DNA of 64,000 nucleotides from Bradyrhizobium huanghuaihaiense (GTDB lineage Bacteria; Pseudomonadota; Alphaproteobacteria; Rhizobiales; Xanthobacteraceae), in the NCBI RefSeq assembly GCF_007830635.1, contig NZ_VLLA01000004.1, forward strand, positions 124,001 to 188,000, given 5' to 3'. The notes under the pieces are model-generated. The model was not told the DNA's origin, searched no databases, and was given only the letters and a program-made list of their open reading frames with translations. Below are positions 1 through 64,000 of the stretch, piece after piece. The first letter of the stretch is position 1. Each line of letters starts with the position of its first letter. The position numbers were made by a program, and so were the translations under genes.

Positions 1-131
1 ATCGCGCCCACTGCGTCGGGCGCTCGATCCGGAAATGTGACGTCTATTGTCGCGGCTCTGACCACCGCGGACGTGATCAGCAGACTACCAACAACGAAGC
101 CACGAAGCAGATTCCACGAGAATATGCGCAT
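1..131 (-). CDS. Secreted protein of unknown function, 3' end outside window
   Basis: Only the first 43 codons are inside the window, so no function can be assigned. The ATG at 131 opens a classical Sec signal peptide: a basic residue near the N-terminus, a hydrophobic core (about residues 8-22) and an Ala-rich cleavage region ending near VVRAA. The start lies 13 nt downstream of the stop of the hydrolase gene on the same strand, with a GGGAAAG purine stretch upstream. The two genes therefore probably form one operon for exported proteins. Confidence 0.6.
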   Translation of the reverse strand, partial: MRIFSWNLLRGFVVGSLLITSAVVRAATIDVTFPDRAPDAVGA

Positions 132-144
132 GGCCGCTTTCCCA

Positions 145-1725
145 CTACGGAGCGAACTCCCAGTATTTGGGCGGCGGCGGGTTGGCCGGTACCGGTATGA
201 TCTGCCGAAGCCGCTTGTTTGGTGGCCGTACACCATCGAGCAGCAATCCCATGTCATCGATCAATGACCTGTTGGTGGCGAACGTGTCATGGTTCAGTCC
301 AAACAACTCGTCGCCCATTCTGGTGACGTCGATTGAATCAATTCCCGGCAACGTTAGCGGCTTACCATACACATATCCCGCTCGCGGCACGTTTCTTGCC
401 GCCTTCATAGATGCCAGAAGTGTCTTGTCTGAAGCCGATGCATACAACGTCACACCAGTGAGCAGCCCCTGAACGCCTGGAACGAACCGCATAAACTGGT
501 CCTTATCGACGTCCGGCGCGGCCAGAATCCATTCACCGAACTTCTTACTGTCCTGAGAGGACGCTTGGCCTCGAAGCGCATTCAGCACAAGATAGTTGCC
601 CATACTGTGGGCCACAATATTTACCCGCCTTATCCCAAGCTCATCACGAAGCAATCGGAGAAGCTCTAGAAAGCTATCGCTGTCAGTCAGGGCGCTATCT
701 CGATCGTAGAGATAAGACCGCGCCAAATCGAGCGGGTTTCTCGCGTTACCCCAAGAAGGCCACGAGTACAAAACAGGCAAGCCCTTGTACTGGAGATCCC
801 AGAAGACCTGAGCGGCTCTATATACGGCATCGTCAAAAGTGTTGTTGAAGCCGTGTACAAACACGAGCGCTTCGGTAGTGCGCGCCGCCTTAGCCGTATC
901 AGACCACGTAGGCTTTCCGATAACGCCTTGCCTAGAAATTACAAAGTGCTTTCCAGGATCGAGTTTCTCTTCATAAGTTCCGATGAGTGCCTCGCGGATT
1001 TTCGGGACCCGTACGTTCCCCATCTTGTGGTCGTCCGGAATCCTAACACGAAGACCGCCGAATGTGATGGTTGTGCCTCGCTTTTCGCTAAACGACTTCT
1101 GCTCACGTGCTCTCGTCGTCGCAAACAAAAAGTCGATCGTGCGCGGATCAGGATCTGGGCCTGTCGCTAACGCGGCACCTGCACTAACCATTGGCTCTTC
1201 CCGCAGATTACTCCCAAATGCGAGATTTGGTCGGTTACTTTCGAAGATTCGAAAGTCGATTCGGAAAGCGAAGGCGTCTATCAGGCCGACCTCCGTATTG
1301 TAGCCGATGAGATAATAGCTCCGTTGGCCTCCAGCGGCGACAACTGCGCCCGGATCACCGCGCAGCAGGTCATGAGTCAGCTCTACTTCAAAAAAGTACC
1401 TTGGTTTCACGTACCCGCTGGCAATGACTGAGGCTTTTCGGGGCAAGGACAAGTCTTGGACTTGTTCGGAAAGCTTGTCGCCATTCACCGACAGATGCTC
1501 GAATATCTTTGACTCAAGAACCGGCCTGAAAGCAGTTAAGTCATTGGATCCAAAGGCCAAGAAGATATCCGTTGCAACCTGCACAGGATCTGCTGCACCC
1601 AAGTCGGGACTTTGACTTCCTTGGGTCGCAAGGGCCAGAGGCGCGGGCGCCTGCGGCCATGCCGGTGAACACACGAGGTAAAAAAAACTCAATACGGCTA
1701 AAACCGGAATACGGCACTTGATCAT
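145..1725 (-). CDS. Secreted alpha/beta hydrolase, DUF900 esterase/lipase type
   Basis: This 526-residue protein begins with a Sec signal peptide (about residues 1-24, ending near PAWPQA). After a roughly 170-residue N-terminal region of unknown function comes a DUF900 alpha/beta hydrolase domain (about 195-500). Visible landmarks are the DFLFATTR entry motif near 198, the oxyanion-hole loop HGFNNTF at 291, and the nucleophile elbow AHSMGN with Ser374. AAPDVD follows later as the likely acid, and NHDTF as the likely His loop. Proteins of this family are serine hydrolases of mostly unknown substrate. A GAGG motif precedes the ATG. The stop is 13 nt from the next exported-protein gene, which suggests cotranscription. 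Base composition is lower in G+C than in the core genes further right. Confidence 0.85.
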   Translation of the reverse strand: MIKCRIPVLAVLSFFYLVCSPAWPQAPAPLALATQGSQSPDLGAADPVQVATDIFLAFGSNDLTAFRPVLESKIFEHLSVNGDKLSEQVQDLSLPRKASVIASGYVKPRYFFEVELTHDLLRGDPGAVVAAGGQRSYYLIGYNTEVGLIDAFAFRIDFRIFESNRPNLAFGSNLREEPMVSAGAALATGPDPDPRTIDFLFATTRAREQKSFSEKRGTTITFGGLRVRIPDDHKMGNVRVPKIREALIGTYEEKLDPGKHFVISRQGVIGKPTWSDTAKAARTTEALVFVHGFNNTFDDAVYRAAQVFWDLQYKGLPVLYSWPSWGNARNPLDLARSYLYDRDSALTDSDSFLELLRLLRDELGIRRVNIVAHSMGNYLVLNALRGQASSQDSKKFGEWILAAPDVDKDQFMRFVPGVQGLLTGVTLYASASDKTLLASMKAARNVPRAGYVYGKPLTLPGIDSIDVTRMGDELFGLNHDTFATNRSLIDDMGLLLDGVRPPNKRLRQIIPVPANPPPPKYWEFAP

Positions 1726-2289
1726 GATGGCCTCGAAGCGATTTTTGAGAGACCCGGAATTCCCGGACGATCAATGCGAGTGAGGCCAATTTTGCTCTAT
1801 GGGAGACCGGTTGTATATCTCTCTATAAACAATCTTTTTCCTGGCTATATCTCTCCCAAGCGTTTTCTGCGATTGCGAGATGTTCCTTGCGGACGGCACT
1901 CGGCCCCGCATCCCGCCTTCGGCGCCGCTATACTGTTGCTCCTCTCCAGCAGCTCGAGGGTGAGCACGTCCGCCCCGGTACTCCCCACGTCATTGTAGCC
2001 ACCTGCCCCATACCAGGGAGCGAACAGCCACCGACCGCGGAAACCGTCCAGGGTTGGTTGAGGGACGGCCTCGCGCATGTCGCATTTAGAGGGCACGCGG
2101 TGCTCTACGATGGCGGGAGGCGCCACCCTCTCACTGTCGAAGAATGGCAGGAGCAGCACTGCCGAGCCGCCGAAGGGCCGTCCCTGCATTGATGTCGACC
2201 AGCATGGCATCTATGGGCATGCGGCAATCATCCTCACGGGTTGTCAACCTTTGGCGAACATGGTGGAAGCACTGTAGGAGAGCACGCAC
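1726..2289. other. 564-bp gap with no supportable gene
   Basis: This gap lies between two divergent operons and must hold both promoters. Open frames of 100-120 codons exist on both strands around 1845-2210, but neither has a recognisable domain, a good ribosome site or clearly coding composition. A TAGGAG ribosome-binding motif for the DUF488 gene lies at about 2275-2280. The middle could be a decayed gene, but I could not identify it. Confidence 0.5.
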
Positions 2290-2802
2290 ATGACGACACT
2301 TTTCACCGTTGGATACGAAGGTTGCAAGCCATCCGACCTGTTCGCGAGCCTTCAGAAAAATGGCGTCAAGCTGCTGATCGACGTCCGAGACGTGCCGATT
2401 TCGCGCAAACCGGGCTTCTCGAAAACTGCCCTTGCGCAGGGATTGGATAAAGCCGGTATCCAATATCTGCACCTTAAGGGGCTTGGCGATCCGAAGCCCG
2501 GGCGGACGGCCGCCCGGGAGGGCCGGTTTTCTGATTTCCGCCGAATATTCGCGGCACACATGATGACTACTGCGGCGCAGCAAGCTTTAACTGATGCTCT
2601 CTCGGCCGCCTCGAAATCCGTTGCATGTTTGCTTTGCTTTGAACAGGATCACACCAATTGCCACCGCTGCATCGTCGCTGATTCGATGGTGAGGCGCGGT
2701 AAGTTTAAGCTTGTTCATTTGAGCGCAGCACCGTTAGCCGGTCACAAAGTGCCGAGGGGCCGAATTTCCTCCGATGACAGGACACCCGCCCACATGGGGT
2801 AG
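2290..2802 (+). CDS. DUF488 family protein
   Basis: The 170-residue product matches the DUF488 family: an N-terminal FTVGYEG motif, a central LIDVRDVP strand-loop, the SRKPGFSK segment and a C-terminal Cys/His cluster (CLLCFE then CHRC). The biochemical role of DUF488 proteins is not established; they are often found in variable genome regions. The gene overlaps the next gene by 29 nt, so the two are probably translationally coupled. An AGGAG motif lies about 10 nt before the ATG. Confidence 0.85.
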   Translation: MTTLFTVGYEGCKPSDLFASLQKNGVKLLIDVRDVPISRKPGFSKTALAQGLDKAGIQYLHLKGLGDPKPGRTAAREGRFSDFRRIFAAHMMTTAAQQALTDALSAASKSVACLLCFEQDHTNCHRCIVADSMVRRGKFKLVHLSAAPLAGHKVPRGRISSDDRTPAHMG

Positions 2803-3547
2803 CACCGAGGCAATAGTGATGGTGAAGGCGGCGCCGCAGGTCGGCCGACGTCATGGTGAAACGGTCTGCTGTGCTGGGATCGATCTATACGGCAATTGGC
2901 TCAGATTGTATCCGGTGTCCTTTCGAACGCTCGAGCAGTCGAAAAAATTTGGCCGCTGGGATCGAATAAGGTTCAACTGGCGACTGCCTAACGATGATAG
3001 GCGGGTCGAGAGCCGCCGAGTGGATCAGCAGTCAATCGAGATTGTCGGCAAGCTGAAGAAATCGGAGCGAGCGGCGTTTCTTGCAAAGGCCGTCGTGACA
3101 AGCTTGGCGCGGGAACGCGAGGCCGGCAGAAGCTTTGCGCTTCTCAGGCCCGAGATCATTGCATTCAAGATCGAAAAAAAGGATGCAGCAGAAGTCAAAG
3201 TGGAAAAAGAGCTATTCGATTCAATCCGCGCGCAAGATGACCTTTTCGCGAAGCAAGTGACCAACAACTACAATCCCTGTCCGTATAATTTCAAATATCG
3301 CTACCGAACTGACGACGGTATTCGCGAAGGTACGTGTCAGGATTGGGAAATCGAGGCCACGTATCATAATTGGTCGCGCGACTATGGTGATCAGCGAGCG
3401 CTTTCCGACATGGAGCGAGTGTTCGGGAAAGAGTATCCGGAGAAAGGAATGCTCTTGGCGATGGGTACCCACTCACTCCATCAAGACACATGGCTCATCA
3501 ACGGAGTGGTGCGCCAAGACGATATTGACCAAGGTTCAATGTTTTAA
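2774..3547 (+). CDS. Conserved hypothetical partner of the DUF488 protein
   Basis: The 257-residue protein has no catalytic motif that I recognise. Its N-terminal core (V-K-A-P...GETVCCAGI...WLRLYPV) resembles conserved proteins that start with a short beta strand followed by a CTAGI-like segment, and I recall such genes beside DUF488 genes. The C-terminal half is rich in aromatic residues (NNYNPCPYNFKYRYR, YHNWSRDYGD). The ATG at 2774 overlaps the DUF488 gene. An alternative ATG at 2819 has a GAGG motif but would cut off part of the first strand, so I keep 2774 with some doubt. The overlap implies that the two products act together. Confidence 0.7.
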   Translation: MTGHPPTWGSTEAIVMVKAAPQVGRRHGETVCCAGIDLYGNWLRLYPVSFRTLEQSKKFGRWDRIRFNWRLPNDDRRVESRRVDQQSIEIVGKLKKSERAAFLAKAVVTSLAREREAGRSFALLRPEIIAFKIEKKDAAEVKVEKELFDSIRAQDDLFAKQVTNNYNPCPYNFKYRYRTDDGIREGTCQDWEIEATYHNWSRDYGDQRALSDMERVFGKEYPEKGMLLAMGTHSLHQDTWLINGVVRQDDIDQGSMF

Positions 3548-3642
3548 CTCACTCTTGGATTCGACATCGGCCTGACCTCATGGTTGTATGGCCAATGGCA
3601 CCTTCGGCACACGCACGCCACGCTACTGAGGGGGCAACCCTT

Positions 3643-3984
3643 CTAGCGTTTATTGCATTCCGCGTAGTAGCCACCGTTGTCTTGGATCCACAGCATGCCT
3701 CCATTCGAACCGGTAGCCTTGTTGGCCACATACTGATCGCGACAAGTCAGCATTCGAGCTTGTCCGGGTTCCTCCGACGAGTAGCTGGGCGAAACGTCCT
3801 TTGGGAAGACGACCGGTGAGCGGAACGTTTGTGGGCTGACCGGGGGTGCGGCCGGCGGCTTGCTCTCGACAGGGGTTACCGGTTGACCCCATGCCGAAAA
3901 GGCGGATGCAAAGACGTCCGCGCCTGACGGTCCCTTCTCGATCGCTAAAATGGCACGGCGCTGCGTCTTGTATTGGAGCGGCAT
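3643..3984 (-). CDS. Small Cys-containing protein, probable damaged N-terminus
   Basis: The last 40 residues (ARMLTCRDQYVANKATG, then WIQDNGGYYAECNKR) look like a conserved small secreted-protein C-terminus with two Cys. They follow a Pro-rich linker (PVTPVESKPPAAPP). The ATG at 3984 gives 113 residues, but the N-terminal part is a poor signal peptide, although AFSAWGQ resembles a cleavage site. The same frame stays open to 4131, next to the broken transposase, so the original 5' end may have been altered by that insertion. I do not know the function. Confidence 0.45.
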   Translation of the reverse strand: MPLQYKTQRRAILAIEKGPSGADVFASAFSAWGQPVTPVESKPPAAPPVSPQTFRSPVVFPKDVSPSYSSEEPGQARMLTCRDQYVANKATGSNGGMLWIQDNGGYYAECNKR

Positions 3985-4123
3985 GTCGAACCAAGAGCGG
4001 TCGTTCAGCAGCTGTAGTTCCGGGAGCGGTCGGCATCGACGTTTGACAGTCCGACGAGGAAAAAGCCGTCGGTGACTTTGACAGCTAATCCGTCGTTCGT
4101 GAAGAACGTCCCTGAGCACCGTT

Positions 4124-5453
4124 TTACGCAAGGTGTGGTTGCGATAGGTGGCGACAGAGTATCCATAACAGGCCGCATAAAAGTTCGGTGAGCCAGCGGC
4201 GGAGCAGGCTGAAGTTGTAGCCGGCGGCGGCGAGCACGGCGTTGGTGCGGTCGCCGTCGCGACCCTTGAGATGGTTACGGCGCATTCGGTGGTCGTCCTT
4301 GAGATGGCCGATCACAGGCTCGACGGCGGCGCGACGCCGCATCTCGCGGCGGATGGCTTTGGTGACACGGCGAACCTGGCCGCTGATCCAGACCTTGAAT
4401 CGGTCAGGATAGTTGTGGCCGCGGTAGCCCTTGTCGCCGTGGATGCGGCGCGCTGCAACACCAGTGAGCTTTTCGAGGTCGGCGATGACGGGACCGAGCG
4501 TGTGGCCGTCATAGGGATTGCCGTGCAGGGCCTTGGCATGCAGTACGAACTGCCCGCCTTTGGGCGCGGTGGCAGGCGTGGCAATCGAGACTTTGCAGCC
4601 AAATTCGTAAGGTGCCCGGGCCTTGCCTTTGCCGATGCACTCCACCTCGGGGGCGTGCAACGAGTAGACCTTGGGACCGCGCTGACGCTGCTCTTGATGG
4701 CGAACCCGGTGGGCGAGATCGAGCAGCGGACCAAAGCGATCCTCAAGCGCAGGGTCGCCCTCGATCTTGCGTCTGATGTCACGGATGATGCGGCCAAGCC
4801 GGGTGCGCAGGAATTTGAGCTCTCGCCGGGCACGCTTGAACTGGTGGGCATGCGTGTAGCGTCCCACCATGATGGCGGCGCGCCTGGCCACGCGCAGATA
4901 GCTTTGGCGCAGTTCGACGCTCTCGCGTTTGGCCAAACCGACCAGCTTCTCGATCGCCCGGTGCATGAGCCGCGCATCGCTCGGATGCGCGATCGACTTC
5001 TCCTGTACGGTGGTATCCACAACGAGCCGCTCGAGATCTTTGGTCTCGATTGCCCCAGTTCGATGCGCCACCGAGAGGCTTTCTTGCAACAGCGCGGCGA
5101 TCTGCTCCTCACCCAGCCGCTGGCGCCAGCGGGTCAGCGACGAGCGATCGAATGGCAAGTCGTGCCGGAACACCACCTCGCCGCAGAAATACTGAAAATA
5201 CGGGTTCTCGACCCCCGCACAGCGCCTCGTCAGAGAGATTGTGCATGTGCTTGAGGATGAATAGTCCGGCTACCAATCGTGTCGGCAACGGTGGCTGCCC
5301 CGGACCGAGGCGACAGACCGAACTGAAGCGTCCCGCCAGGAAGTCCCAATCGATCTCCGCCGCCAGACGCACCAACGGATGGCGAAGGTTGATGATCTTC
5401 TCCAGAGATGGACGAAACAGATCGTCCTGACGATCGTCGCGCGGATGGCTCAT
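4124..5453 (-). pseudogene. IS5-family transposase, frameshifted
   Basis: Two frames join into one IS5-type transposase. The N-terminal part starts at ATG 5453 (MSHPRDDRQ, then PTRLVAGLFILKHMHNLSDE) and runs to about 5215. There it leaves frame at a run of five G where about five bases appear to be missing. The rest continues in another frame from about 5210 to 4124 with the DDE-type core: VVDTTVQEK, HGDKGYRG, and the C-terminal EPVIGHLKDDHR...NHLKG. Without the shift it would be about 440 residues. I could not find convincing terminal inverted repeats or target duplications. The element is probably inactive unless programmed frameshifting rescues it. Confidence 0.8.
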
Positions 5454-6043
5454 GGGTTCTCCCCAACAGCGAATCTCGCCGTCAAAGGAATCACGAAGCC
5501 GCCCAATCCGGAATCCAAAAACGCAAGAAAACCAGGACCTACCCACGGCTTTCTTGCAAAATCGAATACTTGCTCGCGTCAAATCACTGCGACAGATCAA
5601 TCGCTTCCGAATTCTTCACGGGCGACTAATCCGGCCAGCGGGGTCGCAGTCAGCGTCTTTAAGAACCCAAGAAGCCATAGGAACGTTGACTTGTCGAATC
5701 CGAAAGGGCGGCCGAGATGTTGATAATCGCCAGCCACCTCCTGCGGATCGTGAGCAGCCGGCGAGGTCAGTCGGATTTCTAGTGATGCCCTCTCCCCGGC
5801 AATGCCTGAGAAGCCTACGCGCGGAATTGGCGTCAGAGCTAGTTTCGCTCAAATAGGCCAGAAAATGAAACATCTACCAAAAGGTTAACGCGCCCCGGCG
5901 CCGGCCCCCCGACTTGAGGCGGCCGCGAATCAGTCTTTGCGTTGCCGTGCCGCAGCTCCAATTGAACGTCTTGACAAAGCACGACTTTAGATTCCGTGAC
6001 CGCCGAGTCGCGATATGATATGGTCTTCGTCATAGAGGCCAAG
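5454..6043. other. 590-bp gap: right flank of the IS and spacer
   Basis: This stretch should contain the right end of the insertion sequence, but the inverted repeat could not be defined by eye. Frames here are short and unlike proteins. Upstream of 6044 there is an AGAGG motif for the Panacea gene. I see no other feature. Confidence 0.4.
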
Positions 6044-6490
6044 ATGAACATTCAGGATGCTTGCGACTACATCATTGTGAGGCTTACGGAGGACGGCGGA
6101 TTTCTGAACGTCCTGAAGTTGCACAAATTGCTTTACTACTGCCAGGCTTGGAGCCTGGCCTTTGGTCGTGGTCCGCTGTTTCCTCAAAACAGTTTTCAGG
6201 CCTGGGTTCATGGGCCCCTAAGCCGCGCCGTCTATGACCGGTTCGTTCAGACGAAGGCGATGTATTCGTCGGTCGGGCTTCCTGATGTCCGGCAAGGTTT
6301 TGATCCGATGGGCCTGACTGAGGCTGACCGCGCCTTTATCAACTCCGTGCTCGAGGTCTACGCCCCGCTTTCCGGCGACCAACTCGAGGAAATGACACAC
6401 CGAGAAGAGCCGTGGATCGAGGCCCGTGCTGGAGTCTCGGCGTCATCAGCGACTTGGGTGAGCTCCTTGAAGCAACGATCGATAGCCTGA
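6044..6490 (+). CDS. Panacea-domain (DUF4065/SocA-like) protein
   Basis: The 148-residue product has the Panacea/DUF4065 pattern: an N-terminal helix IQDACDYIIVRL, the signature LNVLKLHKLLYYCQAWSLAF, the QAWVHGPL segment and the ending LEEMTHREEPWIEARAG. This family includes the proteolytic adaptor/antitoxin SocA and antitoxins of diverse toxin pairs. The ATG at 6044 is preferred over 5996 because AGAGG lies 5 nt upstream. After EARAG the frame loses similarity. A frame change near 6434 would instead read LGVISDLGELLEATIDSLT, so the C-terminus may be shifted. No toxin gene is evident next to it. Confidence 0.75.
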   Translation: MNIQDACDYIIVRLTEDGGFLNVLKLHKLLYYCQAWSLAFGRGPLFPQNSFQAWVHGPLSRAVYDRFVQTKAMYSSVGLPDVRQGFDPMGLTEADRAFINSVLEVYAPLSGDQLEEMTHREEPWIEARAGVSASSATWVSSLKQRSIA

Positions 6491-6522
6491 CATAGAGTCG
6501 GAGTTACCCGGCCCGCAGGCCA

Positions 6523-6651
6523 GTGATCCGATACGTCCAGGAGCGCTTCGCCGCGGAGACAGGGGGGAGATTTTCAAAGCGTATCGCATACGAGCTGAAG
6601 GAACGTAACTGCTTGGGCGGGACTGAAACTGATGCCGAGGCGTCCTTCTGA
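6523..6651 (+). pseudogene. Possible short gene remnant
   Basis: From a GTG at 6523 the frame reads a plausible protein-like segment (RYVQERFAAETGGRFSKR, then IAYELKERNCLGG) and stops at 6649-6651. It has charged amphipathic helices and no low-complexity character. There is no good ribosome site, and I could not name a family. It lies in a stretch where several small frames are broken, so I treat it as a remnant. Confidence 0.2.
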
Positions 6652-6689
6652 CCGACAACGCGACAAGTGGCTTCCCGACAGTCCGTGAG

Positions 6690-7009
6690 GATTACTTGGA
6701 AAAAGATGGTGGCCAAGGCGTCGTTGGTCGTTCGCTACAGTCCCGCTCAGGATAAGGTCTCCCATCCCGTAGCTGGCCGGCCCGAGCTTTACTTCGCTCA
6801 ACGTGAGATCGGCCTCCTTGATCGCCGTAGCGGCAAAGTACTCTTGAGCTTGTGCGAGCGAGCTCGGCGCGGACCTCCTTGCCGGATTTCCAGCCTATGT
6901 TGTAACGCTTGGTCGTGGATCGAGCAGCTTCAAGAACAGCGATTGCGGCATCTGTGAAGCCGCCGCTGGTCCAGAGCTCGAAATGAACTTGAGACGAGTT
7001 GAGGCGCTC
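6690..7009 (-). pseudogene. Frameshifted remnant of an unidentified protein
   Basis: On the minus strand, 7009 to about 6860 reads a natural-looking segment (NSSQVHFELWTSGGFTDAAI, then KRYNIGWKSGKEVRAEL). The reading then continues one frame over, from about 6865 to 6780, as AQEYFAATAIKEADLTLSEV. The join suggests a small deletion or insertion near 6862. The FELWTSGGFT...KRYNIGW pattern recalls C-terminal parts of nuclease-like or accessory proteins, but I cannot assign it with confidence. No intact start is visible. Confidence 0.3.
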
Positions 7010-7021
7010 TTCTGCTTTTGT

Positions 7022-7162
7022 CGCCTTGTAGACCCTTCTGGACCAAGATCGGCGCGCGGCCTGGCAACAGGACGGCAAGGGCTTCAACATCCAGTTGAGC
7101 TGCCTGCCATTGAACGGCCGCCTCGTGGTTCGCGAACCCAAGGCCGACGCGGAGGCGGGGCA
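7022..7162 (+). pseudogene. Small conserved protein remnant, frameshifted
   Basis: The frame ending at a stop at about 7164 reads AWQQDGKGFNIQLSCLPLNG then RLVVREPKADAEAGQ. I recognise this as the C-terminus of a small conserved protein often found on rhizobial mobile elements. Just upstream the matching FWTKIGA segment is in another frame, displaced by an apparent extra CG in GGCGCGCGG near 7055. The gene is therefore probably broken. The last codons overlap the start of the next small gene. Confidence 0.35.
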
Positions 7163-7348
7163 ATGAGCCCAGCCGCCACGCGGGGCTACGACGTCGGCTT
7201 CAAAAGCTGGATGACATACGAAACCCTCGTGCTCGCCAGCAGCGAGCACGAGGCCATCGCCAAGGGCAAGGCCATTTACGGCCTCGCCGGCCTCGGCGAT
7301 TTTTCGTTCAGCGATTGCGGCGAAGGACTGGCTCGCCTAGGTTCATGA
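7163..7348 (+). CDS. Small hypothetical protein, mobile-element type
   Basis: The ATG at 7163 is preceded by a good GGAGG motif 8 nt upstream and opens a 61-residue protein. Its core (YETLVLASSEHEAIAKGKAI, then DFSFSDCGEG) resembles short rhizobial accessory proteins. The final residues after DCGEG look unlike such proteins, so the true C-terminus may be frameshifted. It overlaps the remnant before it, as in a small operon. Function unknown. Confidence 0.5.
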   Translation: MSPAATRGYDVGFKSWMTYETLVLASSEHEAIAKGKAIYGLAGLGDFSFSDCGEGLARLGS

Positions 7349-7570
7349 GCCGGAGGCGCATTCATGAACGTCGTCCTCAAGCCGGGTACGCGTTGACGAT
7401 AGATCTCCGACATATTCATCCGAAGTCGATGGCAGCAGCGCGACGCCTGCCGCATTCAGGCGGTTGCCTCAGCTTCCGGCAGCAGGAGCCAAGCTCAAGA
7501 CGATTGCTCAGAAAACCGCCTCTGTGCAAGACCATGGGTCCCTGTACGCGCAATAAGAGGAAACCGCGCT

Positions 7571-8014
7571 GTGACACTCTCTCTTGACGGCGAAATTCGA
7601 GACGGACGGCATTACATGCAGGTCCGCGTCTATTTCGAAGATACCGATTCCGGCCAGATTGTTTATCACGCGAATTTTTTGCGTTTCATGGAACGTGGCA
7701 GAACGAATTACTTGCGCCTGCTCGGCACCAATCAGCAAGCGCTGCTCGAGGAAACGCGGAACGATGCGCCGGGCTTCGCCTTCGTTGTCCGTTCGATGAC
7801 AATCGATTTTCTAAAACCGGCAGTCTTGGACGACCTGCTTGACATTGTCACGGTCCCGCAAGAGGTGAGAGGCGCGTCGATTGCCTTGCTGCAGGAGTGC
7901 AGGCGCGGGGGTGATCTCTTGGTCTCGGCGCGTGTACGGGTCGCGTTTATCTCAGGCGGAAAAGCGCAGCGCATCCCAAAGGCTCTGAGGCTTGCTATGG
8001 AAGAGCACAGATAA
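7571..8014 (+). CDS. ybgC: YbgC-type acyl-CoA thioesterase, intact copy
   Basis: The 147-residue hotdog-fold protein has the full 4-hydroxybenzoyl-CoA-thioesterase signature YFEDTDSGQIVYHANF, with the catalytic Asp26 and His33 spaced seven residues apart as in E. coli YbgC, followed by ERGRTNYLRLLG. Such enzymes hydrolyse short acyl-CoAs, and in many Proteobacteria ybgC lies beside tol-pal, which is not the case here. The predicted start at 7571 is a GTG. A second, 5'-truncated copy follows 53 nt later. The first copy has lower G+C and clearly differs from the second throughout, so it is not a simple recent duplication. Confidence 0.8.
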   Translation: MTLSLDGEIRDGRHYMQVRVYFEDTDSGQIVYHANFLRFMERGRTNYLRLLGTNQQALLEETRNDAPGFAFVVRSMTIDFLKPAVLDDLLDIVTVPQEVRGASIALLQECRRGGDLLVSARVRVAFISGGKAQRIPKALRLAMEEHR

Positions 8015-8067
8015 ATCTGCCTTTCGTTCACGCTTTAACGCTCCAGCGACCCAATGAAATCAATGCG

Positions 8068-8472
8068 TTGGCCTTTTGTTGCGATATCGTCAAGTCAGAG
8101 TTTTCCGGGATCGTCTATCACGCCAATTATCTGCGCTACATGGAGCGCGGCCGGACCAATCATCTCAGGCTGATGGGCGCCGAGCAGCAGGCGCTGTTCG
8201 AGCAGGTGGAGACGGAAGGCGCCGGCTTTGCCTTCGTCGTGCGCTCGATGCATCTCGATTTCCTCAAGCCCGCGCGGATGGACGACGTGCTCGACGTCGT
8301 GACCTGGCCGATCGCGGTGAAGGGCGCCTCCATCATGCTGGCGCAGGAGGTCCGGCGCGGCGAGGACGTGCTGGTGAAGGCCGAGGTGCGCGTCGCCTTC
8401 ATCAGCGACGGCCGCGCCCAGCCGATCCCGAAATCGATCCGCACCTTGATGAAGGCTGATTTGATTTCCTGA
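8068..8472 (+). pseudogene. ybgC: YbgC thioesterase, 5'-truncated second copy
   Basis: From about 8096 the frame reads a typical YbgC protein (FSGIVYHANYLRYMERGRTN onward, to the C-terminus). Upstream of that point similarity stops abruptly: the expected YYEDTD is replaced by CCDIVKSE, so the catalytic Asp is lost (a Glu stands in its place). The only in-frame start is a TTG at 8068 with no ribosome site. The junction also marks the change from low to high G+C. I infer that the native gene was cut at about 8095 by an insertion or recombination event. Confidence 0.7.
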
Positions 8473-8565
8473 TCGCCCGATAAGTGATCGGCCGATAGGT
8501 GATGGCCTCTCGACTCCGCGGCATGCCGGCGTAGATTGCCGCTCCCGCCAACCGATGAGGCCACC

Positions 8566-9033
8566 ATGTCGCGCCCGCCGCTTCCGCCCTTTACCCGAGA
8601 GACCGCCGCGCAGAAGGCCCGCATGGCCGAGGACGCCTGGAATTCTCGCGATCCGGTGAAAGTCTCGCTCGCCTATACCGAGGACAGCCGCTGGCGTAAC
8701 CGCTCCGAGGTGTTTCAGGGCCGCGAAGCCATCGTCGCCTTCCTCACCCGCAAATGGGAGAAGGAGCAGGACTACCGCCTGATCAAGGATCTCTGGGCCT
8801 TCGACGGCAATCGCATCGCCGTGCGCTTCCAGTACGAATGGCACGATGCAAACGGCCAGTGGTACCGCTCCTACGGCAACGAGCAGTGGGAGTTCGACGA
8901 GCACGGCTTGATGAAACGCCGCGAGGCGTCGATCAACGACATCATGATTGCGGAGAAGGATCGCCGCTTTCACTGGGCGGCGCCGGGGCCGCGGCCGGCG
9001 GATGTGCCGGGGCTGGGGACTGATCCGTTCTGA
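8566..9033 (+). CDS. NTF2-like protein, DUF1348 family
   Basis: This 155-residue protein matches DUF1348, a cone-shaped NTF2-like fold: [40 protein letters not shown], and [20 protein letters not shown]. Family members are small and usually annotated as nuclear transport factor 2 family proteins, with no proven reaction. The ATG at 8566 (MSRPPLPP) is preferred to an upstream one at 8536, because GAGG precedes it and homologues begin close to the FTRE motif. It is the first undamaged gene right of the inferred island boundary. Confidence 0.85.
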
Positions 9034-9037
9034 TTAT

Positions 9038-9244
9038 TTAACCGCCCTCACTGCTCTTGGCTGTCGCTTTTGAGAAGTCCTCCCAGAACCACATGCAGCC
9101 TAGCGCCGTCACGAAACCGGCGGCCATTACCATCCAGCCCTTCCACGCGAGCGCGAACAACAGAAGATATATTAGAGCCACCAGCCCTACGACGATCAAG
9201 GCAAGTGCAAACATCAGGCTTATCGTGCGACGAATTGGGCTCAT
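9038..9244 (-). CDS. Small two-helix membrane protein
   Basis: The 68-residue product has a short basic N-terminus (MSPIRR) and two hydrophobic stretches (about 8-31 and 37-54) followed by a charged tail. This is a plausible inner-membrane hairpin protein. It is convergent with the DUF1348 gene (4 nt between stops). No family is recognised. Confidence 0.55.
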   Translation of the reverse strand: MSPIRRTISLMFALALIVVGLVALIYLLLFALAWKGWMVMAAGFVTALGCMWFWEDFSKATAKSSEGG

Positions 9245-9328
9245 TCCCCATCCAGCCTTAAGCGTCCAGAGGACAATTATGCCCCATCTATGGGGACACT
9301 CAAGGGGAGAGAGCTAAGAAGTGTGCAA

Positions 9329-10042
9329 CTAAGGCGCCGCGCGCCTTGCCAAAAACCGCGTAATCGCCCCACCGAGCTTCGCGCTGTCCATCGGCTCCGC
9401 CAATGACGCCCGCGCCGTGGCCACGACATGCTCCGGCGCCTTGCCGTCGCGCAGGTCGCAGCACACTTCTGCGAACCCTACATCGAACTCCGGGTGCGGC
9501 TGCACCGTCAGCGTGGCGCCGTTGGCGTAGAGCAGGCCGGCATGCGGGGTGAACTCGGAGGAGAGGATCGTCAGCGCGTCGTTTGGCGGTTCGATCACCT
9601 GGTCCTGGTGCGAGGCGGCGATTGCGACCGCTTCGCCGTCGACGACGCCGTTCTCCGGCAGCACCTGATAGACGTGACGGCCGATGCCCCAGCCCTTCTC
9701 GGACTTGCGCACGGTGCCGCCGAGCGCCTGCGCGATCAGTTGATGGCCGAAGCAGACGCCGACCATCGGTGTCTTGTTGGTGTAGGCTTTGCGGACGAAG
9801 TCCTCGAGCGGCGCGATCCACTCGAGCCCGTCATAGACGCCGGCGGCAGCGCCCGTGATCAGCACGGCTTCGAGCTTGCCGGGATCGGGAAGCGCATCGC
9901 CGTTGGGAATGCTGACGACCTCGACGGTCGCCGTCGGATCCTCGGCGCGGACCATGCGCTCGAACATGTCCGGAAACGAGCCGTGCCGCTCGCGATATTT
10001 CGGCGGGACCTGTCCGGTCTCGATGATGGTGATGCGTGCCAT
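9329..10042 (-). CDS. Class I glutamine amidotransferase
   Basis: The 237-residue protein carries the class I glutaminase triad: nucleophile Cys in MVGVCFGHQLIAQALGG and the His-Glu pair in LTVQPHPEF. Related stand-alone proteins resemble the GATase domain of GMP synthase or gamma-glutamyl hydrolases such as PuuD. The start at 10042 follows a run of six G. The gene lies 29 nt downstream of the LysR gene on the same strand and divergent from the carbamoylase cluster. It may therefore cleave a gamma-glutamyl intermediate or supply ammonia in the same pathway; that is inference. Confidence 0.8.
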   Translation of the reverse strand: MARITIIETGQVPPKYRERHGSFPDMFERMVRAEDPTATVEVVSIPNGDALPDPGKLEAVLITGAAAGVYDGLEWIAPLEDFVRKAYTNKTPMVGVCFGHQLIAQALGGTVRKSEKGWGIGRHVYQVLPENGVVDGEAVAIAASHQDQVIEPPNDALTILSSEFTPHAGLLYANGATLTVQPHPEFDVGFAEVCCDLRDGKAPEHVVATARASLAEPMDSAKLGGAITRFLARRAAP

Positions 10043-10071
10043 GTGCCCCCCGGGTTGAAAGGTTGCGAAGC

Positions 10072-10998
10072 TCAGTCGCTTTCTGCCCCATGTTGCTGGT
10101 GTGGCGCTGTACGCTCCAGCAGCGCGCTTTCCTTGCGCACTTCGTTGAGGAAAGCCTTGGCGAGGCGCGACAGCGGCTCGGCCTCCGACCACAGCATATA
10201 GGCGACGGCGTGCGTTGTCGGCGCAAACGGCCGCACGACGAGGCCGCTCCCACCGTTCTGGCGCGGCGAGAACGGGTCGACCACCGCGGCACCGACGCCG
10301 GCGGCGGCGAGCACGCAGGCCGTGTTGCAGTAGCGCACCTCGACGGTCGGCTGGAAGGGTGCGCCGGCACGGGCAAAACTGTCGCGCACGGCTTCGCCAA
10401 GCCGCGTGCCGCGCTCGAGCCCGATGAAGGGCAGGCCGGACAGGTCCGCCGCGGAGATCACTGGCCTGTCGGCGAGCGGGTGCTGCGGCGGCAGCACGCA
10501 GACCATCTCGCCGGTGTGCACGACCTCATGCGCGATGCCGGGATGATGCGTCAGCCCGAGCGCGAAGCCGAGCTCGGCGACACGGCTGAGCACGCCCTCG
10601 ATGATGCCCTCATAGCGCCGCACGTCGAAGAACACGCGCGTCTCCGGGCGCCTGCGCAGGAAACCTGACAGCGCGGACGGGATGATGCTGTAGGCGAGCG
10701 GCGGTGTCGCGACGATCGCGAGATGCCCGGATCGGTTCTCGCGCAGATCGCGCACGCGGTTCTCGAGTTTTGCGTGCAGCGCGAAGATCGCTTCGCTCTC
10801 CTTGTAGAGCGCCATCGCTTCGGCGGTCGGAAACAGCCGGTTGTTGACGCGCTCGAACAGCGCAAAGCCCGCCTGCGCTTCCATGATCTTCAGCGCGTTG
10901 CTGACCGCGGGCTGCGACAGCGCCAGTTCGTCCGCCGCCGCTACCGTGGTGCGGTGGCGGATGACGGCACGCAGGATCTCGAGCTGGCGCAGGTTCAT
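10072..10998 (-). CDS. LysR-type regulator of the catabolic cluster
   Basis: The 308-residue protein has the LysR N-terminal winged helix (MNLRQLEILRAVIRHRTTVA, ALSQPAVSNALKIMEAQAGF, LFERVNNRLFPT) followed by a type 2 periplasmic-binding-like effector domain (about 90-300). Its position, divergent from the carbamoylase operon and upstream of the amidotransferase gene, is the classical arrangement of a LysR activator controlling both sides. The effector is probably the cluster substrate. The start at 10998 is chosen because the HTH normally begins within the first few residues; longer upstream frames have no homology. Confidence 0.9.
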   Translation of the reverse strand: MNLRQLEILRAVIRHRTTVAAADELALSQPAVSNALKIMEAQAGFALFERVNNRLFPTAEAMALYKESEAIFALHAKLENRVRDLRENRSGHLAIVATPPLAYSIIPSALSGFLRRRPETRVFFDVRRYEGIIEGVLSRVAELGFALGLTHHPGIAHEVVHTGEMVCVLPPQHPLADRPVISAADLSGLPFIGLERGTRLGEAVRDSFARAGAPFQPTVEVRYCNTACVLAAAGVGAAVVDPFSPRQNGGSGLVVRPFAPTTHAVAYMLWSEAEPLSRLAKAFLNEVRKESALLERTAPHQQHGAESD

Positions 10999-11095
10999 AT
11001 CACTGCCGGTTATACTCAGGGCCAAAACATCATAGCAGAATGAATTGATTTTGCAGCCCCGCTTCTCCGTAATGGCAGCGGATTTGCGCGTTGCA

Positions 11096-11119
11096 TCAAT
11101 GGGTTGATTCGCCCATTGA
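11096..11119. promoter_or_regulatory. Inverted repeat between LysR and carbamoylase genes
   Basis: TCAATGGG (11096-11103) and CCCATTGA (11112-11119) form a perfect 8-bp inverted repeat with an 8-bp spacer, 30 nt before the carbamoylase start. The divergent position suits a LysR or other regulator operator, but no binding data exist. Confidence 0.45.
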
Positions 11120-11149
11120 GGCAGCACTGCGCACAGATTGGAGGCAATC

Positions 11150-12106
11150 TTGGTTCGTGTCCTTCGCGCCGCCGCCGCCCAGATGGGGCCGACGCAAAAA
11201 GCCGATACGCGCGAGCATACGCTGGCGCGGATGCTCGCGCTGCTGGAGGAGGCCGCCGGCCGCGGCGCCAGCCTCGTGGTGTTTCCAGAGCTTGCCTTCA
11301 CCACCTTCTTTCCGCGCTGGCTGCTCGAGGGCGAGGCGCTCGACCATTATTTCGAGCGCGGCATGCCGAACCCGGCGGTGGCAAAGCTGTTCGACCGCGC
11401 GCGTGCGCTGCGCGTCGGCTTCTATGTCGGCTATGCCGAGCTGACGCCGGACGGCCGCCGCTACAATTGCGCCGTCCTGGTCGATCGCGACGGCGAGATT
11501 CTCGGCCGCTATCGCAAGGTGCACCTGCCGGGTTCGGTCGAGCCGCGCGAGGGCGCCCGCTACCAGCAGCTCGAGAAGCGCTATTTCGAATATGGCGACC
11601 TCGGCTTTCCCGCCTTCCGCGCCGGCTCGGCCTGGGCCCACGCCATCATGGGCATGATGATCTGCAACGATCGCCGCTGGCCGGAGTCCTGGCGCGTGCT
11701 CGGCCTGCAGGGCGTCGAGCTCGTCTGCATCGGCTACAATTCGGCGGCCTATGATCCGAACGGCGGCACCACTGAAGACGGCGCGCTCCGCACCTTCCAC
11801 TCGACGCTGGTGACGCAGGCCAACGCCTACATGAACGCGACCTGGGCGATCTCGGTGGCGAAGGCGGGCGAGGAGGACGGCTCCGGGCTGATCGGCGGCT
11901 CCTGCATCGTCGATCCCAACGGGCGCATCGTCGCACAGGCGCAGACGCTCGCGGACGAGGTGATCGTCGCAGACATCGATCTCGATCTCTGCCGCCAGGG
12001 CAAGGACAAGATGTTCAACTTCGCCGCCCACCGGCGGCCCGAGCAATACCGGGTGATCACCGAACGCGCCGGCGTCATCGAGCCGGCCGTTCTCGACGCC
12101 GACTGA
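11150..12106 (+). CDS. Nitrilase-superfamily N-carbamoyl-D-amino acid hydrolase
   Basis: The 318-residue protein shows the nitrilase triad at the positions expected for D-carbamoylase: Glu47 in FPELAFTTFF, Lys123 in YRKVHLPG and Cys172 in MMICNDRRWPE. Such enzymes convert N-carbamoyl-D-amino acids to D-amino acids, CO2 and ammonia. I choose a TTG start at 11150 because GGAGG lies 5 nt upstream and the Glu then falls at residue 47; the frame itself stays open from 11138. The gene heads the transporter/racemase operon. Related N-carbamoylputrescine amidases are less likely given the FFPRW and YFEYGD segments. Confidence 0.85.
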   Translation: MVRVLRAAAAQMGPTQKADTREHTLARMLALLEEAAGRGASLVVFPELAFTTFFPRWLLEGEALDHYFERGMPNPAVAKLFDRARALRVGFYVGYAELTPDGRRYNCAVLVDRDGEILGRYRKVHLPGSVEPREGARYQQLEKRYFEYGDLGFPAFRAGSAWAHAIMGMMICNDRRWPESWRVLGLQGVELVCIGYNSAAYDPNGGTTEDGALRTFHSTLVTQANAYMNATWAISVAKAGEEDGSGLIGGSCIVDPNGRIVAQAQTLADEVIVADIDLDLCRQGKDKMFNFAAHRRPEQYRVITERAGVIEPAVLDAD

Positions 12107-12123
12107 GCAAGTGGCACGGCGCT

Positions 12124-12159
12124 GGCAAAGGAGCTGACATGGGCAAAGGAGCTGACATG
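12124..12159 (+). repeat. Tandem 18-bp duplication of a ribosome site plus start codon
   Basis: GGCAAAGGAGCTGACATG occurs twice, back to back (12124-12141 and 12142-12159). Each copy contains AGGAG and an ATG in the same frame, so the binding-protein gene has two complete translation starts. Confidence 0.9.
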
Positions 12160-12984
12160 ACACGCCTCTCGTTTTCTCTCGCTGTTGCTGCGCTGGCCGC
12201 GGTGACCTCCGCGCGGGCCGCAGAGTTGCCGGCGGAGATCAAGCAGGCCGGCTCGCTGAAGCTCACGGTCAACTCCACCTACGCGCCGATGGAATATCGC
12301 GATCCCGCGACCAACGAGCTGGTCGGGCTCGACATCGATCTGGCCAATGAGCTCGCCAAGCGGCTCGGCAGTCTCAAGATCGTCTGGAGCGAGACGCCGT
12401 TCGCCGAGCTGATCCCCTCGCTCCAGACCAGGCGCGCCGATTTCATCATCTCCGGCATCTCGGACCGCGCTTCGCGGCGCGAGACCGCCGATTTCGTCGA
12501 CTACCTAGCGACCGGCCCGCAGTTCTTCGTGATGGCGGACAGCGCCGCCAAGGACGCGACCGATCTCTGCGGCAAGAAGGTCGGCACCACCCGCAGCACC
12601 AGCTTCCCGGTCGAGATCGAGAAGTGGAGCAAGCAGAATTGCGAGCCGGCCGGCAAGCCGGCGATCCAGTATGTTCCGGGCGAGAACTCGATCGACGTCC
12701 GCAACCAGCTCAAGCAGGGCCGCATCGATGCCGCGGTGCAGGGCAGCGAGACGCTGCCCTATGCGCAATCCCAGGAGCCCGGAAAATACCGCATCGTCGG
12801 TGAGGCCTTCGCGAGGGGATATCAGGGCATCATGTTCCGCAAGGACGATGCCGCCTTGCGCGAGGTGGTGACCGAGAAGCTCGCCGCCATGATCGCCGAC
12901 GGCTCCTACAAGGCCATTCTCGACAAATGGGGCTTGGGGGCCAATGCGGTGGCCCAGCCCATGCTGAACGCGGCGCCGCAATGA
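12157..12984 (+). CDS. Polar amino acid ABC transporter, binding protein 1
   Basis: The 275-residue periplasmic protein belongs to the family 3 solute-binding proteins (SBP_bac_3). The signal peptide MTRLSFSLAVAALAAVTSA is followed by the typical first strand LKLTVNSTYAPMEYRD and by the GLDIDLANELAKRLG motif. The ATG at 12157 gives the better signal peptide; the ATG at 12139 (six residues longer) has an identical ribosome site because of the tandem duplication. The stop overlaps the permease start (ATGA). A close paralogue lies after the ATPase gene, so one membrane complex may accept two binding proteins. Confidence 0.9.
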   Translation: MTRLSFSLAVAALAAVTSARAAELPAEIKQAGSLKLTVNSTYAPMEYRDPATNELVGLDIDLANELAKRLGSLKIVWSETPFAELIPSLQTRRADFIISGISDRASRRETADFVDYLATGPQFFVMADSAAKDATDLCGKKVGTTRSTSFPVEIEKWSKQNCEPAGKPAIQYVPGENSIDVRNQLKQGRIDAAVQGSETLPYAQSQEPGKYRIVGEAFARGYQGIMFRKDDAALREVVTEKLAAMIADGSYKAILDKWGLGANAVAQPMLNAAPQ

Positions 12985-13838
12985 AACCGGCGCCGGCACT
13001 CGCGGAGGGATTTCCCGATCTGTCGGGCATGCGGATCGCGCGCGAGCCGCACTGGTTTCGCTGGATCAGCGCGGCCCTGATTATCCTTGTGCTGGCGGCG
13101 ATCGCGCGCGCGTTTGCGAACGGCCAGATCGAGTGGTCCTATGTCAGCCGCTTCCTGACCGTGAAGGTCATCCTCGAAGGCATCGTCAACACCATGGTGA
13201 TGGCGGTGCTGGCGATGATGCTCGGCGTTGTCCTCGGCATCGTCGTCGCGATCATGCGGCTGTCGCCCAATCCGGTGCTGAAGACTGTGGCCGCCGGCTA
13301 CACCTGGCTGTTTCGCGGCACCCCGCTGATCCTGCAACTGCTGCTGTGGTTCAACCTCGCGCTGGTGTTTCCGACCATCGGCATTCCCGGCCTGTGGAGC
13401 GCGCGGGCCGTCGACGTCATGACGCCGTTCCTCGCCGCGCTGCTCGGGCTCGGCATCAACCAGGGCGCCTACACCTCCGAAGTGATGCGTGCCGGCATGC
13501 TGTCGGTCGATGTCGGGCAATATGAGGCGGCGCAGGCGATCGGCATGGGACGGCTGCGCGCGCTGCGCCGGATCGTGTTGCCGCAGGCGATGCGGGTGGT
13601 GATCCCGCCGCTCGGCAACGAGTTCATCGGCATGGTGAAGGCGACCTCGCTCGCCAGCGTCATCCAGTATCCGGAACTGCTGCACAACGCCGAGAACATC
13701 TATTACGCCAACTCCCGCGTCATCGAGCTCCTGATCGTCGCCGGGCTCTGGTACCTGCTCGTGGTCTCGATCCTGACCCCGCTGCAGATGCTGCTCGAAC
13801 GCCGCTTTGCCCGCGGCACATTGCGGCTGGCGCGATGA
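12981..13838 (+). CDS. Polar amino acid ABC transporter, permease
   Basis: The 285-residue inner-membrane protein of the HisM/GlnP family has about five to six hydrophobic helices. The EAA loop that contacts the ATPase reads [19 protein letters not shown]. An extended N-terminus (about 25 residues before the first helix) is typical of this group. It is the only permease in the cluster for this transporter, so it probably forms a homodimer. It overlaps the preceding gene by 4 nt and the ATPase gene by 4 nt, which indicates tight translational coupling. Confidence 0.92.
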
Positions 13839-14599
13839 CAAAACCCCTCGTCGCGATCCGCACCGTCAGCAAGAACTTTGGAGAGTTCCAGGCTCTCAAG
13901 AACGTTTCGCTCGATGTCTGGCCCGGCGAGGTGATGTGCCTGATCGGCGCCTCCGGCTCGGGCAAGACCACATTGCTCCGCTGCATCAACCAGCTCGCGA
14001 CGATCGACAGTGGCGGCATCTGGCTCGACGGCGAGCTGCTGGGCGTGCGCGAGCATGGTGGGAAACTTCATCGCCTCAGCGAGCGGGAGATCGGGCGGCA
14101 GCGGCTCAAGACCGGCATGGTGTTCCAGCGCTTCAACCTGTTTCCGCATAAGACCGCGCTGGAGAACATCACCGAAGGCCCGACCCAGGTTCAGGGGCGT
14201 AAGCCAGATGAGGTGCGCGCGGAAGCGATCGAACTGCTCCGTCGCGTCGGGCTCGCCGCCAAGGCCGATTCGTATCCCGCGCAGCTCTCCGGCGGCCAGC
14301 AGCAGCGCGTCGCGATTGCGCGCGCGCTCGCGATGAAGCCGATGCTGATGCTGTTCGACGAGCCGACCAGCGCGCTCGATCCCGAGCTCGTCGGCGAGGT
14401 GCTTGCGGTGATGAAGGAGCTGGCGCGAAGCGGCATGACCATGATGGTGGTGACGCACGAGCTCGGCTTCGCGCGCGAGGTCGCCGACCGCGTCGTCTAC
14501 ATGGACCAGGGCGCGATCGTCGAGCAGGGCCGCGCCTCCGACGTTCTGGGCGCGCCGCGCGAGGAGCGCACCAAGGCATTTCTTTCGGCAGTGATCTGA
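13835..14599 (+). CDS. Polar amino acid ABC transporter, ATPase
   Basis: The 254-residue protein is a HisP/GlnQ-type ATP-binding subunit. It has the Walker A motif GASGSGKTT (about 36-44), a Q-loop in [17 protein letters not shown], the signature [16 protein letters not shown], Walker [15 protein letters not shown], and the switch His in VVTHELGFA. The usual insertion before the Q-loop is present. It energises uptake through the adjacent permease in the cytoplasmic membrane. The ATG overlaps the permease stop by 4 nt. Confidence 0.95.
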
Positions 14600-14615
14600 C
14601 ATTGGGGGTGTGGTG

Positions 14616-15431
14616 ATGAAGAGGCTTTTGGTTGCGGTGGCGCTGGTTGGTGCCATGACCGTTTCGGCATTGGCGATCGAGCTGCCGCCTGATATCGCCA
14701 AGCGCGGCAGCCTCAAGGTGGCGCTGGTGCCGAACTATCCGCCGATGGAATTCCGCGATCCCGCCACCAACGCGCTGTCCGGCTTCGACATCGATCTCGG
14801 CGAGGCGATCGGCCGCAAGCTCGGCGTCAAGATCGAATGGACCGAGACCAGCTTTGCCGAATTCATGCCGTCGATTTCGACCGGGCGGGTGGATGCCATC
14901 CTGTCCGGCTTCACAGACTATGCGAGCCGGCACGAGATCGCCTCCTTCGTCGATTATCTGCGCAGCGGTCCGAAATTCTTCGTGCAGCAGTCCCGTGCGT
15001 CCGAGTTCAAGGACATGGCTGCGTTCTGCGGCAAGAAGGTCGGCGCCAGCCGCCGGACCATGTTTCCGGCAGAGATCGAAAAGTGGAGCCAGAAGAACTG
15101 CGGCAGCAATCCGATCCAGTTCGTCGGCACCGACGGCTCGGCCGATGCGCGTAACCAGCTCAGGCAGGGCCGTATCGACGCCGCCGTGCAGGGCAACGAG
15201 ACGCTGCCCTATCTGATGGACCTCGAGCCGGGCACCTATGCGCCGGTCGGTGATCCCTTCGCGACGCAGTTCACGGGCATCGCGCTGCCGGTCAAGGAAA
15301 AGGCACTTCAGCAGGCCATTCTCGAGGCCGTCGATGCGCTGATCGCCGATGGCACCTATCGCACCCTGCTTGCCAAGTGGAAACTCAACGATAACGGACT
15401 AGAGAAGGCGACCATCAATGCTGGACAGTAA
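14616..15431 (+). CDS. Polar amino acid ABC transporter, binding protein 2
   Basis: The 271-residue SBP_bac_3 protein is a paralogue of the one at 12157. They share the PPEIAKRGSLKV-like entry, YPPMEFRDPATN, GFDIDLGEAIGRKLG, the CGKKVGASRRTMFPAEIEKW segment and QGRIDAAVQGNETLPY. The signal peptide spans about residues 1-20. GTG codons at 14610 and 14613 are alternative starts; the ATG at 14616 is closest to GGGGG. It overlaps the deacetylase-like gene by 14 nt. Differences around the ligand cleft suggest a second, related ligand for the same permease. Confidence 0.9.
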   Translation: MKRLLVAVALVGAMTVSALAIELPPDIAKRGSLKVALVPNYPPMEFRDPATNALSGFDIDLGEAIGRKLGVKIEWTETSFAEFMPSISTGRVDAILSGFTDYASRHEIASFVDYLRSGPKFFVQQSRASEFKDMAAFCGKKVGASRRTMFPAEIEKWSQKNCGSNPIQFVGTDGSADARNQLRQGRIDAAVQGNETLPYLMDLEPGTYAPVGDPFATQFTGIALPVKEKALQQAILEAVDALIADGTYRTLLAKWKLNDNGLEKATINAGQ

Positions 15432-16302
15432 GGCACTCAAGAGCATCCCGCTCGTCCCGGCCAACACTGCGGATCCTGCGCCCGAATATCCCTGGCCGAA
15501 GCCGTACAAGTCGGCGATGTTCCTGTCGTTCGACGTGGATGCGGAGAGTGCGTGGACCAGCAAGGACGCGGTGCATGCGCAGCGGCTCATCACCATGAGC
15601 TATGGCGGCTACGAGGCGCGCGTCGGCACGCCGAAGCTTTTGGAGCTGCTCGACCAGCTCGATCTGAAGGCGACGTTCTTCGTCACGGGCTGGTCGGTCG
15701 ATGCGCATCCGGCGATGGCCGAATCTATCCTGAAGGCCGGCCACGAGATCGGCCATCACGGCTATCACCATCTCTTGCCCGATCCCGGCGATCCCTGGAT
15801 CGAGGAGGAGCTGGAGCGCGGTTTTGAGGCGCTGAAGCGCCGGCTCGGCGTCAAGCCGACCGGCTATCGCGCGCCCTATGGCGAGTTCACCGAGGAGCTG
15901 CGCGTCGCGCTGGTGCGGCACGGCATCGTCTACACCTCCTCGTTCCGCGACGACGTCAGGCCCTATCGCCATCGTCTTGCCGACGGCAAGCCCGGCACGA
16001 TCGAGCTGCCGGTCACCGCGAGCTATGACGACTGGATGCACGGCCTCTCCGCCCGCTTCAGCCCGCGCTCGATCTTCCCCAAGGAGCATGTGCTCTCGAT
16101 ATGGAAGGACGAGCTGGATGAAGTCCGCGACTGGGGCGCGATGGTGACGACGGTGCTGCATCCGCAGTGCAGCGGCCGTCCGATGCGGCTGCGCCTGCTG
16201 CGTGAGTTCCTCACTTACGCCAAGTCGTGCCCGGATGTCTGGATCACCACCGGCGAGAAGATCGCGGAAAACTTCCTGCGCCACGAAGCGGCCAACCGCT
16301 GA
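15418..16302 (+). CDS. Polysaccharide-deacetylase-fold hydrolase, possible cyclic imidase
   Basis: The 294-residue protein has the NodB/CE4 catalytic fold: FLSFDVDAES with Asp39/Asp41, HEIGHHGYHH (109-118) for metal binding, and GYRAPYGE. Family members of this size in amino acid or ureide clusters include bacterial cyclic imidases and PuuE-type allantoinases rather than chitin deacetylases. There is no signal peptide, so it acts in the cytoplasm. Between a transporter and a hydantoin-type racemase it is the best candidate for the ring-opening hydrolase of the pathway. This substrate class is inference. Confidence 0.8.
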   Translation: MLDSKALKSIPLVPANTADPAPEYPWPKPYKSAMFLSFDVDAESAWTSKDAVHAQRLITMSYGGYEARVGTPKLLELLDQLDLKATFFVTGWSVDAHPAMAESILKAGHEIGHHGYHHLLPDPGDPWIEEELERGFEALKRRLGVKPTGYRAPYGEFTEELRVALVRHGIVYTSSFRDDVRPYRHRLADGKPGTIELPVTASYDDWMHGLSARFSPRSIFPKEHVLSIWKDELDEVRDWGAMVTTVLHPQCSGRPMRLRLLREFLTYAKSCPDVWITTGEKIAENFLRHEAANR

Positions 16303-16310
16303 GCCAAGTC

Positions 16311-16967
16311 ATGACCCGTCGCCGCATCCTCGTCATCAACCCCAACTCCTCGGCGTCGGTGACGGCGGCGATCGACGACGCGGTGGCGCCGCTGCGCATC
16401 GCCGGCGGGCCTGAAATCGAGGTGGTCGGCCTTGCCGAGGGCCCGCCGGGCATCAGCTCGCAACGCGATGCCGACAGCGTCGTCATGCCGCTGGTCAACC
16501 GTGTGTCGCGCGACAATGCGGACGCCTTTGTGCTGGCCTGCTTCAGCGATCCCGGCCTGCATGCGGTGCGCGAGGCCGCCGGAGGCCGCCCCGTGCTGGG
16601 CATCGCCGAATGCGGCATCTTCCGCGCGCTGATGCTGGGCGAACGCTTTGGCGTCATCGCACTGTCGCCGTCGAGCATCCGCCGCCAGCAGCGCATGGCG
16701 CGGGTGATGGGCGTCGACAGCCGCTATGCCGGAAGCTGGTCAGTCGGCGCGAGTGCGGCGGAGACGGCAGGCGCCGATATCCGCGGGCGGCTGATCGACG
16801 CCGGGCGTGCGCTGGTCACGCAATGCCGCGCCGACGTGGTGGTGATGGGCTGCGCCGGCATGGCCTCGCATCGCGCGGCGATTGCGGAGGCGATCGGCGT
16901 GCCCGTGATCGAGCCGGCGCAGCAGGCGGTCGCTGCCGCGATCGGCGCGGTCTTGTTGAACACGTAG
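16311..16967 (+). CDS. Asp/Glu/hydantoin racemase family protein
   Basis: The 218-residue protein has the family opening RILVINPNSSASVTAAI and two catalytic Cys, Cys77 in VLACFSDPG and Cys181 in VVMGCAGMA, as in two-base cofactor-independent racemases. Hydantoin and allantoin racemases belong here. It lies 8 nt after the deacetylase-like gene and is probably cotranscribed. With a D-specific carbamoylase upstream, a racemase would let both enantiomers of a substrate enter the pathway. The exact substrate cannot be read from the sequence. Confidence 0.85.
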   Translation: MTRRRILVINPNSSASVTAAIDDAVAPLRIAGGPEIEVVGLAEGPPGISSQRDADSVVMPLVNRVSRDNADAFVLACFSDPGLHAVREAAGGRPVLGIAECGIFRALMLGERFGVIALSPSSIRRQQRMARVMGVDSRYAGSWSVGASAAETAGADIRGRLIDAGRALVTQCRADVVVMGCAGMASHRAAIAEAIGVPVIEPAQQAVAAAIGAVLLNT

Positions 16968-17025
16968 GCGGCAAGTGATGAACCTCCGTTTTTCTGGCAC
17001 CTCTCAGGCCGCGCACTCGCTGCAA

Positions 17026-17142
17026 CCTCTCCCGCTTGCGGGAGAGGTCGCGCCGAAGGCGCGGGTGAAGGTTGTTTCCTCTTGGGGGTCCTCGCCTGCG
17101 GAAGCACCCTCTCCCCAACCCTCCCCCGCGAGCGGGGGAGGG
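17026..17142. repeat. Composite palindromic repeat, copy A
   Basis: About 117 bp with a hairpin at each end: CCTCTCCCGC/GCGGGAGAGG (17026-17047) and CCCTCCCCCGC/GCGGGGGAGGG (17119-17142). Between them lie conserved segments (TCGCGCCGAAGGCGCGGGTG and CCTCTTGGGG). The same composite unit recurs at 46325-46442 and, with a different middle, at 20169-20287. Confidence 0.85.
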
Positions 17143-17181
17143 AGCACACCGCCAATGCCGCGCACTTAGGAGCCTCTCGTA

Positions 17182-18765
17182 ATGCCCATCTCCCGCCGCT
17201 CGCTCCTCAAGGCCGCCGCAGCCATGCCGGCGCTGTCGCTGCCGGGCATCGTCCGCGCTGAATCCCAGTCCACGCTGCGCTTCATCCCCGTCATCGATCT
17301 CGCCTTCGTCGATCCCATCTATTCGACCGCGCAGGTGTCGCGAAACCACGGCTTCATGGTCTACGACACGCTCTATGGCATGAGCTCGTCGCTGCAGGTC
17401 TCTCCGCAAATGCTGTCGGGGCACGCTATCTCCGGCGACCAGCTCCAGTGGGATCTCAGCTTGCGCGATGGCCTGTTCTGGCACGACGGCGAGCGCGTGC
17501 TGGCGCGCGATTGCGTTGCCAGCATCCGCCGCTGGGCGGCGCGCGACGGCTTTGGCGGCGAGCTGCTGGAGGCGACCGCCGAACTGTCGGCCGCCGATGA
17601 CCGCACCATCCGCTTCCGTCTCAAGCGTCCGTTCCCGCTGCTGCCGCAAGCGCTTGGCAAGGCCGCGATCAATGCCTGCTTCATGATGCCGGAGCGGCTG
17701 GCGAGCCAGGACCCGTTCAAGCCGCTCACCGAGGTGATCGGCAGCGGCCCGTTCCGCTATCTCGCCGACGAGCGCGTGCAGGGCGCGCGCAACGCCTATG
17801 CCAAATTCGAGCGCTACCAGCCGCGCACCGACGGCAAGCCGGATTGGACCGCCGGTCCGAAGATCGTCCACTACGACCGCGTGGTCTGGACTACCACGCC
17901 CGATGCCGGCACCGGCGTTGCCGCGCTCCAGACTGGCGAGCAGGACTGGCAGGAGACCACGCCCCATGATCTGTTGCCGGTGATCAAGGCTGCCGGCGAT
18001 ATCGAGACGCGCGTCCTCGATCCCAGAGGCTACGCCTGCATGCTGCGCCTCAATCACCTTCAGCCGCCGTTCGACAATCCGGCCGTCCGCCGCGCGCTTT
18101 TGGGCGCGATCGATCAGTCCGCGTTCATGACGGCGGTCGCCGGCGTCGATCCAGCCTTTCAGGTTTCGCCGATCGGTTATTTCGCCCCGGGTACGCCGAT
18201 GGCGAGCGACGTCGGTCTCGATGTGTTCCGTGGTCCGCGCGACTACGCCAAGGTCAAGGCTGACCTCAAGGCCGCCGGCTACAATGGCGAGAAGATCGTG
18301 GTGCTCGTCCCCACCAACTCGCTGGCGCAGAAGCCGCTCGGCGAGATCGCGGTGGATAGCTTGCGCAAGGCCGGCATGAACGTCGAATATGCCGGGCTCG
18401 ATTTCGCCGTGGTGTTGCAGCGCCAGCTCAAGAAGGATCCGCTTCCGCAGGGCGGCTGGAGCGCGGCGGTCGGCAACTGGCAGGGCATCGACTGGCTCAA
18501 TCCGGCCGGCAACACCAACATCCGCGGCGAAGGCAAGGTCGCCGGCTGGTATGCGAGCACGAAGATGGGCGAATTGCGCAGCCAGTGGCTGGCGGCTTCC
18601 CAGCTCGCCGAGCAGCAGCGCATCTGCCGCGAGATCCAGGCGGTCGCGTTCGAGGAAATCCCCTATATTCCGATCGGTCTGTACAAGCAGCCGACCGCCT
18701 ATCGCAAGGCCATCACCGGCATTCTCGACGGCACCGCCGTGTTCTGGAACGTACGCCCCGCATGA
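17182..18765 (+). CDS. Peptide-type ABC substrate-binding protein, Tat-exported, orphan
   Basis: The 527-residue protein is a family 5 solute-binding protein (SBP_bac_5, DppA/OppA type). A twin-arginine signal (ISRRSLLKAAAAMPALSLPG) replaces the usual Sec signal. Typical segments include VYDTLYGMSSSLQVSPQM, LRDGLFWHDGERV and the late FEEIPYIPIG. No permease or ATPase of the peptide family lies nearby, so it must use a transporter elsewhere or act as a sensor or scavenger. It overlaps the amidohydrolase gene by 4 nt, which ties it to that enzyme. Confidence 0.88.
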   Translation: MPISRRSLLKAAAAMPALSLPGIVRAESQSTLRFIPVIDLAFVDPIYSTAQVSRNHGFMVYDTLYGMSSSLQVSPQMLSGHAISGDQLQWDLSLRDGLFWHDGERVLARDCVASIRRWAARDGFGGELLEATAELSAADDRTIRFRLKRPFPLLPQALGKAAINACFMMPERLASQDPFKPLTEVIGSGPFRYLADERVQGARNAYAKFERYQPRTDGKPDWTAGPKIVHYDRVVWTTTPDAGTGVAALQTGEQDWQETTPHDLLPVIKAAGDIETRVLDPRGYACMLRLNHLQPPFDNPAVRRALLGAIDQSAFMTAVAGVDPAFQVSPIGYFAPGTPMASDVGLDVFRGPRDYAKVKADLKAAGYNGEKIVVLVPTNSLAQKPLGEIAVDSLRKAGMNVEYAGLDFAVVLQRQLKKDPLPQGGWSAAVGNWQGIDWLNPAGNTNIRGEGKVAGWYASTKMGELRSQWLAASQLAEQQRICREIQAVAFEEIPYIPIGLYKQPTAYRKAITGILDGTAVFWNVRPA

Positions 18766-20135
18766 GCACCACAGCAATTTTTGGCAGCTATGTGCTGTCA
18801 CGGAAAGACGGCGCGCAGGATGTGCTGCGCGACCATTGGGTCCTGGTCGAGGGCAAGAGGATCGCCGCAATCACGCGCGACAAGCCGCGTGCGGATCAGG
18901 TCTATGACCGCCCCGGCCGCTTCGTGCTGCCGGGTCTGCTCAACCTGCACAATCACTGCTTCTCCGAGGCGGTGGCGCGCAGCCATACCGAGGACGGCAA
19001 CGGCCGCAAGAACAACCAGAGCATCGTCTACACGGTGCTGCTGCCGCTCACCAAGCGCGGCGCCGATATCCTGTCGGCGGAGGAGCGTCTCGCGGTGGCG
19101 CGGCTCGGCATCCTCCAGCTTCTCAAGGGCGGCGCCACCACGGTGATGGAGCCGTTCCGCAATTCGATCCCCGAGATGTTCGACGCCGCGGAAGAGATGG
19201 GCATCCGCTTCTACGGCGCGCCCTATCTGTTTTCGACGTCCGACGCCAAAGCAGGGCCGGATGGCGTGGTCCGTTATTCCGGCGACGACGGCGCCGCCGA
19301 CATGGCGACGTGGGATGCGCTCTATCAACGCTGGAACAATCGCGGCGACGGTCGCATCAGCCTCGCCATGAGCCCGCATGCCACCGACACCTGCGGCCCC
19401 GATCTCCTGAAAGCCTGCGCCACCCGGGCGCGCGAGCTCGGAGTGCCCATCACGACGCATATGGCGCAGAGTCGCGCCGAGGTGGAGACCATCGGCAAGC
19501 GCTATGGCGGCCGCACCCCGGCAGAATATCTGGACTGGCTCGGCCTGCTCGCGCCCGATCTGATGGCGGCGCATTGCATGTTCAGCAGCGACGACGACCT
19601 CAAGCTCATGGCCGCGCGCGGCATGACCGTGCTGAACTGCCCGCGCGTGTTCGCGCGCGCCGGCGTTACCGCCGCCTTCAGCCGGTTCGCCGAGCACGGC
19701 GTCCGCACCGTGGTCGGCACCGACGGCTACAACATGGATTTGCTCGGCGAGCTCAATGCGGCCTCGCTGATCTCCAAGATCACCTCGGCGCGCCCTGATG
19801 TCGCGAACTCGCCTCAGCTGATCGAGGCGAACACGGCTGTCGCCGCCGATGTCATCAAGCGGCCGGATCTCGGCCGCATCGAACCGGGCGCGACCGCCGA
19901 TCTCACCGTCGTCGATCTCACCCATCCGCATCTTCAGCCGCTGTTCGATCCGCGCCGCGCGCTGATCGCGCTCGCCAACCGCGCCAATATCGACCAGGTC
20001 ATGGTCGACGGCCGCGTATTGGTCGACGAGGGACGCTATCTCGGCGCGGACGAAGCGGCGATCACGGCAGCGGGCAGCGCTGCCATCGGCAAGATCTGGG
20101 ATTTGCCGGAGGCGCAGGCGGCGTTCAACGGGTGA
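18762..20135 (+). CDS. ATZ/TRZ-type amidohydrolase (deaminase-like)
   Basis: The 457-residue amidohydrolase has the metal-binding HxH of LLNLHNHCFSEA (His63, His65), His in TTHMAQSRAE, His in MAAHCMFSSDDD and the catalytic Asp in GTDGYNMD. The C-terminal beta-sandwich returns in GRIEPGATADLTVVDLTH. This group deaminates or dechlorinates heterocycles (cytosine, guanine, S-adenosylhomocysteine, triazines). The start ATG overlaps the binding-protein stop. It is the last gene of the operon before the repeat-filled gap. The substrate is not deducible; a ring or guanidino compound imported by the neighbours is likely. Confidence 0.85.
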   Translation: MSTTAIFGSYVLSRKDGAQDVLRDHWVLVEGKRIAAITRDKPRADQVYDRPGRFVLPGLLNLHNHCFSEAVARSHTEDGNGRKNNQSIVYTVLLPLTKRGADILSAEERLAVARLGILQLLKGGATTVMEPFRNSIPEMFDAAEEMGIRFYGAPYLFSTSDAKAGPDGVVRYSGDDGAADMATWDALYQRWNNRGDGRISLAMSPHATDTCGPDLLKACATRARELGVPITTHMAQSRAEVETIGKRYGGRTPAEYLDWLGLLAPDLMAAHCMFSSDDDLKLMAARGMTVLNCPRVFARAGVTAAFSRFAEHGVRTVVGTDGYNMDLLGELNAASLISKITSARPDVANSPQLIEANTAVAADVIKRPDLGRIEPGATADLTVVDLTHPHLQPLFDPRRALIALANRANIDQVMVDGRVLVDEGRYLGADEAAITAAGSAAIGKIWDLPEAQAAFNG

Positions 20136-20168
20136 CGGGCGTCTCGGGAGCGACGAAGAAGGTGCACT

Positions 20169-20287
20169 CCCTCTCCCGCTTGCGGGAGAGGGCAGGGGAG
20201 AGGGTTCTCTCCAACCGGGGACACTCCCTATGCGGAGAGAGCCCCCACCCGGCGCTTCGCGCCGACCTCCCCCGCAAGCGGGAGAGG
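20169..20287. repeat. Composite palindromic repeat, copy B
   Basis: It starts with the hairpin CCCTCTCCCGC/GCGGGAGAGGG (20169-20192) and ends with CCTCCCCCGCAAGCGGGAGAGG at 20266-20287. An inner GGCGCTTCGCGCC stem lies near 20251-20263. It separates two convergent genes and may also stop transcription. Confidence 0.8.
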
Positions 20288-20334
20288 TTGCAGCGAGTGC
20301 GTGGCTAGGTGGTCTGGACCCAAAGGCATTCGGC

Positions 20335-21246
20335 TTAGTCGTCAAACTCCACCAGCGCCTTACGCATGGTCTCGACCAGATCCAGCGCCACCGGCGAGGG
20401 GCTGCGCTGCGCCGGAAACACCGCGGAGAATTCGAAGTCGATGCGCGGCAGGAAGCGGCGCACGACGACGCCGCGCGTTGCAAATTCCTGCGCGGTGAAG
20501 GGATCGCAGATCGAGACGCCGAGCCCCGACGACACCATGCCGCACATGATCTCCGACAGCGTGGTCTCGACGCGGAGCACGCGGCGGACATCGTGGCGGT
20601 GGAAGACCTGGTCGACAAGATGCCGGCTCGACGATCCCGCCGACAGCGAGATGAAGGTCTCGCCCTCGAAATCGCGCGGCTCCAGGACTTCCTTCTGGGC
20701 GAGACGATGACCGGTCGGCAGCACCGCGACGCGCGCCAACGCCGGCAGCCGCTGGCTCGGCAGGCCGGAATGCGCGATCGGCACCTCGGCAAAGCCGATG
20801 TCGCACTGATTGTTCAAGACCCAGTCGACCACGATCGGCGAGATCACGCCGAAGAAGGCAAGGTTGAGGTTGGGGCGCTCCATCAGGAAATGTCCGGCAA
20901 GGCGTGGCAGATATCCGTTCGCCAGTGCCGGCAGCGCAGCGATGCGCAACGAGCCGGTGCGGCGTCCCCGGATTTCCTCGGCCGCCGCCGTGATGCGTTC
21001 GAGACCGACAAAGGAGCGCTCCACTTCGGTGTAGAGCGCCATCGCCGCCGCGGTCGGCACGAGGCCGGTGCCGCGCCGCTCGAACAGCTCCATCTTCAGC
21101 AGCGCCTGGAGGTCGCGCAGCAGCCGGCTGACCGCCGGCTGGGTCACCGCCATCAGTTTCGCCGCCTCGGTGACGCTGCCGGTCAGCATCGTCGCCCGGA
21201 AGGCCTCCACCTGCCGCGAATTGATCCGCGCCATCCCCAATTCCAT
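20335..21246 (-). CDS. LysR-type regulator (NocR/OccR-like)
   Basis: This 303-residue LysR protein begins MELGMARINSRQVEAFRATM, continues with the HTH segment AVTQPAVSRLLRDLQALLKM and has a normal effector domain. The N-terminal pattern resembles the opine-catabolism regulators OccR and NocR. It is divergent from the polyamine-type transporter operon and probably activates it. An alternative start 12 nt downstream (MARINSRQ) is equally possible. The divergent 263-bp gap should hold its binding site and both promoters; I could not define the site exactly. Confidence 0.88.
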   Translation of the reverse strand: MELGMARINSRQVEAFRATMLTGSVTEAAKLMAVTQPAVSRLLRDLQALLKMELFERRGTGLVPTAAAMALYTEVERSFVGLERITAAAEEIRGRRTGSLRIAALPALANGYLPRLAGHFLMERPNLNLAFFGVISPIVVDWVLNNQCDIGFAEVPIAHSGLPSQRLPALARVAVLPTGHRLAQKEVLEPRDFEGETFISLSAGSSSRHLVDQVFHRHDVRRVLRVETTLSEIMCGMVSSGLGVSICDPFTAQEFATRGVVVRRFLPRIDFEFSAVFPAQRSPSPVALDLVETMRKALVEFDD

Positions 21247-21509
21247 TCATAATATTTCGGTATGCAAAGGGTGCCATTATTCATTGGACGATGGAAGTAT
21301 AGGTTGCGATCTTTTTCATCAGGACTGGAGACAGCCCGCTTTTTCGGCAGATTGGAGGGGTTCAAACCTCCAAATCGCGCCAAAACCCGCCGAATGGGGG
21401 CCGGAGCCCTGATCGGAGAGGGATTCGCGCGGAAGGAGATGCGGAAGGCGCTTCAGCCAGCGAGACTCGTCGGCACGTCACCTCATTCCGGTATTGGAGA
21501 TCGGTCCAT

Positions 21510-22544
21510 ATGAAGACTCTTCGCCTTCTGACAGCGGTCAGCATCGCGGCGCTCATTGCCGCCCCCTCGGTCGCCTCGGCCCAGCAGAAAACGCTCTATG
21601 TCGCCGGCTACGGCGGCTCGTTCGAGAAGACCATCCGCGACGAGGTGATCCCGGCCTTCGAGAAGGAGAATGGCGTCAAGGTCGAATACGTCGCCGGCAA
21701 CTCCACCGATACGTTGGCCAAGCTTCAGGCGCAGAAGGGCAATCAGCAGATCGACGTCGCCATCGTCGACGACGGCCCGATGTACCAGGCGATCCAGCTC
21801 GGCTTCTGCGGCAAGCTCGACGGCCTGCCGGCCGATCTCTACGACACCGCGCGCTTCAAGGACGACCGCGCGGTCGCGATCGGCATCGTCGCAACCGGCC
21901 TGATGTACAACACCAAGGTGTTTGCCGAGAAAGGCTGGGCGCCGCCGACCTCGTGGAACGATTTGAAGGACACGAAATACGCAAAACAGCTCGTGATCCC
22001 GCCGATCAACAACACCTACGGTCTCGAAGCGCTGGTGATGCTGTCGAAGATGAATGGCGGCGGCGAGACCAACGTCGATTCCGGCTTCAAGATCTTCAAG
22101 GAGCAGATCAATCCGAACGTGCTCGCCTATGAGCCGTCGCCGGGCAAGATGACCGAGCTGTTCCAGTCCGGTCAGGCCGTGATCGCGGTGTGGGGCACCG
22201 GCCGCGTGCAGAGCTTTGCCAATACCGGCTTCCCCGTCGACTTCGTCTATCCGAAGGAAGGCGCCGCGACGCTGCTGACGACGGCGTGCCCGATCACCAA
22301 GCCGAATGCTTCACCGCTGGCGTCCAGCTTCGTCAAGATGCTGCTCGATCCCAAGATCCAGCTCGTGATGCTCAAGGATTACGGCTACGGCCCGGTGCTG
22401 AAATCGCTGGTGATCCCGCCGGAGCTCGGCAAGATGGCGCCGATCGGTGAGCGCGCGGCGAAGCTCTACAACCCGGACTGGACCGTCATCAACGAGAAGC
22501 GCGAGGAGTGGACCAAGCGCTGGAATCGTGAGGTCGAACGCTGA
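21510..22544 (+). CDS. Polyamine/opine-type ABC substrate-binding protein
   Basis: The 344-residue periplasmic protein is a PotD/PotF-like SBP (SBP_bac_8 type) with a clear Sec signal (residues 1-24, ending VASAQQ). The core starts TLYVAGYGGSFEKTIRDEVI and includes the acidic pocket segment IDVAIVDDGPMYQA. It heads an operon with PotA-, PotB- and PotC-like genes and a suite of flavoenzymes. Family members bind putrescine, spermidine, opines or other cationic amines. The association with amino acid oxidases makes an amino-acid derivative or opine more likely than a simple polyamine. Confidence 0.9.
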   Translation: MKTLRLLTAVSIAALIAAPSVASAQQKTLYVAGYGGSFEKTIRDEVIPAFEKENGVKVEYVAGNSTDTLAKLQAQKGNQQIDVAIVDDGPMYQAIQLGFCGKLDGLPADLYDTARFKDDRAVAIGIVATGLMYNTKVFAEKGWAPPTSWNDLKDTKYAKQLVIPPINNTYGLEALVMLSKMNGGGETNVDSGFKIFKEQINPNVLAYEPSPGKMTELFQSGQAVIAVWGTGRVQSFANTGFPVDFVYPKEGAATLLTTACPITKPNASPLASSFVKMLLDPKIQLVMLKDYGYGPVLKSLVIPPELGKMAPIGERAAKLYNPDWTVINEKREEWTKRWNREVER

Positions 22545-22567
22545 TCGTTCGCAGCGGAGACAGCGTC

Positions 22568-23608
22568 ATGGCCTATCTCGAGCTCGATCGGGTCGCAAAG
22601 CAGTTCGGCGCGCAGACTGTGGTCGACGACTTCAGCCTGTCGGTGGGGAAGGGGGAGTTCATCTCCTTCCTCGGCCCGTCCGGCTGCGGCAAGACCACGA
22701 CGCTGCAGATGATCGCGGGCTTTCTCGATCCCACGCGCGGCGCGATCCGCCTCGAGGGCAAGGACCTGACCGCGATCCATCCGGCCAAGCGCGGCCTCGG
22801 CATCGTGTTCCAGAGTTACGCGCTGTTTCCGCACATGACCGCGGCGGAGAACGTCGCCTTCGGTCTGGAGATGCGCAATGTGCCGCGCAATGAGCGGGCC
22901 GAGCGCGTCCGCGCCGCGCTCGCGATGGTGGGCCTCGCCGGTTACGAGGATCGCCATCCGCGCCGCATGTCCGGCGGCCAGCAGCAGCGCGTTGCGCTGG
23001 CGCGGGCGCTGGTGATCAAGCCGAGCGTGCTGCTGCTCGACGAGCCGCTGTCGAATCTCGACGCCAAGCTGCGCGAGGAGATGCAGATCGAGTTGCGCCA
23101 GATCCAGCGCACCATCGGCACCACCACCATTCTCGTCACCCACGACCAGAACGAGGCGATGTCGCTGTCCGACCGCATCGTGGTGATGAGCCAGGGCAAG
23201 ATCGAGCAGATCGGCACGCCGCAGGAAACCTATGAGAAGCCGGCCTCGGCCTTCGTCTCGCAGTTTTTGGGCAAGACCAACGACTTTGCCGGAACGATCG
23301 ACCGGACCGTCGCGCCGACGCAGTTGGTGGCGGGCTCCTGGCGCGCGCCGGCGCCGGCCGGGCTCGGCGGCCCTGTCACCGTCAGCGTTCGTCCCGAAAG
23401 AATCGGCTTTGGCGATACCGGGCTCAGCGCAAAAATCATCGCGCGCATCTTCCAGGGCAATCACTGGCTGTTCCAGTGTGACAGCGAATGCGGCCCGGCG
23501 ATCGTGATCCGCCAGAATGACGGCCAGGCGCAGCCGGCCGAAGGCGACGCGGTTCGCCTCACCTGGCGGCCCGAGGACATGAGCGTCCGCGCGAGGGCTG
23601 ACGCATGA
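22568..23608 (+). CDS. Polyamine/opine-type ABC transporter, ATPase
   Basis: The 346-residue protein is PotA-like. It has Walker A GPSGCGKTT (about 38-46), a Q-loop in VFQSYALFPHMTAAENV, the signature MSGGQQQR, Walker B LLLLDEPLSNLDAKLR, the switch His in VTHDQNEAMS, and a C-terminal TOBE domain (about 270-345). It lies 23 nt after the binding protein and overlaps the first permease by 4 nt. It drives uptake at the cytoplasmic membrane. Confidence 0.95.
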   Translation: MAYLELDRVAKQFGAQTVVDDFSLSVGKGEFISFLGPSGCGKTTTLQMIAGFLDPTRGAIRLEGKDLTAIHPAKRGLGIVFQSYALFPHMTAAENVAFGLEMRNVPRNERAERVRAALAMVGLAGYEDRHPRRMSGGQQQRVALARALVIKPSVLLLDEPLSNLDAKLREEMQIELRQIQRTIGTTTILVTHDQNEAMSLSDRIVVMSQGKIEQIGTPQETYEKPASAFVSQFLGKTNDFAGTIDRTVAPTQLVAGSWRAPAPAGLGGPVTVSVRPERIGFGDTGLSAKIIARIFQGNHWLFQCDSECGPAIVIRQNDGQAQPAEGDAVRLTWRPEDMSVRARADA

Positions 23609-24480
23609 GCGCGGCGGCCGAGGAGCGCAGCGCACGTGCACCATGGGCGCTGACGGCGCCCGCTTTGATGCTGTTCGTCGGCGTGCTGCTGATTCCGTTG
23701 GCGATGACGGTGATGCTGTCGTTCCACGATTGGGGCCAGTACAAGGGCATCGAGCCGGTCTTCATCCTCAAGAACTGGCATGAGATCGCGACCGATCCCT
23801 ATTACGCCGAGATGTTCTGGCGGACGTTTCGGATCGCGATCCTGACGACATTCCTCACCGCGGTTCTCGGCGCGCCCGAAGCCTACATCCTCAACCGCAT
23901 GAGCGGCCGCTGGAAGAGCTTCTTCCTGCTGATCATCCTCGGGCCGCTGCTGATCTCCGTCGTCGCGCGCACGCTCGGCTGGGCGCTGCTGTTCGGCGGC
24001 AACAACGGTCTCGTCAACAAGCTGCTGATGTCGCTTGGCGCGATCCGCTCGCCCATTCCGTTCATGTTCACCGAAACCGGCATGGTAATCGCGCTCGCGC
24101 ATGTGATGATGCCGTTCATGGTGCTGTCGGTGTGGGCAGCCCTCCAGCGCCTCGATCCGCAGATCGAGAATGCCGCGATGTCGCTCGGTGCGAGCCCCGC
24201 TACCATCATCCGCCGCATCATCATGCCGCAGATCATGCCGGGCGTGCTGTCGGGCGCGATCATCGTGTTCTCGCTCTCCGCCAGCGCCTTTGCGACGCCC
24301 GCGATCATCGGCGGCCGCCGGCTCAAAGTCGCGGCGACACTGGCCTATGACGAGTTCCTCAATACGCTGAACTGGCCGCTGGGGGCTGCGGTCGCGACGC
24401 TCCTGCTGGTCGCACTGGTGCTGATCGTCGTCGGCAGCAATTCGCTGATCGAGCGCCGCTATGCCGAGGTGTTTCGATGA
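23605..24480 (+). CDS. Polyamine/opine-type ABC transporter, permease PotB-like
   Basis: The 291-residue inner-membrane permease has about six hydrophobic helices, starting with PALMLFVGVLLIPLAMTVML. The EAA loop reads ENAAMSLGASPATIIRRIIM. It overlaps the ATPase gene and the second permease by 4 nt each, as expected for a PotABCD-like operon. It should pair with the following permease to form the heterodimeric channel. Confidence 0.93.
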   Translation: MSAAAEERSARAPWALTAPALMLFVGVLLIPLAMTVMLSFHDWGQYKGIEPVFILKNWHEIATDPYYAEMFWRTFRIAILTTFLTAVLGAPEAYILNRMSGRWKSFFLLIILGPLLISVVARTLGWALLFGGNNGLVNKLLMSLGAIRSPIPFMFTETGMVIALAHVMMPFMVLSVWAALQRLDPQIENAAMSLGASPATIIRRIIMPQIMPGVLSGAIIVFSLSASAFATPAIIGGRRLKVAATLAYDEFLNTLNWPLGAAVATLLLVALVLIVVGSNSLIERRYAEVFR

Positions 24481-25283
24481 GACAAAACGGCCCGCTGGCG
24501 CTGATCTTCCACACCATCTTCGTCATCGTCATGGCGGCGCCGATCCTGGTGGTCTGCCTCGTCGCCTTCACGCCCGAAGGCTTTCTGTCGCTGCCGACCA
24601 ACGGCTTCTCGCTGCGCTGGTTCAGGACCATCCTGAACTACCCCGAATTCATCCACGCCTTCTGGGTCAGCCTCGGCCTCGGTGCGCTCTCGTCCTTCGT
24701 GTCGCTCTTGTTCGCGGTGCCCGCGGCGCTGGCGATCGCGCGCTATCGCTTCCGCGGCCGCGATGCGCTCGCGGCGCTGTTCCTGTCGCCGCTGATGATC
24801 CCGCATGTCGTGCTCGGCATCGCCTTCCTGCGCTTCTTCACCTCGGCCGGGCTTGGCGGCAGCTTTGCGGCGCTGATCATCGCGCACGTCATCATCGTGT
24901 TTCCGTTCGCACTGCGGCTGACGCTGGCGGCTGCGACCGGCATGGATCGCACCGTCGAGATGGCCGCGGTCTCGCTCGGCGCCGGCGGCTGGACGCTGTT
25001 CCGCCGCGTGACGCTGCCGCTTATCCTGCCCGGCGTCATCAGCGGCTGGGCGCTCGCCTTCATCCAGTCCTTCGACGATCTCACCATGACCGTCTTCCTC
25101 GCGGCGCCCGGCACCGAGACGTTACCGGTGCGCATGTTCCTTTACATCCAGGACAACATCGATCCGCTGGTGACGTCGGTCTCGGCCTGCGTGATCGCGA
25201 TCACCATGACCGCCCTCATTCTGCTCGACCGCTTCTACGGGCTCGACCGCGTGCTCGCCGGCAAGGGCGACACGGGACGATAG
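24477..25283 (+). CDS. Polyamine/opine-type ABC transporter, permease PotC-like
   Basis: The 268-residue permease has six predicted helices, beginning after PLALIFHTIFVIVMAAPILV, with the EAA loop VEMAAVSLGAGGWTLFRRVT. It completes the four-gene transporter (binding protein, ATPase, two permeases). The next gene starts 8 nt later with its own AGGAGA motif, so transporter and flavoenzymes are one transcript. Confidence 0.93.
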   Translation: MRQNGPLALIFHTIFVIVMAAPILVVCLVAFTPEGFLSLPTNGFSLRWFRTILNYPEFIHAFWVSLGLGALSSFVSLLFAVPAALAIARYRFRGRDALAALFLSPLMIPHVVLGIAFLRFFTSAGLGGSFAALIIAHVIIVFPFALRLTLAAATGMDRTVEMAAVSLGAGGWTLFRRVTLPLILPGVISGWALAFIQSFDDLTMTVFLAAPGTETLPVRMFLYIQDNIDPLVTSVSACVIAITMTALILLDRFYGLDRVLAGKGDTGR

Positions 25284-25291
25284 GAGAAATT

Positions 25292-26428
25292 ATGTCAGGA
25301 GACTACGACGTCGCCGTCGTCGGCGGCGGACTGCTCGGCTCCGCCATCGCCTGGGGCCTCGGCCGCCTCGGCAAGAAGGTCGCCGTGCTCGACGAAGGCG
25401 ATATCACCAAGCGCGCCTCGCGCGCGAACTTTGCGCTGGTATGGGTTCAGAGCAAGGGTTTGGGTATGCCGGCCTATACGGTGTGGACCGTGCAGGCGTC
25501 GCAAGCGTGGGGCCGGCTAGCGTCCGAGCTGAAGCAGCAGACCGGGCTCGACGTTGCCCTTCAGCAGAATGGCGGCTTCCATCTCACGCTCGGCGAGGAC
25601 GAATTCGGCCAGCGTGCCGAGCTCGTCAAGCGCATGCACAATCAGGCCGGCGCGGCCGACTACAAGATGGAGATGCTGCGCCCCTCCGAGATCAAGAAGG
25701 CGCTGCCGCTGATCGGACCGGAGGTCTCCGGCGGCAGCTATTGCCCGCTCGACGGCCACGTCAATTCGCTGCGCACGTTCCGCGCGTTCCACACCGGCTT
25801 CAAGGCGTTCGGCATCGACTATTTTCCGGAGCGTCCGGTCTCGGCGATCAGCAAGAGCGGCGGCGAATTCCGCCTGACCACGCCCGAGGGCGAGCTGCGT
25901 GCCGCCAAGATCGTGCTCGCCGCCGGCAATGCCAACCAGACGCTGGCGCCGATGGTCGGTCTCTATGCGCCGATGGGGCCGACCCGCGGCCAGGTCGTCG
26001 TGACCGAGCGCACCATGCCGTTCCTGCCGCATCCCCTGACCACGATCCGCCAGACCGACGAGGGCACGGTGATGATCGGCGACAGCAAGGAGGATGAGCT
26101 GGATGATCGCACGCTGAAGCCTTCGATCAGCGGCGTGATGGCTGATCGCGCGCAGCGGATGTTCCCGCATCTGTCGCGACTCAACGTGGTCAGGAGCTGG
26201 TCCGGCATCCGCGTCATGCCGCAGGACGGCTTTCCGATCTACGACCAGTCGGAGACGCATCCCGGCGCCTTCGTCGCCTGCTGCCATTCCGGCGTGACGC
26301 TCGCCTCCAACCACGCTTTCGAGATCGCGCGCATGGTGGCGCAGGGCGCGCTCGAGCCCGAGCTGGTCGGTGCGTTCTCGGCCAGCCGCTTTGGCGGCGC
26401 GGGCGCTGCCAACAGCAGCGGGTATTAG
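25292..26428 (+). CDS. FAD-dependent amine/D-amino acid oxidase-like protein
   Basis: The 378-residue DAO-family flavoprotein begins with the FAD dinucleotide fold VAVVGGGLLGSAIAWGLGRL and contains SGGSYCPLDGHVNSLRTFRA and the C-terminal GVTLASNHAFEIAR. Related enzymes oxidise D-amino acids, glycine, sarcosine or hydroxyproline. The frame is open far upstream, but the ATG at 25292 follows AGGAGA and starts directly at the FAD motif. It leads the four-gene oxidoreductase block (with 26456, 26749 and 28167). I infer that it removes hydride from a C-N bond of the imported compound. Confidence 0.88.
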   Translation: MSGDYDVAVVGGGLLGSAIAWGLGRLGKKVAVLDEGDITKRASRANFALVWVQSKGLGMPAYTVWTVQASQAWGRLASELKQQTGLDVALQQNGGFHLTLGEDEFGQRAELVKRMHNQAGAADYKMEMLRPSEIKKALPLIGPEVSGGSYCPLDGHVNSLRTFRAFHTGFKAFGIDYFPERPVSAISKSGGEFRLTTPEGELRAAKIVLAAGNANQTLAPMVGLYAPMGPTRGQVVVTERTMPFLPHPLTTIRQTDEGTVMIGDSKEDELDDRTLKPSISGVMADRAQRMFPHLSRLNVVRSWSGIRVMPQDGFPIYDQSETHPGAFVACCHSGVTLASNHAFEIARMVAQGALEPELVGAFSASRFGGAGAANSSGY

Positions 26429-26455
26429 AGATATCAAGGAGCCAAGAGGCATCCC

Positions 26456-26752
26456 ATGTTTAGACGATCCGAACAGGACAAGCGGCCACAGGTGCAGATC
26501 TTCGTCGACGGCGTTGCCGTCGCGGCGCGCCAGGGCGACACCGTCTCCGCCGCGCTTTTGGCATCCGGTCAGGACGCTCGTCGTTCCACCGCGGTGAGCG
26601 GCGCGCCGCGTCTGCCTTATTGCATGATGGGCGTGTGCTTCGACTGCCTCGTCACCATCGATGGCGTCGGCAACCGGCAGGGCTGCCTCGTGCCTGTCGC
26701 CGAGGGCATGCAGATCGAGATCCAGAAGGGCAAGCGGGAGATCGGAAGATGA
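26456..26752 (+). CDS. (2Fe-2S) subunit of HcnABC/OoxAB-type dehydrogenase
   Basis: The 98-residue protein has the plant-ferredoxin-like pattern Cys56-x4-Cys61-x2-Cys64-x12-Cys77 (LPYCMMGVCFDC...GCL), as in HcnA and the gamma-like subunits of hydroxyproline and opine dehydrogenases. It transfers electrons from the flavin subunits. Its stop overlaps the ATG of the next gene by 4 nt, which fits a fixed-stoichiometry complex. Confidence 0.88.
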   Translation: MFRRSEQDKRPQVQIFVDGVAVAARQGDTVSAALLASGQDARRSTAVSGAPRLPYCMMGVCFDCLVTIDGVGNRQGCLVPVAEGMQIEIQKGKREIGR

Positions 26753-28170
26753 CTGTGGCTCCCAAGCGCGAAGACTACGACGTCGTGGTGATCGGTGCAG
26801 GCCCCGCTGGCCTTGCCGCCGCCGCGACCTCCGCCGAAGCTGGCCTGTCCACGCTGCTGCTCGACGAGAACATCGGCCCCGGCGGCCAGGTGTTTCGCGC
26901 GATCGCCTCGACGCCGGTGACCGAGCGCAATCAGCTCGGCGCGGATTATTGGGTCGGAGCTGATCTGGTGCAGTCGCTGCGCGCAAGCAACGCGGAAGTG
27001 ATCCATCGTGCGACGGTCTGGAGCCTCGACCGCAATCTCGATATCGCCGTCTCGATCGGCGGCGCCTCCGCCTTCGTCAAGGCGAAGCGCGTGATCCTCG
27101 CGATCGGCGCGCTGGAGCGGCCGTTCCCGATTCCCGGCTGGACGCTGCCGGGCGTGATGACCGCTGGCGCGGCGCAGACCATGCTGAAGTCCTCGGCGCT
27201 GGTGCCGGATGGACGCACGGTGATCGCGGGGCAGGGCCCGCTGCTCTGGCTGCTCGCCGCACAGATCCTGCGTCTCGGCGGCCGCATCGATCGCATTCTC
27301 GACACGACTGAACGTGGCAATTATTTCGCCGCGCTGCCGCACGCCTTCGCGTTCCTGACCTCGCCCTATTTCGCCAAGGGCCTGTCGATGATGCGCGAGG
27401 TGAAGGCGAAGGTGCAGGTCGTCTCGGGCGTCACCGAGCTTGCCGCATCCGGCGACGGTCAGCTCGCGAGCGTCAGCTATGTTGCGGGCGGCAAGCGCGA
27501 GACCATTCCCACCGATCTCTTGCTGCTGCATCAGGGTGTCGTGCCCAACGTCAACCTGGCGATGGCGGCCGGCATCGAGCATCGCTGGGACGATCTGCAA
27601 TTGTGCTGGTCGCCGGTGCTGGACGCGAGCGGCAATTCCTCGGTCGCGGGCATCGCGATCGCCGGCGATGGCGCGGGCATCGGCGGTGCCAATGCAGCCG
27701 TGGTGCGCGGTCGCATTGCCGCGCGCGCGGCGGTGGACGCACTGGCGCCCGCTTCTGCCGCAAAACTTCCCGCAACAATGGCGACGCTCCGTTCCGATCT
27801 CGCCAAGGCCGAGCGCGGACGCCTGTTCCTCGACACACTGTTCCGGCCGGCGCCGCAGTTCCGGATTCCCTCGGGCGACACCATCGTCTGCCGCTGCGAG
27901 GAAGTGACGGCAAAGGACGTTCTGGATTCCGTCGCGATCGGCGCGACCGGGCCGAACCAGCTCAAGGCATATCGCCGCACCGGCATGGGCCCGTGCCAGG
28001 GCCGGCTCTGCGGCCTCACCGTCACCGAGCTGATGGCACAGGCACGCGGCAAGACCCCGCAGGAGATCGGCTATTACCGGCTGCGCGCGCCGGTGAAGCC
28101 GATCACGCTCGCCGAGCTCGCCGCCGTTCCGAAGAGCGAGGCCGACGTCAAGGCCGTGGTGCGCGGATGA
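26749..28170 (+). CDS. HcnB/OoxA-like FAD/NAD(P)-fold subunit
   Basis: The 473-residue subunit opens with an FAD fold (DVVVIGAGPAGLAAAATSAE), has a second nucleotide-binding segment in the middle and ends with a BFD-like [2Fe-2S] module. The Cys ligands are VCRCEE and GPCQGRLCG (about 380-425). This architecture is that of HcnB, OoxA/NoxA and the alpha subunits of heterotrimeric L- or D-amino acid dehydrogenases. The long insertion between the two folds is normal. It overlaps both neighbours by 4 nt. It likely works with the small ferredoxin-like protein and the HcnC-like subunit at the membrane. Confidence 0.9.
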   Translation: MTVAPKREDYDVVVIGAGPAGLAAAATSAEAGLSTLLLDENIGPGGQVFRAIASTPVTERNQLGADYWVGADLVQSLRASNAEVIHRATVWSLDRNLDIAVSIGGASAFVKAKRVILAIGALERPFPIPGWTLPGVMTAGAAQTMLKSSALVPDGRTVIAGQGPLLWLLAAQILRLGGRIDRILDTTERGNYFAALPHAFAFLTSPYFAKGLSMMREVKAKVQVVSGVTELAASGDGQLASVSYVAGGKRETIPTDLLLLHQGVVPNVNLAMAAGIEHRWDDLQLCWSPVLDASGNSSVAGIAIAGDGAGIGGANAAVVRGRIAARAAVDALAPASAAKLPATMATLRSDLAKAERGRLFLDTLFRPAPQFRIPSGDTIVCRCEEVTAKDVLDSVAIGATGPNQLKAYRRTGMGPCQGRLCGLTVTELMAQARGKTPQEIGYYRLRAPVKPITLAELAAVPKSEADVKAVVRG

Positions 28171-29288
28171 GCAAGAACGTGGATGCGATCGTCATTGGCG
28201 GCGGCATCCACGGGTGCTCGACCACGCTGCATCTGTGCCTCGCCGGCCTGAAGCCGGTGCTGATCGAGAAGGACTATGCCGGCCGCCATGCCTCGGGCGT
28301 CAACGCCGGTGGCGTGCGCCAGCTCGCCCGGCACATTCCGGAGATCCCGCTCTCGATCCGCTCGATGGGGATCTGGGAGAAGATCACCGATCTCCTCGAC
28401 GACGATTGCAGCTTCGAGAGCCACGGCCAGGTGCTGGTCGCCGAGGACGAGGACGAGCTTGCCGTCTGCCGCGCGCGCGTCGCCGAACTCAACGCGCTCG
28501 GCTTCACCCATGAAGAGCTGATCGACGCAGCCGAATTGCGCCGGCTGGTGCCCGCGGTGGCCGAGACCTGTCCCGGCGGCGTGGTCTCGCGCCGCGACGG
28601 CGCGGCCAATCCGGCGCAGACGACGACGGCATTCCGCCGCAAGGCCGAGCGGCTCGGTGCGACCGTGCGCGAAGGCGTGGCTGCCGGCAACATCCGCTAC
28701 AGCGACGGCCTCTGGCACGTCGATGCGGGTTCGGAGAGTTTTGCCGCGCCGGTGCTGGTCAATGCCGCCGGCGCCTGGGCCGGCAAGATCGCGGCTGATC
28801 TGGGCGAGCCGGTGCCGGTCGAGACCGTCGCGCCGATGCTGATGATCACCTCGCGCGTGCCGCACTTCATCGACCCCGTCGTGATCCTGCGCGGACGAAA
28901 GCTGTCGTTCAAGCAGTTCAAGAACGGCACCGTGCTGATCGGCGGCGGCCATCTCGCAAAGCCTTATCAGGACCGCAACGAGACGGTGCTGGACTGGAAG
29001 AGCCTTGCGACCAGCGCGCAGACCGTGTTCGAGCTGTTCCCGGTGATGCGCAGCGCCACCATCGTCCGCGCCTGGGCCGGCATCGAGGCGAAGATGAAGG
29101 ACGACATCCCCGTGTTCGGGCCGAGCTCGCGCCACAGGGGCCTCTATCACCAGTTCGGCTTCTCGCTGCACGGCTTCCAGCTCGGCCCCGGTGCCGGCGC
29201 GGTCATGGCCGAGCTCATCGTCAATGGCGGCACCCAGACCCGCGTCAGCGATCTCGGCATCGACCGCTTCCATCCTTCCACGCTCTAG
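28167..29288 (+). CDS. HcnC/OoxB-like FAD oxidoreductase subunit
   Basis: The 373-residue DAO-fold subunit starts AIVIGGGIHGCSTTLHLCLA and contains NAGGVRQLARH, VLVNAAGAWAGKIAADLG and the late GLYHQFGFSLHGFQLGPGAG. It corresponds to HcnC, OoxB or the beta subunit of hydroxyproline dehydrogenase, which carries the substrate-oxidising FAD. The third part of a heterotrimer is thus complete (26456, 26749, 28167). The ATG overlaps the preceding stop. HCN synthase is possible, but absence of a signal for cyanogenesis and the transporter context favour a catabolic amino acid or opine dehydrogenase. Confidence 0.9.
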   Translation: MSKNVDAIVIGGGIHGCSTTLHLCLAGLKPVLIEKDYAGRHASGVNAGGVRQLARHIPEIPLSIRSMGIWEKITDLLDDDCSFESHGQVLVAEDEDELAVCRARVAELNALGFTHEELIDAAELRRLVPAVAETCPGGVVSRRDGAANPAQTTTAFRRKAERLGATVREGVAAGNIRYSDGLWHVDAGSESFAAPVLVNAAGAWAGKIAADLGEPVPVETVAPMLMITSRVPHFIDPVVILRGRKLSFKQFKNGTVLIGGGHLAKPYQDRNETVLDWKSLATSAQTVFELFPVMRSATIVRAWAGIEAKMKDDIPVFGPSSRHRGLYHQFGFSLHGFQLGPGAGAVMAELIVNGGTQTRVSDLGIDRFHPSTL

Positions 29289-29303
29289 CAACAAGAGGAT
29301 TTC

Positions 29304-29651
29304 ATGAGCATCACCCGCAGCATCCGCACGCCCATCATGCACCGCGCGGTCGAAGCCAACGGCTTCGTCTTCGTCGGCGGCACCATCGCCGACGACACCT
29401 CGGTCTCGATGGGCGACCAGACCCGCAACATCCTCGGCAAGATCGCCGGCTATCTGAAGGAAGCCGGCACCGACAAGAGCCGCGTCGTCAGCGCCTCGAT
29501 CTTCGTCACCGACCTCTCCAAGAAGAAGGAGATGGACGCGGCCTGGACCGAGTTCTTCGGCGACAATCTGCCGACCCGCGCCACCGTCGGCGTCGCCGAT
29601 CTCGGAGGCGGCGCGCTGATCGAGGTGGTCGTCACCGCGCTCAAGGGCTGA
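29304..29651 (+). CDS. RidA/YjgF family imine deaminase
   Basis: The 115-residue protein has RidA hallmarks: GFVFVGGTIADDTS, the helix region with SASIFVTDLSKKKEMDAAW, the conserved Arg in LPTRATVGVADLGGG and the closing IEVVVTAL. RidA proteins hydrolyse reactive enamine/imine intermediates released by amino acid oxidases and dehydratases. Its position directly after the oxidase block (15 nt) fits removal of the imine product. Some members instead act as subfamily-specific hydrolases. Confidence 0.9.
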   Translation: MSITRSIRTPIMHRAVEANGFVFVGGTIADDTSVSMGDQTRNILGKIAGYLKEAGTDKSRVVSASIFVTDLSKKKEMDAAWTEFFGDNLPTRATVGVADLGGGALIEVVVTALKG

Positions 29652-29815
29652 TCGCGCAGGCCGACGAAGGACGACGGCGGTCTCCGCGCCGTTGTCCCCG
29701 CGCCTTGATCTCGCCCTTCGATGGGACTACTTAGGGAGTTCCTCAACCAGGATATTCGCAGCCATGGATTTTACCCCGACCGCAACGCTCATCCGCCTTG
29801 CCCACGGGGAATTCC

Positions 29816-31432
29816 ATGCCTGCTTCAATCATCCTGTCGAACCTGTCGCTGTCCACGCCTGACGGCCGTCCTCTTCTCTCCAACATCGATCTGACATTCG
29901 CTGCCGAGCGGATTGGTCTCGTCGGCCGCAACGGCGTCGGGAAAACGACGTTGCTTGCGTCGATCTCGGGGGAACATGTCCCCCAATCCGGGCGCGTTCT
30001 GGTCAACGGCACCATCGGCCTGCTGCGCCAGGACGTGCAGGTGCTCGCGGGCGCGACCGTGGCCGATCTGTTCGGCGTGCGGCCAGCGCTGGAGCTGGTG
30101 CGCCGCGCCGAGCGGGGCGATGCGTCCGCTGACGACATCGCTGCGATCGACTGGACGCTCGAAGCGCGACTGGAAACCGCTCTGGCGCGCGCCGGGTTCG
30201 ATCTTGCCCCGGACACGGAGCTCTCCTGCCTGTCCGGCGGCCAGATCACACGGGTTCGCCTCGCGGCACTGGTGTTCGCCGAGCCGGACTTCCTCCTGCT
30301 CGACGAGCCTACCAACAATCTCGACCGGGACGGGCGCAAGGCCGTGGCCGATCTCCTCGGCGCCTGGCGCGGCGGAGCGATCGTCGTCAGCCATGATCGG
30401 GATCTGCTCGAAACGATGGATGCGATCGTCGAGCTGACGTCGCTCGGCGTCACGCGATACGGCGGCAACTGGAGCAGTTATCGCGCACAGAAGGCCGTCG
30501 AGCTGGCGGCCGTGAGGCACGACCTCGCGCATGCCGAGAAGCGCCTGTCCGGGATTGACGGCAAGGCGCAGGAGGCCGCAGAGAGGAAGGCGCGCAAGGA
30601 CAGCGGCGGCCGGAAGAAGCGTGCGAAGGGCGACATGCCGCGCATCCTCGCCGGCGCGCGCAGGGATCGCAGCGAAGACACTGGCGGCAAGGCCGCACTG
30701 ATCGCCGAGCGGCGGCGCGCGGAGGCTCTCGAGGCTGTCGACACGGCGCGCCGACGCATCGAGATTCTCCAGCCGCTGTCGGTCAAGTTGCCCGCGACTG
30801 TCCTGCCGGCGGGCAGGGAGGTGCTTTCACTGGACCGGATCAGCGCCGGCTATCGGCCGGAGCGGCCGGTCTTGCGCGATCTTTCGCTTGCGATTGTCGG
30901 GCCGGAACGGGTCGCGCTGGTTGGCCCGAACGGTTCCGGCAAGACGACGCTGCTGAAACTCGTCACGGGCGAGCTGCGCCCGCTCTCGGGCACCGTGAGA
31001 GTCAGGCCGGACTTCGCGTTGTTCGATCAGAAGGTCAGCCTGCTCGATCCCGCGATCTCGATCCTGGAAAACTTCCGGCGTCTCAACCCGAAGGCGGGCG
31101 CGAATGAATGCCATGCCGCGCTGGCGCGGTTCATGTTTCGCGCCGATGCTGCCTTGCAAGAAGTCGGACATCTGAGTGGCGGGCAGATGCTTCGCGCCGG
31201 CCTTGCCTGTGTGCTGGGCGGGCTAAAGCCGCCGTCTCTGCTGATCCTGGACGAGCCGACCAATCATCTGGACATCGAGTCCATCGAGGCCGTTGAATCA
31301 GGCTTGAGAGCTTATGACGGCGCGTTGCTTGTCGTCAGTCATGACGAGGCATTCCTGCAGGCGATCGGCATTACGCGGCGATTCGATCTCACCGGCGAAC
31401 GTGATTCCAAACGCCCGTTAGTCGAACAATAA
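29816..31432 (+). CDS. ABC-F family ATPase
   Basis: The 538-residue cytoplasmic protein has two ABC domains and no membrane segments. Walker A motifs are GRNGVGKTT (about 38-46) and GPNGSGKTT in the second half. The signatures are LSGGQITRVRLA and LSGGQMLRAGLA, with LLDEPTNNLD and ILDEPTNHLD. The linker between them is rich in Lys/Arg (about 250-300), as in ribosome-associated ABC-F proteins. Such proteins act in translation or antibiotic protection. A TTG at 29798 is possible, but the ATG at 29816 begins at the first strand of the fold. It is convergent with dctA. Confidence 0.9.
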   Translation: MPASIILSNLSLSTPDGRPLLSNIDLTFAAERIGLVGRNGVGKTTLLASISGEHVPQSGRVLVNGTIGLLRQDVQVLAGATVADLFGVRPALELVRRAERGDASADDIAAIDWTLEARLETALARAGFDLAPDTELSCLSGGQITRVRLAALVFAEPDFLLLDEPTNNLDRDGRKAVADLLGAWRGGAIVVSHDRDLLETMDAIVELTSLGVTRYGGNWSSYRAQKAVELAAVRHDLAHAEKRLSGIDGKAQEAAERKARKDSGGRKKRAKGDMPRILAGARRDRSEDTGGKAALIAERRRAEALEAVDTARRRIEILQPLSVKLPATVLPAGREVLSLDRISAGYRPERPVLRDLSLAIVGPERVALVGPNGSGKTTLLKLVTGELRPLSGTVRVRPDFALFDQKVSLLDPAISILENFRRLNPKAGANECHAALARFMFRADAALQEVGHLSGGQMLRAGLACVLGGLKPPSLLILDEPTNHLDIESIEAVESGLRAYDGALLVVSHDEAFLQAIGITRRFDLTGERDSKRPLVEQ

Positions 31433-31463
31433 AAACCCGACGCCCTGCCCCCAGCGCGTCGGG
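31429..31463 (-). terminator. Rho-independent terminator of dctA
   Basis: CCCGACGC (31436-31443) pairs with GCGTCGGG (31456-31463). Read on the minus strand, the stem is followed by TTTTTATTG. It therefore suits the minus-strand dctA transcript and lies at the very end of the convergent ABC-F gene. Confidence 0.75.
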
Positions 31464-31572
31464 TGGAAAAAATGAGTATCAATCAGTGATCCCAACGCCA
31501 CTGTTGTGACGTGCGCCGCACCAAATTTCTACTCCGGGAAACTACCGCGGTCGGAACCGGACTGCTGTGGCC

Positions 31573-32901
31573 TCACGCGCCGCCGCCCGGTTCCAGTGCC
31601 TCACCGATCTCCAGCGGATGCGCCATGGTCTCGTGCAGCGCGTCGCGGTCGAGCTCACCTTCGGAGATGCTGATGACGACGCAGGCGACGCCATTGCCGA
31701 TCAGATTGGTCAGCGCGCGGCACTCGCTCATGAACTTGTCGATGCCGACCAGGATCGCGATCGACTGGATCGGGATATCGGGCACGATCGACAGCGTCGC
31801 GGCGAGCGTGATGAAGCCGGCGCCGGTCACGCCCGAGGCGCCCTTCGAGGTGATCATGGCGATGCCCAAAATGCCGAGCTCCTGCCAGATGGTCAGATGG
31901 GTGTTGGTCGCCTGCGCCAGGAACAGCGTCGCCAGCGTCATGTAGATGTTGGTGCCGTCGAGGTTGAAGCTGTAGCCGGTCGGGATCACGAGACCAACCA
32001 CCGAGCGCGAGGCGCCGAGATGCTCCATCTTCTGGATCATCTGCGGCAGCACCGTCTCCGAGGACGAGGTGCCGAGCACGATCAGGAGCTCGTCCTTGAT
32101 GTAGGCGATGAAGCGCAGGATCGAGAAGCCGGCGAGCCGGGCGATCGCACCCAACACGATCAGCACGAACAGGATGCTGGTGAGATAGAACGTGCCGATG
32201 AGGGCGGCGAGGTTGAGCAGCGAGCCGAGGCCATAGGCGCCGACGGTGAACGCCATCGCGCCGAAGGCGCCGATCGGCGCCACGCGCACGATGATGCGGA
32301 TGATGCCGAAGAATATCTTCGCCGCCTTGTCGATCGCCTCCGCAATGGGCTCACCGGCCTTGCCGAGGAAGGCGATGGCGAAGCCCGAGAGGATCGAGAT
32401 CAGCAGCACCTGGAGCAGGTCACCGCGCGCGATCGCGCCCACATAGCTGTCGGGGATGATCGCCATCAGATGGGCGACGATGCCTTGCTCCTTGGCCTGG
32501 GTGACGTAGGTCGCCACCGACTTCGGGTCGATCGTGGCCGGATCGATATTGAAGCCGTGTCCGGGCTGGAGAACCTCGCCGACCAGGAGGCCGACCGCGA
32601 GCGCGACGGTCGAGACTGTTTCGAAGTAGATCAGCGACTTCAATCCGACCCGGCCGACCCGCTTGAGATCACCCATCGAGGAGATGCCGTGCACCACGGT
32701 GCAGAAGATCACTGGCGCGATCATCATCTTGATCAGCGCGATGAAGCCGTCGCCGAGCGGCTTCAAGGCCTTGCCGAGATCGGGATAGAAATAGCCGATG
32801 AGCACGCCGAGCACGATCGCGATCAGCACCTGGACGTAGAGGATCTTGTACCAGGGCTGGTGCCGGCGATGGACGGCTGGCTGGATCGCGATCTGTGTCA
32901 T
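31573..32901 (-). CDS. dctA: C4-dicarboxylate transporter DctA
   Basis: The 442-residue inner-membrane symporter has the full DAACS pattern: an N-terminal helix ([20 protein letters not shown]), the TSSSETVLP re-entrant loop, [20 protein letters not shown], the [13 protein letters not shown] loop and [16 protein letters not shown]. DctA imports succinate, malate and fumarate with protons. In rhizobia it feeds symbiotic nitrogen fixation, usually under DctBD/RpoN control; no dctBD is visible here. The start at 32901 matches homologues; the longer upstream frame has no transport homology. It is divergent from the nucleobase permease gene. Confidence 0.95.
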
Positions 32902-32928
32902 ATGATGAGCCCCGGAACACATTGATTT

Positions 32929-32948
32929 TGCAAGATTTGAATCTTGCA
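32929..32948. promoter_or_regulatory. 20-bp operator-like palindrome between dctA and NCS2 gene
   Basis: TGCAAGAT (32929-32936) and ATCTTGCA (32941-32948) are perfect inverted arms around TTGA. The site lies 28 bp upstream of dctA and 94 bp upstream of the NCS2 start, so a regulator there could act on either gene. The regulator is unknown. Confidence 0.5.
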
Positions 32949-33041
32949 TGACTCGCATCATGTGATGGCCGCCGCAGAAGCGACAATCACATTTTTGTCG
33001 GATCGCACGAACATCGATCGCTGCACCGCAACGGGGGGAAT

Positions 33042-34359
33042 ATGACAACCACGACAGGCTCGGACGAGCAGGCGCAGGGCTATTTTCCGCGCTGGAAGCT
33101 GAAGACCTCGGGCGTGATCATGCCGGAGGAGCGGCTGTCATGGGGCCAGACCATCATCTCCGGTCTGCAGCATTGCGTGGCGATGTCAGGTGCGACGATC
33201 ATCGCGCCGCTGCTGATGGGGTTCGATCCCAATGTCGCGGTCCTGTTCTCCGGCGTCGGCACGCTGATCTTCTTCGTCATCGTCGCGGGGCGCGTGCCGA
33301 GCTATCTCGGCTCGAGCTTCGCCTTCATCGCCGTCGTCCTTGCCGCCACGGGCTATGCCGGGCAGGGGCCGAACCCGAACATCTCCGTTGCGCTCGGCGG
33401 CATCGTCGGCGCCGGGGTGCTCTACGGCGCGATTGCGCTGATCGTGATGTGGTCGGGGGTCGGCTGGGTCGAGCGCCTGATGCCGCCGGCCGTCACCGGC
33501 GCCGTGGTCGCCGCGATCGGTCTCAACCTCGCGCCGGTCGCGGTCAAGGCGGTGAGCGCCAACGCGTTCGACACCTGGATCGGGCTTGCGACCATTCTGA
33601 TCATCGGTGTGGTTGCCGTTGCAGCGCCGGGCCTGTGGCGCCGGCTGCCGATCATCCTCGGGGCGATCGGCGGATATCTTTTGTATTTTCTCTTCGCGAA
33701 CGGCCTCGGCTTCGGCAAGCCGATCGACTTCACCCAGCTTTCGGCCGCGGCGTGGCTCGGCCTGCCGAAATTCACCACGCCGACCTTCCAGGCCGATGCG
33801 ATCTTCCTGATCGCGCCGGTCGCGGTCATCCTGGTCGCCGAGAATCTCGGGCACATCAAGGCCGTCGGCGCCATGACGGGCCGCAGCCTCGATGCTTATC
33901 TTGGTCGCGCCCTGTTTGCCGACAGCCTCGCGACGATCGTGGCGGCCTGCGGCGGCGGCACCGGCGTTACCACCTATGCCGAGAATATCGGCGTCATGGC
34001 GGCAACGAAGGTCTATTCGACCCTGCTGTTTGCTTTCGCGGCCACAGTGTCGATCCTGCTCGGCTTCTCGCCGAAATTCGGTGCGCTGATCCTGTCGATC
34101 CCGGGCAGTCATCGGCGGCCTCTCGATCGTGCTGTTCGGCTTGATCGCGGCGATGGCGGGCCGGATCTGGGTCGAGAACAAGGTCGACTTCGCAAACCCG
34201 GCGAACCTGATCACCGTCGCCGTGGCGCTGACCGCAGGCGCGGGCGACCTCACGCTCAAATTCGGTGCATTCACCATCGGCGGCATCGGCACCGCGACCT
34301 TCGGCGCCATCATCCTGTATCAGATCCTGACCTCGCCGCTGGCGCGCCGCGCGGAATGA
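33042..34359 (+). pseudogene. NCS2 uracil/xanthine permease, RutG-like, frameshifted
   Basis: From ATG 33042 the frame encodes an NCS2 nucleobase permease (LSWGQTIISGLQHCVAMSGA, FAFIAVVLAATGYAGQGP, VAENLGHIKAVGAMTGR, GGTGVTTYAENIGVMAATKV). At about 34104 the reading changes: SIPG is followed by nonsense, while the other frame continues correctly as VIGGLSIVLFGLIAAMAGRI to a stop at 34359. Two C residues, or the equivalent, appear to be missing from CCGGGCAGTC. Joined, the protein would be about 440 residues. This is either a sequencing error or a recent inactivation. Confidence 0.85.
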
Positions 34360-34432
34360 ATCCCAGCAATGCGCCGAAGGGATGGAACAAAACGCCGGTT
34401 CCATCCATGATGAGGCATTCCGGAGAGAACAC

Positions 34433-35269
34433 ATGCCGCAAATCGAACGCTCAACTTCCTTTCCTTCGCGCCTCGTCGGCCAACACGCGCTGGTGACCGG
34501 CGCCTCGCAAGGTATCGGCCGCGCCGTCGCCATCCGGCTGGCGCAGGAAGGCGCGACCGTCGCCATCAACTATTTCGATCATCCTGAGAAGGCCGAGGAG
34601 ACGCTCGCCCTTGCGCGGACGGCATCGAGCGACCGCGGTCACGGCAGGCTCGATCATGTCATCGTCAAGGCCGATGTTGGCAACGAGCAGGAGATCGCCG
34701 CGATGTTCGAGACGGTTCTTGCGCGCTTCAAGCGTCTCGACTGTCTCGTCAACAATGCCGGCTTCCAGCGGGAATCCCCGAGCGATGCGCTCGACGTCGA
34801 AACCTATCGCCGCATCATCGACGTCAATCTGAACGGCGCCGTGCTCTGTGCGCAGAAGGCGCTGGCGCACTTCGTCGCGCGCGGCGGAGGCGGCAGCATC
34901 ATCAACTGCTCCAGCGTCCACCAGATCATCCCGAAGCCGGGCTATCTCGCTTATTCCATCAGCAAGAGTGGCATGGCCGGTCTGACGCGGACGCTGGCGC
35001 TGGAGTTCGCCGGCCGCGGCATCCGCGTCAATGCGGTCGGTCCCGGCGCGATCGACACGCCGATCAACGCAGCCTGGACCGGTGATCCCGAAAAGCGCGG
35101 CGTCGTCACCAGCCACATTCCCATGGGCCGTGTCGGCACGCCGGAAGAGATCGCCGCCGTGTTCGCCTTCCTCGCCTCGGATGACGCCAGCTACATCACC
35201 GGGCAGACCATCTACGCTTGCGGAGGTATCACGCTGTTTCCGGAGTTTCGCGAGAACTGGGCGAGCTAG
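34433..35269 (+). CDS. Short-chain dehydrogenase/reductase, glucose 1-dehydrogenase type
   Basis: The 278-residue SDR has the cofactor motif TGASQGIGRAVAIRL, the NNAG motif in CLVNNAGFQRE, the catalytic Ser in INCSSVHQIIPKPGYLAY with YSISK as the Tyr-Lys pair, and the C-terminal ITGQTIYACGG. Members reduce or oxidise sugars and other alcohols with NAD(P). The ATG at 34433 is preferred over 34382 because GGAGAG precedes it. It is followed 69 nt later by the sirtuin gene. Confidence 0.85.
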   Translation: MPQIERSTSFPSRLVGQHALVTGASQGIGRAVAIRLAQEGATVAINYFDHPEKAEETLALARTASSDRGHGRLDHVIVKADVGNEQEIAAMFETVLARFKRLDCLVNNAGFQRESPSDALDVETYRRIIDVNLNGAVLCAQKALAHFVARGGGGSIINCSSVHQIIPKPGYLAYSISKSGMAGLTRTLALEFAGRGIRVNAVGPGAIDTPINAAWTGDPEKRGVVTSHIPMGRVGTPEEIAAVFAFLASDDASYITGQTIYACGGITLFPEFRENWAS

Positions 35270-35338
35270 CTCGGTTCGCCGCAGGCGGGGTCCCCGCGGC
35301 ATCTGGCAGAATCCGCCGGCGCAGACTACATCTGCGCC

Positions 35339-36160
35339 ATGACAAATGCTCCGCTGGCAAACGCTCCCCTTCAGGATTTCATCGGTCGGCACGGAAATCT
35401 ATTCGTGCTGACCGGCGCCGGCTGCAGCACCAATTCGGGCATTCCCGACTACCGAGATAGTCATGGCAACTGGAAGCGGACCCAGCCGGTCAATTTCCAG
35501 GCCTTCATGTCGGACGAGCACACGCGCCAGCGCTATTGGGCGCGCAGCCTGGTCGGCTGGCGGCGGTTCGGCCAGGCGAAGCCGAATGATGCGCACCGTG
35601 CGCTGGCCCGGCTCGAGGCGGGCGGGCGCTGCGGCATGCTGCTGACCCAGAATGTCGACCGGCTGCATCAATCCGCCGGCCACCGGCAGGTCATCGACCT
35701 GCATGGCCGGCTCGATCTCGTCCGCTGCATGGGCTGCGGGACGAAGACGCCGCGGAGCGAATTCCAGGACACGCTGGGGCGCATGAACGCGGAGTGGCTG
35801 ACGCTCGATGCCGCCGATGCGCCTGATGGCGACGCCGATCTGGAGCACGCGGAGTTCTCGTCGTTCAGGGTGCCTCCTTGCGAAGCCTGCGGCGGCATCC
35901 TCAAGCCCGACGTGGTGTTCTTCGGCGAGAACGTGCCGCGCGACGTCGTCGCCACGGTGCAGGATCACCTGGCGCAGGCCGACGCCATGTTGGTCGTCGG
36001 CTCGTCATTGATGGTCTATTCCGGATTCCGCTTCGTGCAGGCGGCGGCGAAACGGCAGATTCCGATCGCCGCGGTCAATCTCGGTCGCACCCGCGCCGAC
36101 GATCTCCTGACGCTGAAGGTCGAGGAGCGCTGTGAAACGGCGCTTGCATTCCTGCTCTGA
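35339..36160 (+). CDS. Sir2 family NAD-dependent deacylase
   Basis: The 273-residue sirtuin has GAGCSTNSGIPDYR (26-39), TQNVDRLH (103-110), the catalytic His122 in VIDLHGRLD, a zinc site of Cys130/Cys133 and Cys181/Cys184, and FFGENVP. It removes acyl groups from protein lysines using NAD, forming nicotinamide and O-acyl-ADP-ribose. It belongs to the bacterial class II/mitochondrial SIRT4-like group by length and the DYRD loop; that assignment is tentative. It is convergent with the TetR gene (8 nt between stops). Confidence 0.92.
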   Translation: MTNAPLANAPLQDFIGRHGNLFVLTGAGCSTNSGIPDYRDSHGNWKRTQPVNFQAFMSDEHTRQRYWARSLVGWRRFGQAKPNDAHRALARLEAGGRCGMLLTQNVDRLHQSAGHRQVIDLHGRLDLVRCMGCGTKTPRSEFQDTLGRMNAEWLTLDAADAPDGDADLEHAEFSSFRVPPCEACGGILKPDVVFFGENVPRDVVATVQDHLAQADAMLVVGSSLMVYSGFRFVQAAAKRQIPIAAVNLGRTRADDLLTLKVEERCETALAFLL

Positions 36161-36168
36161 AACGGGGG

Positions 36169-36804
36169 TTAGCCGGACTGCGGATAGAGCTTCAGGAACG
36201 CCGTTGACGCCTCGCTCGCGCGCCGCGCGATCTCGCTGCTGCTTGGGCGATTGACGGCCTGCAGCAGCAGACCCGTCATCAGGTCTCCCCACAACAGTCC
36301 CAGGAAGGTCTGGGCCATCGCTTCAGGCTCGCCGGCAAGGAGATCCGTCGATCTGGCGTTCGCCATGATCGTCCGCAGCGAGTCACGGGTGGGCTTGCGG
36401 GCGATGCTGTCCAGCGCATGCGCGACCTTTGGTGCATTGACGGCTTCGGATATCGCCAGCCGGAACACGGCGACGACGACCGGGTCGGTCGTTTCCGTCA
36501 GAAGCTTCGTCCCGAACGCGGTGAGCACTTTCGCCAGCATCTCTCGGTCGTGGATCGCCGGCAGGTCTGCCGGAGCCTTGATCCGCTGAGCCCGCTCGGT
36601 GATGCAGGCGACCAGCATCGCCTCCTTGTTGCCGAACAGGGAGTAGAGCTCGCGCTTTGACACGCGTGCGCGCGTCGCGATCTCCAGGGTGCTGGTCTGC
36701 GCGTAGCCGCCCTCCATGAACGCGGAAAGCGCTGCGCCCAGGATCCGCCTCCGGACTTCAAGGCCTTCAGCGTCTTGCTCGGGCGGCTCTGACTTCGGAC
36801 TCAT
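36169..36804 (-). CDS. TetR family regulator of the NmrA/epoxide hydrolase operon
   Basis: The 211-residue protein has the TetR HTH at about 17-62 (RRRILGAALSAFMEGGYAQT, STLEIATRARVSKRELYSLF) and a helical ligand domain. It is divergent from the NmrA-type gene, with two perfect GGTACC-type palindromes between the starts. This fits autoregulation plus repression of the divergent operon, relieved by a small hydrophobic or electrophilic compound. The start at 36804 is placed by the HTH position. Confidence 0.9.
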   Translation of the reverse strand: MSPKSEPPEQDAEGLEVRRRILGAALSAFMEGGYAQTSTLEIATRARVSKRELYSLFGNKEAMLVACITERAQRIKAPADLPAIHDREMLAKVLTAFGTKLLTETTDPVVVAVFRLAISEAVNAPKVAHALDSIARKPTRDSLRTIMANARSTDLLAGEPEAMAQTFLGLLWGDLMTGLLLQAVNRPSSSEIARRASEASTAFLKLYPQSG

Positions 36805-36837
36805 GGACGCAATCTTCTCCTTGCTTCCCCTTGTCTC

Positions 36838-36853
36838 GGTACCAGTCGGTACC
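36838..36853. promoter_or_regulatory. Operator 1 of the TetR/NmrA divergent region
   Basis: GGTACC-AGTC-GGTACC is a 16-bp site with identical self-complementary arms. Its centre lies 32 bp from the centre of operator 2, about three helical turns, so two TetR dimers could bind on the same face. Confidence 0.65.
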
Positions 36854-36868
36854 ATATCGATCCTTGCG

Positions 36869-36886
36869 TGGTACCGCGTCGTACCA
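36869..36886. promoter_or_regulatory. Operator 2 of the TetR/NmrA divergent region
   Basis: TGGTAC-CGCGTC-GTACCA is a perfect 6-bp-arm inverted repeat sharing the GGTAC core with operator 1. It lies 32 nt before the NmrA-type gene start. Confidence 0.65.
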
Positions 36887-36917
36887 CAGCGAAGTGAAAC
36901 GGGAAAGGATCGAGACG

Positions 36918-37847
36918 ATGGCAGAGACAATCCTCGTGACCTCCGCGGCAGGCGGCACCCAGGGCCAGACTGGCCGGCATGTGTCCGAAATGCTGCTTCG
37001 GCGGGGTCATCACGTCCGTGCATTCGTGCGTCAAATCGACAGCCGTTCCGACCGGCTGAAGTCGCTCGGCGCTGAGATCTTCGTCGGCGATTTCCTCGAC
37101 GCCCGGTCCGTCGAACTGGCAGTCAAGGGCGTCTCATCGGTCTATTTTGCCTATCCGGTCCAGGACGGACTGGCGGATGCAACCGCCGCGATGGCGTTTG
37201 CGGCGCGCCGACATGGCGTTTCCCGGCTCGTCAATCTCGTGATGTATCAGTCGTCGCTCGATGCGCCGACGCCGCGCATGCGGCAGAACTATCTGTCGGA
37301 ACAGGTCTTCGAATGGGCCGGCGTCGGGCCGCTGCATCTGCGGGCGACGGTGTTCTACGAGAACGTGGCGCGTCTTGTCGGCGCCAACCTGCCGGAACGC
37401 GGTGCCATCCGCCTGCCGCTCGGCGACGAAGGCACCATCCTGCCGTTGATCTCGGCCGAGGACGTGGCGCGGGTCGCCGTCGGTCTGCTCGCAGGTCCCG
37501 CGCAAGCTGCGGGATCCGCGTATCCCATCATCGGGAGCGTCAATTCCGTGGGCGACATCGTCCGAGCGTTCGCGCACGTCTTCGACAGGGACGCCCACTA
37601 CGAAGAGATCAGCGACGAAGCATGGCGCGACGAGGTTCTGTCGCGCGGCTGGAACGCGCACGCGGTCGAGCATCTGTCCTCGCTCTGGAAGTCGCTACGG
37701 GCCGCCCGGCTTTCGGCCGAGACCGCGCGTTTCGCCGTCACCGATACCATCGAGAAGATCGGCGGTGCGGCGCCGAAGACGTTCGAGCAATTCGTTCGCG
37801 AGCGGCAGTCCGAGTTGCTGGCGCCCGCCGCGAAGCCGACGGCCTGA
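36918..37847 (+). CDS. NmrA-like NAD(P)-binding protein
   Basis: The 309-residue atypical SDR starts ETILVTSAAGGTQGQTGRHV, continues with RQIDSRSDRLKSLGAEIFVG and has DFLDARSVELAVKGVSSVYF, typical of NmrA/HSCARG proteins that sense or use NAD(P)H. A classical catalytic Tyr-x3-Lys is not obvious, so it may be a redox sensor or an atypical reductase. The ATG at 36918 is chosen by the Rossmann start. The hydrolase gene follows 14 nt after its stop, so the two are cotranscribed. Confidence 0.85.
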   Translation: MAETILVTSAAGGTQGQTGRHVSEMLLRRGHHVRAFVRQIDSRSDRLKSLGAEIFVGDFLDARSVELAVKGVSSVYFAYPVQDGLADATAAMAFAARRHGVSRLVNLVMYQSSLDAPTPRMRQNYLSEQVFEWAGVGPLHLRATVFYENVARLVGANLPERGAIRLPLGDEGTILPLISAEDVARVAVGLLAGPAQAAGSAYPIIGSVNSVGDIVRAFAHVFDRDAHYEEISDEAWRDEVLSRGWNAHAVEHLSSLWKSLRAARLSAETARFAVTDTIEKIGGAAPKTFEQFVRERQSELLAPAAKPTA

Positions 37848-37861
37848 CCGGAGGAATGCTC

Positions 37862-38968
37862 ATGGACAGACGACGGTTTCTGGGTGCGGCTTTGGCTCCG
37901 ATCGCTTTGCAGGCGATGCCACCCGCGGTGTCATCAAACGCCTTTGCAGCGAGTGCGGAACGGGATGAGAAAATGACTGGGATCACACAACGAATGATCG
38001 AAGCGAACGGAATCCGCATCAACATTGCCGAACGGGGCGAAGGGCCGCTGGTGTTGCTGGTCCACGGTTTTCCTGAGACGTGGTATTCCTGGCGGCACCA
38101 GATCGACGATCTTGCTGCGGCCGGCTTCCGCGTCGTCGCTCCCGACATGCGGGGCTACGGCAGGAGCGATGCACCGCCGGCGATCGACCAATATACGATC
38201 TTGCATCTCGTCGGTGACATGGTCGGCATTCTCGACGCATTGGGCGCGCCGACCGCTGTCATCGTCGGGCATGACTGGGGCGCCAGCGTTGCCTGGCAGG
38301 CAGCGCTCACGCGGCCTGATCGCTTCAGGGCCATCGCTGCGCTCAGCGTCCCGTTCCGGCCCCGCGCCAAGGCGTCACCGACCAGTCTCATGCCGCGCAC
38401 GGAGACCGCGCAGTTCTACCAGCTCTATTTCCAGGAGCCGGGACCCGCGGAGGCCGAGTTCGGACGCGATCCACGCGCGACCCTGCGCAACATGCTGTTC
38501 GGCGCGTCCGGTGACGGTGTAGCAGCGAGCCGTGCGGCCGGCGGAACGACGCCGAACCTAGCGATGGTCCCGAAGGGCGGCGGCTTCCTGCGGGGACCAA
38601 GTGCGCCGGCAACCCTGCCATCCTGGATCAGCGAGCGCGACATCGACCATTACGGTGAGGAGTTCAGGCGAACCGGCTTTCGCGGCGCGCTGAACTATTA
38701 CCGCAATCTCGATCGCAATTGGGAAATCACAGGTGCCTTGGCGGGCCTCCAGGTCACGATCCCCGCGCTCTACATGGCGGGTGATCGCGACTTCCTGCTG
38801 TCTTCTCCCGGGACGGACCAGCTGCTCGCAAATCTGAAGACGCTCGTTCCCGGCCTGCGGAAGGTGCAGATGCTTCCCGGCTGCGGCCACTGGACACAGC
38901 AGGAGCGTCCGAGCGAGGTCAGCGCCGCGCTCGTCGAATTCATGCGCGGGTTGCCGAACCGTTCATGA
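37862..38968 (+). CDS. Exported epoxide-hydrolase-like alpha/beta hydrolase
   Basis: The 368-residue protein starts with a twin-arginine-like signal (MDRRRFLGAALAPIALQAM). Its core is an epoxide hydrolase: oxyanion motif HGFPETWYSW (69-78), nucleophile Asp138 in VGHDWGASVAWQ, MAGDRDFLL as acid region and GCGHWTQQERP as His loop. An Asp rather than Ser at the elbow points to epoxides or haloalkanes as substrate. An ATG 6 nt upstream (37856) is too close to GGAGG, so 37862 is preferred. Export makes detoxification in the periplasm likely. Confidence 0.88.
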   Translation: MDRRRFLGAALAPIALQAMPPAVSSNAFAASAERDEKMTGITQRMIEANGIRINIAERGEGPLVLLVHGFPETWYSWRHQIDDLAAAGFRVVAPDMRGYGRSDAPPAIDQYTILHLVGDMVGILDALGAPTAVIVGHDWGASVAWQAALTRPDRFRAIAALSVPFRPRAKASPTSLMPRTETAQFYQLYFQEPGPAEAEFGRDPRATLRNMLFGASGDGVAASRAAGGTTPNLAMVPKGGGFLRGPSAPATLPSWISERDIDHYGEEFRRTGFRGALNYYRNLDRNWEITGALAGLQVTIPALYMAGDRDFLLSSPGTDQLLANLKTLVPGLRKVQMLPGCGHWTQQERPSEVSAALVEFMRGLPNRS

Positions 38969-39154
38969 GCGATGTTGTCAGGGCCGGTCGCATGACCGAC
39001 CCTGACCTGTCGGGGACGCCCAAGGCGCGGCTGGCAATGCTGCATAGGTGCCACGCAAGCCCGCCCCGGCGGCTTCACCAAACGCGCTCCTGCTGGTATG
39101 AAAATTGCTGCGTTTTTCGACCCCAGTCTTGACGATCAGCACGGAGAATTTGGA

Positions 39155-41239
39155 ATGCTTGAGGGAGCCGAGGTGCGGCTTGCCGTGGATATCGGTGGCA
39201 CGTTCACCGACATCGTGCTGGACGTGGGCGAGGCGCGCAAGACGCGCAAGGTGCTGACCACGCCGCAGCGCCCCGAGCAGGCCGTGCTGGACGGTATGCG
39301 CCTCATTCTTGCCGATGCGCGCGCGCATATCAGCGACATCGACGTCTTCATTCACGGCACGACGCTCGCGACCAACGCGATCATCGAGCGCCGCGGCGCC
39401 AAGACGGCGCTGATCGCGACCGATGGCTTTCGCGACGTGCTCGATATCGGCACCGAGAGCCGCTACGATCAGTACGATCTCAGCATCGACAAGCCGAAGC
39501 CGCTGGCGCCGCGCAGCCTCCGCTTCACCGTGCCCGAACGCATCGACGCCCATGGCGCCGTCCGCCTCCCGCTCGACGAGATGGCCGTGCGCGCACTCGC
39601 GCCGAAATTGCGCGAGCTGGGCGTCGAGAGCGTCGCGATCGCCTTCCTGCACTCCTATGCCAATCCCGAGCACGAGCGGCGCGCGGCTGCGATCATTGGT
39701 GAGGAGATGCCCGGCATCTCCGTGACGGTGTCATCGGCCGTGTGCCCGGAGATTCGCGAATATGAGCGCACCTCCACCGCGGTCGCGAACGCCTATGTGC
39801 AACCGCTGATCGACGGCTATCTCGCCCGCATGGCCGATGCCTTGCAGGTCGAGCAGTTTCGCGGTGCGATCTATCTCGTCACGTCGGGCGGCGGCGTCAC
39901 CTCGATCGAGACGGCACGGCGCTTTCCGGTGCGTCTCGTCGAATCCGGCCCGGCCGGCGGCGCGATCTTCGCGGCGCAGATCGCGGCACGGTTGGGGGAG
40001 AGCAAGGTGCTCTCCTTCGACATGGGCGGCACCACGGCAAAAATCTGCCTGATCGAAAAATACCAGCCGGAGACCTCGCGCGTGTTCGAGGTCGACCGTG
40101 CCGCGCGCTTCCTCAAGGGCTCGGGCCTGCCGGTGCGCATCCCGGTGATCGAGATGGTCGAGATTGGCGCAGGCGGCGGCTCGATCGCGCATGTCGACGC
40201 GATGAAGCGGGTCACCGTGGGTCCGGAGAGCGCCTCGTCGGAGCCTGGCCCCGCCTGTTACGGCCGCGGCGGCCAGCGTCCGGCGGTGACGGATGCGGAC
40301 GTCGCGCTCGGCATGATCGATCCCGACGCGTTTGCAGGCGGCACGATCAAGCTCGACCCGGAGCTGTCGAAGCAGGCGCTGCTGCGCGATGTCGGTGAGG
40401 CGCTGGGCCTATCGGCGGAGACCGCGGCCTATGCCGTGCACGAGGTCGTCTGCGAGAACATGGCGAGCGCGGCGCGCGTGCACGCCGTCGAGCGTGGCGA
40501 GATCGTCGGTCAGCATACGCTGATCGCCTTCGGCGGCGCCGCGCCGCTGCATGCGGCGCGCGTCGCCGAGAAGATCGGTGTCTCCCGCGTGATCGTGCCG
40601 TCGAATGCCGGCGTCGGCTCGGCGGTCGGATTCTTGGCGGCGCCCATCGCCTACGAGCTGGTGCGTAGCCGTCACGTCCGGCTCGACGATTTCGACACCA
40701 AGGCCGTCTCCGATTTGCTTCAGGAGATGGCGACCGAGGCGCGTGCGCTGGTCGAGCCCGGTGCAGCCTGTGCGCCGGTGCGCGAACGCCGCGCGGCCTT
40801 CATGCGCTATGTCGGTCAGGGCCACGAGATCACCGTCGAGCTGCCGAACCGGCCGCTGACCTCGGCCGATCTCGCCGGCCTGCGCCAGAAGTTCGAGACG
40901 GATTATTCCGCGATGTTCGAGCGTCCGATCCCGGGCGCGGCGATCGAGGTCTTGAGCTGGTCGGTGCTCGCAACCACCGACGCGCGCAATCCTTCCGCGG
41001 TTGCGGCCGTTGCGCGCACGCCCGCGGCCAAGGCTGTCGGCAGCCGAAAATTCTTCGACGGCCGCGCAGGCGAGGTCATCGAGATCCCGCTTTATCGCCG
41101 CGAGGACATGGCGCCGGGGGCGACCATCGCGGGCCCCGCCGTGATCGCGGAAGACGAGACGTCCACCTTCGTCTCCACCAGTTTTGACGCGCATATCGAC
41201 GGTGCCGGCAGCATCGTCATGGAACGAAAGGCGGCTTGA
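39155..41239 (+). CDS. hyuA: Hydantoinase/oxoprolinase subunit A (HyuA-like)
   Basis: The 694-residue protein begins with the ATP-binding ASKHA-type motif VRLAVDIGGTFTDIVLD and contains GTTLATNAIIERRGAKTALI, LVTSGGGVTSIETAR and FDMGGTTAKICLI. With HyuB it forms ATP-dependent hydrolases of 5-membered rings (N-methylhydantoin, 5-oxoproline) or, in related complexes, carboxylases such as acetophenone carboxylase. The ATG at 39155 begins right before the first strand; an upstream ATG at 39098 lacks homology. The stop is 2 nt before the hyuB start. Confidence 0.9.
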   Translation: MLEGAEVRLAVDIGGTFTDIVLDVGEARKTRKVLTTPQRPEQAVLDGMRLILADARAHISDIDVFIHGTTLATNAIIERRGAKTALIATDGFRDVLDIGTESRYDQYDLSIDKPKPLAPRSLRFTVPERIDAHGAVRLPLDEMAVRALAPKLRELGVESVAIAFLHSYANPEHERRAAAIIGEEMPGISVTVSSAVCPEIREYERTSTAVANAYVQPLIDGYLARMADALQVEQFRGAIYLVTSGGGVTSIETARRFPVRLVESGPAGGAIFAAQIAARLGESKVLSFDMGGTTAKICLIEKYQPETSRVFEVDRAARFLKGSGLPVRIPVIEMVEIGAGGGSIAHVDAMKRVTVGPESASSEPGPACYGRGGQRPAVTDADVALGMIDPDAFAGGTIKLDPELSKQALLRDVGEALGLSAETAAYAVHEVVCENMASAARVHAVERGEIVGQHTLIAFGGAAPLHAARVAEKIGVSRVIVPSNAGVGSAVGFLAAPIAYELVRSRHVRLDDFDTKAVSDLLQEMATEARALVEPGAACAPVRERRAAFMRYVGQGHEITVELPNRPLTSADLAGLRQKFETDYSAMFERPIPGAAIEVLSWSVLATTDARNPSAVAAVARTPAAKAVGSRKFFDGRAGEVIEIPLYRREDMAPGATIAGPAVIAEDETSTFVSTSFDAHIDGAGSIVMERKAA

Positions 41240-41241
41240 TC

Positions 41242-42900
41242 ATGAGCAAGGCAAGCGGCGCGAGCCTGATCGACCTCCAGATCATGTGGCACCGGCTGAT
41301 CGCCGTGGTCGAGGAGCAGGCGCAGGTGCTTTTGCGCACCGCGTTCAGCCCGATCGTGCGCGAATGCGGCGACCTCTCGGCCGGCGTGTTCGACCTCAGG
41401 GGGCGGATGCTGGCGCAGGCGGTCACCGGCACGCCCGGCCACGTCAACTCGATGGCGGAGTCGGTCAAGCACTTCATCAACCGCTTCCCGCTGGAAACGA
41501 TGAAGGAAGGCGACGCTTACATCACCAATGATCCCTGGATGGGCACCGGCCATCTCAACGACTTCGTCGTGACCACGCCCTGCTTCAAGGACGGCAAGGT
41601 CGTCGCGCTGTTCTCCTGCACCAGCCATCTCATGGACATCGGCGGCATCGGCTTCGGGCCTGACGCTACCGACGTGTTCATGGAGGGGCTCTACATCCCC
41701 ATGCTGAAGCTGATCGACCAGGGCGTCGTCAACGAGACGCTGATGGCGATGATCCGCACCAACACGCGGCTGCCGATCGACACCGAAGGCGACACCTATT
41801 CGCTCGCCGGCTGCAACGACGTCGGCTGCGAGCGCCTGGTCGAGATGATGACCGAGTTCGGCATCGACACGCTCGACGAGCTCGGCGACTACATCTGCGA
41901 CCGCTCGCGCGAGGCGGTGCTGGCCGAGATCGCAAAGCTGCCGAAGGGAAGCTGGCGCAACACCATGGTCGTGGACGGCTATGATGCGCCGGTGACGCTC
42001 TCCGCGACGCTGACGATCTCGGATGCGGGCATTCACGTCGATTTCGACGGCACCTCGGCCGCGTCAAAATTCGGTATCAACGTGCCGCTGTCCTACACCA
42101 CGGCCTACACCGTGTTCGGCCTCGGCTGCGTCGTCGCCTCGCAGATCCCCAACAATGCCGGCTCGCTCTTGCCGCTGACGGTGTCGGCTCCCCCTGGCGC
42201 GATCCTCAATGCGCCGAAACCGGCACCGGTCGCCTCGCGCCACATCATCGGCCAGATGCTGCCCGACGTCGTGTTCGGCTGCCTGCGCCAGATCATTCCC
42301 GAGCGCGTGCCGGCGGAGGGTACTTCGTGCCTATGGAATCTCGTCGTCCGCGGCGAGACCCGCTCCGGCGCCGGTGGTAATTACGGGTTCTCGATGGCGG
42401 TGACCTCCAATGGCGGCACCGGCGCGCGCTTCGGCAAGGACGGCCTCTCCGCCACCGCTTACCCAAGCGGTGTGCGCGGCACGCCGGTCGAGATCGCGGA
42501 GACGCAGACGCCGCTGATCTTCTGGCGCAAGGAGCTGCGTCCGGATTCCGGCGGGGCAGGGCGCACCCGCGGTGGCCTCGGCCAGATCATCGAGGTTGGC
42601 AGCGGCATCGATGCGCCGTTCGACATTCTCGCTGCGTTCGACCGCATCGATCATCCGCCGCGTGGGCGCGATGGCGGGCAGAATGGCGAGGCCGGTTATG
42701 TCGGGCTGAAGTCGGGACAGAAGATGCGCGGGAAGGGTTTTCAGCAGGTGCCGTCGGACGACCGGCTGGTCGTGATGACGCCCGGCGGTGCCGGCATCGG
42801 CGATCCCAGGGAACGCGACCGTGCGGCTGTCAACGACGACGTCGCGAGCGGTCTCGTGTCCTCGGCCAACGCAGTCAAGCTTTACGGGTACGCGCGTTGA
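41242..42900 (+). CDS. hyuB: Hydantoinase/oxoprolinase subunit B (HyuB-like)
   Basis: The 552-residue protein has the HyuB pattern: LIDLQIMWHRLIAVVEEQAQ, RTAFSPIVRECGDLSAGVFD, ITNDPWMGTGHLNDFVVTTP, the Gly-rich GGAGRTRGGLGQIIEVGSG and the C-terminal MTPGGAGIGDPRERD. It is the partner of the preceding subunit in a cytoplasmic ATP-dependent ring hydrolase. No transporter or regulator is adjacent, so the substrate is open. This pair is separate from the imide/carbamoyl cluster at 11-20 kb, but both could act on related ureides. Confidence 0.9.
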   Translation: MSKASGASLIDLQIMWHRLIAVVEEQAQVLLRTAFSPIVRECGDLSAGVFDLRGRMLAQAVTGTPGHVNSMAESVKHFINRFPLETMKEGDAYITNDPWMGTGHLNDFVVTTPCFKDGKVVALFSCTSHLMDIGGIGFGPDATDVFMEGLYIPMLKLIDQGVVNETLMAMIRTNTRLPIDTEGDTYSLAGCNDVGCERLVEMMTEFGIDTLDELGDYICDRSREAVLAEIAKLPKGSWRNTMVVDGYDAPVTLSATLTISDAGIHVDFDGTSAASKFGINVPLSYTTAYTVFGLGCVVASQIPNNAGSLLPLTVSAPPGAILNAPKPAPVASRHIIGQMLPDVVFGCLRQIIPERVPAEGTSCLWNLVVRGETRSGAGGNYGFSMAVTSNGGTGARFGKDGLSATAYPSGVRGTPVEIAETQTPLIFWRKELRPDSGGAGRTRGGLGQIIEVGSGIDAPFDILAAFDRIDHPPRGRDGGQNGEAGYVGLKSGQKMRGKGFQQVPSDDRLVVMTPGGAGIGDPRERDRAAVNDDVASGLVSSANAVKLYGYAR

Positions 42901-43292
42901 TGCCAACGGATCGATCGGCTTCGTGCCGCTGCTGACGCTCTGGCCCGGCATCGTCACCATCCTGCCGCGGGTGCTTTACGGATAGCCGTTTCGGTCCGAT
43001 GGCGATCGAACGGTCAGCGCTGCTGTCGTTTCAATTCGCCCCGCGCCAATTCGCCCCTCGCGCGCATTCCGTCTTTGCACGTTCTGTGATCCGTCGTACG
43101 CTGTGCAAGCAGACGTGCGACAGCAATCACGGCAGTGAACGTGGCTCCCTTGGCGACATGCGCCGAGAGAAGGGGCATTTGTTTGCAACTCATGTCCGGT
43201 GGAGGACAATCGACGCATACTGAACTGCAAACATTCCTCGCAGCGGCGTTCACGAGACGCAATCAATAAACATCAAGCGGGAGGAAGTGCAT
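42901..43292. other. 392-bp gap upstream of the PQQ dehydrogenase gene
   Basis: It must hold the promoter of the PQQ dehydrogenase operon. A short direct repeat CAATTCGCCCC occurs around 43034-43056 (CAATTCGCCCCGCGCCAATTCGCCCC). No convincing gene is seen. The first 85 bp read a hydrophobic segment in one frame (PLLTLWPGIVTILPRVLYG) without a start of its own. Confidence 0.5.
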
Positions 43293-45011
43293 ATGAGGAA
43301 GCAGTGGCTCAACTCGGGCTTACCTGTTCTCGCCGTTGCGGCATTTGCGGCGTCGGCGGCGTTGGCCCAAACCGTGGATACGGCCCGGATCGAGGGCGCC
43401 GGTCAGAACGACTGGCTCACCTATCACGGTTCATACAAATCCCATCATTACAGCCCGCTCGCGCAGATCAACGCGAACAACGTCGGCAATCTGGGCGTCG
43501 CCTGGATGCACATTCCAGGACGATCGACGCGCGGCCTGCAGTCGATGCCGCTCGCGGCCGACGGCGTGCTGTACTACTCGGGTTCCTACAGCCGTGTCTT
43601 CGCGCTGAACGGCGCGACGGGCGAGGTTCTCTGGTCGTTCTTTCCGGAGCTGGATGAGGCGCTCATCAGCCGCCAGACCCACTCTCCCTACAACCGCGGC
43701 GTAGCTCTCGGCGAAGGCAAGGTCTTCGTCGGCACGATGGATGGTCGTCTCTTCGGGCTCGATGCGAAGACCGGCAAGGTCCTCTGGGAGACCAGGCTGA
43801 TCGACTCGCAGAAGCTCACGGTCGGCTTCACCGGCGCGCCGCTTTACGCGAAGGGGAGTGTGATCATCGGCTCGCAAGGCGGCGAATGGCCGGGCCGCGG
43901 CCCGATCTTCGCGGTCGATGCCACCACTGGAAAGAAGAAATGGGAGTTCCTGACGGTCGCGGGCACCGACGAGGCCATGAAGACCTGGGGCAACGATTCC
44001 TGGCGCACCGGCGGCGGTGGCGGCTGGATGCCGGGCACCTACGATTCCGAGACCAACACCATCCTGTGGGGCACCGCCAACCCGGCGCCGCTCTACGATT
44101 GGTCGGGCGCCGACTACAAGACGCAAGGGGCGCGTCCCGGCGACAATCTCTATACGAGTTCAGTGATCGCTCTCGATATCGATACCGGAAAGCTGAAATC
44201 CTACCATCAGGAGCTGCCGCACGATGCCTGGGACTTCGACAGTGCCGTCGGCGAATTCGTGATGCTCGAGCGAGACGGCCAGAAATACGTGGTTCATCCG
44301 AACAAGGGCGGCTTCGTCTTCGTCTACGACCGCAATCTCGGTGTGAAGAACGTCTGGCGGTTGGTCGAGAACATCAACTTCGTCAAGGATATCGATCCCA
44401 AGACCGGCGCGTTGATCGGCCGTCGCGATTTCCCGGTCGGGAAGGTCACCGAACCGCCGCTGTGTCCGTTCATCGGCGGCGGCATCAGCTGGAATGCCGG
44501 CTCGTACAGCCCGAAGACCGGTCTCTACTACAAGATCGGCCAGGAATGGTGCATGACGCTCGATATCCAGAAGACGACGCCGGTCACTGCGCCGCAGGTT
44601 CAGCTCAACATCGGCGCCGATTTCAAGATGGTGCCGCCCCCCGGCGGTGAGATCTATGGACACCTCGACGCGCGCGACCCCATCACGGGGGCAAAGAAAT
44701 GGGAGGTTCGCTACCCCGAGCCGCCGCTCGGGAGCGTGCTGTCGACCGCCGGCAATCTGGTGTTCGTGCCTGATTCCCGCGGCGTCCTTCACGCCTACGA
44801 TGCCGAAACCGGGGCCGAACTGTGGAAGCACAACAATGGCACCGGCCACCAGGGCGGCATCGTCAGCTACTCCGCGGGCGGCAAGCAATATATCGCCGTG
44901 ACCGCGGGCTTCGGCGGCATGCTGGCGGACGAGTATGCGCCGAACTTCGGCGGCGCCTACAAGAGCATGCCGCGTGACGACGGCGCGCTCATTGTCTTCA
45001 GCCTGAAATAA
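43293..45011 (+). CDS. PQQ-dependent alcohol dehydrogenase with lanthanide-type active site
   Basis: The 572-residue periplasmic quinoprotein has a Sec signal (1-26, ending ALAQT) and an eight-bladed propeller with tryptophan-docking motifs (GEVLWSF, GKVLWETR, GKKKWEF, GAKKWEV, GAELWKH). Metal and PQQ residues by homology are Glu198 (SQGGEW), Asn263 (GTANPAP) and catalytic Asp314. Asp316 follows two residues on (AWDFD), the position that marks lanthanide-dependent XoxF/ExaF enzymes. The vicinal Cys pair of MxaF is absent, while the later Cys pair (PPLCPF, EWCM) remains. The ATG at 43293 follows GGGAGG by 8 nt. It is followed by cytochrome c and XoxJ-like genes. Confidence 0.88.
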   Translation: MRKQWLNSGLPVLAVAAFAASAALAQTVDTARIEGAGQNDWLTYHGSYKSHHYSPLAQINANNVGNLGVAWMHIPGRSTRGLQSMPLAADGVLYYSGSYSRVFALNGATGEVLWSFFPELDEALISRQTHSPYNRGVALGEGKVFVGTMDGRLFGLDAKTGKVLWETRLIDSQKLTVGFTGAPLYAKGSVIIGSQGGEWPGRGPIFAVDATTGKKKWEFLTVAGTDEAMKTWGNDSWRTGGGGGWMPGTYDSETNTILWGTANPAPLYDWSGADYKTQGARPGDNLYTSSVIALDIDTGKLKSYHQELPHDAWDFDSAVGEFVMLERDGQKYVVHPNKGGFVFVYDRNLGVKNVWRLVENINFVKDIDPKTGALIGRRDFPVGKVTEPPLCPFIGGGISWNAGSYSPKTGLYYKIGQEWCMTLDIQKTTPVTAPQVQLNIGADFKMVPPPGGEIYGHLDARDPITGAKKWEVRYPEPPLGSVLSTAGNLVFVPDSRGVLHAYDAETGAELWKHNNGTGHQGGIVSYSAGGKQYIAVTAGFGGMLADEYAPNFGGAYKSMPRDDGALIVFSLK

Positions 45012-45097
45012 TCTGCCGCAAACGTTCGTCGGGAAGCGGGCGCAAGCCCGCTCCCCGGTCGATCGAAGCGGCGGCGTGATTCAGGAATGGAGCGGAC

Positions 45098-45439
45098 GTG
45101 TTGAGATTGCATTTGAAAACGGTTCCGGCGGCGGTGGCCGCCTCGTTGCTGTGGGCTGTTATGGCTCAAGCACAATCCGCCACGCCGGCGCCCGAGAACG
45201 GGACGATCGAGGTCGAGCAGGTGTTCGCGGGAACTTGCGGCTTTTGTCACTCCAACGGTGGCCGGGCAGCCGGCAAGGGGCCACAACTGATGAACTCGCC
45301 GCGCGACGACGACTTCATTCGCGACCGCATCAAGCACGGTAAGCAGGGGGCGATGCCGGCATTCGACGGCGCGTTCACCGACGCCCAGATCGATCAGATC
45401 GTCAAATACATCCGCGCCTTGAAACCGCGCGAGGGCTGA
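45098..45439 (+). CDS. Small c-type cytochrome (XoxG-like role)
   Basis: The 113-residue protein has a signal peptide (to about residue 26), one haem motif CGFCH and a likely axial Met in GAMPAF, followed by the class I cytochrome ending IDQIVKYIRALKP. The start is a GTG at 45098. By position between a PQQ dehydrogenase and a XoxJ-like gene it is the probable electron acceptor, as XoxG is for XoxF. It is shorter than classical cytochrome cL. Confidence 0.88.
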   Translation: MLRLHLKTVPAAVAASLLWAVMAQAQSATPAPENGTIEVEQVFAGTCGFCHSNGGRAAGKGPQLMNSPRDDDFIRDRIKHGKQGAMPAFDGAFTDAQIDQIVKYIRALKPREG

Positions 45440-45445
45440 ACCGCC

Positions 45446-45490
45446 AGGACCCGATCCATCAAGACTCGATCCATCAAGACCCGATCCATC
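45446..45490 (+). repeat. Three tandem 15-bp repeats
   Basis: The unit AAGACCCGATCCATC is present three times (45446-45460, 45461-45475, 45476-45490) with one base change each in units 1 and 2. The repeats fill the 64-nt gap between the cytochrome and XoxJ-like genes, so copy number would alter only spacing. Confidence 0.85.
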
Positions 45491-45503
45491 CAAGAGACAC
45501 GGA

Positions 45504-46271
45504 ATGAAGGCATTCGCCCCGGCCATCGTCGCTGCCGCCATCGTTCTGTCGGGACCGGCGCCGGCGCGAACCCTGGACGCAATCCGGTCGAGCGGCGTGA
45601 TCGGGCTGTGCGCGCATCCCAATTCGCTTCCCTTTGCGCAGAAGGCCGGTGATCCCCCCGGCTTTCAGGTCGAGTTCGGCCGGGTGCTGGCACGCGAGCT
45701 CGGCGTCTCGCTCAGGCTCGACTGGATCATCACGCAGTATCAGATGCGCAGCGCCGGCTGCGACATCCTTTTGGACGTCATCGCGGACCGCGAAGCGCAG
45801 GGCGAAACCCGCTTGAGGATCTCGAAGCCGTATTATCGCACGGGCGTCGCGCTCGCGGTGCCGTCATCCAGCACGCTCACCTCGTTCGGGAGCCTCAACG
45901 AGGCAACCAAGGTGGGCGTGCAGGTTGGATCGATCGCAGCCATGATCATCGGCCAACGACGCGTGCCGACGTCGACCTTCGGCTTCGAGAACGACAGCCT
46001 GGAGGCGGTGTCGAACCACGAGATCGATGCCGCCGCCGTCACGCCCACCTCGGCGAGCTACTTCAACCTGACGCATCCGGACAAGGCGCTCCGGATCCTG
46101 GATCGCGACGAGAGCGTCGCCGATCTCAACTGGAACGTCGCCGTCGGCATGATCCGCCCGGACGATGCGTTGCGCGAAGCCATCGACGGAGCCGTGGAGC
46201 GGCTGCGAGGCGATGGCACGATCGACCGCATCTACGGCCGCTATGGGATCGTGCTGCAGGCGCCGAGATAG
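45504..46271 (+). CDS. Quinoprotein-associated periplasmic binding-like protein (XoxJ/MxaJ type)
   Basis: The 255-residue protein has a signal peptide (MKAFAPAIVAAAIVLSGPAP) and a type 2 binding-protein fold (LDAIRSSGVIGLCAHPNSLP, FQVEFGRVLARELG, CDILLDVIADREAQ). This matches the family of quinoprotein-dehydrogenase-associated putative ABC substrate-binding proteins that includes MxaJ and XoxJ. These are thought to help activate or assemble the dehydrogenase rather than import a solute. No permease gene is near. It closes the three-gene module. Confidence 0.88.
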   Translation: MKAFAPAIVAAAIVLSGPAPARTLDAIRSSGVIGLCAHPNSLPFAQKAGDPPGFQVEFGRVLARELGVSLRLDWIITQYQMRSAGCDILLDVIADREAQGETRLRISKPYYRTGVALAVPSSSTLTSFGSLNEATKVGVQVGSIAAMIIGQRRVPTSTFGFENDSLEAVSNHEIDAAAVTPTSASYFNLTHPDKALRILDRDESVADLNWNVAVGMIRPDDALREAIDGAVERLRGDGTIDRIYGRYGIVLQAPR

Positions 46272-46324
46272 TCGAGCTGCACGACGGAACGGCTTTGGTT
46301 GAATCGATTGCCGCGGTTCGTTCA

Positions 46325-46442
46325 CCTCTCCCGCTTGCGGGAGAGGTCGCGCCGGAGGCGCGGGTGAGGGCTTTTTCCTCTTGGGGATTGTCCCATTGGA
46401 GAAGCACCCTCTCCCCAACCCTCTCCCGCAAGCGGGAGAGGG
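46325..46442. repeat. Composite palindromic repeat, copy C
   Basis: It has the same organisation as copy A: terminal hairpins CCTCTCCCGC/GCGGGAGAGG and CCCTCTCCCGC/GCGGGAGAGGG, the middle segment CGCGGGTGAGG, then TTCCTCTTGGGG and GAAGCACCCTCTCCCCAACC. It lies between convergent genes. Confidence 0.85.
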
Positions 46443-46487
46443 AGCGCACCTCCGTCGTTGCAGCGATCGAGCCTATTTCATCGCGCC

Positions 46488-47132
46488 TTACGCCGCCGCC
46501 TTCTTCCGCGCGAGCTCGGCCTTGTACAGCTCGAACTCCTCCGCAATGGCCTTGGCGACTGACGGCCGCTGGCGCAGGCGCTCGTAATACGCCTTCAGGT
46601 TCGGCCATTTCGCAAGCTCGATCGGCGGCGTCGCCATGGTCCAGTTGATGACCGTGACGAGATAGGCGTCGGCCACGCTGAAATGGTCGAGCAGGAACTC
46701 GCGGCCTTTCAGGTAGTCGTCGAGATAATCGAGCCGCGACAGGTTCTTCTCGAGCACATAGGCTTTCGCTTCCTGCGGCGCCTTGCGGTCGAGCACGGGG
46801 ATGAACAGGCCCTTGTGCAGCTCGGTGCCGATGAAGCAGAGCCATTGATGCAGCCTTGTGCGTTCGATGCCCGCCGTGGCGCCGAGACCGGATTGCGGAA
46901 AACGGTCCGCGACATATTGCAGGATCGCGGCGTTCTCGGTCAGCACCACGCCCTCGTCGGTGCGCAGCGTCGGCACGAGGCCGATCGGATTGACGGTACG
47001 GAAGTCGGAGCCGTCGTTCAGCACGGTCTTGGTCGGCGGATCGACTTCGAGATAGTTCGCCTCGGCGCCGGCTTCATACAATGCGACGCGTGTCGCCATC
47101 GAACAGGCGAGCGGCGAGAAATAGAGATCCAT
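46488..47132 (-). CDS. Glutathione S-transferase family protein
   Basis: The 214-residue GST has the thioredoxin-like N-terminus MDLYFSPLACSMATRVALYE, the cis-Pro loop with NPIGLVPTLRTDEGVVLTEN, and an all-helical C-terminal domain (DYLKGREFLLDHFSVADAYL). The SPLACSM segment suggests a beta-class enzyme that uses Cys or Ser. It is divergent from a TetR gene that probably represses it. It likely conjugates or reduces electrophilic compounds in the cytoplasm. Confidence 0.9.
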   Translation of the reverse strand: MDLYFSPLACSMATRVALYEAGAEANYLEVDPPTKTVLNDGSDFRTVNPIGLVPTLRTDEGVVLTENAAILQYVADRFPQSGLGATAGIERTRLHQWLCFIGTELHKGLFIPVLDRKAPQEAKAYVLEKNLSRLDYLDDYLKGREFLLDHFSVADAYLVTVINWTMATPPIELAKWPNLKAYYERLRQRPSVAKAIAEEFELYKAELARKKAAA

Positions 47133-47184
47133 CTGTAGCCTCCTTGGGCAATTCCTCTTTGGGGTCGCTCAACCTGGCCAGATT

Positions 47185-47251
47185 GATTTTTGTACCATCT
47201 TGCATAATATATCCATGGTCAAGGATTATTTTGCGAAATGGTACAAAAATC
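47185..47251. promoter_or_regulatory. 14-bp inverted repeat in the GST/TetR divergent promoter
   Basis: GATTTTTGTACCAT (47185-47198) and ATGGTACAAAAATC (47238-47251) are perfect reverse complements. The second arm starts at the tetR initiation codon. The arm centres are 53 bp apart, close to five helical turns, which suggests two TetR binding sites that could loop, or a long stem in RNA. Confidence 0.65.
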
Positions 47252-47918
47252 GAAACCGCCAACTGCTGCCAATCAGCCCGAGCGCCGCGGCGAACCCGAG
47301 CGCCGCGGCGAACCCAAGCGTCGCGGCCGTCCCCGCGCCTACGAGCCCGACATCGCGCTCGGCAAGGCGCTCGACCTGTTTCGCAAGCAAGGGTTTGCGG
47401 CCACCTCGCTCGACGATCTCAGCGAAGCAACCGGCATGAACCGGCCGAGCCTCTACGGCGCCTTCGGCGACAAGCGCGAGCTCTACATCAAGAGCTACCA
47501 GCGCTATCGCGAGGAAGCTGCCGCTTCCATGGTCGAGATCTTTCGTCAGGAGATGCCGCTGCGCCAGCGGCTGGAGCGCATCTACGCTGCAGCGCTCGAC
47601 ATCTATCTGTCCGGCGACACCGGTCCGCGCGGCTGCTTCACGGTCGTGACCGCGGCGTCCGAGGCCGTCGCCGATCCCGATATCCGCGCCATGGTTCTCG
47701 ACGGTCTCACCGGCCTCGACAAGGCGTTTGCAAGCTGCTTCCGCCGCGCCAAGGAGAAGGGCGAGCTGCCGGAGAGCGCCGATCCGTTCGCCCTGGCGCA
47801 GATCGCCTCCGCCACCGTCCACACCATCGCCATCCGCTCACGCGCGCGCGTCCCGCGCAAGGAGCTCGAAGCGATCGTGAAGGGCGCGATCGATGTGATG
47901 GTGGGGGCTAAGCCCTAG
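47238..47918 (+). CDS. TetR family regulator of the GST gene
   Basis: The 226-residue TetR protein has its HTH at about 40-85 (LGKALDLFRKQGFAATSLDD, ATGMNRPSLYGAFGDKRELY). The N-terminus carries an unusual basic extension with a threefold ERRGEP/KRRGRP repeat, encoded by 18-bp DNA repeats. A C-terminal domain of the TetR_C_16-like type follows. The divergent GST gene and the shared inverted repeats suggest autorepression and control of the GST. Confidence 0.88.
   Translation: MVQKSKPPTAANQPERRGEPERRGEPKRRGRPRAYEPDIALGKALDLFRKQGFAATSLDDLSEATGMNRPSLYGAFGDKRELYIKSYQRYREEAAASMVEIFRQEMPLRQRLERIYAAALDIYLSGDTGPRGCFTVVTAASEAVADPDIRAMVLDGLTGLDKAFASCFRRAKEKGELPESADPFALAQIASATVHTIAIRSRARVPRKELEAIVKGAIDVMVGAKP
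47277..47330 (+). repeat. Three 18-bp tandem repeats inside tetR
   Basis: Units 47277-47294 and 47295-47312 are identical (CCCGAGCGCCGCGGCGAA); unit 47313-47330 is diverged. They encode repeated Arg/Glu/Pro hexapeptides before the DNA-binding domain. Confidence 0.85.
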
Positions 47919-47920
47919 CT

Positions 47921-48046
47921 GTCGTCCCGGCGCAGGCCGGGACCCACCGCGGAATCGATCGATTGTTATTGGTAGCAGTACCGAACTGCGATCTTCCGCC
48001 AAACTGCATCCTGTGGTTATGGGTCCCGGCCTGCGCCGGGACGACA
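47921..48046. repeat. Paired inverted GTCGTCCC repeats
   Basis: GTCGTCCCGGCGCAGGCC (from 47921) and its reverse complement GGCCTGCGCCGGGACGAC (to 48045) flank a 73-bp spacer. Each copy is itself a short hairpin (GGCGCAGGCC-type). The family occurs again at 48078-48108, 48173-48197, 50310-50345 and 50412-50441. Confidence 0.8.
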
Positions 48047-48077
48047 GCGAGTTTGTGGCGCGAACTCTCTCCCCAAC

Positions 48078-48197
48078 GTCGTCCTGGCGAAAGCCAGGAC
48101 CCATAACCACCGAATGCAGTTTGGCGATGACTCGGAGTTGCCGCCGTCGCGCCGCAACTACGCCTTGGGGTAATGGGTCCTGCTTTCGCCAGGACGA
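48078..48197. repeat. Second inverted pair of GTCGTCC repeats
   Basis: GTCGTCCTGGCGAAAGCCAG (from 48078) and its inverse CTTTCGCCAGGACGAC (to 48197) form another pair with a variant stem. Together with the pair at 47921 they fill the 306-bp gap between the TetR and chemoreceptor genes; no gene is seen there. Confidence 0.75.
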
Positions 48198-48224
48198 CAC
48201 GGAGACGCGCCAGCTTTCGTCTCG

Positions 48225-50192
48225 CTACGCCGCGCGGATCTGCGCCAGGAACCGGTCCACCTCATCCCGCAGCCGCTGCGACTGCTTCGCCAGCTCGATC
48301 GCCGAGCCCAGCACTTCCTCGGCGGCCGTGCCCGTGGCTGCGATGCCGTCGGTGACGCCCGCGATGTTCTGCGAGACCTCGCCGGTGCGGGCCGCGGCCT
48401 GCTGGACGTTCTGCGCGATCTCCTGCGTGGCCGTACCCTGCTGGCCGACGGCGGCGGCGATCGCCGCGGAGATCTCATCGACCTGCTGGATCGTCGCGCA
48501 GATCGACTGGATGCCGTCCACCGCGCCACTGGTTTCGCCCTGAACGGCCGTCACCTGTGCGCCGATCTCTTCCGTCGCCTTCGCGGTCTGGGTCGCCAGT
48601 GCCTTCACTTCGGAGGCGACCACGGCAAAGCCGCGGCCGGCTTCGCCCGCGCGCGCCGCTTCGATCGTCGCATTGAGCGCCAAGAGGTTGGTCTGTCCCG
48701 CAATGCCGTTGATGAAGGAGACGACGTCGCCGATCTTCTGCGCGGCGTCCGCAAGGCTCTGCACCCGCGCATTCGACTGCCGACCGTCGCTGGCGGCCTT
48801 GCCGACCACCTCGGTCGCATGCGCCAGCCGCCGGCTGATCTCGGTCATCGACGAGGACAGTTCTTCCGCGGCCGCCGCCACCGTCTGCACGTTCTCCGAG
48901 GCGAGGGCCGAGGCCGACGACACCGTGCGGGTCTGCTCACGCGACTGCGCGACGATGGCCGACATCGAGCGCGCGGTGTGCTCCATCTCGACCGCTGCGG
49001 CCGACACCGTGGTGACGACGTCGCGGATGCTGGCCTCGAAATTGTCGGCGAGCGCAGCGAAGGCGCGGCCCTTCTCGGCTTCGGACTGCGCCTTGGCCTC
49101 GAGCTGCTCGGCCTGGAGCTTCGCAAAATTCACCGCATTGTCGCGGAACACCGCGACCGCCTTGACCATGGCGCCGACCTCGTCATTCGCCTTGCTGACG
49201 GGCACGGCGACGTCGAGACGCCCGTCCGCGAGCTCGCGCATCACTGATGTGATCGACAGGATCGGCCGCGAGATGCTGCGGGCAATGAGATAGCCGACGA
49301 TTGCGGCAAGCACGAGCCCCAGTGCAGCGATGCCGATCGCAAGCATCCAGGCGCGGTCGGCGGACGCCTCGTAATCGGCATTGTCCATCACGAGCTCGAC
49401 GGCGCCGAGCGGCTTGCCGGAAAAATCCTTGATCGGCCCGACCAGCGCGGCGACCGGCATATTGTCGAGCTTGGCCTGCCGCACCGTGAACTCGCCGCCG
49501 GTGGCGCGGCTGTAATCGGCCGCGTCGAAGAAGCTCTTGCCCTTCAGCGTTCCGCCGAACAGCTTGAAGCCCGAGCCGTCGGCGAGATGGAAGGCGACGT
49601 CGACACGGCGGTTGGTCTTGAAGTCGTCGAAGAAGGGCTGGCCGAAGGTCAGGCCGAATTCGACTGAACCGAGATGCTTTGCCCCTTGCGCGATCGGCAC
49701 CACGCCGCGGATGCCGAGACCGGCGACGCCGCCCTCGAGGCCGACCACGACCTTGCGGTCCTGGTTGGCGACGACCACGGTCTTGCGGAAACCGGAGAGG
49801 TCGTCGCCGAATTTGGCGGGCTGGTGCACGCGCAGGAACGAGGTCGCCGGCGGCACGTGGAACTGAAACTGGTCGACGCCGTAGTCGGACTTGATGGCGG
49901 CAAACACCGGCCCGAACAGGCGCACCAGCGCCTCGCGGTCCTGCTTTGCCATCGCCTCCTGCGTCGCCGGCATTGCTGCCACCACGGCGCTCATCGCGGC
50001 GGCGCGTTGCGATTCCTCGGCGATGCGCGATAGCAGGGCGTCGTAATGGCTGCGCAGCTCGCGCTGGTCGGCGCGGTCGATGATCCCCGCGATGATCCAC
50101 ATCGCGCCGAGCACCGCGATCAGCGCCGTCGCCGCCGCCGTCACCGCCAGCGCAACCGTGATCCGCATCCTGAGGCCGAGGCTCGCCCGCAT
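48225..50192 (-). CDS. Membrane methyl-accepting chemotaxis protein
   Basis: The 655-residue chemoreceptor has TM1 at about 10-33 ([20 protein letters not shown]), a periplasmic double-Cache-like sensor domain (about 40-270), and TM2 at about 282-304 ([20 protein letters not shown]). A HAMP region ([20 protein letters not shown]) and the conserved signalling hairpin follow ([32 protein letters not shown]). The periplasmic segment [19 protein letters not shown] is typical of sensors with a Cache-like fold. It should control swimming through CheA/CheW encoded elsewhere. The start at 50192 gives a short basic cytoplasmic N-terminus. Confidence 0.92.
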
Positions 50193-50309
50193 GTCCGACT
50201 CGTTGTTTGAGCGTTGGTTAAGAACGCCTATCAACTTCTCGCTAAGAGAGGGTGAACGGGACGGGGGAGCGCGGTGGTTGTGGGGTGGTGGCCGCCGGCC
50301 AAAAGCACA

Positions 50310-50441
50310 GCTGTCGTCCCCGCGCAGGCGGGGACCCATAACCACAGGGAGAAGTTTGGCGAAGATTGGTGGTTCGGTACTGCGACCATCCCCAACGATA
50401 AATCACGCGGTATGGGTCCCCGCGTGCGCGGGGACGACAGC
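50310..50441. repeat. Inverted GTCGTCCC repeat pair
   Basis: GCTGTCGTCCCCGCGCAGGC begins at 50310 and the inverse GCGTGCGCGGGGACGACAGC ends at 50441; each carries ATAACCAC or ATGGGTCC flanks. It belongs to the family at 47921-48197 and fills most of the 283-bp gap between two minus-strand genes. Confidence 0.8.
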
Positions 50442-50475
50442 GATTATGAGGCGCCGTCGTGCGCCTCTCGGGGCC

Positions 50476-51441
50476 TCAATACCCCCTGACCCGGTCCACC
50501 ACGTTCTCCAGCGCGCGGCCCGCCTCGAAGCTCGCGATCTGCTCGGCGACGTAGGCCGAGATCGCTTCCGCGTCGGTGTCGGCGGCGTTGTGCGGGGTCA
50601 AGAGCACCTTGGGGTGGGTCCAGAACCGGCTGTCCTTCGGCTGCGGCTCCTGGACGAAGACGTCGAGCGAGGCGGCGCCGAGCGTGCCGTCATCGAGACA
50701 GGCGAGAATGTCGGCTTCGTTCTGCAAGCCGCCGCGGCCGGCATTGATCAGCACGGGTGCACCGAACGGGCCCTTGCGGTTGAGCTTGGAGAAGACGTCG
50801 CGGTTGAGGATGCCGTGCGTATCCGGCGTCAGCGGCAACAATGACACCAGGATGTCGGTCTTGCGCAGGAAGGCGTCCATGCCGGCAGTGCCATGGAAGC
50901 ATTCGACGCCCGCGATCGCGCGCGGGCTGCGGCTCCAGCCGGTGACGCGGAAGCCGAGCCGCCGCAGCACGTCGGCCGCGTCCGCGCCGAGGGTGCCGAG
51001 CCCCATGACACCAACAGTGACGGCGCTTGCCGGCCACTGATATTTCGGCTCCCAGCGCTTCTCGCGCTGCGAGTCCCGCAAATACAGCTCCTGGCGGTGG
51101 TGCATCAGCACGTGCAGCACGACATATTCGGTCATGCGGTTGGTGAGGTCGGGCACGGCGACGCGGACCAGCGGCACGTCGGGCAGGCTCTTGTCGGCCA
51201 TCAGCGCATCGACGCCCGCGCCGAGATTGAAGATGGCCCGAAGGTTGGGGAAGGAGCCGAGATCGCCGGGCACCGGCTTCCAAACCGCCGCATAGTGCAC
51301 CTCGGCCGGATCGAGCCCGGGATCGGGCAGCAGCACCACGCGGCGGCCGCCGCAGACCGCATCGAACCGGGCCTTCCAGCGCTCCGGCAGCCAGTTCTGC
51401 TGCGTGCTGTTGATCAGGACGGCGAGTGTGCCCATGGTCAT
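50476..51441 (-). CDS. ghrA: Glyoxylate/hydroxypyruvate reductase A-like dehydrogenase
   Basis: The 321-residue D-2-hydroxyacid dehydrogenase has the NAD motif VGVMGLGTLGADAADVLRRL, the catalytic Arg in LINAGRGGLQNEADILACLD, the Glu in VFVQEPQPKDS and the catalytic His in LLTPHNAADTD. The overall pattern matches GhrA, which reduces glyoxylate and hydroxypyruvate with NADPH. Two ATG codons (51441 and 51435) are possible; 51441 has the better-placed AGG. It is divergent from the YCII/sigma factor operon. Confidence 0.85.
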   Translation of the reverse strand: MTMGTLAVLINSTQQNWLPERWKARFDAVCGGRRVVLLPDPGLDPAEVHYAAVWKPVPGDLGSFPNLRAIFNLGAGVDALMADKSLPDVPLVRVAVPDLTNRMTEYVVLHVLMHHRQELYLRDSQREKRWEPKYQWPASAVTVGVMGLGTLGADAADVLRRLGFRVTGWSRSPRAIAGVECFHGTAGMDAFLRKTDILVSLLPLTPDTHGILNRDVFSKLNRKGPFGAPVLINAGRGGLQNEADILACLDDGTLGAASLDVFVQEPQPKDSRFWTHPKVLLTPHNAADTDAEAISAYVAEQIASFEAGRALENVVDRVRGY

Positions 51442-51585
51442 TCGAAGTGCCTCATAAGGTTCCGCTTTTGGAGGCTCTCCTTGGCACGATCTGCCGGATT
51501 TTTCTTGCAAAATTTTTCCGCAGCCCTGTCGGGGCAGGGCATAGTGGATCGTCTTCAGAACAAGAGGTCGGGGAAGGTACTGCCC

Positions 51586-51954
51586 ATGCTTTATGCGATT
51601 CTTTGCTATCACGATGAGGACTTCGTCGGCTCCTGGAGCAAGGAGCAGGACGAGGCCGTGATGAAGAAGCTCGCGGTGGTGCAGGACAAGCTGACGCAGC
51701 AGAGACGACTCGGGCCGGTGGCGCGGCTGCTGCCGACCACGGCGGCGGCGACCCTGCGCAAGGAGGACCCGCCGCTGGTGCTGGATGGTCCCTATGCCGA
51801 GACCAAGGAGCAATTGCTCGGCTTCTACATCGTCGATTGCAAGAACCTCGACGACGCGCTCGACGTCGCGCGCGAACTGGCTGCGGCCAATCCCGGCGGC
51901 GCCTATGAGGTGCGTCCCGTCGGCGTGTTCCGGCCCGGAGGAAACCTGACGTGA
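51586..51954 (+). CDS. YCII/DGPF-domain protein, ECF42 partner
   Basis: The 122-residue YCII-like protein has the DGPF-type motif as LVLDGPYAETKEQLLGFYIV and starts MLYAILCYHDED. DGPF proteins are the hallmark neighbours of ECF42 sigma factors; some YCII proteins are dimeric enzymes with a His-Asp pair. The GTG of the sigma factor gene overlaps its stop by 4 nt, so translation is coupled. It likely reports a signal to, or is expressed by, that sigma factor. Confidence 0.9.
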   Translation: MLYAILCYHDEDFVGSWSKEQDEAVMKKLAVVQDKLTQQRRLGPVARLLPTTAAATLRKEDPPLVLDGPYAETKEQLLGFYIVDCKNLDDALDVARELAAANPGGAYEVRPVGVFRPGGNLT

Positions 51955-53237
51955 GCGAGACCGAAACCGCCTGGATCGAGACTGCGCTGACCTCGGCGCG
52001 ACCCCAGGCGGTAGGCGCGCTGCTGCGCTATTTCCGCGATCTCGACACCGCCGAAGAAGCCTTCCAGAACGCCTGCCTGCGCGCGCTGAAAACCTGGCCG
52101 CAGAACGGGCCGCCGCGCGATCCCGCGGCGTGGCTGATCATGGTCGGCCGCAACGTCGCGATCGACGAGGTGCGCCGGACCCGCAAGCAGCAGCCGCTGC
52201 CCGAGGACGATCAGGCGATCTCCGATCTCGACGATGCCGAGGGCGCACTCGCCGAGCGGCTCGACGGCTCGCATTATCGCGACGACATCCTGCGGCTGAT
52301 GTTCATCTGCTGCCATCCGCAGCTGCCGGCGACGCAGCAGATCGCGCTGGCCTTGCGCATCGTCTCGGGCCTCACCGTGAAGCAGATCGCCCGCGCCTTC
52401 CTGGTCTCGGACGCGGCGATGGAGCAGCGCATCACGCGCGCCAAGGCGAAGGTCGCCGAGGCGGGGACACCGTTCGAGACGCCGGGCGCAATCGAGCGCT
52501 CCGAACGGCTCGCCGGCGTCGCGGCGATGATCTACCTGATCTTCAACGAGGGCTATTCCGCGAGCGGCGACACCGCGGCGATCCGCACGCCGCTGTGCGA
52601 GGAGGCGATCCGCCTGGCGCGGCTGCTGCTGCGGCTGTTCCCGAGCGAGCCGGAAATCATGGGACTGACCGCGCTCATCCTGTTGCAGCATGCACGCAGC
52701 GCCGCGCGCTTTGCCGCGGACGGCTCGCTGATCCTGCTGGACGATCAGGACCGCTCGCTGTGGAACGGCACCATGATCGCGGAGGGGCTGGCGCTGATCG
52801 ACAAGGCGATGCGCCATCGCCGCAGCGGGCCGTACCAGATCCAGGCCGCGATCGCCGCGTTGCATGCGCGCGCGGCAACGCCGGAGGAGACCGACTGGGC
52901 CCAGATCGACCTGCTCTATGGCGCGCTCGAGGTGATGCAGCCTTCGCCCGTGGTGACGCTCAACCGCGCCGTCGCGGTCTCCAAGGTGCACGGGGCCCAG
53001 GCCGCGCTCGACCTGATCGAGCCATTGGGGCCGAAGCTTGCCAACTACTTTCACTTCTATGGCGTGCGGGGCGCCTTCCTGATGCAGCTCGGCCGCAATG
53101 ACGAGGCTCGAATCGCCTTCGACCGCGCCATCGCGCTGGCCAACACCTCCGCCGAAGCCGCCCATATCCGCATGCATCTCGACCGGCTGATCCGGGATAG
53201 CCAGCCGAAGGCAAAGGAAAGCGCGAAGGTGAAGTGA
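51951..53237 (+). CDS. ECF42-type RNA polymerase sigma factor
   Basis: The 428-residue protein joins a short ECF sigma part to a long C-terminal helical extension. The sigma2-like part is LDTAEEAFQNACLRALKTW and WLIMVGRNVAIDEVRRTRK; the sigma4-like part is LTVKQIARAFLVSDAAMEQR. The extension, about 185-420, is TPR-like and contains FNEGYSASGDTAAIRTPLCE. This architecture is the ECF42 group, in which the extension is thought to control activity instead of an anti-sigma factor. No anti-sigma gene is adjacent. The start is GTG at 51951. Confidence 0.9.
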   Translation: MSETETAWIETALTSARPQAVGALLRYFRDLDTAEEAFQNACLRALKTWPQNGPPRDPAAWLIMVGRNVAIDEVRRTRKQQPLPEDDQAISDLDDAEGALAERLDGSHYRDDILRLMFICCHPQLPATQQIALALRIVSGLTVKQIARAFLVSDAAMEQRITRAKAKVAEAGTPFETPGAIERSERLAGVAAMIYLIFNEGYSASGDTAAIRTPLCEEAIRLARLLLRLFPSEPEIMGLTALILLQHARSAARFAADGSLILLDDQDRSLWNGTMIAEGLALIDKAMRHRRSGPYQIQAAIAALHARAATPEETDWAQIDLLYGALEVMQPSPVVTLNRAVAVSKVHGAQAALDLIEPLGPKLANYFHFYGVRGAFLMQLGRNDEARIAFDRAIALANTSAEAAHIRMHLDRLIRDSQPKAKESAKVK

Positions 53238-53248
53238 CGGCGATTCTC

Positions 53249-53349
53249 GTCATTCCGGGGCGATGCGAAGCATCGAACCCGGAATCTCGAGATTCTCAGG
53301 TGCGCAATTGCGCACCAGAGTTCGGTCCTGCGGACCGCCCCGGAATGAC
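53249..53349. repeat. Dispersed 100-bp repeat GTCATTCCGGGGCG, copy 1
   Basis: It begins GTCATTCCGGGGCGATGCGA and ends CGCCCCGGAATGAC, with an inner TCTCGAGATTCTCAGGTGCG and a GTGCGCAATTGCGCAC stem. The near-identical copy 2 is at 61594-61693. The ends are inverted repeats, so it is MITE-like. Confidence 0.85.
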
Positions 53350-53426
53350 GCTGAAATAATTCCGTTTCCGTCGTGTCGGCCCCAGCCATCCTCCTTCGTC
53401 TTAATCCCATATCCAGGGAGCCACTT

Positions 53427-53963
53427 ATGCTGAAAGCCATTACCGTCATCGCCATCGTTCTCGCCGTCGGCATCGCCGGAGTCCTCGTCTTCGCATTGAC
53501 CAAACCGGACACGTTCCGCGTTGAGCGTTCCCTCGCCATGAAGGCACCGGCCGCCGCGATCTATCCGCAGGTCGCCGATTTCCGCTTCTGGACCAGCTGG
53601 TCGCCCTACGAGAACCGCGATCCCGCAATGAAGCGCACTTACGGTGGAACAACGCAGGGCAAGGGCGCAACCTACGCCTGGGACGGCAACAACAATGTCG
53701 GCGCCGGCCACATGGAGATCCTCGAGGCGAATGCGTCGTCAAAGCTGCGCATCAAGCTCGATTTCGAGCGACCCTTCGAAGGCCACAACACCGCCGAGTT
53801 CACCTTTGTGCCGCAAGGCGATACCACTCTGGTCACGTGGGCGATGTACGGTCCCGCCCCGTTCATGTCCAAGGTGATGCAGGTGTTCATCAACATGGAC
53901 AGCATGATCGGCAAGGATTTCGAGACCGGCCTTGCGAGCCTGAAGAAGCTCACCGAGAAATAA
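53427..53963 (+). CDS. SRPBCC family protein with N-terminal membrane anchor
   Basis: The 178-residue protein has an N-terminal hydrophobic segment (about 3-24, ITVIAIVLAVGIAGVLVFAL) and a START-like SRPBCC domain (about 30-175). Recognisable segments are FRVERSLAMKAPAAAIYPQV and DFRFWTSWSPYENRDPAMKR. Such domains bind lipophilic ligands; members of this type are often called polyketide cyclase-like. The ATG at 53427 follows CAGGGAG. It precedes the VOC gene by 39 nt, in the same direction as the sigma factor operon, and may be part of its regulon. Confidence 0.85.
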   Translation: MLKAITVIAIVLAVGIAGVLVFALTKPDTFRVERSLAMKAPAAAIYPQVADFRFWTSWSPYENRDPAMKRTYGGTTQGKGATYAWDGNNNVGAGHMEILEANASSKLRIKLDFERPFEGHNTAEFTFVPQGDTTLVTWAMYGPAPFMSKVMQVFINMDSMIGKDFETGLASLKKLTEK

Positions 53964-54002
53964 TGAACCTCACTGCCCAAGGAAGAGAAGAGGAGAGAAA
54001 CG

Positions 54003-54416
54003 ATGCTCAATCCCTATCTGTTCTATCAGGACACCTGCGAAGCGGCGTTCACCTATTACGCCAAGGTTCTCGGCGGCAAGATTGACGCGATGATGCGTGC
54101 ATCCGAAGCGCCGCCGGACATGCCGGCTGCACCCGGCCGCGAGAAGATGATCATGCATGCGCGGATGTCGCTGCCAGACGGTAGCGTCTTGATGGCCTCC
54201 GATGCGCCGGGCGAACATTTTCACAAGCCGCAGGGCTTTTCGGTATCCCTGACGATCAAGGATGTCGCGGACGCCGAGCGCAAGTTCAACGCGCTCGCCG
54301 ACGGCGGCACCGTCACCATGCCGTTCAGCAAGACGTTCTGGGCCAAGGGCTTTGGCATGTGCGTCGACAGGTTCGGCATTCCCTGGATGGTGAATTGCCC
54401 GGCCGAGGGCATGTGA
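54003..54416 (+). CDS. VOC family protein, PhnB-like
   Basis: The 137-residue protein is a glyoxalase/bleomycin-resistance-type (VOC) PhnB-like member: LNPYLFYQDTCEAAFTYYAK, a VSLTIKDVADAERKFNALAD half and FGMCVDRFGIPWMVNCP at the end. PhnB-like genes are typical neighbours of ECF42 and YCII genes. A GAGGAG motif precedes the ATG. Catalytic activity is not proven for this group. Confidence 0.9.
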   Translation: MLNPYLFYQDTCEAAFTYYAKVLGGKIDAMMRASEAPPDMPAAPGREKMIMHARMSLPDGSVLMASDAPGEHFHKPQGFSVSLTIKDVADAERKFNALADGGTVTMPFSKTFWAKGFGMCVDRFGIPWMVNCPAEGM

Positions 54417-54443
54417 CAGAAGCGGTCGCCTGACACGCCCGGC

Positions 54444-54480
54444 GGCGCGCCCTTTCGATCATTGCGGGGCAGGGCGCGCC
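54444..54480. repeat. Inverted repeat between convergent genes
   Basis: GGCGCGCCCT (54444-54453) and AGGGCGCGCC (54471-54480) are perfect arms around a 17-nt loop. No T-run follows, so it is not a classical terminator, but its position between the VOC and lipoprotein stops suits transcription stopping. Confidence 0.5.
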
Positions 54481-54520
54481 CAGGCTGGGCACGTCATCCG
54501 GCGGCCGGCCGGTATGTCTC

Positions 54521-54871
54521 TCACCGGATTGATCCGGTCACGTCTTCACCGGACGGCGAAGGCTGAACGCAGCGCGGACAGATCACGAGCTTGGTGCCGA
54601 GGGTCCTGTCGTTCTCCGCTTCGATCTCGTCGTGGACCGCCCACCACGCCTCGGAGTACGGACGCAAGGTGGCGAGCACCTTTTCCCGCTCCTGATTGGG
54701 ATTGTCCTGCGCAGGTGCGGGACTGGCGGCGCGCCGCTTTGTGACGTGAGTGCGATTCGGATCCTTGCCGAGGCCGTCCCATGCGATCGGACGACGCTCC
54801 TGCGCCGGTGCGACCGCGCACCCCATGAGCGCTGCGCAAAAAGTGAGCAAGAAGAAGCCGTGTCGCATCAT
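54521..54871 (-). CDS. Small lipoprotein
   Basis: The 116-residue protein has a lipoprotein signal (MMRHGFFLLTFCAALMGCAV) with lipobox LMGC, so it is probably anchored in the outer membrane by Cys18. The rest is charged and includes PYSEAWWAVHDEIEAENDRT and a CPRC pair near 97. No named family is recognised. A second ATG one codon downstream is equally possible. Confidence 0.7.
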   Translation of the reverse strand: MMRHGFFLLTFCAALMGCAVAPAQERRPIAWDGLGKDPNRTHVTKRRAASPAPAQDNPNQEREKVLATLRPYSEAWWAVHDEIEAENDRTLGTKLVICPRCVQPSPSGEDVTGSIR

Positions 54872-55156
54872 GCCGGGCCTTTGGAGCGGTACGCGACACG
54901 CAAATTCCGCTTGGGAAGTATCGCATCGCGCCAGTTAAATGGAACTTAAGGGAAACGACGGCCGGCATGGCCGAATAAGGGATCATGATCTCGCATCACT
55001 TTGCGGGAGCAGTGAGGCCGCTTCGTGGAGAGGTGCGGCCCGCATCGCACAACAACTGGCGCAATAATAGGCTGTGAACTCAGCGTCAGAATCGCTAATC
55101 ATTTCTTCATAAATTCTACAAACTGGGATGGGCGTGACTTGGAAGGGGAGCGACCG

Positions 55157-55249
55157 ATGGCAGCGGCGCTACAGATCAACTTTGCACTCTGGGGTATGCT
55201 CATCTGCGCGAGCATGGAACTGGCGCAGATGATCCAGCGGTTCTTCTAG
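55157..55249 (+). CDS. Very small hydrophobic protein, 30 residues
   Basis: The ATG at 55157 follows AAGGGGAG and encodes 30 residues with a single hydrophobic stretch (LQINFALWGMLICASMELAQ). This fits a small inner-membrane peptide. The composition and good ribosome site support a real gene, but conservation cannot be checked here. Confidence 0.45.
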   Translation: MAAALQINFALWGMLICASMELAQMIQRFF

Positions 55250-55297
55250 AACCGACGAAGCGTGGGACCGGCGCAATGTCGCCGGCGCGCTTGCCCG

Positions 55298-55633
55298 TCA
55301 GCTCACGAGCAATGCGATGAGCGTGAAGCTGACACTTGCGATGACGAGCATCGAGACGATGTAGTTGCGCGGTCGTGCCGTCCGGGAGGGCGTCGGTCGC
55401 CGCGGCTCGACGCCGTGCCGGTCGGGTTGCGACGGCGCGAGCGCGGCGTCTGCGCCCGAGCCGACATATTTCACATAGAGCTCGAGCAGCCGCAGCTCGG
55501 ATGCGAGGTCCATCAGGCCCTCGCGGTCGCGTCGCGACAGCAATTCGAACTCGACGGTTTCCTCGGAGCTCAGTTGACCGAGGACGATCCGTCCCTGGTC
55601 CGACAGCCGGTAGCGAAAATCGATGGGTTGCAT
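55298..55633 (-). CDS. Small protein with C-terminal membrane anchor
   Basis: The 111-residue protein has a soluble N-terminal part (QPIDFRYRLSDQGRIVLGQL, RDREGLMDLASELRLLELYV), a basic Pro/Arg linker and a C-terminal hydrophobic segment (about 90-111, IVSMLVIASVSFTLIALLVS). This looks like a tail-anchored inner-membrane protein. The start at 55633 is placed before the soluble fold. Function unknown. Confidence 0.6.
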   Translation of the reverse strand: MQPIDFRYRLSDQGRIVLGQLSSEETVEFELLSRRDREGLMDLASELRLLELYVKYVGSGADAALAPSQPDRHGVEPRRPTPSRTARPRNYIVSMLVIASVSFTLIALLVS

Positions 55634-55894
55634 GGCGTGCGACCCGCTTGAAAATGAGCAATCTTGAAAAGGCAAAACCATACTAGTCTGTGACCACCGC
55701 TGAGATTGTGACGCCGCCGCGGCCTCAGTCTGGCCAAATTCATCATAGTCAGCAGGGAAAAGCTGCAAACCGCGTAAATTGTGCAGCCATTGCAAAGCGC
55801 TTGAGCGGATTCAGCGGCCGCGAAGGGGGATTTTCACCGAACTGCCTAATCGCCGGACAGTGGCGGGCTGATCGCGGTCACGCGCCGCCGGGCG

Positions 55895-56332
55895 TCACCG
55901 GCAGCGCGGATAGATCGCGGCGAGGTCGCGCCCCTTCAGCAGCAGCAACCGCGAGGTGAGACCGCCGCGGCGGCTGATCCAGTCGCGTACCGGGCCGGGA
56001 TAGGCCGCCAGCACCGCGTCGGATGCTTCCGGCTCGGCATAGATGCGCCCGCGCCGGTCGATCGAACGCGCGGCGTGGAAGCCGAGCACGGCGCGCCTCG
56101 TGACGCAGATGCGCTCGCCCGGCACGATGCTCAGCACCAGCGTGCAGGCGGACAGGCAGGGACCGTCGATCACCACGCGCTCGCCGCTCTCGCGCACCTT
56201 CTCGAACAGGTCGAGGAACGGTCCCACCTGTCCCCCCGGCGACTGGATGATGCGGATTTCGGCGGCAGCGGGCGTGGCGGCGACGAGCGCGGATGCGAGC
56301 ATCAGGGCTTTGAGGGAGGTGACGCGTCCCAT
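55895..56332 (-). CDS. Secreted COG3904-like protein (ClpP-like fold)
   Basis: The 145-residue protein has a signal peptide (about 1-24, LKALMLASALVAATPAAAEI) and the segments IRIIQSPGGQVGPFLDLFEK, RVVIDGPCLSACTLVLSIVP and ICVTRRAVLGFHAA. This is the pattern of periplasmic COG3904 proteins, which share the ClpP/crotonase fold with the Ser in LSACTLV. Peptidase activity is unproven. A shorter start (MLASALVAAT) is possible. Confidence 0.75.
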   Translation of the reverse strand: MGRVTSLKALMLASALVAATPAAAEIRIIQSPGGQVGPFLDLFEKVRESGERVVIDGPCLSACTLVLSIVPGERICVTRRAVLGFHAARSIDRRGRIYAEPEASDAVLAAYPGPVRDWISRRGGLTSRLLLLKGRDLAAIYPRCR

Positions 56333-56356
56333 GAACTCTCCACCAACTCGGTTTCG

Positions 56357-56448
56357 TAGGGTGGGCAAAGCGTAGCGTGCCCACCGTCGGCACGGCAAAT
56401 CCGGAGAAGGTGGTGGGCACGGCGCTTAGCGCCTTTGCCCACCCTACA
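56357..56448. repeat. 92-bp hairpin repeat GTAGGGTGGGCAAAG
   Basis: GTAGGGTGGGCAAAGCG (56357-56373) and CGCCTTTGCCCACCCTAC (56431-56448) are inverted ends. Inner arms GTGCCCACC and GGTGGTGGGCAC also pair, so almost the whole element folds on itself. It separates the COG3904 and SDR genes. Confidence 0.8.
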
Positions 56449-56453
56449 AGGTT

Positions 56454-57242
56454 TTACCCGTTCCGCCGTTGCCCGCGCAGCGTCGGCAGGCCGATGCCGG
56501 CCGCATCGAAGCCGCCATCAACGGCCAAAATTTGGCCGGTGATGTAGCTCGATCGTTCCGAGCACAGGAAGTAGATCGCTTCCGCGAGTTCCTCTTCGAG
56601 ACCGTAGCGGTTGAGCGGAATGGCGTCGTGATAATCGGCGCGGATCTCTTTGGTATGCACTTGCTTGGCCATCGCGGTGTCGACCGGACCGGGCGCGACC
56701 GCGTTGACGCGGATGTTGAGCGAGGCAAGCTCGACTGCCAGCTGCTTTGTCAGGTGCGCAAGGCCCGCCTTGCTGGTGCCGTAGGCCGAGCGCAGCGTCG
56801 AGGCGCGCACCGCCGAGATCGACGTGATGTTGACGATCGCGCCGCCGTCGCTGTCGCGCATCAAGGGCACCGCGGCCTTGGTGCAGAGGAACGGGCCGGT
56901 GAGGTTGACCTCGAGCACGCGGCGCCAGTCGGCGTCCGACGTCTCCATCAGCGGCGCGAACACGGCGATGCCGGCATTGTTGACGAGCGCGTCCAGCCGG
57001 CCGAAGCGCCGCTCGATCGCCGCCATCGCGGCGCCGACGGCGGCCGCGTCGGAGACGTCGCAGGTCAGCGCCAGCGTCGCCTCGTCCTGGCCGATCTCCG
57101 CGACCGCGCGGCCGAGCAGCTCGCCCTCGATGTCGAGCAGCGCCACGCGCCAACCCTCGCCAAGGAACTTCTTCGCGGTCGCAAGCCCGATGCCGCGCGC
57201 GGCTCCGGTGACGAGGGCGACTTTTTGTGGGGCTTGCGGCAT
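56454..57242 (-). CDS. Short-chain dehydrogenase/reductase
   Basis: The 262-residue SDR has TGAARGIGLATAKKFLGEGW, NNAGIAVFAPLMETSDADWR, the catalytic Ser in INITSISAVRASTLRSAYGT with YGTSK, and the closing SSYITGQILAVDGGFDAAGI. It is a classical NAD(P)-dependent alcohol or ketone oxidoreductase of about normal length. There is no operon partner: a repeat element lies on each side. Confidence 0.88.
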   Translation of the reverse strand: MPQAPQKVALVTGAARGIGLATAKKFLGEGWRVALLDIEGELLGRAVAEIGQDEATLALTCDVSDAAAVGAAMAAIERRFGRLDALVNNAGIAVFAPLMETSDADWRRVLEVNLTGPFLCTKAAVPLMRDSDGGAIVNITSISAVRASTLRSAYGTSKAGLAHLTKQLAVELASLNIRVNAVAPGPVDTAMAKQVHTKEIRADYHDAIPLNRYGLEEELAEAIYFLCSERSSYITGQILAVDGGFDAAGIGLPTLRGQRRNG

Positions 57243-57364
57243 GGGCTGGTCTGTCCTTCTGGCGGAAACGGAAGCCGCACGGGCGGCCAGCGCCTTTTAC
57301 TTCGCTTTCGTTCCGGCGAGGAAGGGCTTTTGCAGGTGGAGCTAGGCGCCCACGCGTTTGAACC

Positions 57365-57478
57365 GTCACCCTGAGGCGGCCGCTTCTTCAGCGGCCCTCG
57401 AAGGGCGACGGCCACAGGCCGGGCCGATTCATCCTTCGAGGCTCACCGTGCTTTGCACGGTGAGCGCCTCAGGATGAC
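57365..57478. repeat. Dispersed repeat CACCCTGAGGCGG...CGCCTCAGGATGAC
   Basis: The 114-bp element has inverted ends (GTCACCCTGAGGCG and CGCCTCAGGATGAC), an inner GGCCGCTTCTTCAGCGGCC stem and a CTCACCGTGCTTTGCACGGT stem. Such elements recur between genes in Bradyrhizobium-like genomes; only one copy is in this window. Confidence 0.75.
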
Positions 57479-57500
57479 GGAGATGGACGGAAGTCGCGCC

Positions 57501-59165
57501 TTACGCCAGCTCGGCCGAGGCACGCTGCATGTTGGTCGACATGTCCTCCGTCACGATGCTCTGCTCCTCGACCGCCGCGGCGGTGGAGGCGATGAACTCG
57601 TTGACGGCAGCGATCGCGACCTTGATCGCGGTCAGGGAGGTCGCGACGTCGCCGGAGATGCTGTTCAGCGCGTCGATCTCGGTCGTGATCGTATCGGTCG
57701 CCTGCTTGGCCTGATTGGCGAGGCTCTTCACCTCGGAGGCGACCACGGCGAAGCCGCGGCCGGCTTCGCCCGCGCGGGCCGATTCGATCGTGGCGTTGAG
57801 CGCGAGCAGGTTGATCTGGCTGGTGATGCCGGAGATCATCTCGACGATGCCGCTCATGGCCTGTGCGGCCGCGGTCAGCTTCTGGGCCTGGAGGTCGGCG
57901 GATTCGACCCTGGTGGTCGCGACCTTGGACGTCTCGCGCGACTTCGCCATGGTCTCGGCGATCTCGCGGATCGAGGCGCTCATCTCTTCGCTGCCGGCCG
58001 CGACCGCGTCGATCAGCCCGCGCGCATTGTCGGCCTTCTTGCGGCCGATCGCCTGCGCGGTGATGTCGGTGGCGTATTTCACCACCTTGTACGGCTTGCC
58101 GTTGAGGTCGAAGATCGGGTTGTAGGAGGCCTGGATCCAGATCTCGCGGCCGCCTTTGGCGATGCGCTTGTATTCGGCGGCCTGGTATTCGCCGCGGTTG
58201 AGCGTCTCCCAGAACTGGCGGTAGGCGGTCGAGTTCGTCTCGCTCGGCTCGACGAACATGGAATGGTGCTGGCCCTTGATCTCGGCCAGTGCATAGCCCA
58301 TCGCCTTCAGGAAGTTCTCGTTGGCGGTGCGGATCGTGCCGTCCATGTTGAACTCGATCACCGCCTGCGACTTCTGGATCGCGGCGAGCTGGCCGTCATT
58401 GTCGGCCGCCTTCATCTTCTGCGCGGTGACGTCGGTCGCGAACTTCACCACCTTGAACGGCTTGCCGTTCTCGTCGAGGATCGGGTTGTAGGTCGCGAGA
58501 ATCCAGACCTCCTTGGCCCCCTTGCCGAGCCGCTTGTATTCGGCTGCCTCGAACTCGCCGCGGTTCAGCTTGGCCCAGAACGCAGCATAGGCCGGGCTCG
58601 CGCGGTCCTCGGGCGTCACGAACATGGAGTGGTGCTTGCCCTTGATCCCGTCGAGCGAATAACCCATCGCGCTCAGGAAATTCTCGTTGGCGGTGACGAT
58701 GGTGCCGTCCATGTTGAACTCGATCACGGCCTGCGCGCGATTGATCGCGGCGATCTTGCCGGAATCCTCCATGGTCTTGATCTTGTACGCGGTGATGTCG
58801 GTGGCGAACTTGATGAAGCTGACCACCTTGCCGTTCCCGTCGCGCAGCGGCGCGTAGGAGGCGTGGACCCAGACTTCCTTGCCGCCCTTGCCGAAACGCT
58901 TGTACTGCGTGGTCTGGAACTCGCCGCGGTTCAGGCTGGCCCAGAAGTCGCGATAGCGGGCGCTCTCGCGCTCCGCCGGGCTGACGAAGATGCTGTGATG
59001 CTTGCCCCTGATCTCGGCGAGCGTGTAGCCGCTCATCTTGAGCAGGTTCTCGTTGGCATCGAGGATGGTGCCGTCGAGATCGAATTCGATCACCGCCTGC
59101 GACCGGTCGAGCGCCTCGACCTCTGCGATCGCATGTCTGACTTTCTTGCTTTGAAAATTGAACAC
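57501..59165 (-). CDS. Soluble chemoreceptor with three PAS repeats
   Basis: The 554-residue protein has no membrane segment. Three PAS/PAC units (about 20-140, 142-262 and 264-384) repeat almost the same sequence, each with QAVIEF[DN][LM]DGTI, GKHHS[IM]FV, FW..LNRGE[FY] and a PAC end ..VKFATD[IV]TA. The MCP hairpin follows ([35 protein letters not shown]). It senses cytoplasmic cues, perhaps redox or ligands bound by PAS cofactors. The GTG at 59165 has GGAG 6 nt upstream. There is no C-terminal CheR-binding pentapeptide. Confidence 0.92.
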
Positions 59166-59484
59166 GTGAGCTCCGCAATGTTTTTCGGTGGCAATTGGGA
59201 GAATCTGTTTCCCCTCAGGGAAAAAGTTGCATGCTCTTCTTGAGCATCTGTAAACCGCAGGAAAAACCTGTCTCGGCTCCGAAGCTCCACGTGCGTTTGC
59301 CATGTCTTTCAACTGACAGGCGTTCCCGTTTCATGTGCACGGCGAAGTTCATAGAACGGGGCCGTATTTGTACGGAATGCATGCGAGTTATTTTCCGCGT
59401 CGTGTTGGCGCAGTCCGCGTGCGGTGTCGGCACGGCCGTTCGGGAATCGTCTTGCATCAGGGGATGCTTGCCGCGGAGACGGTG
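59166..59484. other. 319-bp gap, promoter region of two divergent genes
   Basis: It separates the PAS chemoreceptor from the SnoaL-like gene. I see only short frames and no repeat element. Promoter elements could not be assigned with confidence. Confidence 0.4.
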
Positions 59485-59850
59485 ATGTCTGATGACCATG
59501 AGCGTGTGATCCGGAACCTGTTTGCTGCCTATATCGCCAACGACCGGCAACGGGTGAGCGATGCGCTCGCCGACGACTTCCGCTTCACCAGCCCGTTCGA
59601 CGACGACCTCGACAAGGCGGCCTATTTCGAACGCTGCTGGAGGGACACGGGCTGGATCGCGCGGCATGACATCGAACGGATCTTCGTCCGGGGTGACGAG
59701 GCCTTCGTCACCTATTGCTGCCTGGCAAAGGATGGCAGGAGCTTTCGCAACACCGAGTTCTTCACCTTCGCCGGCGGCAAGGTCCGGCGCATCGAGGTCT
59801 ATTTCGGCGCCGCCCGGCAGGATGGCCGTTTCCTGCCGCAGCCGCGCTAG
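59485..59850 (+). CDS. NTF2/SnoaL-like protein
   Basis: The 121-residue protein has the NTF2-like pattern: VIRNLFAAYIANDRQRVSDA, the acidic pocket segment DDFRFTSPFDDDLDKAAYFE, and RNTEFFTFAGGKVRRIEVYF at the end. Members include polyketide cyclases, isomerases and many proteins of unknown role. GGAG lies upstream of the ATG at 59485. The GST gene follows after 88 nt. Confidence 0.85.
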   Translation: MSDDHERVIRNLFAAYIANDRQRVSDALADDFRFTSPFDDDLDKAAYFERCWRDTGWIARHDIERIFVRGDEAFVTYCCLAKDGRSFRNTEFFTFAGGKVRRIEVYFGAARQDGRFLPQPR

Positions 59851-59938
59851 CGCGGCGCGATGACGTCCCAAATAATTACCGTCATCATGTCGGCTGTATA
59901 AAACCTCGTTCGTCTTGAAGGGGATATCAGGAGGAGCC

Positions 59939-60592
59939 ATGTCCCTGACACTGCATTTCCATCCGCTGTCGTCGTTTTGCTGGAAGGTGTTGATCGCGCT
60001 TTACGAGAACGGCGTGCCGTTCACGCCGAATCCGGTCGACCTGGGTAATCCCGCCGAGCGTGAGGCCTTCCTGAAGCTCTGGCCGATCGGCAAGTTCCCG
60101 GTGCTGGTGGATGCCGAGCGGCGCGAGACGGTGCCGGAGTCGAGCATCATCATCGAATACCTCGATCGCCACTATGCCGGCCCCACGCCTCTGATACCGA
60201 CGGACCCGGACCGCGCGCTGCGGACCCGTCTGTGCGACCGCCTCTATGATCTCTACGTCCACATGCCGATGCAGCAGATCGTTGGCGATCGGCTGCGGCC
60301 GCACGACAAGAGGGATCCGTTGGGTGTGGAAGCGGCGCGAGGTCGCATACGTTCAGCCTACACAATGTTCGATCAGCGGATGGCGACCGGACCTTACGCG
60401 ACGGGCGAGGCGTTCACGCTCGCGGACTGCTCGGCGCTGCCCGCCTTGTTCTATGCCAACAGGGTCGAGCCGATCGGCACTGACCGCCCCAATATCACCA
60501 GCTATCTCGAGCGGCTGAAAGTACGTCCATCGGTGATGCGGGTCTTGAGAGAAGCCGAGCCCTATTTCGGGATGTTCCCCGAGGAGGGGTGA
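59939..60592 (+). CDS. Glutathione S-transferase family protein
   Basis: The 217-residue GST begins MSLTLHFHPLSSFCWKVLIA, with a Ser/Cys at the expected active-site position (SSFCWK). It has the FPVLVDAERRETVPESSIII cis-Pro/SNAIL-like region and a helical C-terminal domain with FTLADCSALPALFYANRV. The ATG at 59939 has GGAGGA upstream; an in-frame start 24 nt earlier lacks one. It may detoxify electrophiles or act in ring cleavage; the specific substrate is not visible. Confidence 0.88.
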   Translation: MSLTLHFHPLSSFCWKVLIALYENGVPFTPNPVDLGNPAEREAFLKLWPIGKFPVLVDAERRETVPESSIIIEYLDRHYAGPTPLIPTDPDRALRTRLCDRLYDLYVHMPMQQIVGDRLRPHDKRDPLGVEAARGRIRSAYTMFDQRMATGPYATGEAFTLADCSALPALFYANRVEPIGTDRPNITSYLERLKVRPSVMRVLREAEPYFGMFPEEG

Positions 60593-60750
60593 GATTTCCC
60601 CGCTGTTGCCCGGCTGCCGGTCTTATTGCGTCGGGGACCTCCGCAAACATTTTTTCTGCGGCATGTCGGTTCCTCGGGCGTTCATTCGTCTTGAAGGCGA
60701 GGGCAGGCGGCCCGCCGCTGCTCCTCCCGACAGTGAAGGTAGGGAACACC

Positions 60751-61155
60751 ATGCGATTCATGATGCTGATGATCCCGCTCGGCTACGAGAGCGCGCCGGC
60801 GGACGTCCAACTCGATCCCGAGCGCGTCTCCGCGATGATGCGCTACAACGAGGCGCTGAAGGATGCCGGCGTGCTGATCACGCTGGACGGCCTGCATCCG
60901 CCCTCGATGGGCGCGCGCGTCTCGTTTGCGACCGGCGAGCCTGTCGTGACCGACGGTCCCTTCGCTGAGGCCAAGGAAGTTCTGGGCGGTTACTGGATGA
61001 TCGACGTCGCCTCGCGCGCCGAGGCGATCGCGTGGGCCAAGAAGTGCCCGGCCTCGTCGAACGAAATCATCGAGATCCGGCAGGTGCAGGAGATGAGCGA
61101 CTTTCCGCCGGAGGTGCAGGCCGCCGCCGCCGGCTTCGACGAACTGAAGCAATAG
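60751..61155 (+). CDS. YCII/DGPF-domain protein
   Basis: The 134-residue protein has the DGPF motif as VVTDGPFAEAKEVLGGYWMI and starts MRFMMLMIPLGYESAPADVQ. It belongs to the YCII family found with ECF42-type sigma factors, but here no sigma gene is next to it; the nearest is the one at 51951. A sigma-dependent regulon is possible. Its ATG lies after GGTAGGGAAC. Confidence 0.88.
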   Translation: MRFMMLMIPLGYESAPADVQLDPERVSAMMRYNEALKDAGVLITLDGLHPPSMGARVSFATGEPVVTDGPFAEAKEVLGGYWMIDVASRAEAIAWAKKCPASSNEIIEIRQVQEMSDFPPEVQAAAAGFDELKQ

Positions 61156-61214
61156 TCACAGCGGCCGCGGATACATTCGCGGCTGCCGTCAATCGATCAA
61201 CAAGGAGAGAACTG

Positions 61215-61580
61215 ATGAGCACCGAACACAAATTCCTCGCCGTCTATCTCGGCAGCGTGAGCGGCGAAAAAATGAAGGCCTGGCACGCGATGCCCGAGGC
61301 GGAGCGGAAGGCCCGGGAGCGCGAGGGCATGGCCGCCTGGACCGGCTGGGTCGAGAAGCACAAGGACGTCATCGTCGAGATGGGCGGCCCGCTCGGCAAG
61401 ACCCGCAGGATCGACGCAAGCGGCATCACCGAGATCAGCAACGCGCTGACCGGCTTCACGGTGGTGCGGGCCGCCTCCCAGGAGGACGCTGCAAAGCTGT
61501 TCGAGAACCACCCGCATTTTGCGATCTTCCCGGGCGAGGCGATCGAGGTCATGCCCGTGCTGCCGATTCCGCAGATGTAG
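61215..61580 (+). CDS. YCII-like small protein
   Basis: The 121-residue protein (FLAVYLGSVSGEKMKAWHAM, EKHKDVIVEMGGPLGKTRRI, GFTVVRAASQEDAAKLFENH, FAIFPGEAIEVMPV) fits the ferredoxin-like YCII fold. It lies 59 nt after the DGPF gene, probably in one operon. CAAGGAGAG precedes the ATG. Catalytic or sensing role unknown. Confidence 0.8.
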   Translation: MSTEHKFLAVYLGSVSGEKMKAWHAMPEAERKAREREGMAAWTGWVEKHKDVIVEMGGPLGKTRRIDASGITEISNALTGFTVVRAASQEDAAKLFENHPHFAIFPGEAIEVMPVLPIPQM

Positions 61581-61593
61581 GCTCCGTGGATCG

Positions 61594-61693
61594 TCATTCC
61601 GGGGCGATGCGAAGCATCGAACCCGGAATCTCGAGATTCTCAGGTGCGCAAGCGCGCACCGTAGTTCGATGCTTCGCATCGCCCCGGAATGAC
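61594..61693. repeat. Dispersed 100-bp repeat GTCATTCCGGGGCG, copy 2
   Basis: It is nearly identical to copy 1 for the first 60 bp (GATGCGAAGCATCGAACCCG, TCTCGAGATTCTCAGGTGCG). The last third instead reads ATGCTTCGCATCGCCCCGGA, complementary to the start. The copies thus differ by one arm, as expected for mobile palindromic elements. Confidence 0.85.
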
Positions 61694-61744
61694 TGCGGAA
61701 AATACGGGTTAATCAAACCCGGCCTGCGCTAGTGACCTTCACGC

Positions 61745-61777
61745 CCAGCTCATGTAAAAGCCGTTCACATGAGCTGG
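61745..61777. promoter_or_regulatory. Operator-like palindrome over the tetR start codon
   Basis: CCAGCTCATGT (61745-61755) and ACATGAGCTGG (61767-61777) are perfect 11-bp arms around an 11-nt spacer. The right arm contains the ATG at 61769. Binding there would block transcription or translation, which suits autorepression. Confidence 0.65.
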
Positions 61778-62509
61778 CGCAAGGAGCAGCGCCGCGCCGA
61801 GCGCGGCTATCACCACGGTAATCTGAAGGAAGCCCTGTTGCAGGCCGCCCTCGGGCTGATCGCCGAGAAGGGGGCGGCCGGCTTCACCTTCGCCGATGCC
61901 GCGCGCATGGCCGGCGTCAGCGCCGCGGCGCCCTACCGGCATTTCCGCGATCGCGACGAGCTGTTGTCCTCGATCGCCCAGCGCGGCTTCGAGCAGTTCG
62001 AGGCGCGCCTCACTGCGGCCTGGGACGACGGCCGACCCGACACGGTCACCGCGTTCGAGCGCGTCGGCAGGGCCTACCTCGCCTTCGCCCGCGAGGAGCC
62101 GGCCTTCTACAACGCGATGTTCGAATCGGGCCTGCCGGTCGATGCCAATCCGGCGCTGCAGGCCGCCAGCGAACGTGCCTTCAACATCATCCGCGCCGCC
62201 GCCGAACGGCTTGCTGCGCTGGCCCCGCCCGGCACGCCGCGCCCGCCGGCGATGATGATGGCGCTGCACATCTGGTCGATGGCGCATGGCGTCGCCTCGC
62301 TGTTCTCGCGCGGCGATGCCGCGCGGCGAAAGCTGCCGATGTCGCCGGACGAGCTGCTGGAGGCCGAGGTCCTGATCTATCTGCGCGGGCTCGGCTTCCC
62401 GACCGACCGCAGGCCGCCGACCAAGGGCGCCGAGCCGCCGCCGGTGCCGCCGGAGGCCTCCTCCGGTTCGGGCGTGCCGCCCGGCGGTCCCTGGGGCAAG
62501 CCGAAATAA
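61769..62509 (+). CDS. TetR family regulator with Pro-rich tail
   Basis: The 246-residue TetR protein starts RAERGYHHGNLKEALLQAAL, with HTH segment FADAARMAGVSAAAPYRHFR. A TetR_C_33-like ligand domain with WSMAHGVASLF follows. The last 35 residues are rich in Pro, Gly and Ser. The palindrome covering its start codon suggests autoregulation. No divergent target gene is present; the DUF2852 gene downstream is a possible target. Confidence 0.88.
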   Translation: MSWRKEQRRAERGYHHGNLKEALLQAALGLIAEKGAAGFTFADAARMAGVSAAAPYRHFRDRDELLSSIAQRGFEQFEARLTAAWDDGRPDTVTAFERVGRAYLAFAREEPAFYNAMFESGLPVDANPALQAASERAFNIIRAAAERLAALAPPGTPRPPAMMMALHIWSMAHGVASLFSRGDAARRKLPMSPDELLEAEVLIYLRGLGFPTDRRPPTKGAEPPPVPPEASSGSGVPPGGPWGKPK

Positions 62510-62549
62510 AGTTGCGCAAATAATTCGCCCGGCCTGTCAGGCGGCCAGC

Positions 62550-62600
62550 TTGACAAAATCGCGGGATGGTCTAGCTATGTAAATGTTATTTACATTCACA
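62550..62600 (+). promoter_or_regulatory. Promoter and palindrome upstream of the DUF2852 gene
   Basis: A consensus -35 TTGACA (62550-62555) is followed at about 16-20 bp by TAGCTATGT as a possible -10. Immediately downstream, ATGTAAAT (62577-62584) and ATTTACAT (62588-62595) form a perfect 8-bp inverted repeat with GTT between. The AT-rich palindrome stands out in this G+C-rich DNA. Confidence 0.6.
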
Positions 62601-62630
62601 ACGGCGCTGGTGCCGTGATGGAGATGGGAA

Positions 62631-63122
62631 ATGGCCTACACCGCTGATGTCAATCGATGGCGCGGCCCTTCAGATCAATACCAACAGTACGAGCGTCCCC
62701 GCATGCTCGACACGCCCTGGCATCCCGGCTGGATCGCCGTGACCATCCTCGGCTTCATCATCTGGTGGCCGATCGGACTTGCCCTTCTCTTTTTCACACT
62801 CGGGAGCAGAAGAATGTCGTGCTGGAGCAATCAGGACCGCTGGCAGAACAAGATGGAGCGGATGCAGTACAAGATGGACCGCATGCGCGACCGCATGGAT
62901 CGCCGCGGCTTCGGCTTTGGCTTCGGCCCGCCGTCCTCCGGCAACCGCGCCTTCGACGAGTACCGCAGCGAGACGTTGCGCCGGCTCGAGGAAGAGCAGG
63001 TCGAGTTCAAGAACTTCCTCGACCGTCTGCGTCACGCCAAGGACAAGGAAGAGTTCGACCAGTTCATGGCGCAGCACAAGACGCGCCCGACCCCGCCGCC
63101 GACCGACCAGCAGCAAGGCTGA
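62631..63122 (+). CDS. DUF2852 membrane protein
   Basis: The 163-residue protein has one hydrophobic segment (about 33-60, WIAVTILGFIIWWPIGLALL) and then a long charged, probably coiled-coil region (QNKMERMQYKMDRMRDRMDR). Its C-terminal half is ALK-like, with YRSETLRRLEEEQVEFKNFL. This is the DUF2852 family of alphaproteobacterial envelope proteins of unknown role. An operator-like palindrome precedes it. Confidence 0.88.
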   Translation: MAYTADVNRWRGPSDQYQQYERPRMLDTPWHPGWIAVTILGFIIWWPIGLALLFFTLGSRRMSCWSNQDRWQNKMERMQYKMDRMRDRMDRRGFGFGFGPPSSGNRAFDEYRSETLRRLEEEQVEFKNFLDRLRHAKDKEEFDQFMAQHKTRPTPPPTDQQQG

Positions 63123-63186
63123 TCTGAAGGTTCTTAACCTCTCAAAGCCTTCAGGCGCATGCCCCCAAAGTCCTGATGGCCCCGAG

Positions 63187-63227
63187 CCGCCCGTCTGCGC
63201 AACCCGCAGGCGGGCGGTTTGGTTTTT
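63187..63227 (+). terminator. Rho-independent terminator after the DUF2852 gene
   Basis: CCGCCCGTCTGCG (63187-63199) pairs with CGCAGGCGGGCGG (63205-63217) through a 5-nt loop, one pair being G-U, and is followed by TTTGGTTTTT. Confidence 0.9.
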
Positions 63228-63229
63228 AA

Positions 63230-63289
63230 CCTCTCCCCGCTTGCTCAGCGCGAGCGAAGCTCGTCGCGGCCCGTAGGAACGGGGAGAGG
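63230..63289. repeat. Short palindromic repeat CCTCTCCCC
   Basis: CCTCTCCCC (63230-63238) and GGGGAGAGG (63281-63289) are inverted ends, with inner GCGCGAGCGAAGCTCGTCGC. It resembles one end of the composite repeats at 17 and 46 kb. Confidence 0.7.
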
Positions 63290-63340
63290 GAGTAGATTGA
63301 GTCCCCGAACCGTCACACGGTTCACCGACACCAAAGACGC

Positions 63341-63508
63341 ACGGATCTGCGCACCCGCCTGCTGCTTGGTATCACCGCATTGGCGGTGCTCGGCTATGTC
63401 AGCGTCGTCTATGGCAGCTGCGCGCTCGATCCCGATTGCCATTTTCGCCTCTGTGCCGGCGGGCGCTCGCTCTGTGGCGTCGATCACGCACATGTGCAGG
63501 ACCGCTAG
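63341..63508 (+). CDS. Cys-rich 55-residue membrane peptide, uncertain start
   Basis: The frame reads RTRLLLGITALAVLGYVSVV, followed by GSCALDPDCHFRLCAGGRSL and CGVDHAHVQDR before a stop. One hydrophobic helix and four to five Cys suggest a small exported or membrane protein. No ATG, GTG or TTG is in a good place: the codon before DLRTR is ACG (63341) and CTG follows at 63347. I therefore mark the start as provisional. Confidence 0.4.
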   Translation, partial: TDLRTRLLLGITALAVLGYVSVVYGSCALDPDCHFRLCAGGRSLCGVDHAHVQDR

Positions 63509-63562
63509 AACCGATTTCGCGCCGGGCCCGACCAAGCCCTGACAGCGCCAACGGGTACCGCC

Positions 63563-63817
63563 ATGACGAATGAAGGCAAGGAGATCATCCAGGACACAGC
63601 GCTATTTGAGCGCGCGGCGACGCTGTTCGTTCGGTTCGGGGACTATATTCCGCTGACGATCGCATTCCTCAATCATTGGCCGACCGAGATCAAGTTCTAT
63701 CCCGAATTCGTGGTCGGAAATGCCTGGAAGGTCTTTCTCAGCCTCGGCCTCTATCAACTCGCCGCGTTCGCGCTGCGGCGCGCCGTCAAGTTTGCGACAG
63801 CGGAGCTTGCCCCATGA
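63563..63817 (+). CDS. Small hypothetical protein, 84 residues
   Basis: The protein (ALFERAATLFVRFGDYIPLT, IAFLNHWPTEIKFYPEFVVG, VFLSLGLYQLAAFALRRAVK) has two moderately hydrophobic helices and could be a small inner-membrane protein. Its stop overlaps the ATG of the next small gene by 4 nt, which supports both as real genes. No family is recognised. Confidence 0.5.
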   Translation: MTNEGKEIIQDTALFERAATLFVRFGDYIPLTIAFLNHWPTEIKFYPEFVVGNAWKVFLSLGLYQLAAFALRRAVKFATAELAP

Positions 63818-63978
63818 TCCTGCTGCGCGATTTCGCACTTTACGTGCTGCCGGCCCTCATCGCGGCGGGCGGCTGGCTTTATGCGCTCAGCCTGCGCAGG
63901 CGGGCGCGGCCGGGCCGCGCGCGCGAGGGCACGCGTCCCGGCGGCAGCAGCGGCGCCGAAAAGTTCAGCGCACCGTGA
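63814..63978 (+). CDS. Small single-helix membrane protein, 54 residues
   Basis: The ATG at 63814 overlaps the previous stop. The product has one hydrophobic helix (about 8-28, ALYVLPALIAAGGWLYALSL) and a basic, Gly-rich tail (RRRARPGRAREGTRPGGSSG). It is probably cotranscribed with the preceding gene. Function unknown. Confidence 0.5.
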   Translation: MILLRDFALYVLPALIAAGGWLYALSLRRRARPGRAREGTRPGGSSGAEKFSAP

Positions 63979-64000
63979 CGAGCTGCGCGCGAACCGACGT

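Follow-up and report, generated by a model that had tools for sequence, protein, structure and literature searches.

The question raised by this locus is why two ybgC reading frames stand one behind the other, in the same orientation, in a 64,000-nucleotide stretch of Bradyrhizobium huanghuaihaiense DNA (the window, to which all positions given without a contig name refer). A sequence-only reading had proposed an island boundary inside ybgC, with a full, diverged ybgC to the left of it and a gene lacking its 5' end to the right. Indeed, the left frame (7571..8014, plus strand, 147 aa, EDTD motif intact) scores 142.1 bits against TIGR02799, the YbgC equivalog profile, just above its curated cut-off of 141.35; the right frame (8068..8472) scores 128.0 bits, below the cut-off, and its match starts only at profile position 13, the N-terminal part being missing. 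The two products share 66% identity over 115 residues, and G+C rises across the boundary as proposed (0.590 in the 4 kb to the left vs. 0.654 in the 4 kb to the right). Upstream of 8103 the right frame is element sequence, in which GTCAAGTCAGAG translates as V-K-S-E; thus, the change from Asp to Glu that had been read at the catalytic residue is an element arm read in frame. What belongs to the host gene is a 3' remnant (8103..8472, plus strand), 97% identical to residues 25-149 of the native gene of locus L020 and itself under the TIGR02799 cut-off.

The island edge lies inside ybgC at 8101..8102 (plus strand), where the crossover core of attR is TT. The 5' part of ybgC missing from the window is found in the same genome on another contig (attL, C48:18575-18664), where it is followed by CTCTGACTTGACGTTATC, while the window side of the junction reads GATATCGTCAAGTCAGAG-TT, with the attP half-site P at 8083..8100 (plus strand). 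Between the final 13 bases of P and the initial 13 of the half-site at C48:18652, reverse complementarity is exact, and the deduced attP is therefore a 13-bp inverted repeat around TT, i.e., a 2-bp core between inverted arms. Comparison with the 80 named loci nearest to the window remnant (all Bradyrhizobium) provided the corresponding empty site: ybgC is intact in 63 of them, typically reading GAGGACACGGAT-TT-YTCCGGC, and in 62 of these 63 the C48 fragment (up to TT) and the sequence from 8103 onward abut with zero gap (the left-flank match is absent from the remaining one), which proves the junction. As had been anticipated for relatives without the island, their intact ybgC is joined to the host gene that follows the remnant here (8566..9033, plus strand; a putative DUF1348 gene by its earlier name; tblastn, L020 and others).

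The remaining 17 loci (L006-L019, L023, L045, L085) show native sequence starting at the same base as in the window, preceded by a non-native arm ending in CAG(A/T)G. Among 265 congeneric genomes, 34 show the attR pattern, including several single-contig ones; this recurrence makes the junction neither a chance event nor an assembly error, and the identical junction in single-contig genomes rules out an assembly artefact. A truncated gene without an island, which would have spoken against an insertion, was not seen: the truncated genes read directly are preceded by an element half-site, except in the eroded case of G107. A tRNA at the ybgC boundary was considered and dropped, as ARAGORN detected none in the 64-kb window. 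The left copy ends 86 bp before the core, its stop codon being separated from the half-site by a spacer (8015..8082, plus strand), the right part of which recurs in relatives. It had been suggested that the element restores the gene that it interrupts; a substitute copy is indeed present, but no new end is fused in frame to the old gene, and what lies upstream of the att site is a separate full copy with its own stop codon.

Beside the attL junction ends a 567-aa protein (IntY, C48:18634-20337) with Resolvase, Recombinase, and Zn-ribbon domains, all above Pfam cut-offs, which by this architecture is a large serine recombinase. Matches to IntY at E<=1e-100 occur in 44 of the 265 congeneric genomes, some of them being fragments or just 40-48% identical; among the 30 loci fetched, 29 adjoin native ybgC codons 1-26 at the same TT, the 30th being the rearranged G056.

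Taken together, these observations support the following reading, to which we assign a probability of roughly 0.87. The window island belongs to a known system, the bipartite tRNA-Val symbiosis ICE (Weisberg et al., 2022), of which it is the small "B" element, so that the island itself is not new, and the boundary in the window is its attR end. IntY would recombine the palindromic attP (13-bp arms, TT) with the TT in the conserved EDTDFSG codons of ybgC. The gene would thereby be split, codons 1-26 staying with the large element (attL, C48) and the remainder with the B element (attR, 8101). The element-borne ybgC would be expressed and would substitute for the broken gene, while its altered site would keep IntY from cutting it. 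Of this reading, the junctions, the core, and the recombinase type, together with the presence, ancestry, purifying selection, and missing attB of the copy, rest directly on sequence; IntY activity, expression, rescue, and immunity are inferred.

The ybgC copy goes with the element. Among the matches listed (down to about E 2e-61), an element-type ybgC of at least 81% identity to the window copy is present in 43 of the 265 genomes, nine of which have two. The native gene is broken at this site in 41 genomes, 34 recognized by the attR pattern and seven by reading variant, rearranged, or eroded junctions (G019, G033, G056, G073, G107, G202, G247), and 40 of these 41 have a full ybgC copy (38 element-type; two, G216 and G264, of another element lineage). 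G216 also has a degraded copy on its attR side, and the 41st genome, G024, shows attL and attR fragments and otherwise just a 5' ybgC piece at a contig end. All 38 broken-native genomes with an element-type copy among the matches listed keep at least one undamaged copy, although second copies are sometimes impaired (damaged in G189, EGTD motif in G030, shortened in G035). Within the same matches, the native gene is intact in five of the 43 genomes with an element copy, and in three of these five the copy is damaged (EDTD motif lost in G011 and G091, a stop in G253); of the other two, the match in G256 is shorter and comes from a fragmented assembly, and G250 has an open copy, its native and element genes both being apparently intact. 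The probability that all three damaged copies would fall by chance in those five of the 43 listed genomes is P=0.0008, or P=0.007 if G011 and G091 represent a single event, which is probably the case.

The position of the copy varies. Some copies sit kilobases away from attR, and in several genomes the first copy is separated from the attR core by other DNA, about 5-16 kb of it. This DNA contains a second ybgC in G030, G033, G034, G035, G131, and G260 and a damaged one in G189 (L176-L180, L188, L205); in such tandem arrays, the DNA after the half-site of the first copy appears by eye unlike the IntY half-site. A recognized half-site is absent just downstream of two of 45 element copies (G216, G112). 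In G112 and G209 (L185, L201), the replacement ybgC adjoins IntY instead of attR, as in a rearranged element. The region upstream of the copy is partly alike by eye in the six cases compared, G494 included. Element-type ybgC was also observed on plasmids, full-length and followed by the P half-site and TT in Bradyrhizobium sp. 187 (NZ_CP064694.1:176863-177306, L261), and broken in Bradyrhizobium sp. 186 (NZ_CP082165.1:92503-92860, L262).

An unrooted protein tree (98 of 197 extracted rows, after removal of duplicates and repeat fetches and with natives limited to 22) places the two window copies in different clades, and similar ancestry of the copies, another outcome that would have told against the island, is thus not seen. 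In one clade (support 100/99), the window copy is among 39 element copies, grouped with six genes of the sister genus g3 and the decayed copy of G091; in the other (100/98) are the native genes of Bradyrhizobium, g3, and g5, along with a few Bradyrhizobium 3' remnants. By this tree, the left ybgC of the window is anciently diverged from the native gene. The median dN/dS of 0.124 for 33 element copies vs. 0.072 for 63 natives indicates purifying selection on the element copies; for second copies of tandem arrays, dN/dS is 0.192 (six sequences, 11 pairs, with a lower dS floor). Decay of the 3' remnants proved uninformative as a gauge of age, since every one of the 35 distinct remnants is still open, with a dN/dS (0.088) near that of the same part of intact natives (0.079).

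The element copies differ from the natives at the insertion site itself. The strict attB pattern GAYTTYTCNGGNATYGT is present in all 80 distinct native genes of Bradyrhizobium and g3 having the EDTD motif (six distinct rows without this motif were excluded from the count) and absent from all 45 distinct element-type copies, as well as from all six genes of the element-type g3 genomes. Native codons TTC-TCC-GGC are replaced by TCC-GGC-CAG or GCY-GGC-CAG in four symbiosis-ICE copies compared, and by TTC-AGC-CAG, TTC-AGC-AAG, or TTC-AGT-AAA in other element lineages; a change from TCN to AGY alters the DNA and retains serine, while the Gly replaced by Gln or Lys in element copies is constant in all motif-bearing natives and in three solved-structure alignments. 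The altered site may thus shield the element copy from IntY. Counting against the idea of recoding, the g5 native (a Thr codon) and the chromosomal G165 gene (which retains TCG-GGT) also lack GAYTTYTCNGGNATYGT; besides, the element lineages may share one recoding event and would not then be independent tests. Extra divergence at the core was considered and dropped, since by itself it is no evidence: identity in the windows starting at -3 to +2 from TT (0.33) ranks with the lowest, yet it is matched or undercut by that of other windows, one of them at 0.25.

Other types of elements at the same site carry a ybgC copy, too. The two halves of ybgC lie on one contig about 19 kb apart in G264, with a 41% identical recombinase and a copy 71% identical to that of the window, and about 61 kb apart in G257, where the recombinase is 48% identical and the copy is inverted; in G255, a ybgC copy accompanies a short remnant (<3 kb). 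All three break ybgC within the same few bases, and their copies fall, with modest support, on the element side of the unrooted tree, outside the native clade, with the chromosomal G165 gene among them. In 6 of 18 g3 genomes (G494, G649, G653, G661, G659, G657; L209, L238-L242), the only ybgC match is wholly or mostly element-type and adjoins the DUF1348 gene. Four of these six genes are element-like over the first 300 nt (78-97% to two element references) and native over the last ~130 nt (73-100% to two g3 natives); in G659, the switch comes only close to the end of the gene, while the element type of G657 extends beyond its stop. The simplest reading of these mosaics is recombination between an element copy and the native remnant.

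A broader scenario would join these observations, and we put it forward tentatively, at somewhat less than even odds. An old mobile ybgC lineage, recoded at the target (native TTY-TCN-GGN changed to TTC-AGY-(CAG/AAR) or to (T/G)CN-GGC-CAG), would ride several serine-recombinase elements that break ybgC, with its own copy protected and the host made dependent on it; in g3, recombination with the remnant would have turned such a copy into the resident gene. If true, this would parallel engineered cleave-and-rescue gene drives. Points against a rescue are the small size of the contrast with intact-native genomes and the higher dN/dS of element copies than of natives. Moreover, ybgC is dispensable in E. 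coli, and the benefit of a rescue is therefore unproven.

Alternatively, the element ybgC might be passenger cargo with a selective role of its own, its position beside the gene that it seems to replace being a by-product of element assembly. The two apparently intact genes of G250, the copies located kilobases from attR or beside IntY (G112, G209), the elevated dN/dS, and the dispensability of ybgC in E. coli would all fit. Nevertheless, we consider it unlikely, given the full copy in 40 of 41 broken-native genomes, the damage to the copy in three of five intact-native genomes (among the matches listed), the copies carried by independent element types at the same site, and the fusion of an element copy with the native remnant in g3.

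The layout of the element bears on a further alternative, a one-part island in ybgC with one half of the gene at each end. The B element occupies positions 1..8100 of the window and starts outside it at C4:116166 (window -7834). Its first bases match a tRNA-Val 3' end (C4:116166-116190, 25/25 bases, the rest of the tRNA gene being absent), and an arm-type tyrosine integrase lies beside them (C4:116332-117798); C39 carries a tRNA-Val that is intact and shares this 3' end. An integrase and a ybgC 5' fragment had both been predicted for this far left end: the former is there, but the latter lies on C48 beside a serine recombinase. One-part islands do occur at the same site in G264 (~19 kb) and G257 (~61 kb), but such an island is highly improbable here, where the tRNA-Val remnant on the left is accompanied by an integrase of its own and the 5' half, on another contig, has a different recombinase as its neighbor. 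A ybgC gene that was duplicated in tandem, then diverged and was truncated without any mobile element, would account for two homologous genes side by side. This is refuted by the empty site, whose flanks meet with zero gap in 62 of 63 intact loci, as well as by the recombinase at attL and the deep tree split between the copies, leaving it a negligible chance.

As to the bipartite element itself, the source genome is a 9.23-Mb draft of 101 contigs, in which the attL half-site and IntY (C48:18575-20337) are on a contig separate from that of the window and the link between C48 and the large element is not closed. As this assembly separates the ybgC halves onto two contigs, the evidence that the layout is bipartite comes from complete relatives, such as the single-contig G027. 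There, with recombinase, attR, and tRNA-Val 3' ends as bounds, the large element spans 1,680.7-2,362.3 kb and lies megabases away from the B element, at 7,934.4-7,939.5 kb. The strain has nitrogenase genes, as nifH is on C47 (C47 and C48 being unlinked in this draft).

The B element is 15.9 kb here vs. ~4.5 kb in G025 and G087, a difference accounted for by an 11.4-kb segment (window part 1..6997, from -4378), which G025, G087, G056, and L006 lack at one common junction (blastn), while G027 breaks elsewhere. The segment edges show no clear target duplication, and insertion here or deletion in the short elements are both possible. Its genes include a DUF900 hydrolase, DUF488, a DDE transposase, and a SocA-like gene; at 4124-5600 (minus strand), a DDE-domain transposase-like frame (4124-5176) overlaps a second long frame (5109-5600), the two probably being one insertion sequence that a frameshift has broken up. 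To the left of the window and beside IntV, two successive frames (C4:118394-119486), neither of which matched Pfam, resemble by eye one frameshift-split tyrosine integrase. A tRNA-Val 3' end beyond the two expected per genome was observed at G000:C43:18559 and at G087:C1:1824863, perhaps as another integration scar.

In G056, the half-sites are swapped (L137:3150-3260; L172:12630-12830): the native 5' half is followed by TT and reversed P, and reversed P' by AA and the native 3' half. Judged by their sequence, these junctions match the expected outcome of strand exchange with a reversed attP, which the palindromic arms would enable. The USDA6 element has been called locked, its att site having been transposed beside its partner (Weisberg et al., 2022; PMC9239051, PMC9174649); the TT/AA core mismatch seen in G056 is a possible alternative, base-level account of this locked symbiosis ICE.

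In the accessible text of the same reports, the symbiosis ICE is described as bipartite, its small B element lying near ybgC, and tRNA-Val and ybgC are given as the genes that hold its att sites (Weisberg et al., 2022; PMC9239051, PMC9174649). The window island shares with it the ybgC target, the tRNA-Val partner, the integrase at the border of each element, and halves separated by inversion. The query used there for the IntY attachment sequence, a 78-base ybgC 5' end, stops just before the TT found here and matches the window element copy at 65/78 positions vs. 61/78 for the native fragment; in the text available to us, these accounts do not mention a replacement gene or type IntY as a serine recombinase. 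Searches for att sites seeded with the ybgC 5' end will thus match the paralogous copy besides the true site. The same paralogy could confuse the location of B elements by BLAST with ybgC, as in one available account (PMC13280949), and makes ybgC unsafe as a simple single-copy marker in these bacteria.

Kaneko et al. (2011; PMC3927601), as far as their text was available, described B. japonicum symbiosis islands A and B, in which segments of 680-695 kb and 4-6 kb lie far apart, one with trnV and the other with its 45-bp 3' end. In USDA110, the 680-kb and 6-kb segments, with which the G027 element bounds agree, showed no terminal duplication at the other end; the rearrangement was called unknown in that text, and the ybgC site found here accounts for that end. 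Likewise, a further report, in the part that was accessible, puts island B of its B. japonicum strains at 4,160 bp, with an integrase gene and ybgC at the borders (PMC11218460). Within the accessible literature, neither the replacement gene and its missing attB nor the TT core and the serine type of IntY were found to have been described. With the same limit, four features were not found in print: the 2-bp TT crossover between inverted 13-bp arms, the ybgC copy accompanying the element in 40 of 41 broken-ybgC genomes, the lack of the insertion site in element copies (present in 0/45 vs. 80/80 natives), and the 6 of 18 g3 genomes in which the one ybgC match is element-type over all or most of its length. 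Symbiosis ICEs move nitrogen-fixation genes among soil Bradyrhizobium, soybean symbionts included, and with the second attachment site placed to the base and its recombinase typed, their excision, locking, and transfer become testable.

According to the accessible part of a review (PMC5704250), serine integrases recombine 2-bp identical sequences (Tn4451) and integrate inside protein-coding genes. The element described here shares both the 2-bp identity at the crossover and the protein-coding target, but the site-specific serine-recombinase IMEs of that text disrupt genes dispensable to the host, whereas this one carries a full copy of the disrupted gene (PMC5704250). This suggests that a conserved protein gene may be usable as a landing site by way of a carried copy that the element's own integrase should not recognize. 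Elements such as SXT at prfC and prophages at icd rebuild the end of the gene that they enter, and its function is retained. Host function would be kept here as well, but where those elements fuse a new end to the old gene, the B element brings a separate, full-length, diverged gene.
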